A DNA stretch of 58,189 nucleotides from an uncultured Eubacteriales bacterium (GTDB taxonomy: Bacteria > Bacillota > Clostridia > Oscillospirales > Acutalibacteraceae). The stretch is from positions 1 through 58,189 of the forward strand of contig OMYD01000020.1 in NCBI GenBank assembly GCA_900315195.1, read 5' to 3'. The position numbers were made by a program, and so were the translations under genes. Positions 1-58,189 of the stretch are shown in pieces (the stretch's first letter is position 1; every line of letters starts with the position of its first letter). The notes beneath the pieces are model-generated. The model was not told the DNA's origin, searched no databases, and saw only the letters and a list, made by a program, of their open reading frames with translations.

Positions 1-93
1 GTCCTGCTCCTCAACCTGAGAAGGATTGAGAAGCTGAGGGCGGAGATATTGTTGCTCTTTGCCCGCAGTTTGAAATTTGGGTTTGTTCAGTAG

Positions 94-378
94 ATATTAC
101 ATATACAATTGGTTTTAAAGCTATCATTTATGTTTAGTTTGTTGGGAATATGTGAAATAGCAGCAAAATATGGAAACAAAATATATCGTATCGTTGGATT
201 TATTGCAAGCGCTTCTACTTTTGCTTACTTGTTTCATAGGCAGTATTATGCTATATGGGAAGCATTTTTTAATCCTTTTCCATATTGGTTGGCATATTTG
301 GTTATTTTCCCGACTCTTATTGTTCTGTCATATTTTGGACAGAAGTTATATAACAGAATTGTACGGCAATTTAATAGT
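94..378 (+). pseudogene. acyltransferase-like membrane protein, C-terminal fragment
   Basis: An open frame runs from just after a TAG at 91-93 to 399. It encodes about three hydrophobic helices and the segment STFAYLFHRQYYAIWEAF followed by FGQKLYNRIVRQF, which resembles the C-terminus of membrane acyltransferase-3 family proteins. The family normally has about 330-380 residues and ten helices, so only the last quarter is left. The homology stops near 365-378, where the sequence passes into an unrelated helicase fragment. The stretch is much more AT-rich than what follows. Bases 1-90 are open in the same frame (VLLLNLRRIEKLRAEILLLF...) but I do not recognise them. Family assignment is by pattern only. 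Confidence 0.5.
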
Positions 379-694
379 GTTAGAAGATGTTGCTACTGAA
401 TTTGAAATTCAAGGACTTGAGCTTGACTACACCATCGTTGCATGGGACGCTGATTTCCGTATGACAGACGATGGCTGGACCTACAACAGCTTCAAGGGAA
501 GCAAGTGGCAGAACGTCAACAGCGAGGAGCGCCGGCTGTACCTCAAAAACACCTACCGCGTCCTCCTCACCCGCGCAAGGCAGGGTATGATCATCTTCGT
601 CCCGCAGGGCAGCGACACAGACGCCACCCGCCCGAGAGAGTTTTATGATGGGACGTATCACTACCTCAAGGGGTTGGGGATTACGATATTCTGA
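376..694 (+). pseudogene. DUF2075/Schlafen-type helicase, C-terminal fragment
   Basis: About 105 codons encode the very end of a superfamily 1 DNA/RNA helicase of the DUF2075 (Schlafen group 3-like) kind. The recognisable parts are EVATEFEIQGLELDYT-like text (here DVATEFEIQGLELD), then VAWDADFR, KWQNVN and the motif VI region YRVLLTRARQGMIIFVPQG. Full proteins carry the ATP-binding Walker motifs several hundred residues earlier; they are absent here. An open frame begins upstream at 170, but its first part is an out-of-frame reading of the acyltransferase remnant. The fragment ends normally with TGA and a terminator hairpin follows. Confidence 0.8.
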
Positions 695-701
695 ATAATA
701 T

Positions 702-734
702 AGGGCAGGAATGGCATATTGTCTTTCCTGCCCT
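702..734 (+). terminator. hairpin after helicase fragment
   Basis: GGGCAGGA and TCCTGCCC form an 8-bp stem about 8 bases after the stop codon of the helicase remnant. The T-run is poor (TGTACTTTGT), so the strength is uncertain. It separates the remnant from the tracrRNA promoters. Confidence 0.5.
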
Positions 735-818
735 GTACTTTGTAAAAGCTATTAAGTTATTTGAAATCTAGTAAATCAACGATGTATTAAGCTCTGATTT
801 CAAATTATACTCGTGAGT

Positions 819-847
819 TTGACAAAAACATCAAAACTTATTATAAT
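819..847 (+). promoter_or_regulatory. consensus promoter, upstream of tracrRNA
   Basis: TTGACA at 819-824 and TATAAT at 842-847 are separated by 17 bp, a perfect sigma-70/SigA match. The predicted start near 854 would give a transcript of about 200 nt running through the tracrRNA to its terminator, or further into cas9. A second promoter lies closer to the anti-repeat. Confidence 0.75.
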
Positions 848-940
848 TATACAAAGATGAGATTTCTTGTTGACAATTGAATAATAAAAAACTTATTATA
901 ATTATACAAAGATGAGATTTCTTGTTGACAATTGAATAAT
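833..940. repeat. 53-bp tandem duplication in tracrRNA promoter region
   Basis: Two identical 53-bp units lie at 833-885 and 888-940, offset by 55 bp. Each unit contains a TATAAT (842-847 and 897-902) near its start and a TTGACA (870-875 and 925-930) near its end. Unit 1 supplies the -10 of the outer promoter and unit 2 supplies the -35 of the inner promoter. The central TTGACA/TATAAT pair is 21 bp apart and is probably not active. Confidence 0.95.
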
Positions 941-952
941 AATATGTATAAT
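925..952 (+). promoter_or_regulatory. tracrRNA proximal promoter
   Basis: TTGACA at 925-930 and TATAAT at 947-952 are separated by 16 bp. Transcription would start at about 958-960, exactly at the first base of the anti-repeat (961), giving a short tracrRNA of about 93 nt. Confidence 0.85.
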
Positions 953-960
953 ATAATTAG

Positions 961-1052
961 ATTGTATCATACCAAGAACAATTAGGTTACTATGATAAGG
1001 TAGTATACCGCAAAGCTCTAACACCTCATCTTCGGATGAGGTGTTATCTTTT
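961..1052 (+). ncRNA. tracrRNA of the type II-C system
   Basis: Bases 961-996 match the array repeat in the plus-strand sense at 28 of 36 positions. Against crRNA read from the minus strand this gives 28 Watson-Crick pairs, 5 G-U pairs and 3 mismatches. Two of the mismatches are adjacent (987-988) and form the bulge typical of crRNA:tracrRNA duplexes. The tail then holds a small nexus-like hairpin (GGTA-GTA-TACC, 999-1009), a single-stranded GCAAAGCTCT, and an 11-bp terminator hairpin with a TTCG loop (1020-1045) before a weak T-run. This layout closely resembles the Neisseria meningitidis tracrRNA. It guides RNase III pairing of crRNA and binds Cas9. It lies immediately upstream of the cas9 ribosome site, so it is also the cas9 mRNA leader if the terminator is read through. 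Confidence 0.92.
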
Positions 1053-1066
1053 ATTAGGAGGTTATT

Positions 1067-4000
1067 ATGAAGTACATTATAGGTTTGGACATGGGCATCA
1101 CGTCTGTCGGCTTTGCAACAATGATGCTGGATGATAAAGATGAGCCTTGCCGCATTATTCGTATGGGGTCCAGGATCTTTGAAGCAGCAGAGCATCCGAA
1201 AGACGGTTCTTCGTTAGCTGCTCCTCGCAGAATTAACCGCGGCATGCGCCGCCGTCTGAGAAGAAAAAGTCATAGAAAAGAACGGATCAAAGACTTAATA
1301 ATAAAAAACGAATTGATGACCGCAGATGAAATCAGCGCGATTTACAGCACAGGAAAACAGCTGTCGGATATTTATCAAATCAGAGCCGAAGCTTTAGACA
1401 GAAAACTTAACACCGAGGAATTTGTCCGTTTGCTTATTCATCTTTCTCAGCGCAGAGGATTTAAATCCAATCGAAAAGTTGATGCTAAAGAAAAGGGTTC
1501 TGACGCCGGAAAACTCCTTTCCGCAGTCAACAGCAACAAAGAGCTGATGATTGAGAAGAATTATCGCACCATCGGTGAAATGCTGTATAAAGATGAAAAG
1601 TTTTCCGAATATAAGCGCAACAAAGCAGATGACTATTCCAATACTTTTGCCCGTTCGGAGTACGAAGATGAAATTCGTCAGATTTTTAGCGCGCAGCAGG
1701 AACACGGCAATCCGTACGCAACAGATGAATTGAAAGAAAGCTATCTTGATATTTATTTATCGCAGCGTTCATTTGACGAAGGTCCCGGCGGCAGTAGCCC
1801 TTATGGCGGTAATCAGATTGAAAAGATGATTGGCAATTGTACTCTGGAACCCGAGGAAAAACGCGCGGCAAAGGCAACTTTTTCTTTTGAGTATTTTAAT
1901 TTGCTGAGCAAGGTAAACAGCATTAAAATCGTATCATCATCAGGCAAAAGAGCTCTGAATAATGACGAGCGTCAAAGTGTTATCCGACTTGCGTTTGCCA
2001 AAAACGCAATAAGCTATACTTCCCTCCGAAAAGAGCTGAACATGGAATATAGCGAGAGGTTCAACATTTCTTACAGTCAGTCCGATAAGTCTATTGAAGA
2101 AATAGAAAAGAAAACGAAGTTTACCTATTTGACTGCTTATCACACTTTCAAAAAAGCTTATGGCTCGGTATTCGTTGAATGGTCTGCTGACAAGAAAAAC
2201 AGCCTTGCATATGCTTTAACGGCATATAAAAATGATACTAAAATTATAGAATACCTTACTCAAAAAGGCTTTGACGCCGCTGAAACAGATATCGCATTAA
2301 CTCTTCCCTCTTTTTCAAAATGGGGTAATCTTTCCGAAAAGGCGTTAAACAATATTATTCCATACCTTGAACAGGGAATGCTGTATCACGACGCATGTAC
2401 CGCGGCGGGCTATAACTTTAAGGCTGATGATACCGATAAGCGTATGTATCTTCCGGCTCACGAAAAAGAAGCGCCTGAATTGGACGACATCACAAATCCG
2501 GTTGTGCGCCGCGCAATTTCACAAACGATCAAGGTTATTAATGCTCTTATTCGTGAAATGGGCGAAAGCCCGTGTTTTGTAAATATCGAGTTAGCGCGTG
2601 AACTCAGTAAGAACAAAGCGGAACGAAGCAAAATCGAAAAGGGACAAAAAGAAAATCAGGTGCGCAACGATCGTATAATGGAACGTCTGAGAAATGAATT
2701 CGGTCTGCTCAGCCCGACAGGTCAGGATTTAATAAAGCTTAAGCTTTGGGAGGAGCAGGATGGTATTTGCCCGTATTCTCTGAAGCCTATCAAAATCGAA
2801 AAGCTTTTTGATGTGGGATATACCGACATCGACCATATTATCCCGTACTCGCTCAGCTTTGATGATACCTATAACAACAAAGTCTTGGTTATGTCCTCTG
2901 AGAATCGTCAAAAGGGCAATCGGATACCTATGCAGTATCTCGAGGGAAAACGTCAGGATGATTTCTGGCTTTGGGTTGACAATTCAAATCTCAGCCGAAG
3001 AAAAAAGCAGAACCTTACGAAAGAAACTCTGTCTGAGGATGATTTGTCAGGATTTAAAAAGCGCAACCTTCAGGATACACAGTATCTGTCAAGGTTTATG
3101 ATGAATTACCTTAAAAAGTATCTGGCGTTAGCTCCGAACACAACGGGACGGAAAAACACCATTCAGGCGGTCAACGGAGCGGTTACCTCCTATTTGCGGA
3201 AGCGCTGGGGAATACAAAAAGTGCGCGAAAACGGTGATACTCATCACGCTGTTGACGCCGTGGTCATTTCGTGCGTAACAGCCGGAATGACAAAACGCGT
3301 TTCCGAGTATGCCAAATATAAGGAAACGGAATTTCAGAATCCGCAAACAGGAGAATTCTTTGATGTCGATATAAGAACAGGTGAGGTAATAAACCGCTTC
3401 CCGTTGCCGTATGCACGGTTCAGAAATGAGCTGCTTATGCGTTGCTCTGAGAATCCGTCGCGGATCCTGCACGAAATGCCTCTGCCTACTTACGCCGCAG
3501 ACGAAAAGGTAGCTCCGATATTCGTTTCCCGTATGCCTAAGCATAAGGTCAAAGGTTCCGCGCACAAAGAAACAATACGAAGGGCATTTGAAGAGGACGG
3601 TAAGAAATATACCGTTTCAAAGGTACCGCTGACAGATTTGAAGCTAAAAAACGGCGAGATTGAGAATTACTATAATCCCGAAAGCGACGGTTTGCTGTAT
3701 AACGCATTAAAAGAGCAGCTGATCGCTTTCGGCGGAGACGCGGCAAAAGCTTTTGAACAGCCGTTTTATAAACCAAAGAGCGACGGCTCAGAGGGGCCGC
3801 TTGTAAAAAAAGTAAAGCTTATCAATAAAGCGACTTTAACCGTGCCTGTATTAAATAATACCGCTGTTGCCGATAACGGCTCTATGGTGCGGGTCGATGT
3901 ATTCTTTGTCGAAGGCGAGGGGTATTATCTTGTACCGATATATGTCGCCGATACAGTGAAAAAGGAACTGCCGAACAAAGCAATCATCGCAAACAAACCA

Positions 4001-4330
4001 TATGAGGAATGGAAAGAAATGCGGGAAGAAAACTTTGTTTTTTCACTTTATCCAAATGATTTGATTAAAATATCATCAAGAAAAGACATGAAGTTTAATC
4101 TGGTAAACAAAGAGAGCACGCTTGCGCCTAATTGCCAAAGCAAAGAAGCACTTGTATATTATAAAGGCTCGGATATCAGTACAGCAGCGGTTACGGCAAT
4201 TAATCACGACAATACTTATAAGCTTAGGGGCCTGGGAGTAAAAACACTTCTGAAAATTGAAAAATACCAAGTTGATGTATTAGGAAATGTTTTCAAAGTC
4301 GGCAAAGAAAAACGCGTGAGGTTTAAATAA
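1067..4330 (+). CDS. cas9: Cas9 endonuclease, type II-C
   Basis: RNA-guided double-strand DNA nuclease of 1087 residues, within the compact II-C size range. RuvC-I is at the N-terminus (IIGLDMGITSVG, Asp8). The arginine-rich bridge helix spans about residues 52-78. RuvC-II is VNIELARE with Glu508. The HNH domain has DIDHIIPYS with Asp589 and His590, and ENRQKGN with Asn613, at the same 23-residue spacing as in SpCas9. RuvC-III is HHAVDAVVI with His727 and Asp730. All catalytic residues are present, so it should be active. The C-terminal part from about 800 on should hold the PAM-interacting domain; the PAM cannot be read from sequence. AGGAGG lies 5 bases before ATG. The stop overlaps the cas1 start by one base. 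No separate cas9 promoter is evident, so expression may come from the tracrRNA promoters. Confidence 0.98.
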   Translation: MKYIIGLDMGITSVGFATMMLDDKDEPCRIIRMGSRIFEAAEHPKDGSSLAAPRRINRGMRRRLRRKSHRKERIKDLIIKNELMTADEISAIYSTGKQLSDIYQIRAEALDRKLNTEEFVRLLIHLSQRRGFKSNRKVDAKEKGSDAGKLLSAVNSNKELMIEKNYRTIGEMLYKDEKFSEYKRNKADDYSNTFARSEYEDEIRQIFSAQQEHGNPYATDELKESYLDIYLSQRSFDEGPGGSSPYGGNQIEKMIGNCTLEPEEKRAAKATFSFEYFNLLSKVNSIKIVSSSGKRALNNDERQSVIRLAFAKNAISYTSLRKELNMEYSERFNISYSQSDKSIEEIEKKTKFTYLTAYHTFKKAYGSVFVEWSADKKNSLAYALTAYKNDTKIIEYLTQKGFDAAETDIALTLPSFSKWGNLSEKALNNIIPYLEQGMLYHDACTAAGYNFKADDTDKRMYLPAHEKEAPELDDITNPVVRRAISQTIKVINALIREMGESPCFVNIELARELSKNKAERSKIEKGQKENQVRNDRIMERLRNEFGLLSPTGQDLIKLKLWEEQDGICPYSLKPIKIEKLFDVGYTDIDHIIPYSLSFDDTYNNKVLVMSSENRQKGNRIPMQYLEGKRQDDFWLWVDNSNLSRRKKQNLTKETLSEDDLSGFKKRNLQDTQYLSRFMMNYLKKYLALAPNTTGRKNTIQAVNGAVTSYLRKRWGIQKVRENGDTHHAVDAVVISCVTAGMTKRVSEYAKYKETEFQNPQTGEFFDVDIRTGEVINRFPLPYARFRNELLMRCSENPSRILHEMPLPTYAADEKVAPIFVSRMPKHKVKGSAHKETIRRAFEEDGKKYTVSKVPLTDLKLKNGEIENYYNPESDGLLYNALKEQLIAFGGDAAKAFEQPFYKPKSDGSEGPLVKKVKLINKATLTVPVLNNTAVADNGSMVRVDVFFVEGEGYYLVPIYVADTVKKELPNKAIIANKPYEEWKEMREENFVFSLYPNDLIKISSRKDMKFNLVNKESTLAPNCQSKEALVYYKGSDISTAAVTAINHDNTYKLRGLGVKTLLKIEKYQVDVLGNVFKVGKEKRVRFK

Positions 4331-5226
4331 TGGGTTATCGGGTGATTTTTCTTGCGAATCCGGTCAAATTAAGCTCTAAAAACGAACAGCTGTTGATTGA
4401 TAACGGCGAAGTGACGAAAATACCGCTTGAGGATATTGAGTGTATTGTAGCAGATACTCCGCAGCTGAATATTACCGCAAGGCTGCTTGCAAAGTTTGCC
4501 GAATACGCGATTTCCTTCTATGTAACGGATAAAGGACATCATCCGAGCGGAGTGTTCCTTCCGGTCAGCCGCCACAGCAGGCATATGTCTGTATTGCAAA
4601 GCCAAATTGACATGACGCTGCCGACAAAGAAAAAGCTTTGGAAGCAGATCGTGCGCCAAAAAATCGAAAACCAGGCAACCGTCTTAAAGCTGTGCGATAT
4701 TGAGGGATGGCATGAGATCGACTGCATTAAAAATTCGGTCAAATCCGGCGACAGCGAAAACATGGAGGCGGTCGCCGCTTCAAAATACTTTCGGCTGATG
4801 TTTGGAAAAACGTTTGCCAGAGCACAGGAGAACGGTATTAACGCTGCGCTGAATTATGGTTACGCAATTTTGCGAGGAACGATTGAAAAGTATCTTGTCG
4901 CTTACGGATATGAACCCGCGTTGGGTATCTTTCATAAAAGCAGCCTAAACAGTTTTAACCTTGCGGATGATTTAATTGAAGCCTACCGGCCGCTTATTGA
5001 TTTGTATGTAAAAGAATTTGTATCAGAGGATGAAGAGCTGAAAACCGCGCGAAAAGCACAGCTTGTTAATCTGCTTAATGCAAATGTCATTATAGACAAT
5101 AGGCTTTTCGCCTGTGCAAGAGCGATCGAGCTGACGGTCAGCAGCCTAACCGGTTTTATTCAAGGAAACAAAAACGAATTGTTATTACCCGCTATTATGG
5201 ATTTGGAACAGCATAGGTATGAATAA
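4330..5226 (+). CDS. cas1: Cas1 integrase
   Basis: Metal-dependent integrase of 298 residues that, with Cas2, inserts new spacers. The predicted metal ligands are Glu146 (ENMEAVAASKYF), His202 (LGIFHKS) and Glu217 (LADDLIEAYRP). Their 56- and 15-residue spacings match the type II-A Cas1 of Streptococcus pyogenes. The ATG overlaps the cas9 stop in TAATG and a GAGG lies inside the end of cas9, so the two are probably translationally coupled. The end overlaps cas2 by 8 bases. The length is typical and no key residue is missing. There is no csn2 or cas4 gene, which defines subtype II-C. Confidence 0.97.
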   Translation: MGYRVIFLANPVKLSSKNEQLLIDNGEVTKIPLEDIECIVADTPQLNITARLLAKFAEYAISFYVTDKGHHPSGVFLPVSRHSRHMSVLQSQIDMTLPTKKKLWKQIVRQKIENQATVLKLCDIEGWHEIDCIKNSVKSGDSENMEAVAASKYFRLMFGKTFARAQENGINAALNYGYAILRGTIEKYLVAYGYEPALGIFHKSSLNSFNLADDLIEAYRPLIDLYVKEFVSEDEELKTARKAQLVNLLNANVIIDNRLFACARAIELTVSSLTGFIQGNKNELLLPAIMDLEQHRYE

Positions 5227-5539
5227 ATTTATGAGAATGATCGTATTCTTTGATTTGCCCGTAAAAACAAAAACCCAGCGTCGGGTAGCAACGCAATTCC
5301 GGAATTTTTTGTTAAAGGACGGTTATTTCATGGTTCAGTTCTCGGTATATTGCCGTATATGCAACGGCTATGACGATGTTGAAAAACACAAGCTGAGAAT
5401 CAGAAACAACAAACCCGACAACGGTTCCGTTCGTCTGCTTGTTATAACAGAGAAGCAGTATGAAAAAATGGAGTTGATTATCGGCAATCGGGTGACCGAG
5501 GAAGAACACTCCGTGTTTGAACAATTGTCTATTTTTTGA
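5219..5539 (+). CDS. cas2: Cas2
   Basis: A 106-residue ferredoxin-fold protein that forms the structural core of the Cas1-Cas2 spacer-integration complex. The first strand with the conserved Asp is MIVFFDLPV. The family-typical RRVATQFRNFLLKDGYFMVQFSVY follows at about residues 21-44. It starts 8 bases before the end of cas1 and is the last gene of the cas operon. A strong hairpin terminator follows 45 bases downstream. The start ATG has only a weak Shine-Dalgarno (TAGG), consistent with coupling to cas1. Confidence 0.96.
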   Translation: MNKFMRMIVFFDLPVKTKTQRRVATQFRNFLLKDGYFMVQFSVYCRICNGYDDVEKHKLRIRNNKPDNGSVRLLVITEKQYEKMELIIGNRVTEEEHSVFEQLSIF

Positions 5540-5584
5540 GAGAATGAGTTGTTTTTTGACAAATAAAACGTATTTTTCCAATAC

Positions 5585-5621
5585 AAAAAACCTGATAAAC
5601 GCAGTGTTTATCAGGTTTTTT
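5585..5621. terminator. bidirectional terminator between cas2 and the array
   Basis: CCTGATAAAC (5591-5600) pairs with GTTTATCAGG (5606-5615), flanked by AAAAAA on the left and TTTTTT on the right. It can therefore end transcripts on both strands. It terminates cas9-cas1-cas2 on the plus strand and the crRNA precursor arriving on the minus strand, just 9 bases beyond the last repeat. Confidence 0.9.
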
Positions 5622-5629
5622 GCGTCCCT

Positions 5630-7646
5630 ATTATACCATACCAAGAATAATTAGGGAACTACAACCACTATACATCGTGAAAGATAGATTAAACCATTAT
5701 ACCATACCAAGAATAATTAGGGAACTACAACAAATAAAATAAAATGAGGTAGTCTATGGGGATTATACCATACCAAGAATAATTAGGGAACTACAACTGA
5801 GAGTAAACGGTTAAAAAACGAGCCGAAATTATACCATACCAAGAATAATTAGGGAACTACAACCTCAACATCTGAGTAGCTCACGCAGAAAACATTATAC
5901 CATACCAAGAATAATTAGGGAACTACAACTCAAGTAGTCACGTAAGGGCTATTCGTAGAATTATACCATACCAAGAATAATTAGGGAACTACAACAAAAC
6001 ACGATAAAGAGAGTGCGGTGAAGCTATTATACCATACCAAGAATAATTAGGGAACTACAACTATTGCACGCAACACAAAAATCGATACTTTATTATACCA
6101 TACCAAGAATAATTAGGGAACTACAACTTTGTCAAGCGTTTTTTTAAAACTTTTTTTATTATACCATACCAAGAATAATTAGGGAACTACAACAATAAGG
6201 ATGGAAGATAAATATATTCAAATATTATACCATACCAAGAATAATTAGGGAACTACAACGTGAAAAGTTGAGCTTACGGCTCAGCTCCGATTATACCATA
6301 CCAAGAATAATTAGGGAACTACAACAAGCACCGGTTTACTTTTTCAAACTTTGCTAATTATACCATACCAAGAATAATTAGGGAACTACAACCATGCTCA
6401 ACACCGCTATCACCGGCAGCAAATTATACCATACCAAGAATAATTAGGGAACTACAACATAAACAGCCTGATACAATTCGTTTGCAATATTATACCATAC
6501 CAAGAATAATTAGGGAACTACAACTTGAATGTCCGAATTGTCATATTGCTCTGCATTATACCATACCAAGAATAATTAGGGAACTACAACTAATCTTGCG
6601 GATTGACTTGCGTTGCGTCCATTATACCATACCAAGAATAATTAGGGAACTACAACGACTAACCAACAACATGATTTACAACCCGAATTATACCATACCA
6701 AGAATAATTAGGGAACTACAACAGCGATTTCATACATATTCACCCCCGAATAATTATACCATACCAAGAATAATTAGGGAACTACAACTGCTTGGTGGTT
6801 TTTGCCCTGTTTTTGCGGATTATACCATACCAAGAATAATTAGGGAACTACAACTATAACCCAGTTAGCCCCAATTTTTTCACAATTATACCATACCAAG
6901 AATAATTAGGGAACTACAACCAAGGTAAAAGAAGCAAAAGAAGATATCGAATTATACCATACCAAGAATAATTAGGGAACTACAACACAGAGAACGGAGG
7001 GCGTATATGCGTAGTTATTATACCATACCAAGAATAATTAGGGAACTACAACGAGATTTTCAAGCCTGATAACGGGGGCTGTATTATACCATACCAAGAA
7101 TAATTAGGGAACTACAACCCTACGCATCGTCGGGGCAGGGCAGAACGTATTATACCATACCAAGAATAATTAGGGAACTACAACACTGCGGAAAAGGGAT
7201 TGCAAGAAAAAACAATTATACCATACCAAGAATAATTAGGGAACTACAACAGCTTCTTCCTCAGTAAATACACCACACTCATTATACCATACCAAGAATA
7301 ATTAGGGAACTACAACCCGTGCGCGGCCGGTTATGAAGCTTGTTTAATTATACCATACCAAGAATAATTAGGGAACTACAACTGGTAATGCATTTTCTTC
7401 ATTTGCCTTTTCATTATACCATACCAAGAATAATTAGGGAACTACAACTTGCCAAATGGTCATCCCACAAAGTTAGTGATTATACCATACCAAGAATAAT
7501 TAGGGAACTACAACTACGGAAAAATACTGTACCGATTTCAAAGAATTATACCATACCAAGAATAATTAGGGAACTACAACCCGAGTACGGCATAATCAAG
7601 AGCTGGGTTCATTATACCATACCAAGAATAATTAGGGAACTACAAC
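5630..7646 (-). CRISPR. CRISPR array, 31 repeats and 30 spacers
   Basis: A 36-bp repeat (plus-strand start ATTATACCATACC, end GGGAACTACAAC) recurs 31 times from 5630-5665 to 7611-7646. The period is 66 bp. Twenty-nine spacers are 30 bp and one (6326-6356) is 31 bp. All repeats I compared are identical, including both end copies. The tracrRNA anti-repeat pairs only with the minus-strand transcript, so mature repeat RNA begins GUUGUAGUUCCC and ends GGUAUGGUAUAAU, like other II-C repeats. The last nine bases in that sense, TGGTATAAT, form a perfect extended -10 promoter element, so each spacer probably has its own start site about 6-7 bases in. No two spacers are alike and I saw no match to the rest of the window. 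Confidence 0.98.
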
Positions 7647-7666
7647 ATTCAATTTGATAAAAACAC

Positions 7667-7695
7667 ATTATATCAAATCAATAAGGTACAGTCAA
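7667..7695 (-). promoter_or_regulatory. leader promoter of the CRISPR array
   Basis: On the minus strand, TTGACT (7695-7690) and TATAAT (7672-7667) are separated by 17 bp. The predicted start at about 7660 is some 14 bases before the first repeat read in this direction (7646). This marks the cas-distal end as the leader end. Confidence 0.85.
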
Positions 7696-7786
7696 CAAAG
7701 TTTGTAAAGAGCGGGTACAGCGAAAGCGGGAAAAGGATAAGGCGGAGAAACAGCGGATAAAGGAAAGGAAGATTCAAAACGATAAA

Positions 7787-7822
7787 CAGAAAAAGAGGTT
7801 CTGGTTGTTTCAGAGCCTCTTT
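7787..7822 (-). terminator. terminator after RsbW-like remnant
   Basis: AAGAGG...CTG and CAG...CCTCTT form a hairpin, followed on the minus strand by CTTTTT. It lies just past the conserved end of the RsbW-like remnant and upstream of the array leader, so it should keep minus-strand transcription from entering the array. Confidence 0.55.
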
Positions 7823-7829
7823 TGGAATT

Positions 7830-8070
7830 TGTTTAATCAAGTATTTCATTATGGTTAGAATATTCTTTCCGTCCTTGTATTCATAGCTCACGTTGTCCAT
7901 GCTTTTCTTGACAATAAAGATTCCCAGTCCGCCTCTTTGATCTGCTCGTCTATGAACGCCTGTGCCAAAGGGAGATTCATTCTGTCGGCCATGCTTTTCG
8001 GATTATAGTTGCCTCTTTCATCAAGAAGGATCACAATTGTCATCTTTGTTCCGCCGTAAAACGGTGTAAC
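7830..8070 (-). pseudogene. RsbW-like anti-sigma/ATP-binding protein, frameshifted fragment
   Basis: On the minus strand the text GGLGIFIVKKSMDNVSYEYKDG matches the G2-box and end of GHKL-type serine kinase/anti-sigma proteins (RsbW/SpoIIAB-like). The preceding part, MTIVILLDERGNYNP ... AFIDEQIKE, is in a different frame. Restoring one missing G near 7940 would join them as EQIKEGGLGIF. The N-terminal half is absent. The frame also runs past the usual end of the family. It is a decayed remnant and no function is expected. Confidence 0.65.
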
Positions 8071-8074
8071 GCCC

Positions 8075-8245
8075 GATTTTAGGCGATTTGTACTTTACCA
8101 GGTTTTTTGTTTCGTGAGCGATCCCTTTCGGGCGGGTGAGCACTCCCCTTACAGGGCGGTAAACATACAAAGCGGGAAGCAGCCACTTGTGCTCGGCAAA
8201 GAAGGGATAGTTTTTCTTTAGGTCATCTCCGCGCAAAAACACCCG
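8075..8245 (-). pseudogene. nucleotidyltransferase (NTP_transf_5-like), C-terminal fragment
   Basis: The minus strand encodes DRVFLRGDDLKKNYPFF and EHKWLLPALYVYRPVRGVL, which resembles the last 60 residues of the NTP_transf_5 family of nucleotidyltransferases found in capsule and surface-sugar loci. Family members have about 350 residues, so the catalytic part is missing. Its upstream end touches the truncated 5' end of the plus-strand pncB remnant at about 8245, a sharp rearrangement junction. Identification is from pattern alone. Confidence 0.45.
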
Positions 8246-8246
8246 G

Positions 8247-9167
8247 TCAAAGATTCGCGACTATGTAACCGTCGGCCGTTCAGATAGCGGCGAGCTGCAA
8301 ATCGTGGTGGACGGGCCCCTGTTCTCCGCCATGCAGTTTGAAATTTATCTGCTGGAAATCGTCAACGAGGTCTATTTCCGCATGCGGTACGACTATGAAA
8401 CCCTCAGAAAATCCGCGGAAGAAAAACTTGACCGTAAAATAAAGGCGCTGAGCGACGGAACTTATACCTTTAAATTCGCCGAATTCGGCTGCCGCCGCAG
8501 ACTCTCCCGCGAGTGGGAGGATGTTGTGGTGCGCCGTCTTGCGACAGAAACCGACAAGTGCGTCGGCACATCAAACGTATATCTCGCAATGAAATACAAC
8601 CTCACCCCAATCGGCACCTACGCTCACGAGTATGTGCAGATGTATCAGGGAATAGACAAGATCCCTCTCGCCTACACCAACCACTACGCCATGCGCGACT
8701 GGTACAACGAGTATGACGGCGACAACGGCACCGCCCTGACCGACACCATTACCACAGACCTGTTTCTGCGCGACTTCAACCGCTCAATGGTAAATAACTA
8801 CACGGGTGTACGTCACGATTCGGGCGACCCATATGAATGGGGCGACAAAATCATCGCCCACTACGAAGGCTACGGCGTAGACCCCAAAACCAAGCTGCTG
8901 CTCTTCTCCGACAGCCTTGATTTTGACCGCGCTCAGGCGCTGTATGACTACTTTAAGAACAAAGCCAAGGTATCCTTCGGCATCGGCACCTTCTGCTCCA
9001 ACGACACCTGCGAAAAGGCTCTCAACATCGTTATTAAGCTGCAGTATGTCAACGGCAGACCCGTGGCAAAGCTGTCCGATAATCCTGAAAAATCCATGTG
9101 CCGTGACACGGAATATCTCGATTATCTGAAGCGTTCGGTTGAATTCAGACTAAACAGAGAAAAATAA
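8247..9167 (+). pseudogene. pncB: nicotinate phosphoribosyltransferase, 5'-truncated
   Basis: Nicotinate phosphoribosyltransferase makes nicotinate mononucleotide in NAD salvage. The preserved part includes GTYAHEY with the histidine that is phosphorylated in this family, GVRHDSGDP for phosphoribosyl binding, LLLFSDSLD and SFGIGTF. The recognisable protein begins in frame at about 8247 (SKIRDYVTVGRSDSGELQI), but about 90-100 N-terminal residues are absent and replaced by inverted foreign sequence. A GTG at 8304 could start translation, but no convincing ribosome site precedes it and the N-terminal domain would be lost. I therefore call it a pseudogene. The 3' end is intact with a good terminator. 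Confidence 0.85.
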
Positions 9168-9205
9168 TATCCCGAGCGGTTCACACGGGGTACTATACAC
9201 CAATG

Positions 9206-9239
9206 AAAACAGCCTGAGCAAATGCTCAGGCTGTTTTTT
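9206..9239 (+). terminator. terminator after pncB remnant
   Basis: ACAGCCTGAGC pairs with GCTCAGGCTGT around a short AAAT loop, with AAAA before and TTTTTT after. It can work in both directions, ending pncB and the convergent minus-strand gene at 9263. Confidence 0.9.
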
Positions 9240-9262
9240 GTATTGGGTTATTTGTGTTTTAC

Positions 9263-9679
9263 TTATTTGCGAAGTTCTTTTACAAAATCGTCAAAGAACT
9301 TCTTGCTATCGGCGTCGTTCTTGATCGATTCGTAAACAAACGATTTTTCGCCACGGTTAGCGTAATCGGTAACGGCAGCGAAAAAGGCAGTAACAAAAAA
9401 GCTGAAGAACGAAACAATGATCATGACAATAGCCAGAATCAGGCCTGATTTGCGCGGACCCATCTTTTCACGGCCGCCCTTAATCGAGAGAATTCCGAAA
9501 ATAAGGGCTACAACTCCGAACAGAAACGCAAGACCCGCAAATCCGACGTTTTTAAAGCTGTAGAACATGGTGTCCGAACCTTTGATTTTTGCTGTTCTTA
9601 CGGCGAAAGCGAGAATAATAAAAATCACCGCGGCAATTCCCGAAAAAAGACTGATAAAACCTTTAACGTTTTTTTTCAT
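9263..9679 (-). CDS. small membrane protein of unknown function
   Basis: 138 residues with an N-terminal hydrophobic helix (about 8-27), a second at about 44-66 and a third at about 79-104, then a charged C-terminal tail ending in KKFFDDFVKELRK. The arrangement resembles DUF4190-type membrane proteins, but the match is not strong enough to name. AGGAGG lies seven bases before the ATG. It lies 39 bases downstream of an ABC permease gene on the same strand and may be cotranscribed with it, so a supporting role in that exporter is possible but unproven. Confidence 0.75.
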   Translation of the reverse strand: MKKNVKGFISLFSGIAAVIFIILAFAVRTAKIKGSDTMFYSFKNVGFAGLAFLFGVVALIFGILSIKGGREKMGPRKSGLILAIVMIIVSFFSFFVTAFFAAVTDYANRGEKSFVYESIKNDADSKKFFDDFVKELRK

Positions 9680-9718
9680 TTTTTTAACCTCCTAAAATAT
9701 ATTAATCTGCTTACCAGA

Positions 9719-10450
9719 TTATTTTACGTCGCGTTTGTTAACAATCTTAACCGACAGGAACAGGAACAAAACGGTAAACACAATGCCAACCGCCAATACC
9801 CTGAAACCGTCTGCCGAGCTGTGAATATTGGAGGGGTTGATTGAGCTTGGAGAATAGTCCTCAAGCTTAAAGCCCTTAAATACGTTTTGGATCAGTTGGT
9901 CAAGCAAGGTGTATATAAGCGAAAAGCCGCCCACGCCGAACATAACTCCCAGAACCGTGCCAAAGGTTTTGCTCCTGAGCGCGGTTGTGGCAAACAGAAT
10001 CATTGTACACATTGCCAGAACAAGAAGGAACCTCATAAGAAGATATGTGGTTGCGTACAGATAGTTTCCGTCGAGCTCAAGGGTGGGTAAAGAGCCCGCA
10101 AGCCTTCCCGCAAAGCCCGCAATAAAGAACGCGATGTTATGGAAAATTATTACGACAAACTTTGAAACAGCGGTGTAGCCCTTGTTCGGAATCTGTCCCG
10201 CGATATTCTTTATATAGCCGTTTGACAGGTCGGCATAGCAGAATATTGAAACAGAGATGTAGAGTGCCACGACAGTCAGAACTTCAATCGGCGATCCTAT
10301 AATTTCGACCAACTGAGATGAATAGTCTTTTGAAAAGAACATGGGTACAAGGTTTAACAATGCCTCAAAAACAAACGTAATTAACAGAGAAACCCAAAAC
10401 GACTTCGATGTTCTCAATCGGTAAAAATCCATCTTAATAATTCTACCCAT
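9719..10450 (-). CDS. ABC-2 type transporter permease
   Basis: Membrane subunit of 243 residues with about six predicted transmembrane helices. It opens MGRIIKMDFYRLRTSKSFWVSLL, a typical start for ABC-2 permeases of the bacitracin/lantibiotic-export type. Its start overlaps the end of the ATPase gene by 8 bases, so the two form one exporter. The substrate is unknown. Such pairs commonly confer resistance to antimicrobial peptides, but no peptide gene or two-component system is next to it here. Confidence 0.88.
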   Translation of the reverse strand: MGRIIKMDFYRLRTSKSFWVSLLITFVFEALLNLVPMFFSKDYSSQLVEIIGSPIEVLTVVALYISVSIFCYADLSNGYIKNIAGQIPNKGYTAVSKFVVIIFHNIAFFIAGFAGRLAGSLPTLELDGNYLYATTYLLMRFLLVLAMCTMILFATTALRSKTFGTVLGVMFGVGGFSLIYTLLDQLIQNVFKGFKLEDYSPSSINPSNIHSSADGFRVLAVGIVFTVLFLFLSVKIVNKRDVK

Positions 10451-11360
10451 TATGCTCCCCTCCTGTCACACTGAGATAATAATCCTCAAGGGATACATCG
10501 TTAACGCCCACGCGGTCGGGAACAAGGTTTTTGTCAACCAGCAGTTTAACAATGCTCTTAACCTCATCCAAACGCTCACCAACGCGGATGATATTATCTT
10601 CGTCAACAGACACATCGTTAAAGCCCGCGCCCTTAATCAACTCAGCGGCGGCTTGATTGTCTTCGGTGTTAAGCTCAATATACTTGCCGCAGCGGCGGTG
10701 AAGCTCCTCGGTGGTGAACTCGTCGACAAGCTTGCCCTCGTGGATGATTCCGTAGCAATCCGCGAGCTTTGAAAGCTCGTCGAGGATATGGCTGGAAATC
10801 ATTATGGTGATTCCTCTTTCATCTCTGAGCTTGGCAAGCATCTGGCGAACCTCAACAATACCCTGAGGATCAAGGCCGTTGATAGGCTCATCGAGAATTA
10901 TTAGCTTTGGGTCGCCGATAAGCGCGAGGGCTATGCCCAGACGCTGTCTCATGCCCAGCGAGAACGAGCCCGCCTTCTTTTGCTTTGCGTTTTCAAGTCC
11001 GACTAACTTTAGAAGCTCGTCGATATAGCCCTTTCTTTTGTCACAGCCCATGGCGATTGCCTTTAGCTTCAGGTTTTTGTGCGCCGAAAGGTTTGGATAA
11101 ATGCCCGGGTGTTCAATAAGAACGCCTACGTTGCGCATTTCCTTCATAGCATCATTTCCTGTTTTGCCGAACATCGAGAACGAGCCTTTTGTCGGTGTCG
11201 ACAATCCGCTCAGCATTCTCATTACAGTGGTTTTTCCCGCGCCGTTACGACCGATTAAGCCGTAAATCGAACCCGGTCGGATATGGATACTTACATCTTT
11301 TGCGGCTGCCTTTTCGCCATACATTTTTGTAAGGCCGTCGGTAGTCATGATATACTCCAT
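10443..11360 (-). CDS. ABC transporter ATP-binding protein
   Basis: ATPase subunit of 305 residues. The Walker A motif GRNGAGKTT is at about residues 37-45. The signature region is SFSLGMRQRLGIALAL, followed by Walker B LIILDEPINGLDP and the switch histidine in SSHILDEL. A roughly 90-residue C-terminal extension is typical of the BcrA-like group of exporters. GGGGGAG seven bases before the ATG supports the start. It is first in a minus-strand operon with the permease and a small membrane protein. A promoter (GTGACA-17-TAAAAT) lies 33 bases upstream. Confidence 0.93.
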   Translation of the reverse strand: MEYIMTTDGLTKMYGEKAAAKDVSIHIRPGSIYGLIGRNGAGKTTVMRMLSGLSTPTKGSFSMFGKTGNDAMKEMRNVGVLIEHPGIYPNLSAHKNLKLKAIAMGCDKRKGYIDELLKLVGLENAKQKKAGSFSLGMRQRLGIALALIGDPKLIILDEPINGLDPQGIVEVRQMLAKLRDERGITIMISSHILDELSKLADCYGIIHEGKLVDEFTTEELHRRCGKYIELNTEDNQAAAELIKGAGFNDVSVDEDNIIRVGERLDEVKSIVKLLVDKNLVPDRVGVNDVSLEDYYLSVTGGEHNG

Positions 11361-11392
11361 CTGCTCTCCCCCTTTTAAATTTAATTAATACC

Positions 11393-11421
11393 ATTTTACC
11401 ATAATTTTTTGCAGATGTCAC
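11393..11421 (-). promoter_or_regulatory. promoter of the ABC transporter operon
   Basis: On the minus strand GTGACA (11421-11416) and TAAAAT (11398-11393) are separated by 17 bp. The short leader then leads to the ATPase gene. Confidence 0.65.
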
Positions 11422-11462
11422 TACCTTTTTTATTGAATTTTTGCTTTATTTAGATTTTTCCT

Positions 11463-11498
11463 CAAAAAAATCCGCCGGGAGTTTAATAACCCGACGGA
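11463..11498 (-). terminator. terminator of the surface-protein operon
   Basis: On the minus strand TCCGTCGGG pairs with CCCGGCGGA (one mismatch) and is followed by TTTTTTT. It sits 12 bases after the stop codon of the LRR-dockerin gene. Confidence 0.85.
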
Positions 11499-11509
11499 TA
11501 AAATACTAT

Positions 11510-12412
11510 TCAATTTGCGGTTACCGTTTTTCCGATTCCATACGGATTTCCGTATTCGGCAAGATAATTCTGGATAGCCGTAGCATCCAGGATGCTCAGG
11601 CCGCCTCCGTCTACATCGCCGCAGCGTTCAGCCTGCTCGGTATCGCCCTCAAGCATACCGGCAAGGCAAAGCTGGATTGTAGTTACGTCAAAGATTGTCA
11701 CAACACCGTCGCCGTCGGCGTCTCCGCGAATATACGGCTCAAAATCTGTAATTACGTATTTTATGCCCTTTTCCAGAGCGTAATTACGCGCGAAGCTGTT
11801 TTTGGAGCAGTGAATAACAAGCCTGCCGCAGTCATCGAACGCGTTGTCGGCTATATAATCAACCGAATCCGGAATGATTATTTGAGTCAAAGCAGGGCAC
11901 GAAGCAAACGCCCTTTCTCCGATTGTCTTTACAGTTTTACCCAGCGACACGCTTTTAAGCGAGCCGCACTTGTAAAACGACTGGTCGGGAACCGATTGAA
12001 TACCGCTGCCCAAGACTGCCGTTTTAAGCCCCGTACACTCCTGAAAAACTCCGAAGCCAATGCTTTCAACGCTGTCGGGTACGTTTATTTCTTTAAGCCC
12101 GCTGCAGCCGTAGAACGCGTCGATACCGATCGTTCTGAGATGTTCGGCCTTTTCAAACGATACCGAATTGATATCGGTATTGCCGAAAAACGCGTAATTG
12201 TCAATGACCGCGACGTTTGCGCCGAGCAGCTTATCGGGAATCTCAACGTCGGCAGAGCGGTTGTCGTAACCGTGAATAACCGCCTCCCCGCTGTCATTTT
12301 TATCGAATGAGAATCCGTAAATAGTAACATAAGAATCGGCAGCGCATACCGTAACGGTACCGAGAATTATTAACACAAGCGTAACCGCAAGTGTTTTTAT
12401 TATGCTTTTCAT
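11510..12412 (-). CDS. secreted leucine-rich-repeat protein with C-terminal dockerin
   Basis: 300 residues. A signal peptide (MKSIIKTLAVTLVLIILGTVTVCAA) is followed by about five BspA-type LRR_5 repeats with the pattern IGxxAFxxCxxLKxIxxPxSVxxIG (about residues 60-215). The end is a type I dockerin at about 228-290. Its first calcium loop is GDADGDGVVTIFDVTTIQ and its second GDVDGGGLSILDATAIQ, where one usual Asp/Asn is Gly. Dockerins plug into cohesins on scaffoldins or cell-surface anchors, so this protein probably joins a cellulosome- or amylosome-like assembly, with the LRR part binding another protein or a surface. It is the last gene of the operon after the giant adhesin and the 48-residue peptide. 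It has no catalytic domain. Confidence 0.92.
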   Translation of the reverse strand: MKSIIKTLAVTLVLIILGTVTVCAADSYVTIYGFSFDKNDSGEAVIHGYDNRSADVEIPDKLLGANVAVIDNYAFFGNTDINSVSFEKAEHLRTIGIDAFYGCSGLKEINVPDSVESIGFGVFQECTGLKTAVLGSGIQSVPDQSFYKCGSLKSVSLGKTVKTIGERAFASCPALTQIIIPDSVDYIADNAFDDCGRLVIHCSKNSFARNYALEKGIKYVITDFEPYIRGDADGDGVVTIFDVTTIQLCLAGMLEGDTEQAERCGDVDGGGLSILDATAIQNYLAEYGNPYGIGKTVTAN

Positions 12413-12457
12413 AATCTGACACCAAACCTTTTTTAACTTTTGCTGAATACCAAATTG

Positions 12458-12604
12458 CTAGAAAACGGGATCATCGCCCCAGTCATCGCCTCCGCCGCCA
12501 TTGTCGTCGCCATGGCCGCTGTAGTTTTCAACACTGTTGGTGAGAATACTGCTGAATGTTACTTTTAGACAGTCAAACTCAGGAGAGATATATTCTTTTT
12601 TCAA
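12458..12604 (-). CDS. 48-residue Gly/Asp-rich peptide, TTG start
   Basis: A short frame with a TTG start and a strong AGGAGG seven bases upstream; an ATG just upstream of that site runs into a stop. The peptide begins (M)KKEYISPEFDCLKVTF and ends in a Gly/Asp-rich tail (HGDDNGGGGDDWGDDPVF). Small clostridial proteins of this style, with a YxSPE(I/F) start and an acidic glycine-rich tail, occur widely without known function. It lies between the adhesin (28 bases) and the LRR-dockerin gene (45 bases), so it is in the same operon. It has one cysteine and no signal peptide. It could be a modified-peptide precursor or an assembly factor; neither is shown. Confidence 0.7.
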   Translation of the reverse strand: MKKEYISPEFDCLKVTFSSILTNSVENYSGHGDDNGGGGDDWGDDPVF

Positions 12605-12632
12605 CCAATCTCCTCCTTCATTTCCCCGGAAA

Positions 12633-14021
12633 TCAGTCGTTACTTACACAAACTCCGTTTACCGCCATGTTCTTAGACGCGATGTCTGACAGGCAGATGT
12701 ATTCGGAGTTGCTTAGTGTAACACTTCCGTCAGGGGCAATAAGATAAGCGGTTGCTTTCATAATGTATGTCTTGTTTGTGTAGGTGATAACTCCGTCTTT
12801 ATCCTTGTATGTGTTTCTGTAGCCCTTAAAGAATTCCACACGGTTTTTATTTGTAAGGCTTCCTGTCGGAATTTCACTTATCTGTATGCTTCTTCTTTTG
12901 CTGCTGTCGGAAGAATCGTAATTGTAGACGCTTGGCTTTTTTTCGTCGGTGATTGCCGCCTTAAGGTTAGCTTCGTCGGAATGGTAGCTGTAAGCCGCAG
13001 GGTCAAACGTTTCGCCGTTAAACACACCGCACAGCTCAAACACAACGCCTGTTTTATAGCCCGAACCGGCGCCGTAAATCTGATTCTGTCCGTCAGCAAA
13101 GGCGATTTCAAAGTCGGAATACAAAAGGTCGGTCGCTCCGCTTGAGGCAATATTGCCCTCTGTATCTGTCCAGCGGTTGCGGGAATAGCCCAAATGGGTC
13201 AGAGTTATACTTTTTTGAGTAGGCTGCGACCATGTTCCGTACATTTTTTTATCTTCATACGTTCCCCAGCCGGTAAGCTTAAAGGTCGCTCCGTCAACGA
13301 CTTCAAGGTCGTCGGTCTGATTCCAGACGTTGCACCAATCATAGCCGAACTCGGTAGTGCCCTTGGGAACTCTTGCGAACACAACTTTATCCTTAAGACC
13401 TGTAAACGTAAGATCATATGACGGAGTCACAAGCGTTCCGTCGGCTTTTCCGTCGCTCCAAGTCCACGCGAGCCAGTCCTCGTCGCCTGCCTTGATGGCG
13501 TCGGGGTTGAGTTTCGCGGTTTTGGTGGGCTGCTCCGCGTCCTCAAACACGGGACTTATCCAATAGTTATCCATTATGCAGAACGAGAACCACGGGTCGT
13601 AGCACTTTGCGATAACATTCGCTCTTGCGTCGGCTGACTTTTTGATTTCCCAATAGCTGAACTGCTTGCCTTCGTATTCAACGTCGCGCAGGTCAAGCAC
13701 CGCGAGTTTTTCATCAAGCAAGCGGTTAGCGCCGATTGTTGTATCAATCGCCGTGTATCCGCCCGCAGGAGTCATACGGTAATTGACATATACCTTCTTG
13801 TTAGACTGCTCGGCGTATACGGTGGTAGTCAGCTTTTTGTGGTTGACATCAGAGGTCTTTTTCATTCCCTTGTCAGTCCAGCAAAGCGTCTTGCCGTAAT
13901 TGCTCTCAAACGGCGCGTTTTTCATAATATACTCGTCGTTCAACTCGTATGCGCCCGCGTCGGTAAGGTTTTCAGCCAATTCATCGCCGCTGAGCGTATC
14001 TTTAAACACAAAAGTCTTCAT
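12633..14021 (-). CDS. 3' part of split InlB-repeat adhesin
   Basis: 462 codons that continue the large adhesin gene upstream in a different frame. The start ATG (14021) lies inside the first copy of a 65-bp tandem duplication and overlaps the TGA of the upstream part in ATGA, so coupled re-initiation is possible. On its own it lacks a signal peptide, so it would not be exported. The sequence is rich in Thr, Tyr and Trp, with beta-strand-like text, and ends without a sortase motif, membrane helix or dockerin. Removing one 65-bp copy joins both parts into a single frame of 1964 codons. It is best read as the C-terminal quarter of one surface protein. Confidence 0.85.
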   Translation of the reverse strand: MKTFVFKDTLSGDELAENLTDAGAYELNDEYIMKNAPFESNYGKTLCWTDKGMKKTSDVNHKKLTTTVYAEQSNKKVYVNYRMTPAGGYTAIDTTIGANRLLDEKLAVLDLRDVEYEGKQFSYWEIKKSADARANVIAKCYDPWFSFCIMDNYWISPVFEDAEQPTKTAKLNPDAIKAGDEDWLAWTWSDGKADGTLVTPSYDLTFTGLKDKVVFARVPKGTTEFGYDWCNVWNQTDDLEVVDGATFKLTGWGTYEDKKMYGTWSQPTQKSITLTHLGYSRNRWTDTEGNIASSGATDLLYSDFEIAFADGQNQIYGAGSGYKTGVVFELCGVFNGETFDPAAYSYHSDEANLKAAITDEKKPSVYNYDSSDSSKRRSIQISEIPTGSLTNKNRVEFFKGYRNTYKDKDGVITYTNKTYIMKATAYLIAPDGSVTLSNSEYICLSDIASKNMAVNGVCVSND

Positions 14022-14097
14022 GCCGTTTGAGCGTTTTCAGCCAATTCATCGCCGCTGAGCGTATCTTTAAACACAAAAGTCTTCATGCCGTTTGAGC
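13968..14097. repeat. perfect 65-bp tandem duplication inside the adhesin gene
   Basis: Bases 13968-14032 and 14033-14097 are identical, so the unit is 65 bp and not a multiple of three. Each copy encodes NGMKTFVFKDTLSGDELAEN in the reading frame of the gene. The second copy read (13968-14032) shifts the frame. Loss of one copy restores a continuous frame, which marks a reversible on/off mutation or a recent lesion. Confidence 0.97.
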
Positions 14098-17000
14098 GAG
14101 TTTCAAAGCAGTACTTGATTTCGATATCAACCGATTCCTCAAGCGGCTTTTCCTTAAACATCGCTATATAGCGGTAGTTGCGGATTCTTGCGTCCTTGTC
14201 AACCGTCGTTGTTGTGATGTCGGAGCGCGGAATAGCGCTGCCGTTTTCAAGAACCTCATACCAGCCCGCGAATTCGTATTTATATATCCTGCTGTCGAGG
14301 GCGTTAAGAGTAAAGATAAACTTGCTGTTTTTCAGGAAGGGCGTTTCATCGCCGCTGTGATATCCAAGCGGTGATGTAAACTCGGGCATATAGCCTGTGG
14401 CGTTTCCGTCCGCGTCAAGAGCCGCCGTAGAATCATCCGTATATACTCCGTTTTCGTTGTATCTGATCTCAATGTCGGCGTGAACGGTAAACTGCTCGAA
14501 CACGGCGTAATAGGTCATGTCGGCGCCCGGCATTGACGGAGCGAAATGATAATCGGTGCCGAGAGGCTCGGCTGTTTTATAGGAAAGCGGATCGGAATAC
14601 CAGCCCTTAAATACATACCTGCCCTGAAGGCTCTCGTCGTTGTCGGGAACAGGCGTTACGGTACAGCCTGCTATTTCCTCCTGATTTTCGGGAAGCTCCT
14701 GCGGTGTTGAAAGCGTAGCGTAGGTCTCGCTTACATCGGCGTTGCAGAATACCTTGTAGCTCAGCTTGCGCTGGCTGTCGCGCTTGTAATAGATTTTTAT
14801 GATATTTGTAACAGGCGGATCCGTATCGGGACGTATGGTAATGCTGCGCTGCTCGCTGCCTATGCGCGAATAGTGCGCGGTTTGGGTTTCGCCGTCTTTT
14901 TCATAGGTATATGTCAGCTTTGCGGGCGGATATATTGCAACCGCCTTACCGGCAGGCTGAGCGTCATAGGTATCGGGAGCTTTGATCTCGCCGTCCCAGA
15001 GGGTCGGGTCACCGTCATGCTGCTTTTCAGCCTCATAGTCGTAATACTTAACGGTGTATTTATATGAGCTGCGGTTATAGTAAACCGAAATAACCGTAAC
15101 ATTTCCGTCAAGTGTTACGCTTTCGCTTAATTCGGCATCATTGCCGTTGACCTTAATTGTTGTTTTGGTATTGTCTATAGCGTAACCCGTTTCGGCAAGT
15201 GAAGTGCAGATGTCGCGCGTATAAACATCTTCGGCGACGTTTACCGTATCGCCGATAACGGCGGTTTGGGTTTCGCTGTAATACAAATCATACTGTGAGT
15301 CGTCGTCGGCGTTTTGCAGATAGTGGTCTATCTGGTACAGCGTGCCGTTGTCGCTCGGCGTATAGAAGAAGATGATCTGGTTTTGCTTAAGCTCCTCACG
15401 CTTTGCTGCCTCCTCGTTGCTGTTGACGGAAGCGGAAAGCACTATGGAGCGCGAAAGCTTGTCGGGAATATAGCCCTCAACATACTGAGCGCGCTCGGTA
15501 ACGGCAGCGTAAGCGGTGTCGATATCCTGGCTGTTTCTTAACACTTGCCCGGTTTCTTTATCAATATAGCTTACCTGATACCAAACCTTGCTCTTTTTAA
15601 TGTACTCAAACTTAGTGGTGTTCGGCTCAAACTCAAAGCCGTCGTAGTTGCTTTCTATAAGCATTGAGTGCGACGACAAGGTAGGCCACCAGTTTGCTCC
15701 GCCGTCGACCCACTTGTGAGCGTCGTTAAGCTCGGAGCCGCCCTTTGCGTTAAATGTTTTTGTTTTGGAAACAAACACCGTACCTATGGTGGGCGGAGCC
15801 ACCTCGACGCCGGTGCCCTGCTCGGTATAGATAACCTTATACTTCGCGGTATCCTTTGACACCCACTCGGCATAGAGCTTAAGCTCTCGGGTCACGGGTA
15901 TTGTTTCCGGGTCAAAGCGCGCGGGCTGATTGTTTTCGTCGATATAATACCAGCCGGCAAACTTAGCTCCGCTTGAGGGCTCGGTAAGCTTATATACCGC
16001 CTCCTCGTCATCCTCGGGGATCTCCGACGTTTCAATAAACGTGTTGTAACCTACATTGGTGGTATGAAGCGCGTCTTTGAGACTGTAAGCGCGGAAATCG
16101 TTATAGAAGGTAACGTCAAAGGTAACGGGGACCCACTTTGCGTAGAGAGTCGTATCGTCCGCGGGCATTCTTTCTGTTGAGAAATCCATCTGACGATAGT
16201 AGTAGGGGGTATGATACCAGCCCGCAAACCGGAAGTAAGCGGCAAGCTCAGGATTGTAATAGGTAGGCGTGTAGCTAAACTTAGCCTGATTGAGCGGGGC
16301 GTTATAGTATACCTCAAATGACTTTTCGGCAATGTTGTTGCTGCGGTATTGAAGCGTAAAATGGTTACGGTTGTACAGGAACACAACGTCAGCGTGGTGT
16401 TTTTCGTCAAAATGATTTGCTTCGTCACCGTTCACGTCATATGCATACCAAGTCGACTGCGGGTTAAGGGTGCCGCAGCCGGAATATATTTCCTCTATAT
16501 CCGACTCCGGAACAAGCGTAAAGCCGGTCAAATCGACCGCTGTCTGATTACCCTTGACAGCTTTAGCCAATTCATAACCGCTATAATTTTTATATCTGCC
16601 TTCGCCCCAGTCAAAGGTTTCCACCTTGTTATTTTCGGTAAGACCGTAATGTCTGCCGTTGTTAGTTATAATATCAATGTAGTTTCCCATTGATTTAAGC
16701 TCGGCGACGCCATCGTCATAGCCCATATCGGTAATGATATCCTCTTCATAAGGCAGCAGCCGCACATAGTTTTTGTATGTAAAGCAATACGGTCTTACGT
16801 TATCCGATGATCCTGCGCCGGACGACCATGAAGCGACATAGTGCAGTTCTCTGTAATCATATCCGGTTGCGGTATCTTTTGCCGTTCCGTCAGTGTTATA
16901 ATCAAGGAACATCAGATCGTTGCCAAGCTTTTCATAAAAGCCTTTTACCGTATAATTATTTACCGACTTATGATCAAAATAGTACTTTGTACCGTATTCA

Positions 17001-18592
17001 ACCGCCCAGCTGGTGAAGCGATATGGCACGCTGTATTGCCCGCCCGGTATAAGCGAAAACGCGTCGTTGAACCAAACATTAGCCATGTTTGCGCCGTAAA
17101 GGCATTTCTTTTCATAGTAATAATATTTATTGCCGCTGAATTCATCAAAGTCGAGACAGGAATCAGGGATCTGCGAGCTGTACTTTGGATCTATCGTAGG
17201 CAGCGATATACTTACTTGTTTCCATGTGGCGCTGTCAAGCCTTGAATACAAATTCTTTTCAGCTTTTCTGGAATAATTTCCGGTGCCGCTTGTTAAATAG
17301 AGCTTACCACTGCTGTCTTCTTTGGCGTAATAGAACTTCAGCGTAAACTCAGCGCGGTCGTAATAGACATTGATTCGCGTAGTACCGTCGCCCGAAACCG
17401 AGATGTCGGTATTTCCCTGGAACTGAAGCAGGGACAAGTCAATATTAAAATCATAGAAGTATTTTTGATTGCCCGTCAGCTGCGAGCGCAGCGCTTCACT
17501 GATGTCTGGGAAATCGCCGCTTGCTGATAGATCATAGCTGAAAAAGTTTTTTATAGCCGTGTACTGTCCCGATTTTTTTCGAACCGTGGTTTCAAGGTTT
17601 ACCGGTGTGCCGGACTCCACATTTTCAACGTCCTTTGCCGCTATAACCGAATAGTTCCTGCCGATAAGCGCTCTTGCATCGTCAATAGATAAATTCTCAA
17701 CATCCTCTGCCTTAAGCTTGCTGTCGGGGTTCTGAAGCCAGTAAACAACGCTGTATTTTGTCAGCTGAGGCTCCCAGGCCGCCTTGTAATAGGTATTGCC
17801 TATCGGCACCTCGCCGTGGGTGAACGGATCGGCGGCTGCTCTTATAGCGGCTTCGTCGGTGAGAACATTGCCGTTTTCATCCAGGTAATCGCCGTTTTCG
17901 TTCGACCTTACCCAGCCGTCAAAGGTATAGCCCATTCGCTTAGGCTCCGAGATTGTGTAGTTAGTACCGTGCTTTGCGTATACCGGCTCAACGCCGTAGC
18001 CGCCCTCGCCCAAATCAAAGCTGACAAGGTAATAGTTGCGGTCATAATAAAGCTTGAACTCGGTTGAACCGTCGGCGGCAATAGCGTCGGGCTCATGGAA
18101 AAGCGAGGTAAAGCCCTCAAACTCAATATGCTCAAGCTCATCCGGGAAGGTTCCCGTATAACCGGACTTTTCGTAATAATCGTTGCTCAGCGACAGATCC
18201 TCGGTATATAGGTCGTCGCGGATATTCTGCATGAAATATCTGACCTTGTAATGCACTTTGTCGGGGAGATAATATACGGTTATCGTATCGCTTTCATGAA
18301 TATCTGTATATTTCAGGTTTATTGTGCGCACTTCGTTTGCGTCGGGTTCCGGCGAGTCCATCGGTCTGTAGCCCGGAATAACGGGGTTGGTAACTTCTAC
18401 GTCGAGATTCTCGCCGCCGCGCAGTACAGCCACATACGGGTCGTGGGCGTTGCCGCCGCCGCTGTACTTGTACTCAATCTTAATGGTATAAAAGTCCTCG
18501 GCAAAACTGACTCTGGTGGCAAAAACCGTTCCCAGGACAGCTATTACAAGAAGGCTTACCATTATGGCGCTTCTTTTTAATACGGTATTCAT
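14018..18592 (-). CDS. giant secreted InlB-type repeat adhesin, 5' part, interrupted
   Basis: 1524 residues from the ATG at 18592, chosen because AGGAG lies seven bases before it and a signal peptide follows (SAIMVSLLVIAVLGTVFATRVSFA). An open frame extends 58 codons further upstream but has no ribosome site. The protein carries several Listeria-Bacteroides (InlB B-/Flg_new) repeats with the signature GYTFDGWV/FAGWYY...LYAEW, for example FDLGEGGYGVEPVYAKHG at about 240 and FAGWYYIDENN at about 880. MucBP-like stretches such as VSYIDKETGQVL also occur. Such proteins mediate attachment to host or particle surfaces. The frame ends early (AENAQTA-stop) because of a 65-bp tandem duplication; without it the protein would have 1964 residues. 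Confidence 0.9.
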   Translation of the reverse strand: MNTVLKRSAIMVSLLVIAVLGTVFATRVSFAEDFYTIKIEYKYSGGGNAHDPYVAVLRGGENLDVEVTNPVIPGYRPMDSPEPDANEVRTINLKYTDIHESDTITVYYLPDKVHYKVRYFMQNIRDDLYTEDLSLSNDYYEKSGYTGTFPDELEHIEFEGFTSLFHEPDAIAADGSTEFKLYYDRNYYLVSFDLGEGGYGVEPVYAKHGTNYTISEPKRMGYTFDGWVRSNENGDYLDENGNVLTDEAAIRAAADPFTHGEVPIGNTYYKAAWEPQLTKYSVVYWLQNPDSKLKAEDVENLSIDDARALIGRNYSVIAAKDVENVESGTPVNLETTVRKKSGQYTAIKNFFSYDLSASGDFPDISEALRSQLTGNQKYFYDFNIDLSLLQFQGNTDISVSGDGTTRINVYYDRAEFTLKFYYAKEDSSGKLYLTSGTGNYSRKAEKNLYSRLDSATWKQVSISLPTIDPKYSSQIPDSCLDFDEFSGNKYYYYEKKCLYGANMANVWFNDAFSLIPGGQYSVPYRFTSWAVEYGTKYYFDHKSVNNYTVKGFYEKLGNDLMFLDYNTDGTAKDTATGYDYRELHYVASWSSGAGSSDNVRPYCFTYKNYVRLLPYEEDIITDMGYDDGVAELKSMGNYIDIITNNGRHYGLTENNKVETFDWGEGRYKNYSGYELAKAVKGNQTAVDLTGFTLVPESDIEEIYSGCGTLNPQSTWYAYDVNGDEANHFDEKHHADVVFLYNRNHFTLQYRSNNIAEKSFEVYYNAPLNQAKFSYTPTYYNPELAAYFRFAGWYHTPYYYRQMDFSTERMPADDTTLYAKWVPVTFDVTFYNDFRAYSLKDALHTTNVGYNTFIETSEIPEDDEEAVYKLTEPSSGAKFAGWYYIDENNQPARFDPETIPVTRELKLYAEWVSKDTAKYKVIYTEQGTGVEVAPPTIGTVFVSKTKTFNAKGGSELNDAHKWVDGGANWWPTLSSHSMLIESNYDGFEFEPNTTKFEYIKKSKVWYQVSYIDKETGQVLRNSQDIDTAYAAVTERAQYVEGYIPDKLSRSIVLSASVNSNEEAAKREELKQNQIIFFYTPSDNGTLYQIDHYLQNADDDSQYDLYYSETQTAVIGDTVNVAEDVYTRDICTSLAETGYAIDNTKTTIKVNGNDAELSESVTLDGNVTVISVYYNRSSYKYTVKYYDYEAEKQHDGDPTLWDGEIKAPDTYDAQPAGKAVAIYPPAKLTYTYEKDGETQTAHYSRIGSEQRSITIRPDTDPPVTNIIKIYYKRDSQRKLSYKVFCNADVSETYATLSTPQELPENQEEIAGCTVTPVPDNDESLQGRYVFKGWYSDPLSYKTAEPLGTDYHFAPSMPGADMTYYAVFEQFTVHADIEIRYNENGVYTDDSTAALDADGNATGYMPEFTSPLGYHSGDETPFLKNSKFIFTLNALDSRIYKYEFAGWYEVLENGSAIPRSDITTTTVDKDARIRNYRYIAMFKEKPLEESVDIEIKYCFETRSNGMKTFVFKDTLSGDELAENAQTA

Positions 18593-18889
18593 ATTGTCAT
18601 CTCCTTTCCGTTTGATAAGATAAATTGGATTTTTAAACTGTTTTGGACGGCAAGGTTTTATTACTCCGCCCGTTAATGATATTAAACAAAATTTGTTTCT
18701 ATTCCTTGAAAAATATAAATAGCTGCCTTTTTGGCATATCCCTTTTTCTGTCTGATAAAATCGCACGGTACTGTTTGCGCAAAACTGCTTTTTGAATCTT
18801 TAATGCAAGACAAGCTGTTTTGCCATTTAGGGACACTTCTACTTATAATTTTTCAATTATATTATATCACTAAATCGACAATATGTCAA
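18593..18889 (-). promoter_or_regulatory. consensus promoter and long 5' leader of the adhesin operon
   Basis: On the minus strand TTGACA (18889-18884) and TATAAT (18866-18861) are 17 bp apart, a perfect match. Transcription from about 18854 leaves a leader of about 260 nt before the ATG. I did not recognise a riboswitch class in the leader. Confidence 0.8.
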
Positions 18890-19303
18890 TCCTGTAGAGC
18901 TGCGCATCATTAGAAGATTTCATCAGTAAGCTTTTTAAATATGTTAAATATTGACAGTTTTTTGCAATATTTTGTAACTTTTAAGCTTTTTGGTTCTTTT
19001 GTTTAAAAGACTATCGTGACAGAATTTGCTGTTTTTTGCGTTTTTTATCAGCGCACAACAATCGCAACTTTTTCCAATATCCAGATATCAACACGACTTG
19101 CTGTTTATGCATGACCGATTCCGCAAAGGTCTGCGCGAAAAAACAGGCTGTTGTTTTACTGATGATTTTTCGCAAAGGCGTATCCCCGGCGCTTTGCCTA
19201 AGCGTTTAGAGCAAATAAGTATTATATAATATTTTTAACCGGCGCGCGCATTACGTCGGCAATCATATCAGCCGTTTGTTTCACATAATTGATTACTTTC
19301 TTA
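18890..19303. other. intergenic stretch without a supported gene
   Basis: Lies between the divergent adhesin promoter and the channel-gene promoter. Open frames here lack ribosome sites and resemble nothing known. I see no RNA gene or repeat in it. Confidence 0.6.
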
Positions 19304-19332
19304 TTGCAAACGCGGCTTCTTTAGGCTATAAT
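19304..19332 (+). promoter_or_regulatory. promoter of the channel pseudogene
   Basis: TTGCAA (19304-19309) and TATAAT (19327-19332) are separated by 17 bp. The promoter looks intact although the gene it serves is broken. Confidence 0.7.
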
Positions 19333-19366
19333 AAAACAGTAAACAAAACACTGAGCAGGTGATTAT

Positions 19367-19761
19367 ATGAGGAAAAAACAAACACGAAGAATGCTTATCA
19401 ACGCCTTTAGAACCGCTGGAGCCGACAAAATAATCAGCGGCTATTTGCTGTGGTTTTTTATAGCGGCGCTTCCGATTTGGATTTGGGAGCCGTATATCAA
19501 CAGCTATGGCGACAGCCTTTGGTTCTAACGATCGTCGGCAGGATAATCACCGTTATTTTGTCGGTTTACTCGGTTGCCGTGATCGCGATATTCACGGCTG
19601 TTGTCACCAGCTTCTTTACGGACTTGGCGCGTTCGCGCAAGGAGGAAAGCACGCGCAAGTTTATGGACGAGCTTGAGCATCTTCCCGAGCTGTCAAAGGA
19701 GGAGCTTGAGGACCTGTCAAGACGCGTTAAGGAGTTTAACAGGAAAAGAACGGAAAAATAA
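19367..19761 (+). pseudogene. two-helix potassium-channel-like protein with deleted pore
   Basis: The first 53 codons (MRKKQTRRMLINAFRTAGADK, then helix 1, then INSYGDSLWF) end at a TAA at 19526-19528. In another frame the text resumes as LTIVGRIITVILSVYSVAVIAIFTAVVTSFF (helix 2) and a helical tail ELSKEELEDLSRRVKEFNRK. This is the layout of small Ion_trans_2 channels, in which the pore helix and selectivity filter (TTIGFGD type) lie between SLW and the second helix. That segment is missing and the frame is broken at the same place. An internal deletion of several tens of bases explains both facts. Confidence 0.8.
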
Positions 19762-19765
19762 AACG

Positions 19766-19792
19766 AAGGCTGCCGATACGTCGACAGCCTTT
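19766..19792. terminator. terminator between channel pseudogene and xre gene
   Basis: AAGGCTG pairs with CAGCCTT around an 13-base loop. It lies between two convergent genes. The T-run is short on both sides. Confidence 0.5.
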
Positions 19793-19805
19793 GGTGTTGT
19801 AAACC

Positions 19806-20015
19806 TTATTCAAAGTAAAACAGCTCCTCAAACTTTTTGTCCAGAGCGATACACAAAATCAACGCCAGCTTTGCCGTGGGGTTAAACTGCCCCGTTTCGA
19901 TTGAGCTTATTGTGTTGCGGGACACGCCTACAAGCTTTGCCAAATCCGTCTGTGACAAATGCTTTTCCTTTCTTGCCGAGGCTAAATTGTTTTTAAGTAT
20001 CAGTTCGTTATCCAT
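19806..20015 (-). CDS. Xre-family transcriptional regulator
   Basis: 69 residues, almost entirely a Cro/CI helix-turn-helix: LASARKEKHLSQTDLAKLVGVSRNTISSIETGQFNPTAK, with the recognition helix around SRNTISSIE. The ending ALDKKFEELFYFE is typical of the short YozG-like group. The ATG at 20015 follows the stop of the upstream membrane-protein gene by one base, and an AGGTG lies inside the end of that gene, so the pair is coupled. Such pairs of small regulator plus membrane protein are usually autoregulated. Three operator-like repeats at the upstream promoter (20368-20440) fit that. Confidence 0.93.
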   Translation of the reverse strand: MDNELILKNNLASARKEKHLSQTDLAKLVGVSRNTISSIETGQFNPTAKLALILCIALDKKFEELFYFE

Positions 20016-20016
20016 A

Positions 20017-20343
20017 TCACATAACACCTGCTAACTGCATGATCCACACGGCAAGCATCGACGCCGCCAAAACTCCCCAGATTATCGCCACGATCAGCTC
20101 GTGCCGCTTTCTGAGCTTGATATACTTTATAAGGAAAACGACAAACGCCATGGTAAACAGCGCAAAGTCCGCTCCCCTGTTTACATAATGCAGCACAAAA
20201 CCGTTTACGGTGTCGACCGCTATCAGCAGTAAAACGCCGATTATATAGGCAGCCCACGCGCCGCTTTTTTGAGCCTCAATGTCGGGCAGGTCCTTTTCTT
20301 TGCCCTCGGTCTGAGCTTTTTTCAAAATCTCGTCTTTATTCAT
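20017..20343 (-). CDS. DUF6442-like membrane protein
   Basis: 108 residues from the ATG at 20343 (MNKDEILKKAQTEGKEKDLPDIEAQKSG). Four hydrophobic helices follow (AAYIIGVLLLIAVD, FALFTMAFVVFLIKYI, LIVAIIWGVLAASMLAVWI and a weaker second). Proteins with the N-terminal NKDEIL..ar.E.....DE.E and this topology are regularly found beside Xre regulators in Clostridia. An upstream in-frame extension of 29 codons lies inside the operator region, so I rejected it. An AAAGGGG precedes the chosen start. The function is unknown. Confidence 0.85.
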   Translation of the reverse strand: MNKDEILKKAQTEGKEKDLPDIEAQKSGAWAAYIIGVLLLIAVDTVNGFVLHYVNRGADFALFTMAFVVFLIKYIKLRKRHELIVAIIWGVLAASMLAVWIMQLAGVM

Positions 20344-20367
20344 TACAAAAACCCCTTTCGCTTTTGC

Positions 20368-20440
20368 CAAGTTTACTTGGTATGTCTGTATTGTACCACT
20401 GCCAAGTTTACTTGTCAATAGTTTTTGCAAAGTTTTCTTG
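20368..20440 (-). promoter_or_regulatory. promoter with three operator-like repeats for the Xre operon
   Basis: On the minus strand TTGACA (20418-20413) and TACAAT (20395-20390) are 17 bp apart. The palindrome-like CAAGTTTACTTG occurs at 20368-20379 and 20403-20414. A third copy with two changes lies at 20429-20440. One site overlaps the -35, one lies downstream of the -10 and one upstream of the -35, as expected for repression by the encoded Xre protein. Confidence 0.8.
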
Positions 20441-20512
20441 TCATTTTTATTCGGCTCGTGAGATATCCCACTTATTAGCTCTATAGTGCTATGTTTTTAA
20501 GCTCTTAAATAT

Positions 20513-20541
20513 TAGACATATTAAATGATTTTTGCTATAAT
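20513..20541 (+). promoter_or_regulatory. promoter of the zinc-ribbon gene pair
   Basis: TAGACA (20513-20518) and TATAAT (20536-20541) are 17 bp apart. AAAGGAG precedes the ATG at 20572. Confidence 0.7.
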
Positions 20542-20571
20542 GCTCATATAAATTTGTAAAGGAGTATCAAT

Positions 20572-21318
20572 ATGCTGCATTCTTTTACTCGTAACCATAA
20601 CGATTTATCAACCGAAGCCGGTTTTCAGTTTGAATTTTTCTGCGACTGCTGCGGAAACGGCTTTAAAAGTACGTTTGTAAGCTCTACAACATACAAGAAA
20701 AAGAAAAAATCAGAGCGCTTCGGCAGCTTTGCTTCAGGACTCGGCTCGCTGTTCGGCGGAAAGGCCGCTGAAGCGGGCTGGGCTATGGAGCGCGGAGCCT
20801 CTGTCACAGGCAGCCGCTTTGAGGGCGAATCTCCCCAGTGGAGAAAAGAGCATGAGGCGGCGTTTGACGCCGCTCAGGAAGAAGTAAAGCCCAATTTCAA
20901 AAAATGCCCGAGCTGCAACAGATGGGTATGCGATGACTGCTGGAACGAGGACGAAGGTCTTTGCACCGAGTGCGCTCCCCGTGAAGCAAGCTATGTAGCC
21001 AAAGCCCGCAACGAGGCAATGCGCCGCAACATCGACGAGGCTGCAGAGACCGCTACTGTTTGGCAGGGCAAGCTTGAAACCCGCACCACGGTATGCCCCA
21101 AGTGCGGAAAGCCCGCAGGCAACGGAAAGTTCTGCAACAACTGCGGAGCGCCTCTGGGCACAAACCGCTGCCCCAACTGCGGAGCACAGGTCGCGCTCGG
21201 CCTTAAATTCTGCGGCGAGTGCGGCTCACCAATGGCTAAATCGGGCAAGTGCCCCGAATGCGGCTTTGAAAACGAGCCCGGAATGAAGTTCTGCGGCGAG
21301 TGCGGCGCTAAGCTCTGA
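20572..21318 (+). CDS. multi-zinc-ribbon protein
   Basis: 248 residues. An N-terminal part has FCDCCGNGFKS and a low-complexity Gly/Ala segment. A treble-clef-like block follows (CPSCNRWVCDDCWNEDEGLCTEC, about 124-146). The C-terminus carries three double-zinc-ribbon modules (CPKCGKPAGNGKFCNNCG, CPNCGAQVALGLKFCGECG, CPECGFENEPGMKFCGECG). Every cysteine pair is kept, so each ribbon should bind zinc. There is no signal peptide. Proteins of this make-up are usually adaptors and the partner is not known. The stop overlaps the ATG of the next gene by one base, so the two are probably produced together. Confidence 0.85.
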   Translation: MLHSFTRNHNDLSTEAGFQFEFFCDCCGNGFKSTFVSSTTYKKKKKSERFGSFASGLGSLFGGKAAEAGWAMERGASVTGSRFEGESPQWRKEHEAAFDAAQEEVKPNFKKCPSCNRWVCDDCWNEDEGLCTECAPREASYVAKARNEAMRRNIDEAAETATVWQGKLETRTTVCPKCGKPAGNGKFCNNCGAPLGTNRCPNCGAQVALGLKFCGECGSPMAKSGKCPECGFENEPGMKFCGECGAKL

Positions 21319-22241
21319 TGAAGTACAGCGGAGAGGCCTTAGGGCACGCAGCCGAGCTTTCGATTGAACGCGAGGGACTTAGAATCGGCGCGAAGTTCAT
21401 CGACTTTGCCGACTTTATTTCGATACGCCCCAAAAACCACCGCGTCTATATACAGACCTCATCAGACGGCGAAATTGAGGTTTCTATGCTGGGGTTCTCA
21501 TACGACGGCTTCCTTGAGGAGCTGACCCAATGTTTTACAGACAGGGGTATGGAAGCGCTTTTCGCGGAGGAAGCGCCGATTATGCGCTGCGAGGGCGAAT
21601 ACGCGCTTCCTCAGGAAAATGGCAGGGGAATAATTGTTCTGCTGCCTGACGCTGTTTGCGTTCTTCCGCTTAACTGCCGCTCAATCCGCATACCGCTGTG
21701 CTTTACGCGTGAAATAAAGCTTGACGGCTACCTGCTGACTATAACCATGCAGTCCGGCGCGGAATATACCGTCGGCCGCATGGGCTATGACACAAAGCCA
21801 TTTGCCGAAAGAGCGCAAAAGTCGGCGGAGCTTACAAAAATCAAAAGGGAAAAGGCGCTTGCAAAGCTTAAAACAACTGCGCCGTTTACTCACTGCGGGC
21901 TTTTCAGGACAGAACAACCCGAGCTTTACTGGACGGCGGCGTTCGGCAACGGCAGGTGCGCAATTGAGCTGTTTACCGGCGACGACTCCGCCACATACCT
22001 TTACAGCTTTTCAGAGCCGCGCGAGGAGTTTACGCTAAACGCCGAGGAAGCGCTGGAGGCAATGGGCGTACACCGCGAGATAATCTACCTCACCGACGAG
22101 CAGCTTGAAGAGAAGCCGCTCTACCGCATGAGCGTGGCGCGAAGCGAAGCCGTGCGGTTTTTGCGTGAGAAATCCTGCGGCAGGCTGATTCACAACGAAT
22201 CGCATTCAAAGCGGCTGCAAGATTTTTTAGACGGAATTTAA
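21318..22241 (+). CDS. conserved hypothetical protein coupled to the zinc-ribbon gene
   Basis: 307 residues, not recognised. It is rich in charged residues and beta-strand-like text, with no signal peptide or transmembrane helix. The first 100 residues (IGAKFIDFADFISIRPKNHRVYI...VSMLGFSYDGFLEEL) and the middle (LLPDAVCVLPLNCRSIRIPLCF) look like PH-like or similar beta-domains, but this is only a visual impression. It overlaps the zinc-ribbon gene in TGATG. The pairing suggests a shared function, which I cannot name. Confidence 0.75.
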   Translation: MKYSGEALGHAAELSIEREGLRIGAKFIDFADFISIRPKNHRVYIQTSSDGEIEVSMLGFSYDGFLEELTQCFTDRGMEALFAEEAPIMRCEGEYALPQENGRGIIVLLPDAVCVLPLNCRSIRIPLCFTREIKLDGYLLTITMQSGAEYTVGRMGYDTKPFAERAQKSAELTKIKREKALAKLKTTAPFTHCGLFRTEQPELYWTAAFGNGRCAIELFTGDDSATYLYSFSEPREEFTLNAEEALEAMGVHREIIYLTDEQLEEKPLYRMSVARSEAVRFLREKSCGRLIHNESHSKRLQDFLDGI

Positions 22242-22246
22242 AAAAC

Positions 22247-22292
22247 AGAGCTTGGCTCAAAATCTCGATTTCGAGTTTTGAACCAAGCTCCT
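22247..22292. terminator. bidirectional terminator
   Basis: GAGCTTGGCTCAAAA and TTTTGAACCAAGCTC form a long stem (one mismatch) with an inner TCGA pairing, between convergent genes ending at 22241 and 22300. Confidence 0.85.
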
Positions 22293-22299
22293 TTTCTTA

Positions 22300-22812
22300 T
22301 CAGCCAAGCCTATAATAGTATCTGCAAATTTGTCTCTGTTCGCCCTGGTAATTGTCAATGCCTCTGAACTCCGGAACAAAGCCGCATTTTTCCATCACCT
22401 TTTGCGAGGCGACGTTTTCCGCAACGCAAATGCCCGCGATTTTGTCAATGCCGACGCGCTTCATAACAACGGGAAGAAACGCTTTTACAGCCTCGGTGGC
22501 GTAACCGTTTTTGGTGAATTTACCGCCGACGTGATAGCCTACCTCCCAGCCGCCGCCGTCAAGCGGTACAGCCTGAACATAGCCGATGTTCGTTTTGTCC
22601 TTAAGCAGCACCGGATAAATAAGCGGGCCGTCGCAGCCGCCGTACTGCGACGACAGAAAATCGATAGCGTCGGCTGCGTCCTCTACGGTTTCAAAAACCT
22701 CGTCGGGCACAAAGCGGCGGGTATCCTCGTCGAGCGAGTTTTCGTGAACCGCCTGCGCCATATCGGGTGTGAATTCGGTAATTATTAATCTTTCGGTTTC
22801 CAAATTGAACAT
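22300..22812 (-). CDS. GNAT-family N-acetyltransferase (RimJ/RimL type)
   Basis: 170 residues, the usual size. It starts MFNLETERLIITEFTPDMA, the RimJ/RimL-like pattern. The acetyl-CoA-binding motif A region is GYHVGGKFTKNGYATEAVKAFL. The motif B end is ENVASQKVMEKCGFV. It transfers an acetyl group from acetyl-CoA to an unidentified amine. AGGAGAG precedes the ATG. It lies 11 bases downstream of another GNAT gene on the same strand, so the two form an operon. Confidence 0.9.
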   Translation of the reverse strand: MFNLETERLIITEFTPDMAQAVHENSLDEDTRRFVPDEVFETVEDAADAIDFLSSQYGGCDGPLIYPVLLKDKTNIGYVQAVPLDGGGWEVGYHVGGKFTKNGYATEAVKAFLPVVMKRVGIDKIAGICVAENVASQKVMEKCGFVPEFRGIDNYQGEQRQICRYYYRLG

Positions 22813-22823
22813 ACAAATCTCTC

Positions 22824-23273
22824 CTATCTGTGAATATACATTCTCGACGGCTCGGGGTCGCTTCCCTGAACCATGCAGAAAAACTCCCAGCCGTAGCGCT
22901 CATAAAAGCCGACGTGGTCGGTTATAAGGTAAATCGGGGTGATATGCTTTGACTTCATGTCGTAAACCGTAAAATCAAGCAGTCTGCCCGCGATTCCCTT
23001 TCCGCGGTAATCAGCCTCGGTATAAACCGCGCAGACGTTCGGCGCCAAGTCCTTTCTCTCATGGAAATCGTTTTCAATAACGCCCATGCCGCCGATTATT
23101 TTATCGCCGTCCAGGCAAAGGTACCAGCCGTACTCGGTTTTTCCGCTGAGGTAATCCTCCATGCATTCAAGGTACGCCTCCTTGGGAACTCCCCATTTTG
23201 AGCTGAACCACTGTGCGGCGGCGTTTTTTATTTCGGGCTGCTCGCGCAGCGTAATAATTTTATAATCCGTCAT
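22824..23273 (-). CDS. GNAT-family N-acetyltransferase
   Basis: 149 residues from the ATG at 23273, preceded by AAAGGAG. A further 18 codons upstream are open but lack a ribosome site. The acetyl-CoA loop is VYTEADYRGKGIAGRLLDF. The end, YLITDHVGFYERYGWEFF, is a common GNAT fold signature, with a Tyr suited to act as general acid. Substrate unknown. It is the first gene of a two-gene acetyltransferase operon. Confidence 0.9.
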   Translation of the reverse strand: MTDYKIITLREQPEIKNAAAQWFSSKWGVPKEAYLECMEDYLSGKTEYGWYLCLDGDKIIGGMGVIENDFHERKDLAPNVCAVYTEADYRGKGIAGRLLDFTVYDMKSKHITPIYLITDHVGFYERYGWEFFCMVQGSDPEPSRMYIHR

Positions 23274-23371
23274 TTCAAATCTCCTTTCCGCTTGACTGCA
23301 ATCATAGAATATCATATTATTTTTCAAAAATCTACCTCACAAACAAATATAATTAAAAAAGCGAACCCGCG

Positions 23372-23653
23372 TTATGCAGGCTCGCTGATTTTCATTTTGC
23401 GTATAATGCGCCATATACTTTTCTCCGAAAGGAAATTGCGCTCGGCAATGACCGATACCTTTTCACCGTCCAGATAATCCCTGTAAATCAGGACGTCGCG
23501 CTGTTTCAGCTCTTTTTTTGCTCCTGATTTTTCGCCCCAGCCCGCGCGGCCGGCGCTTTTCTTGGGAATGTATATGTTTTCTCCGTCAATATACTGCTGA
23601 ATTATTTCTATTATATTTTGCGGCAGAACACTCTCTGCCTTAATATAGCTCAT
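23372..23653 (-). CDS. CD3324-like helix-turn-helix protein
   Basis: 93 residues. The opening MSYIKAESVLPQNIIEIIQQYIDGENIYIPKK and the end RDYLDGEKVSVIAERNFLSEKSIWRIIRK match the CD3324 family of clostridial proteins. The second half looks like a helix-turn-helix of the Mor/resolvase type (VSVIAERNFLSEKSIWRII). It probably binds DNA, but no target or regulon is known. The start is preceded by TAGGAGG. It stands alone on the minus strand. Confidence 0.8.
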   Translation of the reverse strand: MSYIKAESVLPQNIIEIIQQYIDGENIYIPKKSAGRAGWGEKSGAKKELKQRDVLIYRDYLDGEKVSVIAERNFLSEKSIWRIIRKMKISEPA

Positions 23654-23824
23654 TGTTGCCTCCTAAAAAGTTTAATGCTTTAGGTGAAGCAATGGCTATA
23701 GTAATATTCAAACAATACCAAATAGCCAATGCTTATTTGGCAATAACATATCTTTTCAAAACGCAGCCCTCCTTTTCGAGATGATTATATATTAGATTAC
23801 TCGTATTGTCAATTTATTTTTCGT

Positions 23825-25735
23825 CTAAATATTTGAAATATATTCAAGCTTTTCCCGGTCAATATCCCTTGTGCGCGTCGCGGGCCTGCACAGCGGAACC
23901 TGCTTTCCCTTTTTTATAAACAGCGGAACCTCGTTCAGAGCGACCTCTATATAATGAAGTCCCTTTGAAAGCGGATATTTATCAACGCGCTCTCCGCTGA
24001 GCTTTACAAACAGCATATCCTCGGGCAGGTAAACTGTTCTGCCGCTGACGTTCTGCTCGTAAACGGGCGCGATCATGCACTCGTCGCCGAGCATAAGCTG
24101 GGTTTCGCATTCGCGCGCAATCGGGTCGTCGGGATAATCGAGCGAGAGCGGACGGAAGATAAGCCCGTCGTTTTCCGCCGCCCTGACAAATGTGTCATAT
24201 AGATACGGAATCAGGCGGTATCGCACCTGAATAATATCGCGGAAGTCCTCGGGATTTTCAAATCGATATCCCTCCTGGTCGCGTGTTCCCAGCGCCGAAT
24301 GGTTGCGCATAAGCGGAGTGAACACGCCCAGCGCCAGAAAACGCAGCACCAAATCGCGTGTAGAGTTCTCGTTAAATCCGCCCAAATCGGCGCCGCAGTA
24401 TAAAAATCCGCACATATTTGCCGCGGGCAGCATTTTGAGGTTGAGCAGAATATGCGACCACCACGAGTGATTGTCGCCGAACCAGATACCGCTTGAGCGG
24501 TGAGCTCCGATGTATGACGCGCGTGAAAACATCAGGATTTTCCCTTTGCCGAATTCGCGCTCAAAATACTCGCCTGCCGCCTTTGTCATATTAGCGCCGT
24601 AAAGGTTGTGGACGCGCTGATGGTTTACAGCCTCGCCGTTAATGTTGTGGTATATCCGCGCGTAATCCTCCTGAGCGTTCGACAGCCCCATAAAGGTGTC
24701 CTTTAGGTTAAAAAATCCGCTTAAATCCAAGTTTTTCCCTTTCAGGTCAGCCGCCTTGTCCAGCGCCTTTTCTATTCCCTCAACGGAATAAAACAGCGCG
24801 GGCTCGTTCATATCGTTCCAGAATCCGTCAATGCCGAGGTCTGTCAGGGTTTTGTATTTTTCGCCGAACCAGCGCCTTACATCGGCGTTGAGAAAATCGG
24901 GGAAGCAGCAGACTCCCGGCCATACGCCCGCCTCAAAATTTTCGCCGTCAGCCTTTTTGCAGAAAAAGCCATTTGCTTTTCCCTCCTCGTAAACGCAGTA
25001 GCCGTCCTCTTTTTTGACGCCCGCGTCAATAATGGGAATGAGGTGAATTCCCTGAGCCTGCTTCTCTTTTACATATTCGTCAAAATTCGGGAACGCTTTG
25101 TCATTTATTGTAAAGTCCTTGTAGCTGTCCATGTAATCGATGTCAAGATACACGCAGTCGAGCGGAATATCGGCGTTGTTATAGCCGTCAATAACCGCGT
25201 CAACCGCCTCGGCGTTGTGATAGCTCCAGCGGCTCTGCTGATAGCCGAACGCCCACTTGGGCGGAATATAGCTTTTGCCTATAGCTTTGCGGAACTCGCG
25301 GATAATCTCAAGCGGCTTGTCCGCAGAAATAACATAAATATCGAAGTCCGCGCCGTCAATTGTTATTTCGGAAACGTCCTGAATAGTGTAGCCGATGTCC
25401 CAGCTCACACGGGCAGGAAAATCTATAAAAATACCAAATTGGCGGCTGCCGCTGAGCAAAATAAAATTATGAGCGGCGTAGAGCGACTGCTTTGTTTCGG
25501 TGTGGAAGGGGTCGTCGCTGCAATAGCTTTCATAAACCCACCCGCGCTTGTTTATGCCGCGCGGCGACTCGCCCAGTCCGTAAACGATGTCCTTGGGCTC
25601 CATCTTAAACGCAAAGGTGAATTTGCCGTCATTGAGGCTGTTTTCAAAGGGGAAACCGGAAATGTCATTTGACGGAAACGACACCGTAACCGCCTCGGTA
25701 GCTATGGGTTTGCCGCAGGTATATTTTGTAATCAT
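23825..25735 (-). CDS. glycoside hydrolase family 31 alpha-glucosidase
   Basis: 636 residues from the ATG at 25735, preceded by AAAGGA; 27 upstream codons in frame lack a ribosome site. The GH31 signature DGFWNDMNEPALF carries the catalytic nucleophile Asp. SSGIWFGDNHSWW carries the acid/base Asp region and CGADLGGF follows. It hydrolyses alpha-linked glucose, or possibly xylose, from non-reducing ends. There is no signal peptide, so it acts inside the cell on imported oligosaccharides, fitting a starch-using gut bacterium. Promoter and asnB are divergent. Confidence 0.95.
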   Translation of the reverse strand: MITKYTCGKPIATEAVTVSFPSNDISGFPFENSLNDGKFTFAFKMEPKDIVYGLGESPRGINKRGWVYESYCSDDPFHTETKQSLYAAHNFILLSGSRQFGIFIDFPARVSWDIGYTIQDVSEITIDGADFDIYVISADKPLEIIREFRKAIGKSYIPPKWAFGYQQSRWSYHNAEAVDAVIDGYNNADIPLDCVYLDIDYMDSYKDFTINDKAFPNFDEYVKEKQAQGIHLIPIIDAGVKKEDGYCVYEEGKANGFFCKKADGENFEAGVWPGVCCFPDFLNADVRRWFGEKYKTLTDLGIDGFWNDMNEPALFYSVEGIEKALDKAADLKGKNLDLSGFFNLKDTFMGLSNAQEDYARIYHNINGEAVNHQRVHNLYGANMTKAAGEYFEREFGKGKILMFSRASYIGAHRSSGIWFGDNHSWWSHILLNLKMLPAANMCGFLYCGADLGGFNENSTRDLVLRFLALGVFTPLMRNHSALGTRDQEGYRFENPEDFRDIIQVRYRLIPYLYDTFVRAAENDGLIFRPLSLDYPDDPIARECETQLMLGDECMIAPVYEQNVSGRTVYLPEDMLFVKLSGERVDKYPLSKGLHYIEVALNEVPLFIKKGKQVPLCRPATRTRDIDREKLEYISNI

Positions 25736-25845
25736 GGCATAAAATCCTTTCGCTGATGATTTTTCTACCATAAGTATAATTGATTTCTTAAAAACATTCA
25801 ACCGATTCCGACGCAATTTTCTAAATAAAAATCAAACCCAAGCTG

Positions 25846-25874
25846 TTGAATTTGTATCTGCAATATGGTATAAT
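25846..25874 (+). promoter_or_regulatory. promoter of asnB
   Basis: TTGAAT (25846-25851) and TATAAT (25869-25874) are 17 bp apart, with a leader of about 145 nt. A second TATAAT-like box lies at about 25997, close to the start codon. Confidence 0.7.
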
Positions 25875-26024
25875 AGTATAGTATATAAGCAGCTCTTAAA
25901 TATAACCAGCTTTTTTGCGTTATATTCCGTGTACGGCAAGCGCGGTTATGTGGAATTTAACGCGACAGATGTTAAAGCGTTTTATTAAGTTTTAGTATAA
26001 TATCCTTTGAAAGGGGTTTTAAAT

Positions 26025-28439
26025 ATGTGTGGTATTTGCGGCTTTACAGGCAAGCTTGAAAATCGTGATGAAGCAATCCGCAGAATGACCGAGGTCATTA
26101 CTCACCGCGGACCTGATTCCGACGGTTTTTTCACCGACGACACCATCGCTATGGGTTTTCGGCGCCTGTCTATAATTGACCTCGAGGCAGGTCATCAGCC
26201 TATTTATAACGAGGATAAAACCTTGGTGCTCACCTTTAACGGCGAGATTTATAACTACAAGGCGATTCGTCAGGAATTGATTGAAAAAGGGCATAAATTC
26301 GCTACAGAAACCGACAGCGAGGTGCTTGTTCACGGCTTTGAGGAGTGGCAGGAGGATTTGCTGGCGCGTCTGCGCGGCATGTTTGCCTTCGCGATTTACA
26401 ACACAAAGGATCACTCAATTTTCATAGCGCGCGACTTTTTCGGAATTAAACCCTTGCACTACACCCAAATCGGCGAGGATTTTGTTTACGCAAGCGAAAT
26501 CAAAAGCATTCTTGAACATCCCAAGTTTGTAAAGCGCTTTAACAAACGCGCGCTTGACACATACCTGTCCTTCCAGTACGCGGTTCCGCCCGAAACCTTT
26601 TTCGAGGACGTTTACTGCCTGCTGCCGGGTCATTATCTGTGGTATAAGGACGGCGTAGTTGAAACAACAAGATATTTTGAGGCTAAATTCAATCCCGATG
26701 AAAACATGAGCGAGGACGAGGCCGTTGACATGATTGAAAAAGTGTTCGAAAACTCCGTAAGCGCCCATAAAATCGCGGATGTCGAGGTTGGCTGCTTCCT
26801 GTCATCAGGCGTTGATTCAAGCTATGTTTCAACCTATTTTGCCGACCAAAAGACCTTTACCGTAGGATTTGATTTTGGCGAAAAATACAACGAGATAAGC
26901 TGGGCGCAAAGCCTTAGCAAATTAATCGGCGTTGAGCACCATACGCACCTGATTTCAAGCGAGGAGTTCTGGGACGCGGTTCCCACCGTTCAGTATCATA
27001 TGGACCAGCCGCTTGCCGACCCGTCCTGCGTCGCGCTTTACTTTGTTTCGCGCCTTGCAAGCCACTACGTAAAGGTTGTGCTTTCCGGCGAGGGCGCCGA
27101 CGAGCTGTTCGGCGGCTATACCTGCTATAACGACCCCAGAGTTTTCAGAATATATCAGAAAATCGTACCGCACTTTTTGAGAAAGGCTCTGCGCGCGATC
27201 GCGCGCAAGCTGCCCGACATCAAGGGACGCGACTATCTGATCCGCGCCTGCGACAAGCTTGAGGACCGCTACATAGGCAACGCGTTTATGTATGACCTGA
27301 AACAAAAACAGGCTATTTTGAAGGATCCGTCCATAGCCACCGCTCCGCAGCGCCTTACCCGCAAGCACTATTACCGCTGCCGCAGGTATGACGATGTTAC
27401 AAAAATGCAGTATCTTGACATAAACATGTGGATGGTAGGCGACATTCTTCTTAAAGCCGACCGCATGAGTATGGCAAACTCCCTTGAGCTTCGAGTTCCC
27501 TTCCTCGATAAGGAAGTCTTTAAGGCAGCTTCAAAGCTCCCCACGAACCTCAGGGTAAACAAATACAATACAAAATACGCCCTCCGCAAGGCGGCGGCGC
27601 GGCACATGCCCGAAACAACCGCCGAAAAAGAGAAGCTCGGCTTCCCTGTTCCGACGCGCGTATGGCTCAGAGATGAAAAATACTACAACATAGTTAAAAA
27701 GAAGTTTGAGGGTAAAACCGCTGAGAAATTCTTCAACACCGAGGCTCTTGTCGGCTGGCTTGACGAGCATTTCAGCGGCAGAGAAGACAACAGCCGCCGA
27801 GTATGGACGGTTTATGTGTTCCTTGTTTGGTACGACATCTACTTTGACGACGACAATCCAAAGGTTGAAAAACCGATCAATCATCTTGACGAGCTTAAAG
27901 CGGTAGCTGAAGCAAGACGTGAAAAGCAGCTTAACGCTCCGGGTGAGGTAATTATGGCGGCAGCCGAAGCGCTGACCGACGACGGTGAAGCTGCTCCTGT
28001 TCAGAAAGCCGAAACAGACGAGGCTCCCGCGAAAGAGGCTAAGGAAAAAGCAGCCGCCGACACCGAAGCTCCCGCTCAGGAAGCTCCGGCGGATGAAGCT
28101 CCTGCCGAAGAAACTGCCGAGGAGACTGCCGAAAAAGCCGCTCCGGCGGATGACGGCAACGAGCCGGCTTTAGTTGAAACCGAGGAAGAGCCTAAGCCCG
28201 CAGAGAACTACGCCGGTGATTCATCAGATGATGAGTATGTAAACATCTCAAATCCCGAGGACGACAATGTATATGAGGCGCCAAAAGCCCCGGCAACTCC
28301 TCAGGAGCAGATGCAGATGGCGATTGACAGCATTGAAAAGCGTTCAAAATATCTTGACGAGCCGAATGTCATTTCAGACGAGGCTATAAACGACATCGTC
28401 AGCCAGATTCGCTTTTTCAATGACGAGGACTACGAATAA
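26025..28439 (+). CDS. asnB: asparagine synthetase (glutamine-hydrolysing) with acidic C-terminal tail
   Basis: 804 residues from the ATG at 26025, preceded by AAAGGGG. The start is fixed by catalytic Cys2 of the class II glutaminase domain (MCGICGFTG), which needs the N-terminal Cys. The glutaminase domain continues with HRGPDSDG and FNGEIYN. The synthetase domain has the PP-loop SSGVDSSYV and SGEGADELFGGY. It makes asparagine from aspartate, glutamine and ATP. AsnB is usually 520-640 residues. Here about 160 extra residues follow (from about 644), rich in Ala, Glu, Pro and Asp with repeats such as EAPADEAPAEE, ending in a short helical, less acidic segment (INDIVSQIRFFND). The tail looks disordered. 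Confidence 0.95.
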   Translation: MCGICGFTGKLENRDEAIRRMTEVITHRGPDSDGFFTDDTIAMGFRRLSIIDLEAGHQPIYNEDKTLVLTFNGEIYNYKAIRQELIEKGHKFATETDSEVLVHGFEEWQEDLLARLRGMFAFAIYNTKDHSIFIARDFFGIKPLHYTQIGEDFVYASEIKSILEHPKFVKRFNKRALDTYLSFQYAVPPETFFEDVYCLLPGHYLWYKDGVVETTRYFEAKFNPDENMSEDEAVDMIEKVFENSVSAHKIADVEVGCFLSSGVDSSYVSTYFADQKTFTVGFDFGEKYNEISWAQSLSKLIGVEHHTHLISSEEFWDAVPTVQYHMDQPLADPSCVALYFVSRLASHYVKVVLSGEGADELFGGYTCYNDPRVFRIYQKIVPHFLRKALRAIARKLPDIKGRDYLIRACDKLEDRYIGNAFMYDLKQKQAILKDPSIATAPQRLTRKHYYRCRRYDDVTKMQYLDINMWMVGDILLKADRMSMANSLELRVPFLDKEVFKAASKLPTNLRVNKYNTKYALRKAAARHMPETTAEKEKLGFPVPTRVWLRDEKYYNIVKKKFEGKTAEKFFNTEALVGWLDEHFSGREDNSRRVWTVYVFLVWYDIYFDDDNPKVEKPINHLDELKAVAEARREKQLNAPGEVIMAAAEALTDDGEAAPVQKAETDEAPAKEAKEKAAADTEAPAQEAPADEAPAEETAEETAEKAAPADDGNEPALVETEEEPKPAENYAGDSSDDEYVNISNPEDDNVYEAPKAPATPQEQMQMAIDSIEKRSKYLDEPNVISDEAINDIVSQIRFFNDEDYE

Positions 28440-28451
28440 TAAAAAACATTA

Positions 28452-28494
28452 TTAAGCCGAAGCGTGTACATTTCTGTGCGCGCTTTCGCTTAGG
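28452..28494. terminator. imperfect hairpin between asnB and the M14 peptidase gene
   Basis: AAGCCGAAGCG...AC and GTGC...CGCTTTCGCTTA pair imperfectly. It lies between convergent genes; there is no long T-run, so confidence is low. Confidence 0.4.
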
Positions 28495-29314
28495 TGTGGG
28501 CATATTTGCCGCCGCTTAAAAACTCGCTGAGTACGCGCTCAACCGCAGGGTACTCCGTTTCAAAGTCGGATAACGGCAGAGGGTTTTTTCCCAGCCCCAT
28601 TTCAACGGTATATCCGCAGCGATGAAAAGCCGCGATAAACCAGTCCTTAAAGCCTCCGCCGACGGCAAGCGGTTCAGGCGAGGCAACCTTGTAGCCGCTG
28701 ACCGATGCCATTTTTTCGGCGAGGGATTTGCATTCCGCGGGTGTGCAGTCACCGAAATCCCAATATATTTCCCGCCCCTGACTGTGAAGCGCCAAAACGC
28801 GTAAAAAGCGGTTTTTGCGGCACAGGCGCGTAAGAGCGCGGGTTTCGGGCTCGCTTTCGGGGCAGCAGCCGCCGAAACGCGTCGGCCCGGGGTTAAATAT
28901 CCCCGTCTCTCTTTCACGGCGTTTTACGTTTTCCCAATCGGCGTCGAAGTTATGGTTAATGTCCACTCCCCTGGCGTTTGCCTGCCATCGGCTCCACGCG
29001 CCTGTTTGTCTGACAAAGCGTCGGTAGCGGCACGCCGCATCAGCCCCGTGAATGGCTATTTCTGTTCCGTCGGGATTAACGCAGGGAATGATTACCGCGC
29101 TTTGACTGCATTCAAAGGCAAACCTGAGCGCGGCAAGAACCGTCAAATACTCGGTTCCGTGAAAGCTCGCCGCAATCAGCGGACATTTTCTGCCGCTGCC
29201 TGTATACAAAGCGTAGATCGAGCGCCCGCACAAGCTTTTTCCTATAACCGCAACGCGGCACCTTTGCGAAAGCTTTTCGATCGAGCGCTGTTGAAATTCA
29301 TAATCCGGATACAA
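28490..29314 (-). CDS. M14-family zinc carboxypeptidase
   Basis: 274 residues from a TTG at 29314 (LYPDYEFQQRSIEKLSQ), chosen because AAAGGG lies at a fitting distance and longer starts would run into the divergent Nudix gene. The zinc ligands are in HGTEYLT (H-x-x-E) and ALHSQG. The substrate-binding GVDINHNFD and the catalytic Glu in YTVEMG are present. Family members of this size, often called gamma-D-glutamyl-meso-diaminopimelate peptidase-like, trim peptidoglycan peptides. There is no signal peptide, so a cytoplasmic role in recycling is more likely than wall lysis. Confidence 0.88.
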   Translation of the reverse strand: MYPDYEFQQRSIEKLSQRCRVAVIGKSLCGRSIYALYTGSGRKCPLIAASFHGTEYLTVLAALRFAFECSQSAVIIPCVNPDGTEIAIHGADAACRYRRFVRQTGAWSRWQANARGVDINHNFDADWENVKRRERETGIFNPGPTRFGGCCPESEPETRALTRLCRKNRFLRVLALHSQGREIYWDFGDCTPAECKSLAEKMASVSGYKVASPEPLAVGGGFKDWFIAAFHRCGYTVEMGLGKNPLPLSDFETEYPAVERVLSEFLSGGKYAHT

Positions 29315-29342
29315 TACAAAACACCCTTTCGGAGGAAATAAT

Positions 29343-29888
29343 ATGAAACTTACAGAAACAAGACTTTCGGGGAAAGACATCTTCAACGGAAAGATTCTTC
29401 ATGTCATTCATGACGAGGTAGCGCTTGAGGACGGCACCAAAGCCATGCGCGAGGTCGTAAGGCACCCCGGCGGCGTATGCGTTGCCGCAATCGACAACGA
29501 CAACAATCTTTTGTTTGTGCGCCAGTTCCGCTATCCCTACGGTGAGGTTGTTCTCGAGCTGCCCGCGGGCAAGCTTGAAAAGGGCAGCACCCCTCTCGAA
29601 AACGGCAAGCGCGAGCTGCTTGAGGAAACGGGCGCGGTAGGTTACTCATACATTTCGCTCGGTCAGGTTTATCCGTCTCCGGGCTACACCGATGAAATAA
29701 TCCACCTTTACGCTTGCCGAATCAAAGAAGAAACCGAGGCTCAGCCCGACGCCGGCGAGTTCCTGAATGTTGAGCGTATCCCCATGCTTAAGGCGGCGGA
29801 AATGGTGCTAAACAACCGGGTTTTTGACGCCAAAACCCAGATAGCCGTATTAAAAACCGCCGCGCTTCTGCAAAGCGGCAAGATATAA
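29343..29888 (+). CDS. Nudix hydrolase, ADP-ribose pyrophosphatase type
   Basis: 181 residues. The Nudix box spans GKLEKGSTPLENGKRELLEETGAVG, in which the REL-LEETGA part carries the metal-binding glutamates. The entry strand VRQFRYPYGEVVLELPAG is typical of ADP-ribose pyrophosphatases (NudF group). It cleaves ADP-ribose to AMP and ribose-5-phosphate. GGAGG lies before the ATG. It is followed 15 bases later by ribF and then by htpG, all on the same strand. Confidence 0.93.
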   Translation: MKLTETRLSGKDIFNGKILHVIHDEVALEDGTKAMREVVRHPGGVCVAAIDNDNNLLFVRQFRYPYGEVVLELPAGKLEKGSTPLENGKRELLEETGAVGYSYISLGQVYPSPGYTDEIIHLYACRIKEETEAQPDAGEFLNVERIPMLKAAEMVLNNRVFDAKTQIAVLKTAALLQSGKI

Positions 29889-29903
29889 AAGGTACATAAA
29901 TAT

Positions 29904-30854
29904 ATGCAGAGTTTTCAGACATTATTACCCGAACAACAATACTGCGCCGTAGCGCTTGGCTTTTTTGACGGCGTTCACCGCGGGCACCGCAAGGTGCTGG
30001 GCGGCGCTGCGGCACAGCGCAAAAGCGGCCTGCTGCCCGTGTGCCTTACATTCGCGGAAAGTCCCAAGGCTATTATTTCCGGCAAGGCGCTGCCCTTCCT
30101 TATGACGCGCGGGGACAAGCTAAGGGCGCTGGAGCAAATCGGCATTGAGCATGTGTTTTTTACGGACTTCCGCGCCATAATGCATTTAAGCGCGCGCGAG
30201 TTTTTTGAGCAGATTTTAGTCAACACGCTAAAGGCGAAAAAGCTTTACTGCGGCTTTAATTACCGCTTCGGAAAAAACGCCGAAGGCGACACGGACACGC
30301 TCCGAAGCCTTTGTGATGAGTTCGGCGTAGAGCTTACGGTTGTCCCGCCCGAAAAAGACAGCGGCGAGGTTGTCTGCTCAACGCTTATAAAAAACCTTAT
30401 TTCCGAGGGTGATGTGCGCCGCGCCAACGACCTGTTATGCGGCACCTTCGGCGTTAAGGAAGTAATACACCACGGAAAGCACTTAGGTCACACTCTGGGC
30501 GCTCCCACAATAAACCAGCCGATGACAAAGGGCTTGATAGCGCCAAAATTCGGCGTTTACGCGTCGGTTGTGACGCTTGAGGACGGCAAGGTATACTGCG
30601 GTGTAACTAACATCGGCGTCAAACCTACCGTCGGCGGCAAAACACCGCTTTGGGAAACCTGGATGCCGCAGTATAAGGGCGGCGAAATCTACGGCCAGAC
30701 GGCTGACGTGCGCCTTATTGAGTTCATCAGGGCCGAAAGAAAATTTGAAAGTCTTGAAGCCCTTAAAGAAGAAATCCTGCGCAACGGACAGAAAGCGCAG
30801 GAAATCTACCGCGAAATGAACGCGGACCCAACAGTGTTTAATAAATATTTATAA
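29904..30854 (+). CDS. ribF: bifunctional riboflavin kinase/FAD synthetase
   Basis: 316 residues. The N-terminal FMN adenylyltransferase domain has ALGFFDGVHRGHRKVL with the nucleotidyl-transfer HxGH-type motif. The C-terminal riboflavin kinase domain has LGHTLGAPTINQP and KFGVYASVV (about residues 190-215). It converts riboflavin to FMN and then to FAD. Length is normal. It lies 15 bases after the Nudix gene and 17 before htpG, so it is in one operon with them. The ribosome site (AAAAGGT) is moderate. Confidence 0.95.
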   Translation: MQSFQTLLPEQQYCAVALGFFDGVHRGHRKVLGGAAAQRKSGLLPVCLTFAESPKAIISGKALPFLMTRGDKLRALEQIGIEHVFFTDFRAIMHLSAREFFEQILVNTLKAKKLYCGFNYRFGKNAEGDTDTLRSLCDEFGVELTVVPPEKDSGEVVCSTLIKNLISEGDVRRANDLLCGTFGVKEVIHHGKHLGHTLGAPTINQPMTKGLIAPKFGVYASVVTLEDGKVYCGVTNIGVKPTVGGKTPLWETWMPQYKGGEIYGQTADVRLIEFIRAERKFESLEALKEEILRNGQKAQEIYREMNADPTVFNKYL

Positions 30855-30871
30855 TAAAGGAAGTAATTCAA

Positions 30872-32755
30872 ATGGCAAAAATGCAGTTTAAATCCGAATC
30901 AAAGCGACTGCTGGATTTAATGATCAACTCAATCTATACTCACAAGGAGATTTTTCTGCGTGAAATCATTTCAAACGCCAGCGACGCTATCGACAAGCTC
31001 TGCTTTATCGCCCTGACCGACGACAAGCTGGGCATGACGCGCTCGGATTTTAAAATTGAAATCAAAACCGACAAGGAAGCGCGCACCCTCACCATCACCG
31101 ATAACGGAATCGGAATGGACAAGGACGACCTCGAGAACAACCTCGGCACCATCGCCTCCTCCGGCTCCTACCAGTTCAAGCAGCAGCTTGAGGAAAAGCA
31201 GGACGATATCGACATTATCGGCCAGTTCGGAGTTGGCTTTTACTCCGCGTTTATGGTAGCGAAGGAAATTACCGTAATCACCAAAAAGTACGGCAGCACC
31301 ACCGCCTACAAGTGGCAGTCAAGCGGCGCCGACGGATATGATATTGAGGAATGTGACAAGGATACCCTCGGCACAGAAATTATCCTTACGCTCAAAGACA
31401 ACACCGAGGACGAAAACTATGACGAGTTTCTGGAGCAGTACAGAATCCAGGGACTTGTAAAAAGATATTCCGACTATATCCGCTACCCGATTCTCATGGA
31501 GATGAAAAAGAGCCGCGTCAAGGAGGACACCAAGGACAGCGACAAGCCCGAATACGAGGATTACTTTGAGCTTGAAACGCTAAACAGCATGGTACCCATC
31601 TGGCAGCGCCCCAAAAAGGACGTGACTCAGGAGGAGTATGACAAGTTCTACACCGAAAAATTCATGTCGATGGAAAAGCCGCTTAAAACAATCGTCACCT
31701 CGGTTGAGGGTGTTGTTACCTACAAGGCGCTGCTGTTTATCCCCGCCTCAACCCCTTACGACTACTACACCAAGGAATACAAAAAGGGCTTGCAGCTCTA
31801 CTCCAGCGGAGTTTTGATCACCGACTGCTGCGAGGAGCTTGTGCCCGAGCACTTCCGCTTTGTAAAGGGTATTGTTGACACCGCGGATTTATCGCTGAAC
31901 ATCTCGCGTGAAATGCTCCAGCATGACCGCCATCTGCTGACTATCGCCCAGAATATCGAGAAGAAAATTCAGCGCGAGCTGACCTCAATGCTGGGCTCAG
32001 ACCGCGAAAACTACGAGAAGTTCTTCAAATCGTTCGGCAGACAGCTTAAATACGGCGTTGTTTCCGACTACGGATTGCACAAGGATGAGCTTCAGGATTT
32101 GCTGCTGTTCTACTCCTCAACCGAAAAGAAGCTTGTCACCCTCTCCGAATACGTTGACCGCATGAAAGAGGAGCAGAAGTTCATCTACTTCGCGACAGGC
32201 GAAAACGCCGCCGCTATCGACGCGCTGCCCCAGACCGAGCTGCTGCGCTCAAAGGGCTTTGAAATCCTCTACTGCACCGAGGACGTTGACGAGTTCACTC
32301 TGCAAAGCCTGATGATGTACAAGGAAAAGCGCTTCTGCTCCGCTGCAAACGACGACCTCGGAATCGAGAACGACGAAAAGAAGGACGAGGACGAAAAGGA
32401 CAGCTCGGCACTGCTGACCTTTGTTAAGGAAACTCTCGGAGACAAGGTTGCCGAGGTTACCGCCAGCAAAAAGCTTGTTTCCCACCCCGTTTGCCTCACC
32501 GCAAAGGGCGGAATCTCCTTTGAAATGGAAAAATACTTCAACTCGGTTCAGCCCGATTCAGGCATGAAGGCTCAGCGCGTACTCGAACTTAACTTAGGTC
32601 ACAACGCCGTAAAGACAATGGAGGCTCTTATTCAGACCGACATCGACAAGGCTAAAAAATACGCCGAGGTGCTTTACTGCCAGGCGCTGCTTATCGCGGG
32701 CCTGCCGCTTGAGAACCCCTCGGAATACACCGATTTGGTTTGCTCGTTAATTTGA
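30872..32755 (+). CDS. htpG: molecular chaperone HtpG (Hsp90)
   Basis: 627 residues, full length. The GHKL ATP-binding domain holds NASDAIDKL, DNGIGMDKDDL and GQFGVGFYSAFMVA. The middle domain has GVVDTADL-like text (KGIVDTADLSLNISREMLQ). The C-terminal dimerisation domain is intact. ATP-dependent chaperone in the cytoplasm. AAAGGAAG precedes the ATG. It is the last gene of the Nudix-ribF-htpG run, followed by a bidirectional terminator. Confidence 0.97.
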   Translation: MAKMQFKSESKRLLDLMINSIYTHKEIFLREIISNASDAIDKLCFIALTDDKLGMTRSDFKIEIKTDKEARTLTITDNGIGMDKDDLENNLGTIASSGSYQFKQQLEEKQDDIDIIGQFGVGFYSAFMVAKEITVITKKYGSTTAYKWQSSGADGYDIEECDKDTLGTEIILTLKDNTEDENYDEFLEQYRIQGLVKRYSDYIRYPILMEMKKSRVKEDTKDSDKPEYEDYFELETLNSMVPIWQRPKKDVTQEEYDKFYTEKFMSMEKPLKTIVTSVEGVVTYKALLFIPASTPYDYYTKEYKKGLQLYSSGVLITDCCEELVPEHFRFVKGIVDTADLSLNISREMLQHDRHLLTIAQNIEKKIQRELTSMLGSDRENYEKFFKSFGRQLKYGVVSDYGLHKDELQDLLLFYSSTEKKLVTLSEYVDRMKEEQKFIYFATGENAAAIDALPQTELLRSKGFEILYCTEDVDEFTLQSLMMYKEKRFCSAANDDLGIENDEKKDEDEKDSSALLTFVKETLGDKVAEVTASKKLVSHPVCLTAKGGISFEMEKYFNSVQPDSGMKAQRVLELNLGHNAVKTMEALIQTDIDKAKKYAEVLYCQALLIAGLPLENPSEYTDLVCSLI

Positions 32756-32772
32756 TAAGGCGATATAAAATC

Positions 32773-32799
32773 ACCCCGTGTATCAAACCGATACACGGG
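32773..32799. terminator. bidirectional terminator after htpG
   Basis: CCCCGTGTATC and GATACACGGGG form an 11-bp perfect stem with a 5-base loop between convergent htpG and the dehydrogenase gene. Confidence 0.8.
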
Positions 32800-32810
32800 G
32801 CTTATCTCAT

Positions 32811-33758
32811 TCAGCTTACAACATTCGTGGGCTTGCCGCTGTAAAAATTGCGGATATTATTAACAACAATGCCTATCAGCCTTTGGCGCGTTTCAACGGG
32901 CGCCCAGGCTATGTGCGGCGTTATAATGCAGTTCTTGGCGTTCATCAGGATGCAGTCCTCCTCCATAGGCTCCACGCAGAGCGTATCAAGCGCCGCGCCT
33001 CCGATAAGGTCGTTTTGCAGGGCAAAACACAGGTCGCGCTCCGACACAACTCCGCCTCTGGCGGTATTGACAAACAGCGCGTCGGGCTTCATCTTGGCAA
33101 AGGAGTCTCGGTTGAACATTTCCTTCGAGTCAGCGTTAAGAGGACAATGCACGGTAACGATATCGCTTAGGCGCAAAAGCTCATCAAAGCTGACGTTTTC
33201 AACGCCCTCAACGTGTTTTTCGCTGCGGTTGCAGCCGATTACACGCATTTCAAAGGCGTTCGCGATTTTAGCCACAGCGGTTCCTATCGCGCCCAGGCCT
33301 ACAATTCCTATCGTTTTGCCCGCAAGCTCGTTAAGCGGATAAACAAAAGGTGAAAAAGTGGGGCTGCGCTTCCACATTCCGTCTTTGACATATCGGTTAT
33401 ATCCCGAGGTTTTATTGAATGCCTCCAAAATAAGCGCGAATGTATGCTGAGCGACTGCGTTGGTGGAGTAAGAGCCCGCGTTGCAGACGGTAATTCCGTG
33501 CTCGCGGCAGTATTTGATATCAATATTGTTGTAGCCCGTAGCAAAAAGCCCGATATATTTCAGGTTTTTCGCAAGCCGCAGCGTGTAGGAGTCGAGGATT
33601 GTTTTATTGACCACAACAACGTCGGCGTCGGCGATCTTCGCGGCAACGTCGTCATACGGCAGCAGTCCGTGCTCAACTACCTCTCCAAGCTCACGAAGCG
33701 GCGCTGGAGTTACCAGCTCGTCAAAAACCGTTTTAGCGTCCGTTAATACAATTTTCAT
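32811..33758 (-). CDS. D-2-hydroxyacid dehydrogenase
   Basis: 315 residues. The NAD-binding Rossmann motif is GIVGLGAIGTAVAKIA (about 148-163). The catalytic residues are Arg and Glu in NTARGGVVSE with the preceding TVHCPLN, and His in ITPHIAWAP. It reduces a 2-keto acid, or oxidises the D-hydroxy acid, with NAD(H). The overall pattern is closest to glycerate/hydroxypyruvate dehydrogenases, but the substrate cannot be fixed. It lacks an ACT domain, unlike the serA product at 42667. GGCGGTG lies before the ATG. Confidence 0.92.
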   Translation of the reverse strand: MKIVLTDAKTVFDELVTPAPLRELGEVVEHGLLPYDDVAAKIADADVVVVNKTILDSYTLRLAKNLKYIGLFATGYNNIDIKYCREHGITVCNAGSYSTNAVAQHTFALILEAFNKTSGYNRYVKDGMWKRSPTFSPFVYPLNELAGKTIGIVGLGAIGTAVAKIANAFEMRVIGCNRSEKHVEGVENVSFDELLRLSDIVTVHCPLNADSKEMFNRDSFAKMKPDALFVNTARGGVVSERDLCFALQNDLIGGAALDTLCVEPMEEDCILMNAKNCIITPHIAWAPVETRQRLIGIVVNNIRNFYSGKPTNVVS

Positions 33759-33817
33759 AATATCACCGCCTTAGTGTTTATATTTGCATTGTATCATATT
33801 TGTTTACCATTTTCAAC

Positions 33818-33846
33818 TTGAACAAAGTCAAACCCTATGATAGAAT
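33818..33846 (+). promoter_or_regulatory. promoter of the HAD hydrolase gene
   Basis: TTGAAC (33818-33823) and TAGAAT (33841-33846) are 17 bp apart, with a leader of under 20 nt before the ATG at 33866. Confidence 0.65.
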
Positions 33847-33865
33847 AGCATTGAGGTACATTAAT

Positions 33866-34579
33866 ATGCATAAGTATTTTTTATTTGATCTAGACGGCAC
33901 TCTGTTGCCCATGGATTTGAAAAAATTTATAGAGCTTTATCTTCAGGCGTTCTGCCAAAAATTCGCCCACAAGGTACAGGTGGATCCAAAAACGCTTGTA
34001 AAGGGAATTTGGGAGGGCGCTGCCGCAATGGGAAGAAACGACGGCAACTGTCTTAACCGCGAATTGTTCTGGCGCGCGCTTAACAAATACTGCAAAAAGG
34101 ATATGCGCGTTTACGAAAATGACTTTGACGACTTTTACCGAAATGAGTTTATCGCCGCAAAATCCGCTACAAGCGTAAATCCTTATGCCGAAAAGACCGT
34201 TAAGCTGCTTAAAAACTGCGGCTGTACATTAATTGTGGCTACAAACCCCATTTTCTCAAAGGCGGCAACCTACACAAGAATCCGTTGGGCGGGCCTTGAC
34301 CCAAACGATTTTGAGCTGATTACGGTTTACGACAACTGCTCGGCATGCAAGCCAAACCTCAATTATTATCAGGATATCTGCTCGTTCTGCGGCTTTTCGC
34401 CCGATGACAGCATCATGGTAGGCAATGATGTTGACGAGGATATGTGCGCCGAAAAGCTCGGCTTTGACACATTTTTGGTAACGGATTGCCTCATTAACCG
34501 CCATAATAAAAGTATTGAAAAATACAAGCGCGGCAGCTTTGAGGATTTTTACAACCTGCTGATTGAAAGCGGGTATTGA
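33866..34579 (+). CDS. HAD-superfamily hydrolase
   Basis: 237 residues from the ATG at 33866 (MHKYFLFDLDGTLLPMD); the 22 in-frame codons before it overlap the promoter. Motif I is FDLDGT with the nucleophile Asp, motif II is VATNP, and motif IV is MVGNDVDEDM. A helical cap lies between motifs I and II. It is probably a phosphatase of small phosphorylated metabolites, but the substrate is not known. It is a single-gene unit with a terminator between it and purL. Confidence 0.9.
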   Translation: MHKYFLFDLDGTLLPMDLKKFIELYLQAFCQKFAHKVQVDPKTLVKGIWEGAAAMGRNDGNCLNRELFWRALNKYCKKDMRVYENDFDDFYRNEFIAAKSATSVNPYAEKTVKLLKNCGCTLIVATNPIFSKAATYTRIRWAGLDPNDFELITVYDNCSACKPNLNYYQDICSFCGFSPDDSIMVGNDVDEDMCAEKLGFDTFLVTDCLINRHNKSIEKYKRGSFEDFYNLLIESGY

Positions 34580-34620
34580 TGAAAAATAAACTAACCACTA
34601 ATCACCAACCACTAATCACT

Positions 34621-34668
34621 GAAAAGTCCGGCTCAACACTCGAAACCGAGTGATTGAGCCGGACTTTT
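34621..34668. terminator. bidirectional terminator between HAD gene and purL
   Basis: AAAAGTCCGGCTCAA...ACTCG and CGAGT...TTGAGCCGGACTTTT form a long stem with A/T-runs on both sides, between convergent genes. Confidence 0.92.
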
Positions 34669-34676
34669 GAATTTAA

Positions 34677-37600
34677 TTATTTAAAATATTTTACGCCGCT
34701 TTCAAAGATTTTCTGGTCCTTTTCAAACGGAACGTTACTGTAAAGGTTTTCGCCCTTGCGCTCGCTGTGGCCCATTTTGCCAAGCACCCTGCCGTCGGGT
34801 GAGGTGATACCCTCGATAGCGCATACGGAGCCGTTGACATTAAACGCTATGTCGCTCGAGGGCTTGCCGCTGAGGTCGACATACTGTGTAGCGATCTGTC
34901 CGTTGGCAGCCAGCGCCTTAACGGTTGCCTCGTCAGCCATAAAGCGTCCCTCGCCGTGAGAAACGGGAATCGCGAACACATCGCCCGCGTTTACGCCCGC
35001 AAACCACGGAGATTTAACCGAGGTAACGCGTGTATAAGCCATGTGAGAAATATGTCTGCCCACTGTGTTGAAGGTAAGCGTCGGGTCGGTAGGCTTTAGG
35101 TCGCGGATTTCGCCGTAAGGTACCAATCCGAGCTTGATAAGCGCCTGGAAACCGTTGCAGATACCCAGCATCAAGCCGTCGCGGTTTTTAAGAAGCTCGT
35201 TGACAGCCTCGGCAACACGCGGGTTGCGGAAGGTTGTTGCTATGAACTTGCCCGAGCCGTCGGGCTCGTCGCCGCCTGAGAAGCCGCCGGGGAGCATAAT
35301 CATCTGCGATTCATTTATCATCTTGACCATGCGGTCGATCGTTTCCTCAATTCCCTGCTGAGTAAGGTTCTTCACGATGAGCAGCTCAGCCTGAGCGCCC
35401 GCCTTTTCAAACGCGCGCGCGGTATCTACCTCGCAGTTTGTGCCCGGGAATACGGGAATAATTACCTTGGGCTTGGCGGTCTTGATTACGGGAGATGAGG
35501 TGTTGCGCTCGGTATAAAGCGGAGCGTCAACGGTAATTTCGGGACATTCAGCCTGAGTCGGGAATACCTTTTCAAGCGGAGCCTTCCAGCTTTCAGCCAG
35601 AGCTTCCAAAGATACAAACTTATCTGCCATGGTTACCTTGCCGTCATCGGTAACGGTACCCAAATCATAGCTGAGAACACTGCTGTCAAGCTCAGCGCCG
35701 TCGGCAAGCTCGAGGATCAATGAGCCCGAAAGCGGAGCGAACAGCTCTTTGTTTGTGAGCTCCTTTGCAAAGGCAAAGCCGAACATATTGCCGAAGCAAG
35801 CCTTGCACACGCTAGCGGCAGCGCCGCCCTCTTTAACAACGGAAGCCGAAAGAACCTTGCCGCTGTCCATAAGAGCGTAAACGGCTTTGTACATATCAAT
35901 CAGCTTATCCCATTCGGGCATAAGGGTTGCCTTGTTTTCGGGAACTGGCACATAAATAACCTTTGAGCCCGCCTTTTTAAACTCGGAAGAAATTGTTTTG
36001 CTCGCCTTTGTCATAGCGACCGCAAAGCTTACGAGCGTGGGCGGTACGTCTATGTCCTCAAACGAGCCCGACATACTGTCCTTGCCGCCGATTGAGGGCA
36101 GACCGAGCTTGAGCTGAGCCTGCATAGCGCCCAGAAGTGCCGCGGCTGGCTTGCCCCAGCGTGAGGGAACATCATTAAGTCTTTCGAAATACTCCTGGAA
36201 GGTAAGTCTTGCTGTCAGCGGATTCGCGCCTATAGCAAGCAGCTTTGAGGTTGATTCAACAACAGCGTAAGCCGAACCGTGGAACGGGCTCCAGCGTGAA
36301 ACGCCGGGAATGTAGCCGTAGCTCATAGCGGTAGCGTCGTCGGTTTCGCCCTTTTCAAGCGGAATTTTAGCCGCCATCGCCTCCTGGGGAGTGAGCTGAG
36401 TCTTGCCGCCGAACGGCATAATTACTGTTGCCGCGCCGATTGAAGCGTCAAAGCGCTCGCAAAGGCCAATCTGCGAGCAAACGTTAAGTCTGCCCATGTT
36501 CTTTGTAAGAGCCTCATCAAACGGCAGCCCTTCAAGCTCCTCGGGGCACGCCTCGCGGTAACAGTCCTCTGCCTTGGGAGCAGCGATATAAGCCTTGGCA
36601 ACCTGAGTAACTCCGTTGGTGTTGAGGAACGCGCGGCTGAGGTCTACAATTGTATCGCCGCGCCAGTTCATTGTAAGACGCGGGTTCTCGGTGACAACCG
36701 CGACTGCGGTAGCCTCAAGGTTTTCGGTTGCCGCGTATTCAATAAACTTATCTACATCGTTCTTGTCAAGCACAACCGCCATTCTCTCCTGCGATTCGGA
36801 AATAGCCAGCTCAGTGCCGTCAAGTCCGTCATATTTCTTTGTAACCTTGTCGAGGTCAACGGTAAGGCCGTCGGCAAGCTCGCCGATAGCAACGCAAACA
36901 CCGCCCGCGCCAAAGTCGTTGCAGCGCTTGATAAGCTTAGCGACATCGGGGGTGCGGAACAGACGCTGGATTTTGCGCTCTGTGGGCGGATTACCCTTCT
37001 GAACCTCGGCTCCGCAGGTTTCGATAGAGCTTTCGGTGTGCGCCTTTGAGGAACCTGTAGCGCCGCCGCAGCCGTCGCGTCCCGTGCGTCCGCCCAGAAG
37101 TACGATTACATCATCGGGCATGGGCACCTCGCGGATAACGTTCTCCTTGGGAGAAGCGCCGATTACCGCGCCGATTTCCATGCGCTTCGCCACATAGCCC
37201 TTGTCGTAAAGCTCAACGACCTGACCGGTAGCAAGGCCGATCTGGTTGCCGTAGGAGCTGTAGCCCTGAGCCGCGCCCGTTGTGATTTTACGCGAGGGCA
37301 GCTTGCCGTGCATTGTCTTGTCAAAAGGAGTTGTGGGGTCGCCCGAGCCTGTTACGCGCATTGCCTGATATACATAAGCGCGTCCGGACAGCGGGTCGCG
37401 GATCGCGCCGCCCAGGCAGGTTGCCGCGCCGCCGAAGGGTTCGATTTCGGTGGGGTGGTTGTGGGTTTCGTTCTTAAACTGTACCAGCCATTTTTCGGTT
37501 TTGCCGTCAATTGTAACGGGCACTTCAATTGAGCAGGCGTTGATTTCCTCACTCTCGTCCAAATCGGGGATCATGCCCTTCTTTTTAAGCGACTTCATGC

Positions 37601-38444
37601 CCATAAGCGCCATATCCATGAGAGATACAATGCGGTCGGTATCCTTGCCGTAAACCTCGTCGCGGGTGGCGTAGTATTCCTTCAAAGCGTCCTCAATAAC
37701 ATTTCCGAGGGCGGCTTTTTCAATTTCGATCTCGCTCAGGCGGGTAAGGAAGGTAGTGTGGCGGCAGTGATCCGACCAGTAGGTGTCGATTACGCGCAGC
37801 TCGGTAACGCTTGGGTCGCGGTGCTCGGTGTCGCGGAAATAGTCGCGGCAGAACTTGAGGTCGGAAAGCGTCATGGCAAAGCCCATTGAGCCGAAATACT
37901 GAGCCATTTCGTCATCGTTCCAGGTGATAAAACCCTCAACACGCTTTACGTTTTCGGGAACGGGAGTTTCCATATCGAGGGTTTCGGGCTTGCCCAAAGA
38001 AGCCAGACGGCTTTCGACGGGGTTGATTAAATACTCCTCGATCTTTTTCTGATCCTCGTCGGTAATGTCGCCCTTGAGGCAGATAACGCGTGCTGTAAGC
38101 ACCTTGCAGCGCTCGCCCTGAGTAAGAAGCTGTACACACTGCTCGGCTGAGTCGCCGCGCTGATCGTACTGACCGGGCAAATACTCCATCGCAAACACAC
38201 GCCAGCCGTCCTCTACGGGAAGGGTTTCCTCGTAAATCATGTCGGCGTTAGGCTCGGAAAGCACAATTCCCTTTGCCTTGTCAAATTCTTCCCTGCTCAA
38301 ACCCTCAATATCATAACGAACGATATATCTGAGGTCGGTGACGGACATCATGCGCAGGTTGTGGCGGATGTCCCAAAGGACATGCTTCGCCTCTACGTTG
38401 AAGCCGTCGCGTTTTTCAACAAAAATTCTGATTACGTCTGACAT
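34677..38444 (-). CDS. purL: phosphoribosylformylglycinamidine synthase, single-chain
   Basis: 1255 residues. It converts FGAR, glutamine and ATP to FGAM in purine synthesis. The synthetase half carries DTYWSDHCRHTTF and FKNETHNHPTEIEPFGGAATCLGG; the C-terminal glutamine amidotransferase has PGTNCEVD, GGFSGGDEPDGSG, the catalytic Cys at about 1096 (LGICNGFQ) and HGEGRF. The one-chain arrangement is the form found in many Clostridia and Proteobacteria, so separate purS and purQ genes are not needed. GGAGG lies before the ATG. It is monocistronic as far as visible, with a leader that can fold an attenuator-like hairpin. Confidence 0.97.
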   Translation of the reverse strand: MSDVIRIFVEKRDGFNVEAKHVLWDIRHNLRMMSVTDLRYIVRYDIEGLSREEFDKAKGIVLSEPNADMIYEETLPVEDGWRVFAMEYLPGQYDQRGDSAEQCVQLLTQGERCKVLTARVICLKGDITDEDQKKIEEYLINPVESRLASLGKPETLDMETPVPENVKRVEGFITWNDDEMAQYFGSMGFAMTLSDLKFCRDYFRDTEHRDPSVTELRVIDTYWSDHCRHTTFLTRLSEIEIEKAALGNVIEDALKEYYATRDEVYGKDTDRIVSLMDMALMGMKSLKKKGMIPDLDESEEINACSIEVPVTIDGKTEKWLVQFKNETHNHPTEIEPFGGAATCLGGAIRDPLSGRAYVYQAMRVTGSGDPTTPFDKTMHGKLPSRKITTGAAQGYSSYGNQIGLATGQVVELYDKGYVAKRMEIGAVIGASPKENVIREVPMPDDVIVLLGGRTGRDGCGGATGSSKAHTESSIETCGAEVQKGNPPTERKIQRLFRTPDVAKLIKRCNDFGAGGVCVAIGELADGLTVDLDKVTKKYDGLDGTELAISESQERMAVVLDKNDVDKFIEYAATENLEATAVAVVTENPRLTMNWRGDTIVDLSRAFLNTNGVTQVAKAYIAAPKAEDCYREACPEELEGLPFDEALTKNMGRLNVCSQIGLCERFDASIGAATVIMPFGGKTQLTPQEAMAAKIPLEKGETDDATAMSYGYIPGVSRWSPFHGSAYAVVESTSKLLAIGANPLTARLTFQEYFERLNDVPSRWGKPAAALLGAMQAQLKLGLPSIGGKDSMSGSFEDIDVPPTLVSFAVAMTKASKTISSEFKKAGSKVIYVPVPENKATLMPEWDKLIDMYKAVYALMDSGKVLSASVVKEGGAAASVCKACFGNMFGFAFAKELTNKELFAPLSGSLILELADGAELDSSVLSYDLGTVTDDGKVTMADKFVSLEALAESWKAPLEKVFPTQAECPEITVDAPLYTERNTSSPVIKTAKPKVIIPVFPGTNCEVDTARAFEKAGAQAELLIVKNLTQQGIEETIDRMVKMINESQMIMLPGGFSGGDEPDGSGKFIATTFRNPRVAEAVNELLKNRDGLMLGICNGFQALIKLGLVPYGEIRDLKPTDPTLTFNTVGRHISHMAYTRVTSVKSPWFAGVNAGDVFAIPVSHGEGRFMADEATVKALAANGQIATQYVDLSGKPSSDIAFNVNGSVCAIEGITSPDGRVLGKMGHSERKGENLYSNVPFEKDQKIFESGVKYFK

Positions 38445-38523
38445 TGTATCAGTCCTCCGTGAATAAAGTAAATTTATTTTATCATATTCCGCATGGGTTT
38501 TATTTCACTATAAGCAATTTCTG

Positions 38524-38574
38524 AAAAATCCCTGTACCGCTTAAAGCGGTTTGCCGGGATATTTCCGAAACCGC
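38524..38574 (-). promoter_or_regulatory. attenuator-like leader of purL
   Basis: In the minus-strand leader, TCCC...CCGCTT-TAAGCGG...GGGA followed by TTTTT (38559-38524) resembles an intrinsic terminator with an internal loop. An upstream GCGGTTT (38574-38568) is exactly complementary to AAACCGC (38552-38546), part of the terminator stem, so an antiterminator fold is possible. No known riboswitch core was recognised. Confidence 0.45.
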
Positions 38575-38587
38575 GGGAATTATGTAT

Positions 38588-38617
38588 ATTATATCATACG
38601 AAAGGCCCATAATGCAA
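38588..38617 (-). promoter_or_regulatory. promoter of purL
   Basis: On the minus strand TTGCAT (38617-38612) and TATAAT (38593-38588) are 18 bp apart. The leader to the ATG is about 135 nt. Confidence 0.7.
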
Positions 38618-38640
38618 CAACTGTTTGTTAAAATCAAGTG

Positions 38641-38669
38641 TTGACTATTCAGCAAAAAAAGGGTAAAAT
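38641..38669 (+). promoter_or_regulatory. promoter overlapping the start of the DUF815 gene
   Basis: TTGACT (38641-38646) and TAAAAT (38664-38669) are 17 bp apart. The predicted start site falls within or beside the first ATG codons (38672, 38675), leaving no room for a ribosome site there. Confidence 0.6.
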
Positions 38670-38695
38670 ATATGATGTATGATTGGAATGATTTT

Positions 38696-39931
38696 ATGAA
38701 TGAAGTCAACACCGCCAAACTGAATCTTTCCTCGCTGAGCATATTCAGAGGGATATTATTGCGCAGCGTTCCAAAGGCATTTTATAACCTGCTGTGCGCC
38801 CTTGATAAGCCTCCCGAGGATTTTCTGCGGCTTTACGGCGAGTTCTTTGCTTTGATAAGTGAGCGCGGCTGTGCCGACAGGCTTGCTTACTCGTTTACCG
38901 AGGCTGCGCTTTACGACGAAAACTGCTTTACGCGTTCCGCCGCCGGAGGCACGCACAACGAGCTCCCCGACGAAGTCCTAAAGGCTGTGCGCCGCGACTG
39001 CGAGGCGATTCTTGCCGCCGCAAATTTAAGCTCGGAGCAGGTGCTTAAAGCATATTGCCGCTATGAGGAAATTGCCGAAATTGCCAAAACGCTTCCCGTG
39101 TGGCACAGCGGCGAGTGCGCCGAAAGCTTCAGAATGTTTGACGGCTCGCTTAACCGCGTGGCTAAGTGGTACCGCGAAAACGGCTGCGGCATGTTCGCAA
39201 GGTACAAGGCGTTTATCTGGCGCGACGGCGATATTCAGCCCGTGCTCAACTACGACACCATAGACGTTGACAACTTTACGGGCTACGAGCTTCAGCGCGG
39301 CAAGGTTCTTGCGAATACAAAAGCATTTTTGGACGGCAAGTCCTGCAACAACTGCCTGCTTTACGGCGACATGGGCACAGGAAAAAGCTCAACCATAAAG
39401 GCAATGGCTAACGAATTCCGCACCAAAGGTCTGAGGATTGTTGAAATCCCCAAAGAGCGGCTTATGGAGTTTCCGCAGCTTGTTGACAAAATTGCTCATC
39501 TGCCGATGAAATTCATAATTTTCATTGATGACCTGTCCTTTCAGCACCAGGATCAAAGCTACACAGCACTTAAAGCTGTTCTGGAGGGCGGGCTGGCGGC
39601 GCGGCCGTCAAACGCTTTAATCTACGCTACCTCAAACCGCAGACACATTGTTAAAGAAAGGCTGTCTGATCGCTCTTATGAGGTTGACGATATAAACACA
39701 CGCGACAATATGCAGGAGACCCTGTCGCTTTCAGACCGATTCGGACTGGCCGTTTGCTACACGGTGCCGTCCAAAAAAGAATTTCTGGAAATTGTATGTT
39801 CAATAGCGCGGCAAAAGGGACTTGATATCACTGACGAGGAGCTTTGCGCCGGCGCCGAACGCTTTGCGCTTGGGCGCGGCGGACGTTCGCCAAGGTGCGC
39901 CAAACAGTATGTTGAGTCGCTGTTCTGCTGA
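38696..39931 (+). CDS. DUF815 family ATP-binding protein
   Basis: 411 residues if translation begins at ATG 38696 (MNEVNTAKLNLSSLSIF). ATGs at 38672 and 38675 are in the same frame but lie at the likely transcription start, so they could only serve as leaderless starts. The AAA-type core has Walker A GDMGTGKSST (about 230), Walker B FIIFIDDLSF, and a sensor-like YATSNRRH. The DUF815 family are stand-alone AAA ATPases, common in Clostridia and Proteobacteria, of unknown role. The next gene, a lipoprotein, begins 32 bases downstream. Confidence 0.88.
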   Translation: MNEVNTAKLNLSSLSIFRGILLRSVPKAFYNLLCALDKPPEDFLRLYGEFFALISERGCADRLAYSFTEAALYDENCFTRSAAGGTHNELPDEVLKAVRRDCEAILAAANLSSEQVLKAYCRYEEIAEIAKTLPVWHSGECAESFRMFDGSLNRVAKWYRENGCGMFARYKAFIWRDGDIQPVLNYDTIDVDNFTGYELQRGKVLANTKAFLDGKSCNNCLLYGDMGTGKSSTIKAMANEFRTKGLRIVEIPKERLMEFPQLVDKIAHLPMKFIIFIDDLSFQHQDQSYTALKAVLEGGLAARPSNALIYATSNRRHIVKERLSDRSYEVDDINTRDNMQETLSLSDRFGLAVCYTVPSKKEFLEIVCSIARQKGLDITDEELCAGAERFALGRGGRSPRCAKQYVESLFC

Positions 39932-39963
39932 TCAAATAATACGGAACAAAAACGGAGGATATT

Positions 39964-41259
39964 ATGAAAAAGCTGGTTTCAATCTTATTAGCCGCAACCA
40001 CGGCTGTCTCTGCCTCGGCTATTCTGTCAGGCTGCGGTAATGATAACTACCCTGTCAAAATCGCCAATTACACAATTGACGAGGAACCCCATAACGTTGT
40101 GATTCTTGATGCCGCTACAGCCGATATCGTTGCTTACATGGACTACGAAAGGAAAATAGCGGGAAGAAGCAATTCGGTTATTCAGGAAGAGCTGAAATCC
40201 GTGGAGAATGTCGGCAGCGAATCAAATCCCGATGTAAACAGAATAACAGCGTTAAAAGCTGATATGGTATTTGCCAACGAGAGCCTTAACGCGTCAGTTA
40301 TGGATACGCTTAACGATAAGGATATTAAGGTAATAAAGTTCCAGAATGTACAGAATACCGCCTCACTTAAAACCAACTACGAAACCATAGGCAAAATTCT
40401 GGGCGGAAACGATACAGGGTACAAATGGGGTACAACTTATTACGAGAAGTTAATCGATAATCTTGAAAAGCAAAAGCGTGATGTCGAAGAGCTCAGCGGA
40501 ACAGGCGCGCTTAAAACTCTTTGCTATCTGTACCTCAACGGCAATAAGCTTGAGAAACTGAACAACGGTTTCGGAAATATCCTTATGGATTATACAAACT
40601 GCGTAAATATATCAACCGACAAAGACGTTAAAGGCGATACCGCCTCTATTGTCGCAAACGCTAATCCGAACTACATCATTTATGACAATGAGGCAACTCT
40701 TAAAGCGATCAAAGCCGATCCTTCGCTTTCAAAAATCAATGCTGTTAAGAACAACAAGTTGCTGCAAATTCCGCTTGCTGAGATGTCACTGCCCGGAATC
40801 ACCGCAATAAAGACCTTAACCGCAATGAACAAATTCATTTACAGCGACAACAAGGCTACTCCGGACGAGCCCGCAACAAAAGCCTCGTCAAAAACAAAAA
40901 CCACTCAACCTGCCACACAGAATGCGACTCAGCCCGCAAGCTCTTCTACGCAGCCCACAACCGCTCCCGCTACAACAGCTCCGAAAGAAGAGGATTTGTC
41001 GTCAAAATATAAAATCAAGCTCGACGACCTTTCGCTCAAACGCGATGATGAGAATGACAGCGTAAAGGCAATGCAGATCAGACTTGCCGATTTGGGATAT
41101 GTTAAGAACAACGACGATTATGTAACAGGCTACTACGGCGAACAAACCGAAAAAGCCGTAAAAGCGTTCCAGAATAACAACGGCATAAAAGACACCGGCA
41201 ATGCCGATAACGCCACACTTAAAGCTATGTTTATGTCCTCGGCGAAAAAAGCCGAATAA
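39964..41259 (+). CDS. substrate-binding lipoprotein fused to a peptidoglycan-binding domain
   Basis: 431 residues. It has a lipoprotein signal (ILSGC, lipobox Cys at about 22). The first 290 residues match a helical-backbone periplasmic binding protein of the BtuF/FhuD type (NVVILDAATADIVAYMDYERKIAG, then VGSESNPDVNRITALKADMVFA). These bind cobalamin, haem or siderophores. A Thr/Pro/Ala-rich linker (about 295-345) follows, and then a PG_binding_1 domain (VKAMQIRLADLGYV...GYYGEQTEKAVKAFQNNNGI). No permease or ATPase gene is next to it, so the import partners are elsewhere or it has another role. GGAGG lies before the ATG. Confidence 0.88.
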   Translation: MKKLVSILLAATTAVSASAILSGCGNDNYPVKIANYTIDEEPHNVVILDAATADIVAYMDYERKIAGRSNSVIQEELKSVENVGSESNPDVNRITALKADMVFANESLNASVMDTLNDKDIKVIKFQNVQNTASLKTNYETIGKILGGNDTGYKWGTTYYEKLIDNLEKQKRDVEELSGTGALKTLCYLYLNGNKLEKLNNGFGNILMDYTNCVNISTDKDVKGDTASIVANANPNYIIYDNEATLKAIKADPSLSKINAVKNNKLLQIPLAEMSLPGITAIKTLTAMNKFIYSDNKATPDEPATKASSKTKTTQPATQNATQPASSSTQPTTAPATTAPKEEDLSSKYKIKLDDLSLKRDDENDSVKAMQIRLADLGYVKNNDDYVTGYYGEQTEKAVKAFQNNNGIKDTGNADNATLKAMFMSSAKKAE

Positions 41260-41269
41260 TGTCAACGCC

Positions 41270-41309
41270 AACGGGCTGTGAAGTTCATTCTTCACAGCCC
41301 GTTTTTTTG
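41270..41309 (+). terminator. terminator after the lipoprotein gene
   Basis: AACGGGCTGTGAAG and CTTCACAGCCCGTT form a 14-bp stem with a 5-base loop, followed by TTTTTTT. Confidence 0.93.
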
Positions 41310-41379
41310 ATATCCGCGAAAAATCGCCTTTTTTCGTTATTATGCAACAAAAATCGGGCACGGAAATCCGTGCCCTAAC

Positions 41380-41613
41380 TTATTCTCTAAATTCGATAAT
41401 ATCCTGAACATTACATTGCAGTTCGCGGCATATTGCAGCCAGTACATATAAATCCACTCTGCTGATATTGCCAAGATAATACCCCTGTACCGTTTCAAAA
41501 CGCAGACCGCATTTTACACACAGTTTATTCTTGGAGTAGCCCCTTTCCTCCATTACTTTTGCGAGTTTAAATTCAATTCCCGATTCATTGGTTTTCGATA
41601 TTTTTCTGCTCAT
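41380..41613 (-). CDS. Xre-family regulator (YozG-like)
   Basis: 77 residues from the ATG at 41613, preceded by GAGGTG; 16 open upstream codons extend towards the operator and are less likely. The helix-turn-helix reads KLAKVMEERGYSKNKLCVKCGLRFETVQGYYLG, with the short ending ICRELQCNVQDIIEF typical of HTH_26/YozG proteins. It is divergent from a two-gene membrane-protein unit, and two matching palindromes cover the promoter between them, so it probably represses those genes and perhaps itself. Confidence 0.9.
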   Translation of the reverse strand: MSRKISKTNESGIEFKLAKVMEERGYSKNKLCVKCGLRFETVQGYYLGNISRVDLYVLAAICRELQCNVQDIIEFRE

Positions 41614-41654
41614 TATGCAACACCTCATAAAGAGCATATCATTGAAAAACGCTC

Positions 41655-41710
41655 TTGACATTCTACATTCTGATGTAGTATAATTTAGAAAACACTACAT
41701 TAGAATGTAG
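41655..41710 (+). promoter_or_regulatory. promoter with two palindromic operators
   Basis: TTGACA (41655-41660) and TATAAT (41679-41684) are 18 bp apart. The palindrome CTACATTCTGATGTAG fills the spacer (41663-41678) and CTACATTAGAATGTAG lies just after the start site (41695-41710). The two are offset by 32 bp, about three helical turns, so a repressor could bind both on one face. Confidence 0.85.
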
Positions 41711-41734
41711 ATGCAAAGTGAGGAGATGTTAAAA

Positions 41735-42286
41735 ATGGATGATAGCGGATATTTTATTATTGTTCCGATTGGCTTTGTCATAGCTGTCGTTTTCGGAATA
41801 ATTCTAGCGTTCATAGGCGGAGCAACCGGGCTGCAAATGTGGTTTGAAAAAAACCTGTTTAGTTTTATAAGGGTTACCGTAATTATTTCAATTATTTCAG
41901 CTATTATATGTTCTATTCTAACTAAAAATATAGTATATGGTTTCTCTTGTATTGTTGCCGTCAGCCAAGCTATATTTTTTGTAGCTTACGGCGGATACAC
42001 ATTGCCCCACGCTAAAGGAATGTACTTAGAGTATGTCGGTTCTACATTTTGGAGCATGATTGTTTTCTTTCTTTATATTATTTTTTCTGTTCTTGTTGTC
42101 CTGGTAACTTTTGCTGTAATATATATTGTTGCCGCATTTGTTGCATCAGAAAAGTGGGGAGATAAATCAAAGACAAAAGAACCGCTTGGCAGCTTTTATT
42201 ATTTCGGCGGAGCAAACTGCATTGCGGGTTTAGTAGGTTGGGCGTTCAACGGAATAGTATTTGGCATATTGCCGTTAATATTTTAG
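41735..42286 (+). CDS. multi-pass membrane protein of unknown function
   Basis: 183 residues from the ATG at 41735, preceded by AGGAG; eight open codons upstream overlap the operator. It has about five hydrophobic helices (for example FIIVPIGFVIAVVFGIILAFIGG and MIVFFLYIIFSVLVVLVTFAVIYIVAAF). I see no known domain. It is the first gene after a repressed-looking promoter and is followed 39 bases later by a second small membrane protein. Confidence 0.75.
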   Translation: MDDSGYFIIVPIGFVIAVVFGIILAFIGGATGLQMWFEKNLFSFIRVTVIISIISAIICSILTKNIVYGFSCIVAVSQAIFFVAYGGYTLPHAKGMYLEYVGSTFWSMIVFFLYIIFSVLVVLVTFAVIYIVAAFVASEKWGDKSKTKEPLGSFYYFGGANCIAGLVGWAFNGIVFGILPLIF

Positions 42287-42325
42287 TGTGAACTTTTATG
42301 CGCAAAATCACAAACAGGAGGACTT

Positions 42326-42601
42326 ATGAATCAACAACATAAAAAAAGAAGGCTTAAATTTAATTTAAATCTTTTAGATAACACCATGCTTATTCTAATG
42401 TGCGCGGGAATTATAGGTCTGCTTTTTGGCTTATGCAGATATGAACTGCAAACAGATGAATTAGGTAAAGCTTTTTTTGTAAATACCGAAGCAATCATCA
42501 AATCGTCTGCTACTCTTCTGATTATCGTATTTATTGTAAAACTCATTACAGAATTAGTCATTAAGAGAGTATTTTCAAAAAAACACGATCATAATAACTG
42601 A
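42326..42601 (+). CDS. small two-helix membrane protein
   Basis: 91 residues with a basic N-terminus (NQQHKKRRLKFNLNLLD), helices at about 20-40 and 60-80, and a basic His/Lys tail. AGGAGG precedes the ATG. It follows the larger membrane protein in the same unit. Family not recognised. Confidence 0.7.
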   Translation: MNQQHKKRRLKFNLNLLDNTMLILMCAGIIGLLFGLCRYELQTDELGKAFFVNTEAIIKSSATLLIIVFIVKLITELVIKRVFSKKHDHNN

Positions 42602-42615
42602 AATAAAGATTAAAA

Positions 42616-42657
42616 AACAGAGCGTCACTGTAAGAAATTACAGTAACGCTCTGTTTG
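42616..42657. terminator. bidirectional terminator upstream of serA 3' end
   Basis: AACAGAGCGT-ACTGTA pairs with TACAGT-ACGCTCTGTT around a 6-base loop, with A- and T-runs on the flanks, between convergent genes. Confidence 0.88.
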
Positions 42658-42666
42658 TTGGATAAA

Positions 42667-43797
42667 TTAACCGATAAATCTTACCTTTACAACACCGTCA
42701 ACAGCAGCAAGCTTTTCAGCGTCGGCCTGAGTTGCGCCGTCGATGATTGTGTAAGCGTAGTCACCGCGGGTTTTGGTGTTGAAGCCTGTCATACCCGCAA
42801 CGTTGACGCTCTTTACGTCAGCGTCAGCCTTGCTGATAACGGTAACGCGGCTGCCGTTTCTCTCAACCGAGAGGGCGGGCAGGTTAACCGAGTTAACGAT
42901 ATTGCCGTTCTCGATGAAATCCTTAATCTGGTTGCAGGCCATTACAGCGCAGTTATCTTCACTCTCGGGGGTTGAAGCGCCGAGGTGAGGAATTACGATA
43001 ACGTTCTCCTCGCCGAGGATCTTATCGTTGCCGAAGTCGGTTACATACTTTGCGACCTTGCCGCTCTTGAGAGCGTCGAGGAGCGCGTCGCTGTTTACAA
43101 GACCGTCGCGGCTGTAGTTGAGAATGCGAACGCCGTCGCGCATTTTAGCGATCATGTCGGCGTCTACCATATCCTTTGTGTCGGGAAGAAGCGGAACATG
43201 AATTGAGAGGTAGTCGCAGTTTACCATAACCTCTTCGTTGCTACCCATAATCTTAACAGCGGGGTCAAGCTTAGCTTTATTTGCCTCACTGAGGAAGGGG
43301 TCAAAGCCGATAACGTCCATGCCTACGGCTACGGCTACGTTGGCAACCAGAATACCGATTGCGCCCAGACCTACAACGCCGAGGGTCTTGCCTGTGATTT
43401 CGGGACCTACGAACTGGCTCTTGCCCTTTTCAACCTTTTTGCCCATTTCGTCGCCTGTGCCTTTAAGGGTTTTTGCCCACTCGATGCCCTCAACAACCTT
43501 TCTGGAAGCGAGAAGCAGACCGGTGAGAACAAGCTCCTTAACAGCGTTGGCGTTAGCGCCGGGAGTATTGAATACGCAGATACCCTGCTCGGTGCATTTA
43601 TCCTTGGGAATGTTGTTTGTGCCGGCGCCCGCTCTGGCGATTGCGAGGAGGTTTTCGCCGAACTCCATGTCGTGCATAGCCGCTGAACGAACCAAAATAG
43701 CGTCGGGGTTCTGCACGTCGTCGCCGCAGGTATAGTTGTCGCCGAGGCGCTTTGTGCCGACGGCAGCGATTTTATTTAATGTCAATACGTTGTACAT
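42667..43797 (-). CDS. serA: D-3-phosphoglycerate dehydrogenase with ACT domain
   Basis: 376 residues from the ATG at 43797, preceded by AAAGGA. First step of serine synthesis. The Rossmann motif is VVGLGAIGILVANVAVAVG. Catalytic Arg is in ILNYSRDG, Glu lies about 30 residues later in LGEENVIV, and His in IPHLGASTP. A C-terminal ACT domain (VKSVNVAGMTGFNTKTRGDYAYTI), usually the site of serine feedback, is present. It lies 30 bases downstream of serC in one operon. Note that the usual NTARG signature of this superfamily reads NYSRDG here, as in the clostridial subgroup. Confidence 0.95.
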   Translation of the reverse strand: MYNVLTLNKIAAVGTKRLGDNYTCGDDVQNPDAILVRSAAMHDMEFGENLLAIARAGAGTNNIPKDKCTEQGICVFNTPGANANAVKELVLTGLLLASRKVVEGIEWAKTLKGTGDEMGKKVEKGKSQFVGPEITGKTLGVVGLGAIGILVANVAVAVGMDVIGFDPFLSEANKAKLDPAVKIMGSNEEVMVNCDYLSIHVPLLPDTKDMVDADMIAKMRDGVRILNYSRDGLVNSDALLDALKSGKVAKYVTDFGNDKILGEENVIVIPHLGASTPESEDNCAVMACNQIKDFIENGNIVNSVNLPALSVERNGSRVTVISKADADVKSVNVAGMTGFNTKTRGDYAYTIIDGATQADAEKLAAVDGVVKVRFIG

Positions 43798-43827
43798 GAC
43801 TGTCAATCCTTTTCTGATGAAATGAAA

Positions 43828-44913
43828 TTATTTGTTTTCAGCCTCAAACTTCTTCATGAAGTCAACCAGAGCAACAACGCCCTCATAAGGCATAGCGTTG
43901 TAGATAGAAGCTCTCATACCGCCGACTGTGCGGTGACCCTTGAGGTTAACAAGACCTGCCTCGGTGCTCTCCTTAACGAACTTAGCGTCGAGGTCTGCGT
44001 CGCCTGTAACGAAGGGAACGTTCATAAGAGAACGATCCTCGGGAACTACCGTGCCCTTGAACAGCTCAGAGCTGTCGAGGAAGTCGTAAAGAAGCTTAGC
44101 CTTCTTCTCGTTGAGCTCCTGCATTTTCTCAAGGCCGCCGATATCGTTCTTGATCCACTCGAGAACAAGCTTAGCTACATAGATCGAGTAGCAGGGCGGT
44201 GTGTTGTAAAGCGACTGACCGTCAGCGTGGATCTTGTAGTTGAGCATTGTGGGTGTGATGTCCATAGCGTTGCCGATAAGATCCTCTCTTACGATAGCGA
44301 TTGTAACGCCCGCGCCTGACATGTTCTTCTGAGCACCGGCGAACAGAGCGCCGAACTTGGTGACGTCGAGCGGAGTTGAGCAGATGCAGGATGAGATATC
44401 AGCAATCAGCGGAATATCGCCTGTATCGGGAAGCTCGTGATAAACAGTACCGTAAATGGTGTTGTTCATGCAGATATATACATAGTCAGCGTCCTCGCGG
44501 AACATTGACTTGTCTGTCTTGGGAATGTATGAGAAGGTTTTGTCAGCAGAGGACGCAACCGCAACCGCATCGCCGTAACGCTGAGCTTCCTGGAGAGCCT
44601 TCTTAGCCCACTGACCTGTAACGATATAGTCAGCCTTGTTGTTCTTGTTCATAAAGTTGAGGGCTACCATTGCAAACTGTGTTGAACCGCCGCCCTGAAG
44701 GAACATAACCTTGTAGTTGTCGGGGATGTTCATTACTTCTCTGAGAAGCGCCTCGGCGTCCTTGATGATCTTGTCAAACGCCTTGCTGCGGTGAGACATT
44801 TCCAGTACGCTCTGACCTGTACCCTCGTAGTCGAGCATTTCAGCTGCCGCTTTTTTCAGAACGGACTCGGGCAGCATTGAAGGACCCGCAGAAAAATTGT
44901 AAACTCTTGCCAT
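43828..44913 (-). CDS. serC: phosphoserine aminotransferase
   Basis: 361 residues. The PLP enzyme converts 3-phosphohydroxypyruvate and glutamate to phosphoserine. It opens VYNFSAGPSMLPESVL, a hallmark of the family. The PLP lysine lies in FAGAQKNMSGAG (about 197), and substrate-binding HRTVGGMRASIYNA is near the end. AAGGGAG precedes the ATG. It heads the serC-serA operon under a perfect SigA-type promoter, so serine synthesis is probably constitutive or strongly expressed. Confidence 0.97.
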   Translation of the reverse strand: MARVYNFSAGPSMLPESVLKKAAAEMLDYEGTGQSVLEMSHRSKAFDKIIKDAEALLREVMNIPDNYKVMFLQGGGSTQFAMVALNFMNKNNKADYIVTGQWAKKALQEAQRYGDAVAVASSADKTFSYIPKTDKSMFREDADYVYICMNNTIYGTVYHELPDTGDIPLIADISSCICSTPLDVTKFGALFAGAQKNMSGAGVTIAIVREDLIGNAMDITPTMLNYKIHADGQSLYNTPPCYSIYVAKLVLEWIKNDIGGLEKMQELNEKKAKLLYDFLDSSELFKGTVVPEDRSLMNVPFVTGDADLDAKFVKESTEAGLVNLKGHRTVGGMRASIYNAMPYEGVVALVDFMKKFEAENK

Positions 44914-45002
44914 ATTTATTACTCCCTTTTAATTAGTGTAGGTGTGTGGATTCGGATTTCCTGACTCCAAACTACCCCATTTTTTCTACCATAACAGTGA
45001 AT

Positions 45003-45031
45003 ATTATACGCCTTTTAAAAAGCTATGTCAA
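45003..45031 (-). promoter_or_regulatory. consensus promoter of serC-serA
   Basis: On the minus strand TTGACA (45031-45026) and TATAAT (45008-45003) are 17 bp apart. The leader is about 85 nt; I see no T-box or other RNA switch in it. Confidence 0.85.
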
Positions 45032-45050
45032 TATTTATCGGGACAATTAG

Positions 45051-45986
45051 TTAAATATTTAACAATTGTTTTCGGCTCATGCCAATATCCTCTTTCATAC
45101 GCAGCGCTTCAACTCTAGCGGCAGCGGCAAAGTCCTCCTCGGTGAGCCCATGCTTTTTCCACGCGCACATAATGCCGCGGCTTGAGTTGATTATCGCGCC
45201 CAACCCGTTTTTGTCAAAGGCATTTTTAGCGTCCTGAGCGCCGCCGCCCTGAGCGCCGTATCCGGGCACAAGGAAGAAGGTGTGAGGCGCTTTTTCGCGC
45301 ATTTCGGCAAGCTGCTCGGGGTATGTCGCGCCTACAACGGCGCCTACGCCCGAATAGCCGTATTTTCCGGGAAGCTCCCCGCCCCAGCTCTCGCACATTT
45401 TGCCCATCTGCTCATAAACGGAAGCTCCGTTTTCAAGCTTTAAATCCTGAAGCTCGCCCGAGCTGGGATTTGATGTTTTTACAAGCACAAAAATGCCCTT
45501 GTCCTTAGCCTTGCAGATATTTAAGAGCGGCTTGATTCCGTCGGTACCGAGGTAGCCGTTGACAGTCAGCGCGTCAGCGCCGAAAGCGTCGACGCTCTCG
45601 CCCTCAACGTTGGTTGTGCCCAGATGCGCCGTGGCGTACGCCTCCATTGTGGTGCCGATGTCGTTGCGCTTGCCGTCGGTCATAACGAACATGCCCTTTG
45701 ACTTGGCGTAGGCGATTGTATCAGCCAGCGCCTTTACACCCTGCCAGCCGTACATTTCATAATATGCGGCCTGAGGCTTGATTGCGGGTACAATATCGTA
45801 AATCTTATCAATTATCGCCTTGTTGAACTCAAGCAGCGCGGCAGCCGCGCCCTCAAGGGTTTTGCCGTACTTTTCAAAGCACGCGCTCTTGATGGAAGCG
45901 GGAACGTAGTCGAGCTTAGGGTCAAGTCCCGCTACGGTGGGGTTCTGTTTTTCGATGATTTTTTCGATCAGTCTGTCAAAAGCCAT
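45051..45986 (-). CDS. pyrF: orotidine 5'-phosphate decarboxylase, subfamily 2
   Basis: 311 residues from the ATG at 45986, preceded by GGAGG. Last step of UMP synthesis. The long subfamily 2 form shows VAGLDPKLDYVP near the start, and the catalytic DGKRNDIGTTMEAYA with Lys and Asp. GYSGVGAVVGATYPEQ and VPGYGAQGGG close the barrel. It lies 15 bases downstream of the HMGL-like aldolase gene and is last in the operon with pyrC. Confidence 0.96.
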   Translation of the reverse strand: MAFDRLIEKIIEKQNPTVAGLDPKLDYVPASIKSACFEKYGKTLEGAAAALLEFNKAIIDKIYDIVPAIKPQAAYYEMYGWQGVKALADTIAYAKSKGMFVMTDGKRNDIGTTMEAYATAHLGTTNVEGESVDAFGADALTVNGYLGTDGIKPLLNICKAKDKGIFVLVKTSNPSSGELQDLKLENGASVYEQMGKMCESWGGELPGKYGYSGVGAVVGATYPEQLAEMREKAPHTFFLVPGYGAQGGGAQDAKNAFDKNGLGAIINSSRGIMCAWKKHGLTEEDFAAAARVEALRMKEDIGMSRKQLLNI

Positions 45987-46001
45987 ATTATCCTCCAATT
46001 A

Positions 46002-46982
46002 TCAGCTGTTAATAATATCGTAAAGGTCGTTAGCGAACTTGTAGTAGTCTTTTCTGCCGTCCTGAATAAACTGGATCGCGGGACGCGGATGGGTATTATA
46101 CTGACCAGTGAGCATGTAGGGCACGTCGTAGCCCCACTTTACGCCCTCCTCGCGGAGCTTTGTCATATGGTTCTGCATCATCTTGATAATGGGATTTACC
46201 TTGTATTTCGGGTTTTTAAGGAATCCGAGCAGCAGCTCAAGCGCGCAGTTGCCGGCGCCTCTGCCCATTCCGTCAACCGTAGCGTCAAGGTAGCTTGCGC
46301 CGAACGCCATTGCCTCGATGGTGTTTGCAAAGGCAAGCTGCTGGTTGTTGTGAGCGTGAATGCCCGTGCATTTGCCGTATTTCTCGGCGATTTCGCCGTA
46401 CATTTCGGCGTAGCGGCGAGCCTCCTCGGGATAGAGCGAGCCGTAGCTGTCAACGATGTAGAAGCATGAAACGGGTGTCTGGCCGAGAATATTCAGCGCG
46501 GTGTGCAAGTCCTCGGTACGCGCCTTTGAAATAGCCATGATGTTGATCGTGGTTTCATAGCCCTGCTTTGCGCAGTACTCAATCATCTCGACTGCCGCGG
46601 GAATTGTGTTGATGTATGTCGCGATACGGATGAGGTCGATGGGGCTTTCGTTTTTGGGAATGATATCCTCCTCGAAATCCGTCCTGCCGACGTCCGCCAT
46701 AACCGCGATTTTCATTTTGGTGTTGTTTTCTCCTACGATGTCGCGGATATCGCTGTCGTTGCAGAACTTCCACTTTCCGAAATCGTCCTCGTCAAAGATC
46801 TCCTTTGAAGCCTTGTAGCCGAATTCCATGTAGTCTACGCCCGCTTTAAGATTAGCCTTGTACAGGTCGCGGACAAAAACGTCGGAAAAGCGGAAATCGT
46901 TGCAAAGACCTCCGTCGCGGATTGTTGCGTCAACTACGCGTATGTCCTGTCTTACAGACAGAAGATTACCTTTTTGTGCCAT
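46002..46982 (-). CDS. HMGL-like aldolase (4-hydroxy-2-oxovalerate aldolase type)
   Basis: 326 residues. A TIM-barrel aldolase of the HMG-CoA lyase/DmpG superfamily. The N-terminal DATIRDGGLCNDF has the metal-binding Asp. The two metal His are in GIHAHNNQQLAFAN and DGMGRGAGNCALE follows. These enzymes cleave or form C-C bonds next to a 2-oxo acid. No acylating aldehyde dehydrogenase, the usual partner, is nearby. Instead the gene lies between pyrC (63 bases) and pyrF (15 bases), so it is cotranscribed with pyrimidine genes. Its substrate here is unknown. TAGGAGAG precedes the ATG. Confidence 0.88.
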   Translation of the reverse strand: MAQKGNLLSVRQDIRVVDATIRDGGLCNDFRFSDVFVRDLYKANLKAGVDYMEFGYKASKEIFDEDDFGKWKFCNDSDIRDIVGENNTKMKIAVMADVGRTDFEEDIIPKNESPIDLIRIATYINTIPAAVEMIEYCAKQGYETTINIMAISKARTEDLHTALNILGQTPVSCFYIVDSYGSLYPEEARRYAEMYGEIAEKYGKCTGIHAHNNQQLAFANTIEAMAFGASYLDATVDGMGRGAGNCALELLLGFLKNPKYKVNPIIKMMQNHMTKLREEGVKWGYDVPYMLTGQYNTHPRPAIQFIQDGRKDYYKFANDLYDIINS

Positions 46983-47045
46983 ATTATCTCTCCTAATTAC
47001 CCAATTATATCATTGAAAAGGGCGCGGCGCGCGCCTCTGATAGTA

Positions 47046-48311
47046 TCAAATGCGTTCAAAAACAACCTTGCCGTTCAGCAGGGTTTTCTTTACCCTGCCC
47101 GTGAGCGTCATGCCCTTAAACGGGGTGTTTTTGCTTTTGCCGTGGAGCGAATCGACGTCGACCGTCCACTGCTCGTTTATGTCAACAAGCGCTATGTCCG
47201 CGGGTGAACCTACTGAAAGCGAGCCCGCCTCAATTCCGAGAACCTTCGCGGGATTAACCGACATTTTGCGCACCAGCTCCTCAAAAGTCAGCAAGCCTGT
47301 TTTTACAAGATATGTAATGCCGACCGCAAGCGAGGTCTCCATGCCGATTGAACCGTTAGGCGCTTTTTCAAAGTCAGCCTTTTCCTCGGGTGTGTGAGGC
47401 GCGTGGTCGGTTGCTATGCAGTCAAGAGTGCCATCCTGCAAGCCCTCGATAATCGCCTTAACATCCTCCTCGGTACGAAGCGGCGGATTCATGCGGTAAT
47501 CCGCGTCACGCTTTAAAAGCTCTTTTTCGGTGAGCGAGAAATAGTGCGGCGCGGTTTCGGCGGTGACCTTAACACCGCGGCGTTTAGCGTCACGAACCAG
47601 AGCCACGCTTGTTTTGGTGCTGACATGGCAGATATGAACCGGCACATTCTCAGCCGCCGCAAGGGCTATTTCTCTTGCGGTTCCGCAGTCCTCGGCTGAA
47701 GCGGGAATTCCCTTTACGCCGAGCTGACGCGACACCTTGCCCTCGTTTATTTTGCCGCCGTCCGCAAGGAATAAATCCTCACAGTGAGCCACAACCGTCA
47801 AGCCGAGCTTAGGCGCTTTTTTCATAGCGTCGCTGAGAAATTTAGTGTTCTCAACCGGTCTGCCGTCGTCGCTTAACGCCACGGCGCCCGCGTTTTTCAG
47901 CGCTTCCAAGTCGGTAGGCTCAGCGCTTTTCAAGCCTTTTGTAATGCTTGCCGCGACATATACCTTTGCGTCGGCGTTTTTCGCCTTTTCAAGTATATAC
48001 CGCACGGTTTCGGGGCTGTCGACGGTAGGCGCGGTGTTCGGCATCGCCAAAAGGCTTGTTACTCCACCTGCCGCTGCCGCGCGGCAGCCCGTGATGATAT
48101 CTTCCTTTTGAGTTTGTCCGGGGTCGCGCAGGTGAACGTGCATATCCGTAAGCCCCGGTATAGCGTACAGCCCTTCCGCGTTGATTTCCTCGTCAGCGTG
48201 AAGGTCTTTTCCAATCCGCGCTATCCTGCCGCCCTCGACCAGAATATCCAGAACATCGTTTATTCCGTCAGCCGGTGATACGACATGCGCGTTTTTTATA
48301 AGTAAACTCAT
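47046..48311 (-). CDS. pyrC: dihydroorotase
   Basis: 421 residues, class I amidohydrolase. The metal-binding motifs are MHVHLRDPGQTQKED near residue 58, the later VAHCED and VHICHVSTK histidines, and IATDHAPHTPEEK with the catalytic Asp. It closes carbamoyl-aspartate to dihydroorotate. AAGGAGC precedes the ATG. It begins 9 bases after the end of the acidic membrane-protein gene and is followed by the aldolase and pyrF, making one operon. Confidence 0.96.
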   Translation of the reverse strand: MSLLIKNAHVVSPADGINDVLDILVEGGRIARIGKDLHADEEINAEGLYAIPGLTDMHVHLRDPGQTQKEDIITGCRAAAAGGVTSLLAMPNTAPTVDSPETVRYILEKAKNADAKVYVAASITKGLKSAEPTDLEALKNAGAVALSDDGRPVENTKFLSDAMKKAPKLGLTVVAHCEDLFLADGGKINEGKVSRQLGVKGIPASAEDCGTAREIALAAAENVPVHICHVSTKTSVALVRDAKRRGVKVTAETAPHYFSLTEKELLKRDADYRMNPPLRTEEDVKAIIEGLQDGTLDCIATDHAPHTPEEKADFEKAPNGSIGMETSLAVGITYLVKTGLLTFEELVRKMSVNPAKVLGIEAGSLSVGSPADIALVDINEQWTVDVDSLHGKSKNTPFKGMTLTGRVKKTLLNGKVVFERI

Positions 48312-48320
48312 ATTTGCTCC

Positions 48321-50255
48321 TTATTGCCTCGGATTGCGCGGGCGGTCGTCGCGGCTGCGCACCTGAACCAAGCCGTTGCTGTCACGGCGGCGCTCCCTTA
48401 CAGCGCGCTCCTGCTGCCTACGCTCCATCTGACGGCGGCGGCGCTCCTCCTCAGCCTTTTTTCTCTTGCTTTTTGCGCGTTTGCGTTTTATTTCACGCTT
48501 AACGTTAGTGGCAAAATACCCGCAGTGAGTGAAAAAGCTTTTTACCGAAGCACCAAAACTATTGCGCTCCTTCGCCTTGGGGGGCTCTTTTTCAATTTCA
48601 ACCGCGCGCTGCTCCTCCTCGCCGATTACGTCGTACTCCTCGGCCTCTTCAATCTGCTTGCTGCTGATTACACCGAAAATCCTTCGCGGCGCTTCCTCAA
48701 AGAAATCGTTGCTGCTCTTAAAGCGCTCCTGCTTTGATTCCTCTCTGACAAGCACTTCGTCACTAAGCAGTTCTTCAAATTCCTCATCCGCTTCCTCCGA
48801 AGAATCAGATTTGCTTTCATCGCTGTCTGCTTCTTCGTCATCAGGAATTTCTTCCCGGTTTTCCTCATCAGAGTCCGTTTCTTCGGGAATCTCAGACTGC
48901 TCCTCAGCGTCGGTTTCATCGGGATTTTCCTGCTGCTCATCAACAGGGCTTTCTATATCATTTTCTTCCCGCGGAATGTCCGAGCAACTGATGTCAACAA
49001 GCTCTTCCTCGGCAGGACTGTCATCGTTAACAGGTTCCGTCTCCGCGGATTCTTCCTCGCCGGGTTCGGTATAGGCTGATGCAGCGGTTTTTTCCGCCGC
49101 GGTTAATGCCGCGTCTTCCTCGTCATCAAAAAACTCTGAGATAACGTCGGCTTTTTGGATAACACTGTCCCTAACCTCCGCGTTTTCGTCGGAGTCAGCC
49201 TCTGTTTCGGGCAGTGTATCATTAAAATTTTCGTCGTCCTCCAAATCTCCCAGCAGTCTTGCGATATCCTCATCCGAATACTTGCGCTTAGGCATATCAT
49301 CGTCATAGCTGTCAGCATAGCCCTCGTTGTAGCTTTCGCTGTAGGTCTTTTTGCTTTCGACAGGTATCTGCTTTTCTTTTGGGGTGTCCTCGGTCTTTTG
49401 GTAATAATCCTCAGCGAGCTCTGTTCTTTCGCTTTTTGCGCTGTTTTGAACTTTGCCGGGACGCGACTGGTACTTGTCGGCAAGCTCCTCAAGGATTTTA
49501 TCGTTGCGTGACTTCGCCTTGCGGCGCTTTGACTTCTTTACCGTAACGATAATTATTATCAAAAGGATGATTATTGCCGCCGCTCCCGCGCCGATAACAA
49601 TCAGCATCATCATCTTGTTGTCGGACGGCTTTTCCTTAGCGGGAAACTTAACGGTTTTTGATATCGACTCAAGCATAGTATAATCACTTGCCTCGGCGTC
49701 ACCCGCGTTCCTAAGAATTGTAAGCGTAATATTTTTGCCGTTGTAAACGGTAGTTGCCTGGTACTGCTTTTTCGCAGTGTTGTCAACTGTATCGCGCACG
49801 CTTATCTCAAAATACAGCCATACAATTTCTTTGCCCGCTTCATCCTGTGTACTGTTTTTATATTCAACGTCCGAGCCGCTCTCACCGATAAAATTATGAG
49901 CGACCTCGGCAAGCTCAGCGTTAGAAAATTTGTTAAAATCATTTGAATCCGTGTCGGAATAAGACAGGGTAAGGGTAATTACGTTATCGTTGTCCATTGC
50001 CTGCATATATGTATCGGTTCTTGAGAACAATTCCTGAACCTCTTGATAAGTCAGGTTGTGGCGCGTAAAATACCTGTCGCTCGACTCAGTGGAACGTGTC
50101 ACCGCCGACATGTTGTCGGGCAGGGTAATCTGAAGGTTATCGCACTCCGCGATTGTGATCGGCTCACTGTCCGCGAACACGGTCATAAAGGAAGCCGCGC
50201 AAATCAGAATACAAAGTCCCGCTGCGATCAGCCTCCGAATTAATCTTATGCTCAT
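48321..50255 (-). CDS. single-pass membrane protein with acidic cytoplasmic region
   Basis: 644 residues from the ATG at 50255, preceded by GGAGG; the 55 open codons upstream lack a ribosome site. A signal peptide (LIAAGLCILICAASFMTVFA) and an extracellular domain of about 180 residues are followed by one transmembrane helix (about 216-239). A long Glu/Asp/Ser-rich stretch (about 290-530) follows, and then a strongly basic C-terminus (KREIKRKRAKSKRKKAEEERRRRQ). Family not recognised. The extracellular part has PsbP/PrsW-like length but no motif I know. It lies 9 bases upstream of pyrC, probably in the same operon. Confidence 0.82.
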   Translation of the reverse strand: MSIRLIRRLIAAGLCILICAASFMTVFADSEPITIAECDNLQITLPDNMSAVTRSTESSDRYFTRHNLTYQEVQELFSRTDTYMQAMDNDNVITLTLSYSDTDSNDFNKFSNAELAEVAHNFIGESGSDVEYKNSTQDEAGKEIVWLYFEISVRDTVDNTAKKQYQATTVYNGKNITLTILRNAGDAEASDYTMLESISKTVKFPAKEKPSDNKMMMLIVIGAGAAAIIILLIIIIVTVKKSKRRKAKSRNDKILEELADKYQSRPGKVQNSAKSERTELAEDYYQKTEDTPKEKQIPVESKKTYSESYNEGYADSYDDDMPKRKYSDEDIARLLGDLEDDENFNDTLPETEADSDENAEVRDSVIQKADVISEFFDDEEDAALTAAEKTAASAYTEPGEEESAETEPVNDDSPAEEELVDISCSDIPREENDIESPVDEQQENPDETDAEEQSEIPEETDSDEENREEIPDDEEADSDESKSDSSEEADEEFEELLSDEVLVREESKQERFKSSNDFFEEAPRRIFGVISSKQIEEAEEYDVIGEEEQRAVEIEKEPPKAKERNSFGASVKSFFTHCGYFATNVKREIKRKRAKSKRKKAEEERRRRQMERRQQERAVRERRRDSNGLVQVRSRDDRPRNPRQ

Positions 50256-50395
50256 TTTAATTCCTCCAATCAGAGTTATGTTGCTGCATACATAATCATT
50301 ATACATAAATCGGTAACAAAAAACAAGCATAATATTACAGTTTTTTAATTTTTGACCGAGAAAATAGTCGAATAATGTTTCTTTATGTTTTTTTA

Positions 50396-50434
50396 GGCAA
50401 AAAAGCCGAAAGAGCAACACCCTTTCGGCTTTTA
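50396..50434 (-). terminator. terminator of the nagB-glmM operon
   Basis: AAAAGCCGAAAG and CTTTCGGCTTTT pair around a 9-base loop; on the minus strand TTTTTT follows. It lies 17 bases after the glmM stop. Confidence 0.92.
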
Positions 50435-50450
50435 AATCAGCTTTATAATT

Positions 50451-51797
50451 TTAGATAATATGTCCCTTTGCGCGGATTACGTCGATAATCTGATCAACAT
50501 ATTTCTCGCACTCTTCGTCGGAACCTGCCTCAGCCATAACGCGGATCACGGGCTCGGTGCCTGATTCGCGGAGAAGGATTCTTCCGTTATCGCCGAGAGC
50601 CTCGGCAACCTTGGCAACCTCCGCCTGTACGTCGGGGTCGTTCTTAGCGTCGGGCTTGGAATGAACGCGTACATTCTTAAGCACCTGGGGATACATAACC
50701 ATGGGAGCCGCAAGCTCGCTCATGGGCTTCTCCTTGGCAAGCATAACCTCCATAAGCTTTAGGGAGGTAAGAATGCCGTCGCCGGTTGTAGCGTACTTTG
50801 AGAAGATGATGTGTCCCGACTCCTCGCCGCCGAGGCGGTTGCCGGTCTTAACCATGTTCTCGTAAACATATTTGTCGCCTACGCTGGTCTTGTCGTATTC
50901 GATACCGACCTTGTCAAGCGCCTTAAACAGTCCGAAGTTGCTCATGATGGTGGCAACAACCTTATTGTTAAGGAGCTTGCCTCTTTCCTTCATGTAGCAG
51001 CCGTACATGTAGATGATGTGGTCGCCTGTAATAACGTTGCCCTTTTCGTCAACGGCAAGGCAGCGGTCAGCGTCGCCGTCGTAAGCAAAGCCGACGTCAA
51101 GGCCTTTTTCAACAACAAATTTCTGAAGGTGCTCAATGTGGGTAGAGCCGCAGTCGGTATTGATATTAAAGCCGTCGGGAGCGTCGTTGATAACGTACGT
51201 CTTAGCGCCCAGAGCGTCAAATACACCCTTGGCAATCTGCCATGCCGCGCCGTTTGCAACGTCAAGACCGACCTTAACGTCCTTGAAGCTGTATTTGCTC
51301 ATGGAAATGAGATAACCGATATAGCGGTTGCGGCCTGAAACATAGTCAACGGTTCTGCCGATATTCTCGCGCTGAGCAACGGGAATCTCAAGCTTATCGT
51401 CGATATAATCCTCAACCTTGAGCAGGGTTTCCTCCTCCATCTTTTCGCCCTTGCTGTTGAGCAGCTTAATGCCGTTGTCGTAGAAGGGGTTGTGAGAAGC
51501 GGAAATCATAATGCCGCAGTCAAAGTCGTCGATGCGTGTAATATAAGCCACGGAAGGAGTGGTTGTAACATGCATGATGTAAGCATCAGCGCCGCTTGCC
51601 ATAAGGCCTGTGCAAAGCGCGTACTCAAGCATATAGGAAGAACGGCGGGTATCCTTGCCGATAACTATTTTTGCCTTTTTACCCATGTTCTCGCCGAAAT
51701 ACCAGCCCAGAAAACGGCCGATTTTTACGGCATGCTCAAAGGTAAGATTCTTGTTGGCCTCGCCTCTGAAGCCGTCGGTACCAAAATATTTGCCCAT
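50451..51797 (-). CDS. glmM: phosphoglucosamine mutase
   Basis: 448 residues. It converts glucosamine-6-phosphate to glucosamine-1-phosphate. Start GKYFGTDGFRGEAN is family-typical. The phosphoserine loop is SASHNPFYDNGIK. The magnesium loop is DGDADRC. The phosphate-binding end is RESGTEPVIRVM. AAGGAAGG precedes the ATG, which overlaps the stop of the upstream gene by one base (TAATG). It is third in the operon nagB - beta-helix transferase - glmM under the glmS ribozyme. Confidence 0.97.
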   Translation of the reverse strand: MGKYFGTDGFRGEANKNLTFEHAVKIGRFLGWYFGENMGKKAKIVIGKDTRRSSYMLEYALCTGLMASGADAYIMHVTTTPSVAYITRIDDFDCGIMISASHNPFYDNGIKLLNSKGEKMEEETLLKVEDYIDDKLEIPVAQRENIGRTVDYVSGRNRYIGYLISMSKYSFKDVKVGLDVANGAAWQIAKGVFDALGAKTYVINDAPDGFNINTDCGSTHIEHLQKFVVEKGLDVGFAYDGDADRCLAVDEKGNVITGDHIIYMYGCYMKERGKLLNNKVVATIMSNFGLFKALDKVGIEYDKTSVGDKYVYENMVKTGNRLGGEESGHIIFSKYATTGDGILTSLKLMEVMLAKEKPMSELAAPMVMYPQVLKNVRVHSKPDAKNDPDVQAEVAKVAEALGDNGRILLRESGTEPVIRVMAEAGSDEECEKYVDQIIDVIRAKGHII

Positions 51798-52459
51798 TAG
51801 TTTTCCTTCCTTTCAATAACCGCTCCGCTGTTTTTGAAAATGCAGTTTTCGGGAATAACGCCGCGCACGCAAGAGGTGGGATAAACGCTTGAGTGTCTTC
51901 CGATAACCGTACCGGGGTTGCAAACCGCGTTGCAGCCGACCTCAACATAGTCGCCCAGCATTGCGCCGAATTTTTTAATGCCTGTTTCGATAAGCTCGGT
52001 GCCGTTGTGAACAACTACAAGCTTTTTGTCGGACTTAACATTAGATGTGATTGAACCGGCGCCCATGTGCGAGAAGTAACCCAGAATCGAGTCGCCGACA
52101 TAGTTGTAATGCGGTGTCTGAACATGGTCAAACAGAATTACGTTTTTCAGCTCAACCGAGTTGCCTACAACACAGTTAGCGCCGACAAGAGCCGAGCCGC
52201 GGACAAACGCGCCGTGTCTAACTTCTGTTTCGGGTCCGATAATACAGGGAGCGCCGAGATAAGCCGAGGGGAATACGGTTGCGGTTTTGTGAACCCAAAC
52301 ATTCTCTGAAACCTCGGTGTAGTCGTCGCCGAGTGTGGGGCCAAGCTCAAGAATAAAGTCCTTGATACCTTTAAGAGCCTCCCACGGATAGGTGAACTGT
52401 AAAAGATAGTCTTTTGCGAGTGTGTGGTCAAGATCGTAAAGATCCTTAATTGTATACAT
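51797..52459 (-). CDS. left-handed beta-helix sugar-phosphate transferase (GlmU C-domain-like)
   Basis: 220 residues. Hexapeptide repeats run from about 60 to 200 (IGPETEVRHGAFVRGSALVGANCVVGNSVE in part, then VGCNAVCNPGTVIGRHSSVYP). The fold matches the acetyltransferase domain of GlmU and related proteins often labelled UDP-GlcNAc pyrophosphorylase. The N-terminal pyrophosphorylase Rossmann domain of true GlmU is absent, so an acetyl transfer to glucosamine-1-phosphate is more likely than UTP transfer. Both ends overlap its neighbours (nagB and glmM) by one base in TAATG, so the three proteins are translated as a unit. GGAGAG precedes the ATG. Confidence 0.85.
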   Translation of the reverse strand: MYTIKDLYDLDHTLAKDYLLQFTYPWEALKGIKDFILELGPTLGDDYTEVSENVWVHKTATVFPSAYLGAPCIIGPETEVRHGAFVRGSALVGANCVVGNSVELKNVILFDHVQTPHYNYVGDSILGYFSHMGAGSITSNVKSDKKLVVVHNGTELIETGIKKFGAMLGDYVEVGCNAVCNPGTVIGRHSSVYPTSCVRGVIPENCIFKNSGAVIERKEN

Positions 52460-53250
52460 TAAAGTCTCTCCTTCTTCTCAATGTCGAGGAAGTATTTGTA
52501 AGTGTCAACAGTCAGCTCGCCGCAGGCAGCCTCATCGCAGGCGATGATAGCGCCGTTGTGCATCTGAAGAGCGGAGCAGGTCCACTTGTGGCTTACGGAA
52601 CCCTCTACGGTTTCGGCAAGCGCGCGAGCCTTGTTGTGGCCGTTAATAAGAATCAGAACTTCTTTTGAATCGGTAACTGTGCCAACGCCGACGGAAAGCG
52701 CCTGAGCGGGAACCGCCTCGGGATCGTTGCCGAAGAAGCGAGAGTTGACAATTCTGGTGTCGGTTGTAAGGTTTCTTACGCCTGTGCGAGAAGCAAGGCT
52801 TGTGAAGGGCTCGTTGAAAGCGATGTGGCCGTCAACGCCGATGCCGCCCATGAAAAGATCAATACCGCCGTAAGAAGCGATCTTTTCCTCATATCTTGCG
52901 CACTCGCCCTCGGGATCGTCAGTCATGCCGTTGAGAATATTGATGTTTTCGGGCTTCATGTCTACAAGGTGATCAAAGAAGTTGTCGTGCATGAAGTACC
53001 AATAGCTCTGGTCATGCTCGTGAGGAAGTCCGAGATACTCGTCCATGTTGAAGGTAACAACGTTGGCAAAAGAAAGCTCGCCTGCCTGATTCATTGTGTA
53101 AAGCTCTTTGTATACTCCGATGGGTGAAGAACCTGTGGGAAGTCCCAGAACAAATGGACGATCCTCTTTATGGTTTCTGATTTTGTCAGCAATGTAGTTA
53201 GCTGCCCATTTGCACATTTTATCATAATTGTCCTGAATAATAACTCTCAT
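52459..53250 (-). CDS. nagB: glucosamine-6-phosphate deaminase/isomerase
   Basis: 263 residues, full length for NagB. It interconverts glucosamine-6-phosphate with fructose-6-phosphate and ammonia. Motifs are LGLPTGSSPIGVYKEL for phosphate, FNMDEYLGL with the proton-transfer Asp, and GIGVDGHIAFNEP with the catalytic His and Glu. GGAGG lies before the ATG. Normally catabolic, it is here first in an operon with two synthesis genes and no nagA, and its mRNA carries a glmS ribozyme. This suggests that it works in the synthetic direction; the sequence alone cannot prove it. Confidence 0.96.
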   Translation of the reverse strand: MRVIIQDNYDKMCKWAANYIADKIRNHKEDRPFVLGLPTGSSPIGVYKELYTMNQAGELSFANVVTFNMDEYLGLPHEHDQSYWYFMHDNFFDHLVDMKPENINILNGMTDDPEGECARYEEKIASYGGIDLFMGGIGVDGHIAFNEPFTSLASRTGVRNLTTDTRIVNSRFFGNDPEAVPAQALSVGVGTVTDSKEVLILINGHNKARALAETVEGSVSHKWTCSALQMHNGAIIACDEAACGELTVDTYKYFLDIEKKERL

Positions 53251-53314
53251 AATATATCCTCCGATAAACTAAACATACTAAATGATAATTAATAAACAGT
53301 GACAAGAGAACCTC

Positions 53315-53455
53315 TGTTACAGTGTTGATTCTGCTTTTTAATTTCTCTCTTTCGACACACTGAAACGCGGTTTTCGCGTTTTCTTTGCCGTGGCAGCATC
53401 CGCCGAATCTTTCGATAACTGCCAGCCCTCGTCAACCCTTTCGGGTCCCGGCGCT
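53315..53455 (-). ncRNA. glmS self-cleaving ribozyme
   Basis: Read on the minus strand, the conserved core appears in order: A/GCGCC with the cleavage site between 53455 and 53454, a short P1 (ACCC-GAAA-GGGT), GTTGACGAGG, TTATCGA, TTCGGCGGATG, a P2 stem (TGGCAG with CTGCCA), a P3-like AACGCG...CCGCGTT, and a P4-like stem (CAGTGT...ACACTG, ending near 53320). This is the class activated by glucosamine-6-phosphate; cleavage exposes a 5'-hydroxyl end that leads to mRNA decay. It lies about 65 bases before nagB rather than before glmS, its usual position. Confidence 0.93.
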
Positions 53456-53580
53456 AATAGCTTCTGCATCCTCCTTTTTCAGAGGCTATTTTATGCGTAA
53501 ATTCACCGATTTATGCCAACATGGCAAACCGGCGGTTCAAAGTGTACTAAGCCTGAGTATAACACACCATAAACATAAAA

Positions 53581-53609
53581 ATTTTATCATATACAACGGC
53601 AAAAGTCAA
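53581..53609 (-). promoter_or_regulatory. promoter of the ribozyme-nagB operon
   Basis: On the minus strand TTGACT (53609-53604) and TAAAAT (53586-53581) are 17 bp apart. The start near 53574 gives a leader of about 325 nt that contains the ribozyme. Confidence 0.65.
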
Positions 53610-53640
53610 GTTACTTTTGGTCTTTTGGCGCTGTTATACA

Positions 53641-53684
53641 AACAAAAACAGGAATACAAAACTTTATAAAGTCCCGTATTCCTG
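53641..53684 (-). terminator. terminator of the capD-like gene
   Basis: CAGGAATAC and GTATTCCTG form a 9-bp stem with an A/T-paired inner part; on the minus strand TTTTTG follows. It stops transcription before the nagB promoter. Confidence 0.82.
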
Positions 53685-53693
53685 TATGCGCTT

Positions 53694-55559
53694 TTATTCT
53701 TTATGATTAAAAGTCGGAACAAGCTCTCTTAACATCTCTACGGTTTTTTTGCTGTCGTTAGCCTCGGCATATTCGTGCAGCACGCCAAGCTTTTTAAGCA
53801 TATCGTCCGCGTCAATTGAAATTTGATTTCCTATAAATATCTTTTTATTGGCGGTGGATTTAAGGCCCTCTTCATCCATAAGCAGCTCCTCAAACAGCTT
53901 TTCGCCCGGGCGAAGCCCTGTAAATACAATGGGAACTTCTTCGTATGGAACCTTGCCGTACATTCTGATAAGATTCTCCGCAAGGGTTGTAATCTTTACG
54001 GGAGCGCCCATATCCAGCACAAATATCTCTCCGCCCTTTGCCATGGCGCCTGCCTCAAGCACAAGTGAAACAGCCTCGGGAATTGTCATAAAATAGCGGA
54101 TTATATCGGGGTGAGTAACTGTTACGGGAGCGCCGCTCTCTATCTGGCGGCGGAAAAGCGGAATAACCGAGCCGTTTGAGCCCAGTACATTGCCGAAGCG
54201 GGTAGTTACAAACTCGGTATGTGTCGTGGTCTGCGCCTTGTACTGGATAATCATTTCACACGCGCGCTTTGTCGCGCCCATTACGTTGGTGGGGTTAACC
54301 GCCTTATCGGTGGAAATCATTACAAATTTATCCGCCTTGTAAAACTCGGAAAGCGTAGCCACGTTAAAAGTGCCGAAAATATTGTTTTTAACCGCTTCCT
54401 CGGGAGATGTCTCCATAAGCGGAACATGCTTATGAGCCGCGGCGTGAAAAACGATCTGCGGGTGATACTCCTTGAAAATGAGCTCCATTTTGCCGTAGTC
54501 ACGAACCGAAGCGATAAGCGTCACAAAGTTCAGATCATCGCCGTATTGAAGTCGAAGCTCCTGCTGAATGTCATAGGCGTTGTTTTCGTAAATGTCAACT
54601 ATAATTATCTGTTTCGGGCTGTATTTGGCTATCTGGCGTACAAGCTCACTGCCAATCGAGCCGCCTCCGCCCGTAACCATGCACACCTTGTCGCATATAA
54701 ATTGGGCGATTCTGTTTCGGTTGAATTCAATCGGCTTTCTGCCAAGCAAATCCTCAATTTTAATTTCCTTTGCCTGCGAAATAAGCTGCGGATCCTTATC
54801 GCCCAGAAGCAGCTCGCTAAGATACGGAACCACGCGGATATCGCATTTTGTGGATGAGCAATAGTCCAGAATTTTACGTTTTTCATCCTCTTCGCATGAA
54901 GGTACCGCGACAATAATAATGTCGATATCCAGCTCTTCGCTGAGCCGCGGAATCTCCGCGCAGACTCCCAAAACCTCAATTCCGTTTATTCTTCTGTGAA
55001 GCTTATTAGCGTCGTCATCCACAAGGCAGACAGGCAGCATGTTTGCGGATGGGTTTTTGGGGTCGTTATGCGCATTGTTGATTTCCGTCAGAATCATTCT
55101 TCCGGCCTGACCCGCGCCGACAATCATGGTGCGTTTAAACTGTGTCGACTGCCCGAAACGGGTTATTTTTAAGAAAGTTGATTTAAACAGGAACCTGAAC
55201 AGCAGCACGCCCGTTGTCGCGACTACATAAAATAAAACAAAAAACACCTTTCTCGGCTTCATGTTTATCAGCAACAATACGCCGTAGCCCATCAAAAAGC
55301 CGACTGTCATTCCCGCGCCGCACATGATATAGTCGCGAATGTTGAAATATCTCCAAATTCGCGAGTACGAACCGAACAGAAGCATCATAAGCTCGCATGT
55401 AAGAATATTTATCAGCAAATAGTAAAACAACATTCTGCTGGCTTCGGCTGAAATTACTTTTGTCAGAGAAAGCGCGTAGTTAAGCGTTATTCCGCTGACT
55501 ATTATAATGAAAACGTCCGCAAACAGCAATACTATTTTGCGGTAGTTCAGGTTTTTCAT
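53694..55559 (-). CDS. CapD/EpsC-type membrane nucleotide-sugar dehydratase
   Basis: 621 residues from the ATG at 55559; 28 open codons upstream lack a good ribosome site. Four to five N-terminal helices (about 8-135) are followed by a first Rossmann domain (MIVGAGQAGRMIL) and then a short-chain dehydrogenase domain (MVTGGGGSIGSELVRQIA). The active site is the ISTDKAVNPTNVMGATKR form seen in the UDP-GlcNAc 4,6-dehydratases (PglF, EpsC, CapD). It makes UDP-4-keto-6-deoxy sugars for surface polysaccharide or glycans. No other polysaccharide genes are next to it, though the upstream operon makes UDP-GlcNAc precursors. Confidence 0.94.
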   Translation of the reverse strand: MKNLNYRKIVLLFADVFIIIVSGITLNYALSLTKVISAEASRMLFYYLLINILTCELMMLLFGSYSRIWRYFNIRDYIMCGAGMTVGFLMGYGVLLLINMKPRKVFFVLFYVVATTGVLLFRFLFKSTFLKITRFGQSTQFKRTMIVGAGQAGRMILTEINNAHNDPKNPSANMLPVCLVDDDANKLHRRINGIEVLGVCAEIPRLSEELDIDIIIVAVPSCEEDEKRKILDYCSSTKCDIRVVPYLSELLLGDKDPQLISQAKEIKIEDLLGRKPIEFNRNRIAQFICDKVCMVTGGGGSIGSELVRQIAKYSPKQIIIVDIYENNAYDIQQELRLQYGDDLNFVTLIASVRDYGKMELIFKEYHPQIVFHAAAHKHVPLMETSPEEAVKNNIFGTFNVATLSEFYKADKFVMISTDKAVNPTNVMGATKRACEMIIQYKAQTTTHTEFVTTRFGNVLGSNGSVIPLFRRQIESGAPVTVTHPDIIRYFMTIPEAVSLVLEAGAMAKGGEIFVLDMGAPVKITTLAENLIRMYGKVPYEEVPIVFTGLRPGEKLFEELLMDEEGLKSTANKKIFIGNQISIDADDMLKKLGVLHEYAEANDSKKTVEMLRELVPTFNHKE

Positions 55560-55680
55560 GATATCCTGCCCCTTGTTTTTTCCGTAAGATTTCTCTGATT
55601 TATTATATCCCAAAACAAACCTGTTGTCAAACAGAATACTCAAATCTGCCTATGTTGCTTTTTTAAACAAATCGTTAATA

Positions 55681-55707
55681 AGAGAGCGGAAACTGGTCCG
55701 CTCTCTT
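55681..55707. terminator. hairpin downstream of the C39-like protease gene
   Basis: AGAGAGCGGA and TCCGCTCTCT form a 10-bp stem with a short loop. The T-run on the minus strand is weak (CTTATTAAC). Confidence 0.6.
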
Positions 55708-55757
55708 TGTGTCGCGCATTATTAATCAGGCACTGCTTTTTTTCGGTATAAATGTGC

Positions 55758-56579
55758 TTATTCTTTTTCCAATTTAACAATCGTCATCGATAATTTTCCT
55801 ATCTCATTATAAATCGCCTCAAAATCATCCGCGTCGCAGGATACAGAACCCTCAAGAGGGTCCATGAAGCTTACGGTTTTCTCCTTTAAATCATACCCTG
55901 TCAGCAGCATGCAGTGCTCGTTATCATACCAGAAATACTCTTTTTCGCCGTAATAATATCCCGTATCAATTACATTTGGCTCATAAAAACCCATTGTTGT
56001 CCACACAAGAACAGGACAGTTGCTGTCAACAAGACGGTAAAGCTCATCAAGAGAATAGTCCATTGTGTTCACGGCGGAATAATTGCCCCCGTTGGTTTCA
56101 AAAAACAGGTTTGCCGTGTTTGTTAATCCTGGCGGAAAAATACCTGCGCCGTTATTGCTGTACGGATCTCCGACATACCCCCAAAACATATCATCGTCAT
56201 ATATCATGTAATTGTCGGCAATTTCCGTTTTACCGATATCATATCCCAGATAATTAAGCGCGGCCGTAAGCGCGACGGACTCACAGCCTGTCGGCAGCTC
56301 AGGGGTTTGAAAAAGCTCCTCTACATCTAGCTGTTTGCTTTGGCTTTTAAGCTGTTGCTCCGCAAGCAGCAAAACCTTTTGAACGGCGATTTCATTCTGA
56401 TCAAGCACATGCTCCGTCGTAGGTTCATCGGGTGTCGCGGAAGAATCCCGTGTTGTGCTCTCGGCTCCGTCAGGCGTCGCGGAGGACGCTTCGCTTTTGC
56501 CGCTCTCGCTGTCATTGCCGCATGCGCACAATATAAGTGCAAGAACTGTAATGGCTATACATAATAGTTTTATTCTCAA
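55758..56579 (-). CDS. C39-like cysteine peptidase lipoprotein
   Basis: 273 residues from a TTG start with AAAGGGGG upstream. The lipoprotein signal ends LILCAC (lipobox Cys about 19). A Ser/Glu/Thr-rich linker follows. The domain from about 90 is of the peptidase C39-like (papain-like) type: the nucleophile Cys lies in LPTGCESVALTAAL, and the His in NEHCMLLTGYD with Asp in FMDPLEG. These proteins sit on the outer face of the membrane and cut peptides or wall stems; the substrate is not known. The next gene upstream encodes a wall-hydrolase-like protein. Confidence 0.88.
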   Translation of the reverse strand: MRIKLLCIAITVLALILCACGNDSESGKSEASSATPDGAESTTRDSSATPDEPTTEHVLDQNEIAVQKVLLLAEQQLKSQSKQLDVEELFQTPELPTGCESVALTAALNYLGYDIGKTEIADNYMIYDDDMFWGYVGDPYSNNGAGIFPPGLTNTANLFFETNGGNYSAVNTMDYSLDELYRLVDSNCPVLVWTTMGFYEPNVIDTGYYYGEKEYFWYDNEHCMLLTGYDLKEKTVSFMDPLEGSVSCDADDFEAIYNEIGKLSMTIVKLEKE

Positions 56580-56654
56580 TCTTCTTTAGCCCCCTTTCTC
56601 CCTTAAAACGCAATAAGCCACACTCCGATAGAAGCGTGGCTGCTAAAATCAATA

Positions 56655-57479
56655 TTAATATCCCCAACGGTCAAAAAAGCGAATTCCCGCGTAAGACAAA
56701 ATAAAGTTTTGGCTTTCGTGGAATGTGCTCTGCACCATGTACGGATTGTACATATACATTATTCGGTGCTGAACCGCGTCATGGTTATCATCAAAGATAT
56801 ATCTGACAGCCTGCCGGCATTCGTTATTGGTGCCAATACTTGTGCTGCCCGTATAATGGCACTCGCGGATAACATCGGCAACGCTTGCATAGCCGTCAAA
56901 GGACATGGCGTCCTTTACAGCCTGAGCAATAAGACTGGCTCCGATAAATCCGCCCGAACCGAATTCACCCATACACAGCCTTTCAAGCAAGTCACGATCC
57001 TCATCGCTTAAAGTGATCTTAGCGCATCTGTAGGTCGTGTCCGGTTTATCTATAGCAATAAGATACCCTAAATTCCATTGTTCGTTGTAATCGGCAGGAT
57101 AATCGGGCTTAATTGCCGTTGCGTACGGAATCGAGGACTTTGAGCCGGTTGAATCGGTTGCTCCTGTGCTGCTTTTGGTTGAAGCGGCCGCAGTAGAAGC
57201 GGGCGCTGTTGTTTCAACCTTTTTTTCAGGAGTTGAATTTGAAGTTGTATTTTCAGCCATGGAGTTTGCGTCCTGATTAAGCGCTCCCGCGCCGTTTTCC
57301 ATTATTTCCTTGTATCTGGGATTAGTCGCGGAGATTTTATTAATGCTGTCATCCGAGGATGACATAACATTATGCGCAATAATACTGTTTACCACAAGCA
57401 AAATTGCCGCTAATATTACGCAGCCGACTACCACCGCGTTTTTGTGTTTCTTTAAATATTCATTAATTTTCATATTCAC
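56655..57479 (-). CDS. membrane-anchored SleB-like cell-wall hydrolase
   Basis: Up to 274 residues; the start may be a GTG at 57479 or the ATG at 57473. A helix at about 15-35 (VVVGCVILAAILLVVNSIIA) anchors a Ser/Thr/Ala-rich linker. The C-terminal domain (about 155-274) has LERLCMGEFGSGGFIGASLIAQAVKDAM, close to the LARxVYGEARGE-type start of Hydrolase_2 (SleB/CwlJ) wall hydrolases, with the catalytic Glu corresponding to GEF. The typical W at the end is replaced by aromatic-rich text. It probably cuts peptidoglycan outside the cell. The match is moderate. Confidence 0.65.
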   Translation of the reverse strand: MNMKINEYLKKHKNAVVVGCVILAAILLVVNSIIAHNVMSSSDDSINKISATNPRYKEIMENGAGALNQDANSMAENTTSNSTPEKKVETTAPASTAAASTKSSTGATDSTGSKSSIPYATAIKPDYPADYNEQWNLGYLIAIDKPDTTYRCAKITLSDEDRDLLERLCMGEFGSGGFIGASLIAQAVKDAMSFDGYASVADVIRECHYTGSTSIGTNNECRQAVRYIFDDNHDAVQHRIMYMYNPYMVQSTFHESQNFILSYAGIRFFDRWGY

Positions 57480-57600
57480 CTGATATTATAAGCTCATGCG
57501 TTATGCGCGTTTTTTATGGCATTTTCACTTTTCCAATTAATTATATTATATTGTATCATATAAATTTATATCTATCAAGTGACGATATTACACAAATTTT

Positions 57601-57633
57601 AAAAAAATAGAGGCGGAATTTCTCCGCCTCTAT
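57601..57633 (-). terminator. terminator of the truncated surface-protein gene
   Basis: ATAGAGGCGGA and TCCGCCTCTAT form an 11-bp stem; on the minus strand TTTTTTT follows. Confidence 0.9.
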
Positions 57634-57654
57634 TTGTAATAAAGGTTTTAAATT

Positions 57655-58189
57655 TTACTCATCGTACTCAATTGTAATTGTGAACTTTGCGCCTTCCTTG
57701 GTAGCAAAGTCAAAATTGGTAAGATCGAGTCTGGCTGTTACAGTGCAGGTGTCGTCTGTATCAAATGTGATGTTGTCGCCGTTGTAAGCTGCTGCGGATT
57801 CAACACCGCTGTCCTCGAAAGCACCGCCGAAGTTATGGGTCCATGCGCCGTCGATAGCGTCGATAGCGAACTTGATCTGACGCTCAAAGCCGTCGGTTAC
57901 GTTCTCAAACTTGATTTCCCATACGTCGTCTGCAACCTGTGTCATCTCGTTGGAAGCAGCCGCGGGATCCCATGACGCGCCGTTGAGCCAGAAGCCTTCG
58001 CCGTTACCTACCGCGAATACAGTGTCATAGTTGAACTCGGTGATTTCCTTAACGATGTCGCCCTTTACATAGGTGTAGTTCTCAACGGGGTCGTAAACTA
58101 CTGTGAAGGTACCTGCGCCTGTGAGGTCGAAGGTTACATTCTGACCGGTCTTGTCGCCGATCCACTCTGCGCCGTTCTTAACGGTCTTG
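57655..58189 (-). CDS. surface protein with beta-sandwich modules, 5' end outside the window
   Basis: The last 178 or so residues of a larger protein; the frame is open to the window edge. Two module ends are seen: GAGTFTVVYDPVENYTYVKGD, and then FAVGNGEGFWLNGASWDPAA...WEIKFENVTDGFERQIKFAIDAIDGAWTHNFGG. The second resembles the X25/SusE-like starch-binding modules of Ruminococcus bromii-type amylosome proteins (Sas20-like), which bind alpha-glucans through aromatic residues. The C-terminus has no sortase motif or dockerin. The assignment is by pattern and the substrate is inferred. Confidence 0.6.
   Translation of the reverse strand, partial: KTVKNGAEWIGDKTGQNVTFDLTGAGTFTVVYDPVENYTYVKGDIVKEITEFNYDTVFAVGNGEGFWLNGASWDPAAASNEMTQVADDVWEIKFENVTDGFERQIKFAIDAIDGAWTHNFGGAFEDSGVESAAAYNGDNITFDTDDTCTVTARLDLTNFDFATKEGAKFTITIEYDE

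Follow-up and report, generated by a model that had tools for sequence, protein, structure and literature searches.

The glmS ribozyme is the standard example of a catalytic RNA bound to a single gene, and all but two of the 463 glmS ribozymes in the survey by McCown (RNA 2011) reportedly lay in glmS mRNAs. NagB is known for the reaction opposite to that of GlmS, and is usually taken as catabolic. In Bacillus subtilis the ribozyme precedes glmS and exerts feedback on the formation of glucosamine-6-phosphate (GlcN6P), with glmM nearby, on the upstream side (PMC6171935). The NagB-family enzyme of the eukaryote Giardia synthesises GlcN6P from fructose-6-phosphate and ammonia and does not respond to GlcNAc6P as an activator, and the cited passages of that paper do not mention a ribozyme (PMC4281351). 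Akkermansia muciniphila has no glmS and one candidate NagB, with Km values of 41.3 mM for NH4 and 5.5 mM for fructose-6-phosphate; this enzyme deaminates, its amination was judged by the authors unlikely in vivo under physiological conditions, the organism needs GlcNAc or GalNAc, and the cited passages are silent on ribozyme control (PMC5902328). A literature search of titles and abstract starts, with the 2011 glmS-ribozyme survey outside its coverage, found no ribozyme-controlled nagB.

Here we describe what appears to be a new and conserved genetic role, at nagB, for a ribozyme class already known. In the window, by which we mean the whole stretch of DNA analysed (58,189 bases), nagB takes the place behind the ribozyme that glmS has in B. 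subtilis, while glmM is again close by and the feedback on GlcN6P formation would be of the same kind. The Giardia enzyme offers an aminating precedent for the role proposed below for the window's NagB, and the window's genome resembles that of Akkermansia in its missing glmS and single candidate NagB. The features of the locus are as follows.

53694..55643, minus strand: upstream Polysacc_synt_2 gene, with a homologue in genome G074
53648..53685, minus strand: terminator-like hairpin (17 pairs, loop 4) with a T-tract, after the upstream polysaccharide-biosynthesis gene
53581..53609, minus strand: putative sigma-70-like promoter, TTGACT-17-TAAAAT, a TG standing ahead of the second hexamer (10 of 12 consensus)
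53294..53466, minus strand: glmS-class self-cleaving ribozyme (RF00234, 59.3 bits; covariation in 25 sequences)
53258..53262, minus strand: GGAGG ribosome-binding site of nagB
52459..53250, minus strand: nagB, glucosamine-6-phosphate deaminase family, long type, 263 aa (equivalog model TIGR00502, 379 bits, cut-off 236.9)
51797..52459, minus strand: left-handed beta-helix acetyltransferase, 220 aa (TIGR03992, 138 bits, below the cut-off of 292.1)
50451..51797, minus strand: glmM, phosphoglucosamine mutase (equivalog model TIGR01455, 540.7 bits, cut-off 447.55)

The first-pass annotation had read a glmS ribozyme core ahead of nagB, a beta-helix transferase and glmM, and both the ribozyme and the gene order were borne out. 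When all 58,189 bases were scanned at the Rfam gathering cut-offs, the sole match was RF00234 glmS on the minus strand (53466-53294(-), 59.3 bits against a cut-off of 37, E 3.5e-11), covering the model in full (positions 1-167 of 167). This copy has all of the core blocks (AGCGCC, GACGAGG, ATCGA and TTCGGCGGATG), and its distal P4 hairpin deviates from the Rfam consensus. The span originally claimed, 53251-53610, contains the ribozyme, but the ribozyme proper is confined to 53294-53466 and the span also takes in the promoter-like site. By homology to the class, cleavage is predicted between A53455 and G53454. The G1 convention for the cleavage site is that of PMC6171935. A gap of 43 nt, with the GGAGG within it, separates the ribozyme from the ATG of nagB. 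The copy is thus like other members of RF00234 in its full-length match, its intact core, the AGCGCC at the cleavage site and its position just before a ribosome-binding site, and unlike them in its P4, in belonging with its relatives to a sub-type, and in heading a nagB-led cluster where the usual location would be a glmS mRNA. A chance match is ruled out by the full-length Rfam match, the covariation and the recurrence described below, and the ribozyme would be expected to self-cleave in response to GlcN6P. An open frame of 43 codons with an ATG start (53338-53469(-)) overlaps the catalytic core and is probably fortuitous.

Neighbouring genes of the operon share one base at each junction, nagB/transferase and transferase/glmM, and the three would be co-transcribed. 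Neither glmS nor nagA is among them, as had been claimed. The best PDB match of NagB is 7lqm (E 1.2e-100). The transferase is homologous to the C-terminal beta-helix domain of GlmU, with no listed GlmU model over its cut-off, and among solved structures it comes closest to 5z09 and 2ggo, in their C-terminal parts (E about 8e-22); it is probably, judging by these matches, the glucosamine-1-phosphate N-acetyltransferase half of GlmU. The putative promoter (53609-53581(-)) is the best of 9 in the region, with 4.1 expected from shuffles, and the terminator-like hairpins number 4 against 4.1 expected from shuffles, a consensus match only. Genome G074, of the same genus, has a homologue of the window's Polysacc_synt_2 gene that is 63% identical, with glmS two genes further on.

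The operon had further been proposed to bypass GlmS, and the genome to which the window belongs (G000: 2.11 Mb, 125 contigs, 96.17% complete, 6.34% contamination) was searched for both missing genes. No glmS over the cut-off was found with TIGR01135, whose six matches there all fell below it, the best reaching 124.2 bits over positions 1-219 only, the amidotransferase half; the same model gave a glmS over cut-off in 14 of 14 control genomes. A SIS-domain match to the glmS model was rejected as GlmS, being an RpiR-type regulator. The nagA model gave no match at E <= 0.001. With neither gene found, NagB is the only GlcN6P-forming enzyme found in this genome, and an intact glmS with its own ribozyme, which would have counted against the bypass, did not turn up: in a whole-genome Rfam search the single RF00234 match is the window copy. 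A complete GlmU over the cut-off of TIGR01173 was likewise not found among 10 matches in the genome; the best other match is a uridylyltransferase-only protein on contig C67 (231.9 bits, positions 3-240, below cut-off), which belongs to Pfam NTP_transferase. GlmU thus appears, as far as domain matches go, to be split between C67 and the window, in which case the window's transferase could complete the pathway.

Public genome contigs were scanned with the window's NagB; at least 592 stretches matched, at least 589 were confirmed, and the best 80 loci, with NagBs 71-100% identical to the window's, were used. They include the isolate Ruminococcaceae bacterium P7 (NagB 97%). Titles of these 80 loci name a ruminant animal in 32 cases, carry a RUG label in 25 more and a RUI label in 5, and have neither in 18; for the 37 ribozyme-positive loci among them the corresponding numbers are 9, 15, 5 and 8. 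We take the RUG and RUI labels to denote rumen collections. In 37 of the best 80 loci the ribozyme core pattern lies upstream of nagB or of the cluster of nagB, transferase and glmM, and 43 have no ribozyme match, a few of these ending at contig ends; an extra core-pattern match in L154 was dropped as false. The first gene behind the 37 ribozymes is nagB in 30, the transferase in 6 and glmM in 1, and in six loci (L129, L141, L146, L150, L157 and L159, the last stretch ending 2.1 kb after nagB) nagB is the sole one of the three genes in the fetched stretch.

A covariance model (R1) built from 24 of the 37 ribozymes and the window's, with 13 of the 37 outside the model, recovered the same 37 of the best 80 loci at 131-158 bits. 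In 60 other loci R1 gave 12 matches of 25-83 bits, all on RF00234 copies known from the family genomes and amounting to 11 distinct copies (L011 and L098 contain the same one), and it gave none at 47 other nagB loci. In a MAFFT alignment of the 25 sequences, with 31 pairs and pseudoknots not among them, 96.4% of cells are paired, a conserved paired core, and 17 of the 31 pairs change on both sides. Compensatory cells number 97 against 29.0 in shuffles, and 0 of 500 shuffles scored as high on any of five measures, a comparison that is inflated by related sequences; slid controls, which keep the relatedness but favour a structure drawn from the same alignment, were 33-51% paired. The nagB-linked ribozymes form a sub-type of RF00234 with strong covariation, which shows that the RNA is maintained.

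We also surveyed 150 genomes of the family, the window's included, where RF00234 gave 12 matches in 11 genomes. Of the eleven copies other than the window's, nine lie before glmS, one is unplaced at a contig end, and one belongs to G123. In this last genome (L098 8039-8190) the ribozyme sits immediately on the 3' side of a transferase-glmM pair, in a neighbourhood that has no match to glmS or nagB, and glmS is found elsewhere with no ribozyme match. Over cut-off, glmS is present in 98 of the 150 genomes and nagB in 90; nagB occurs in 45 of 52 genomes without glmS versus 45 of 98 with it (Fisher p 7e-7, species not being independent), and among the 114 better genomes in 30 of 34 versus 41 of 80 (p 1.4e-4). 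In the glmS-less genomes, the window's excluded, nagB lies beside glmM, with or without the transferase, in 7 of the 44 loci fetched (contig ends cut several of them), and in 1 of 35 fetched loci (of 45) in glmS-bearing ones. These glmM-adjacent nagBs are distant from the window's (33-46% identity), except in G126 (71%). Distant nagB with glmM, mostly with the transferase as well and with no ribozyme match, was seen in L022, L025, L030, L046, L047, L053 and L057 of glmS-less genomes and in L089 of a glmS-bearing one; such clusters are possibly independent substitutes for GlmS.

We think it likely that NagB forms GlcN6P by joining ammonia to fructose-6-phosphate, under feedback through the ribozyme, as the sole de novo route found here and as a route parallel to GlmS in most relatives. 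The aminating direction is one that we infer. NagB would aminate fructose-6-phosphate with NH4+ to GlcN6P, GlmM would convert this to GlcN-1-P, the beta-helix enzyme would acetylate GlcN-1-P, its presumed substrate, and the separate uridylyltransferase would then yield UDP-GlcNAc. Accumulated GlcN6P would serve as the ribozyme's cofactor, the mRNA leader would be cut just before nagB, and expression of nagB, transferase and glmM would fall. If NagB produces GlcN6P, cleavage at high GlcN6P amounts to product feedback, whereas if NagB consumes it, shutting a deaminase off by its own substrate would seem self-defeating. In most relatives the route would coexist with a glmS lacking its own ribozyme, the two perhaps dividing the work according to whether ammonia is plentiful or scarce. 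Some ribozyme clusters have glmS close by: after nagB in L176 (727.1 bits), directly upstream of the ribozyme in L149, and perhaps further down the cluster in L143. Furthermore, glmR/yvcK lies directly after nagB in L150 (5794-6735; TIGR01826, 268.2 bits) and, judged from motif and sequence alone, before glmM-nagB in L132 (3587-4528). GlmR reportedly stimulates GlmS in B. subtilis (PMC6171935), and the biosynthetic neighbours in L176, L150 and L132 count for a biosynthetic role, as does the greater frequency of nagB among family genomes without glmS. Against it stand the Akkermansia NagB, judged unlikely to aminate in vivo (PMC5902328), and the 43 of 80 loci in which no ribozyme was matched.

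Whole genomes were searched for 50 of the best 80 loci, comprising all 37 ribozyme-positive ones and 13 of the 43 negative ones. RF00234 was found at E <= 0.001 in 37 of the 50 genomes, 36 of them over the gathering cut-off, and by coordinate comparison, under stricter filters that may miss weak copies, all 37 carry the cluster copy; a further copy, located 34 nt ahead of glmS, occurs in G191 alone. Over cut-off, glmS is present in 37 of the 50 genomes, several of these counts resting on genes cut by contig ends, and in 28 of the 37 ribozyme-positive ones, 27 of the 28 having no second ribozyme; two of the nine others (G189, G194) have glmS fragments. The notion that all bearers of ribozyme-linked nagB lack glmS was consequently rejected, and since 28 of 37 keep it, NagB is not generally a replacement for GlmS. 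The bypass thus holds in so far as the window's own genome has no glmS or nagA match, and does not extend to most genomes with the same arrangement; the relatives' counts go against a general bypass and for a route parallel to GlmS.

The same counts bear on a salvage or auxotrophy explanation with a precedent in Akkermansia (PMC5902328), in which GlcN or GlcNAc is taken up where glmS is missing, NagB is catabolic, the ribozyme tunes glmM and the acetyltransferase to GlcN6P, and nagB is a passenger. Over cut-off, nagA is present in 21 of the 50 genomes (14 of 37 ribozyme-positive, 7 of 13 negative), and among the ribozyme-positive ones it occurs in 7 of the 9 without glmS over cut-off versus 7 of 28 with it (p 0.014). 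Those seven could therefore salvage GlcNAc, and the commoner nagA where glmS is missing fits salvage in those genomes and counts against the biosynthetic reading. In the window's genome PTS enzyme I (609 bits) makes uptake of glucosamine as GlcN6P possible. On the other side, no nagA match was found there, in 21 of the 37 ribozyme-positive genomes glmS exceeds its cut-off and nagA does not (7 have both, 7 nagA only, 2 neither), the ribozyme precedes nagB alone of the three genes in six loci, and cleavage at high GlcN6P would shut the deaminase off just when its substrate is plentiful. We consider the salvage explanation unlikely.

It could also be argued that the absence of glmS reflects a gap in assembly or binning, with an ordinary glmS present and the operon auxiliary, as in most relatives. 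The completeness and contamination figures of the assembly allow for this, and all 7 close relatives looked at (G150-G155, G158) have glmS over cut-off. Eight glmS loci fetched from seven relatives were compared, and four of them (L199, L200, L203, L205) lie beside a type III glutamine synthetase (GSIII). In L200 GSIII (Pfam GSIII_N) is followed by glmS; in L199 and L203 glmS adjoins a protein 61% and 81% identical, respectively, to the L200 GSIII, and its neighbour in L205 is a fragment of 106 aa that matches part of the L199 GSIII-like protein at 91.5% identity. An ammonium transporter (amt) follows glmS in L199, L200 and L205; a P-II domain accompanies it in the latter two, and L199 is cut. 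The GSIII-glmS arrangement is absent from L201, L202 and L204, and L206 is cut at glmS. On contig C45 of the window's genome, GSIII is followed, with no glmS between, by the amt leader and the start of amt up to the contig end. About 220 bases of unrelated, short palindromic repeat-like sequence (L217 5680-5900) stand where relatives have glmS, and the amt-side stretch, which begins 224 nt past the GSIII stop, is identical to L200 at 267 of 299 bases. The sole tblastn match to GlmS in the C45 stretch (31 residues, E 0.029) lies inside another gene and is not a convincing remnant, and no Rfam family exceeded its cut-off in L200 or L217.

The C45 junction is contiguous, so that a gap in the assembly there would not account for the absence. 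Identities to the relative G153 are similar for genes of C45 (GltB 92.9%, GlnN 85.7%) and of the window (transferase 92.7%, GlmM 93.3%), and C45 is therefore plausibly of the same organism. A glmS copy elsewhere in the unassembled part of the genome is possible, since relatives can have glmS at another place (L204, and a second copy in P7), but we regard an artefactual absence as quite improbable. After the second GSIII gene of the window's genome lies an ANTAR-domain response regulator (L218 4917-5486), which suggests antitermination control of nitrogen genes.

A wider extension of the biosynthetic reading can be offered tentatively, as a proposal about as apt to fail as to hold, or slightly more so. 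In gut Clostridia, many of them from ruminants, the ribozyme would have been reassigned to an ammonia-driven hexosamine route, with NagB as the everyday GlcN6P synthase of an ammonia-rich habitat and GlmS demoted to a nitrogen-starvation enzyme, found beside GSIII and an ammonium transporter in some relatives and lost in the window's genome. The arrangement suggests that its bearers could build cell-wall amino sugar directly from ammonia, an amino-sugar counterpart, if true, of glutamate dehydrogenase versus GS/GOGAT. A conserved nagB sub-type in dozens of species would then mean that the logic of this ribozyme follows the metabolite and not the gene, and would be genetic evidence that a bacterial NagB can be a committed biosynthetic step. 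The named isolate Ruminococcaceae bacterium P7 makes it possible to test the ambiguous direction of NagB.

That the ribozyme controls a GlmM/acetyltransferase branch, or is a relic of a glmS lost from the operon, with nagB entering later by transfer, is very unlikely: the clade's NagB does occur in assemblies that bear the labels Bacillota, Spirochaetota and Chloroflexota, the acetyltransferase or glmM comes first in 6 and 1 of 37 loci, and G123 has its ribozyme 3' of an acetyltransferase-glmM pair with no nagB beside, but nagB is first in 30 of 37 loci and alone in six, and the covariation speaks for a maintained RNA.

The NagB tree, in which 40 of 79 inner branches are weak, mixes assemblies with these three labels, and the ribozyme label needs 13 changes on it (27.3 in shuffles), of which the starred branches alone force only 1. 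Across six close relatives NagB is 96-99.6% identical while third codon positions are 64-69% identical in the five compared, and by this measure the protein is very constrained. Recent transfer of nagB alone from RUG135, suggested by 99.6% protein identity, was rejected, the DNA being 88% and third codon positions 66% identical. Seven residues of E. coli NagB that bind the activator GlcNAc6P are listed in PMC4281351. Two of these seven, Arg158 and Lys160, are replaced (by Gly and Arg) in all 81 NagBs, 38 ribozyme-linked, the window's included, and 43 unlinked. We assigned these two positions via aligned structures and residue numbering. Loss of allosteric residues was consequently discarded as a special mark of ribozyme-linked NagB, the ribozyme-free NagBs sharing the same replacements.
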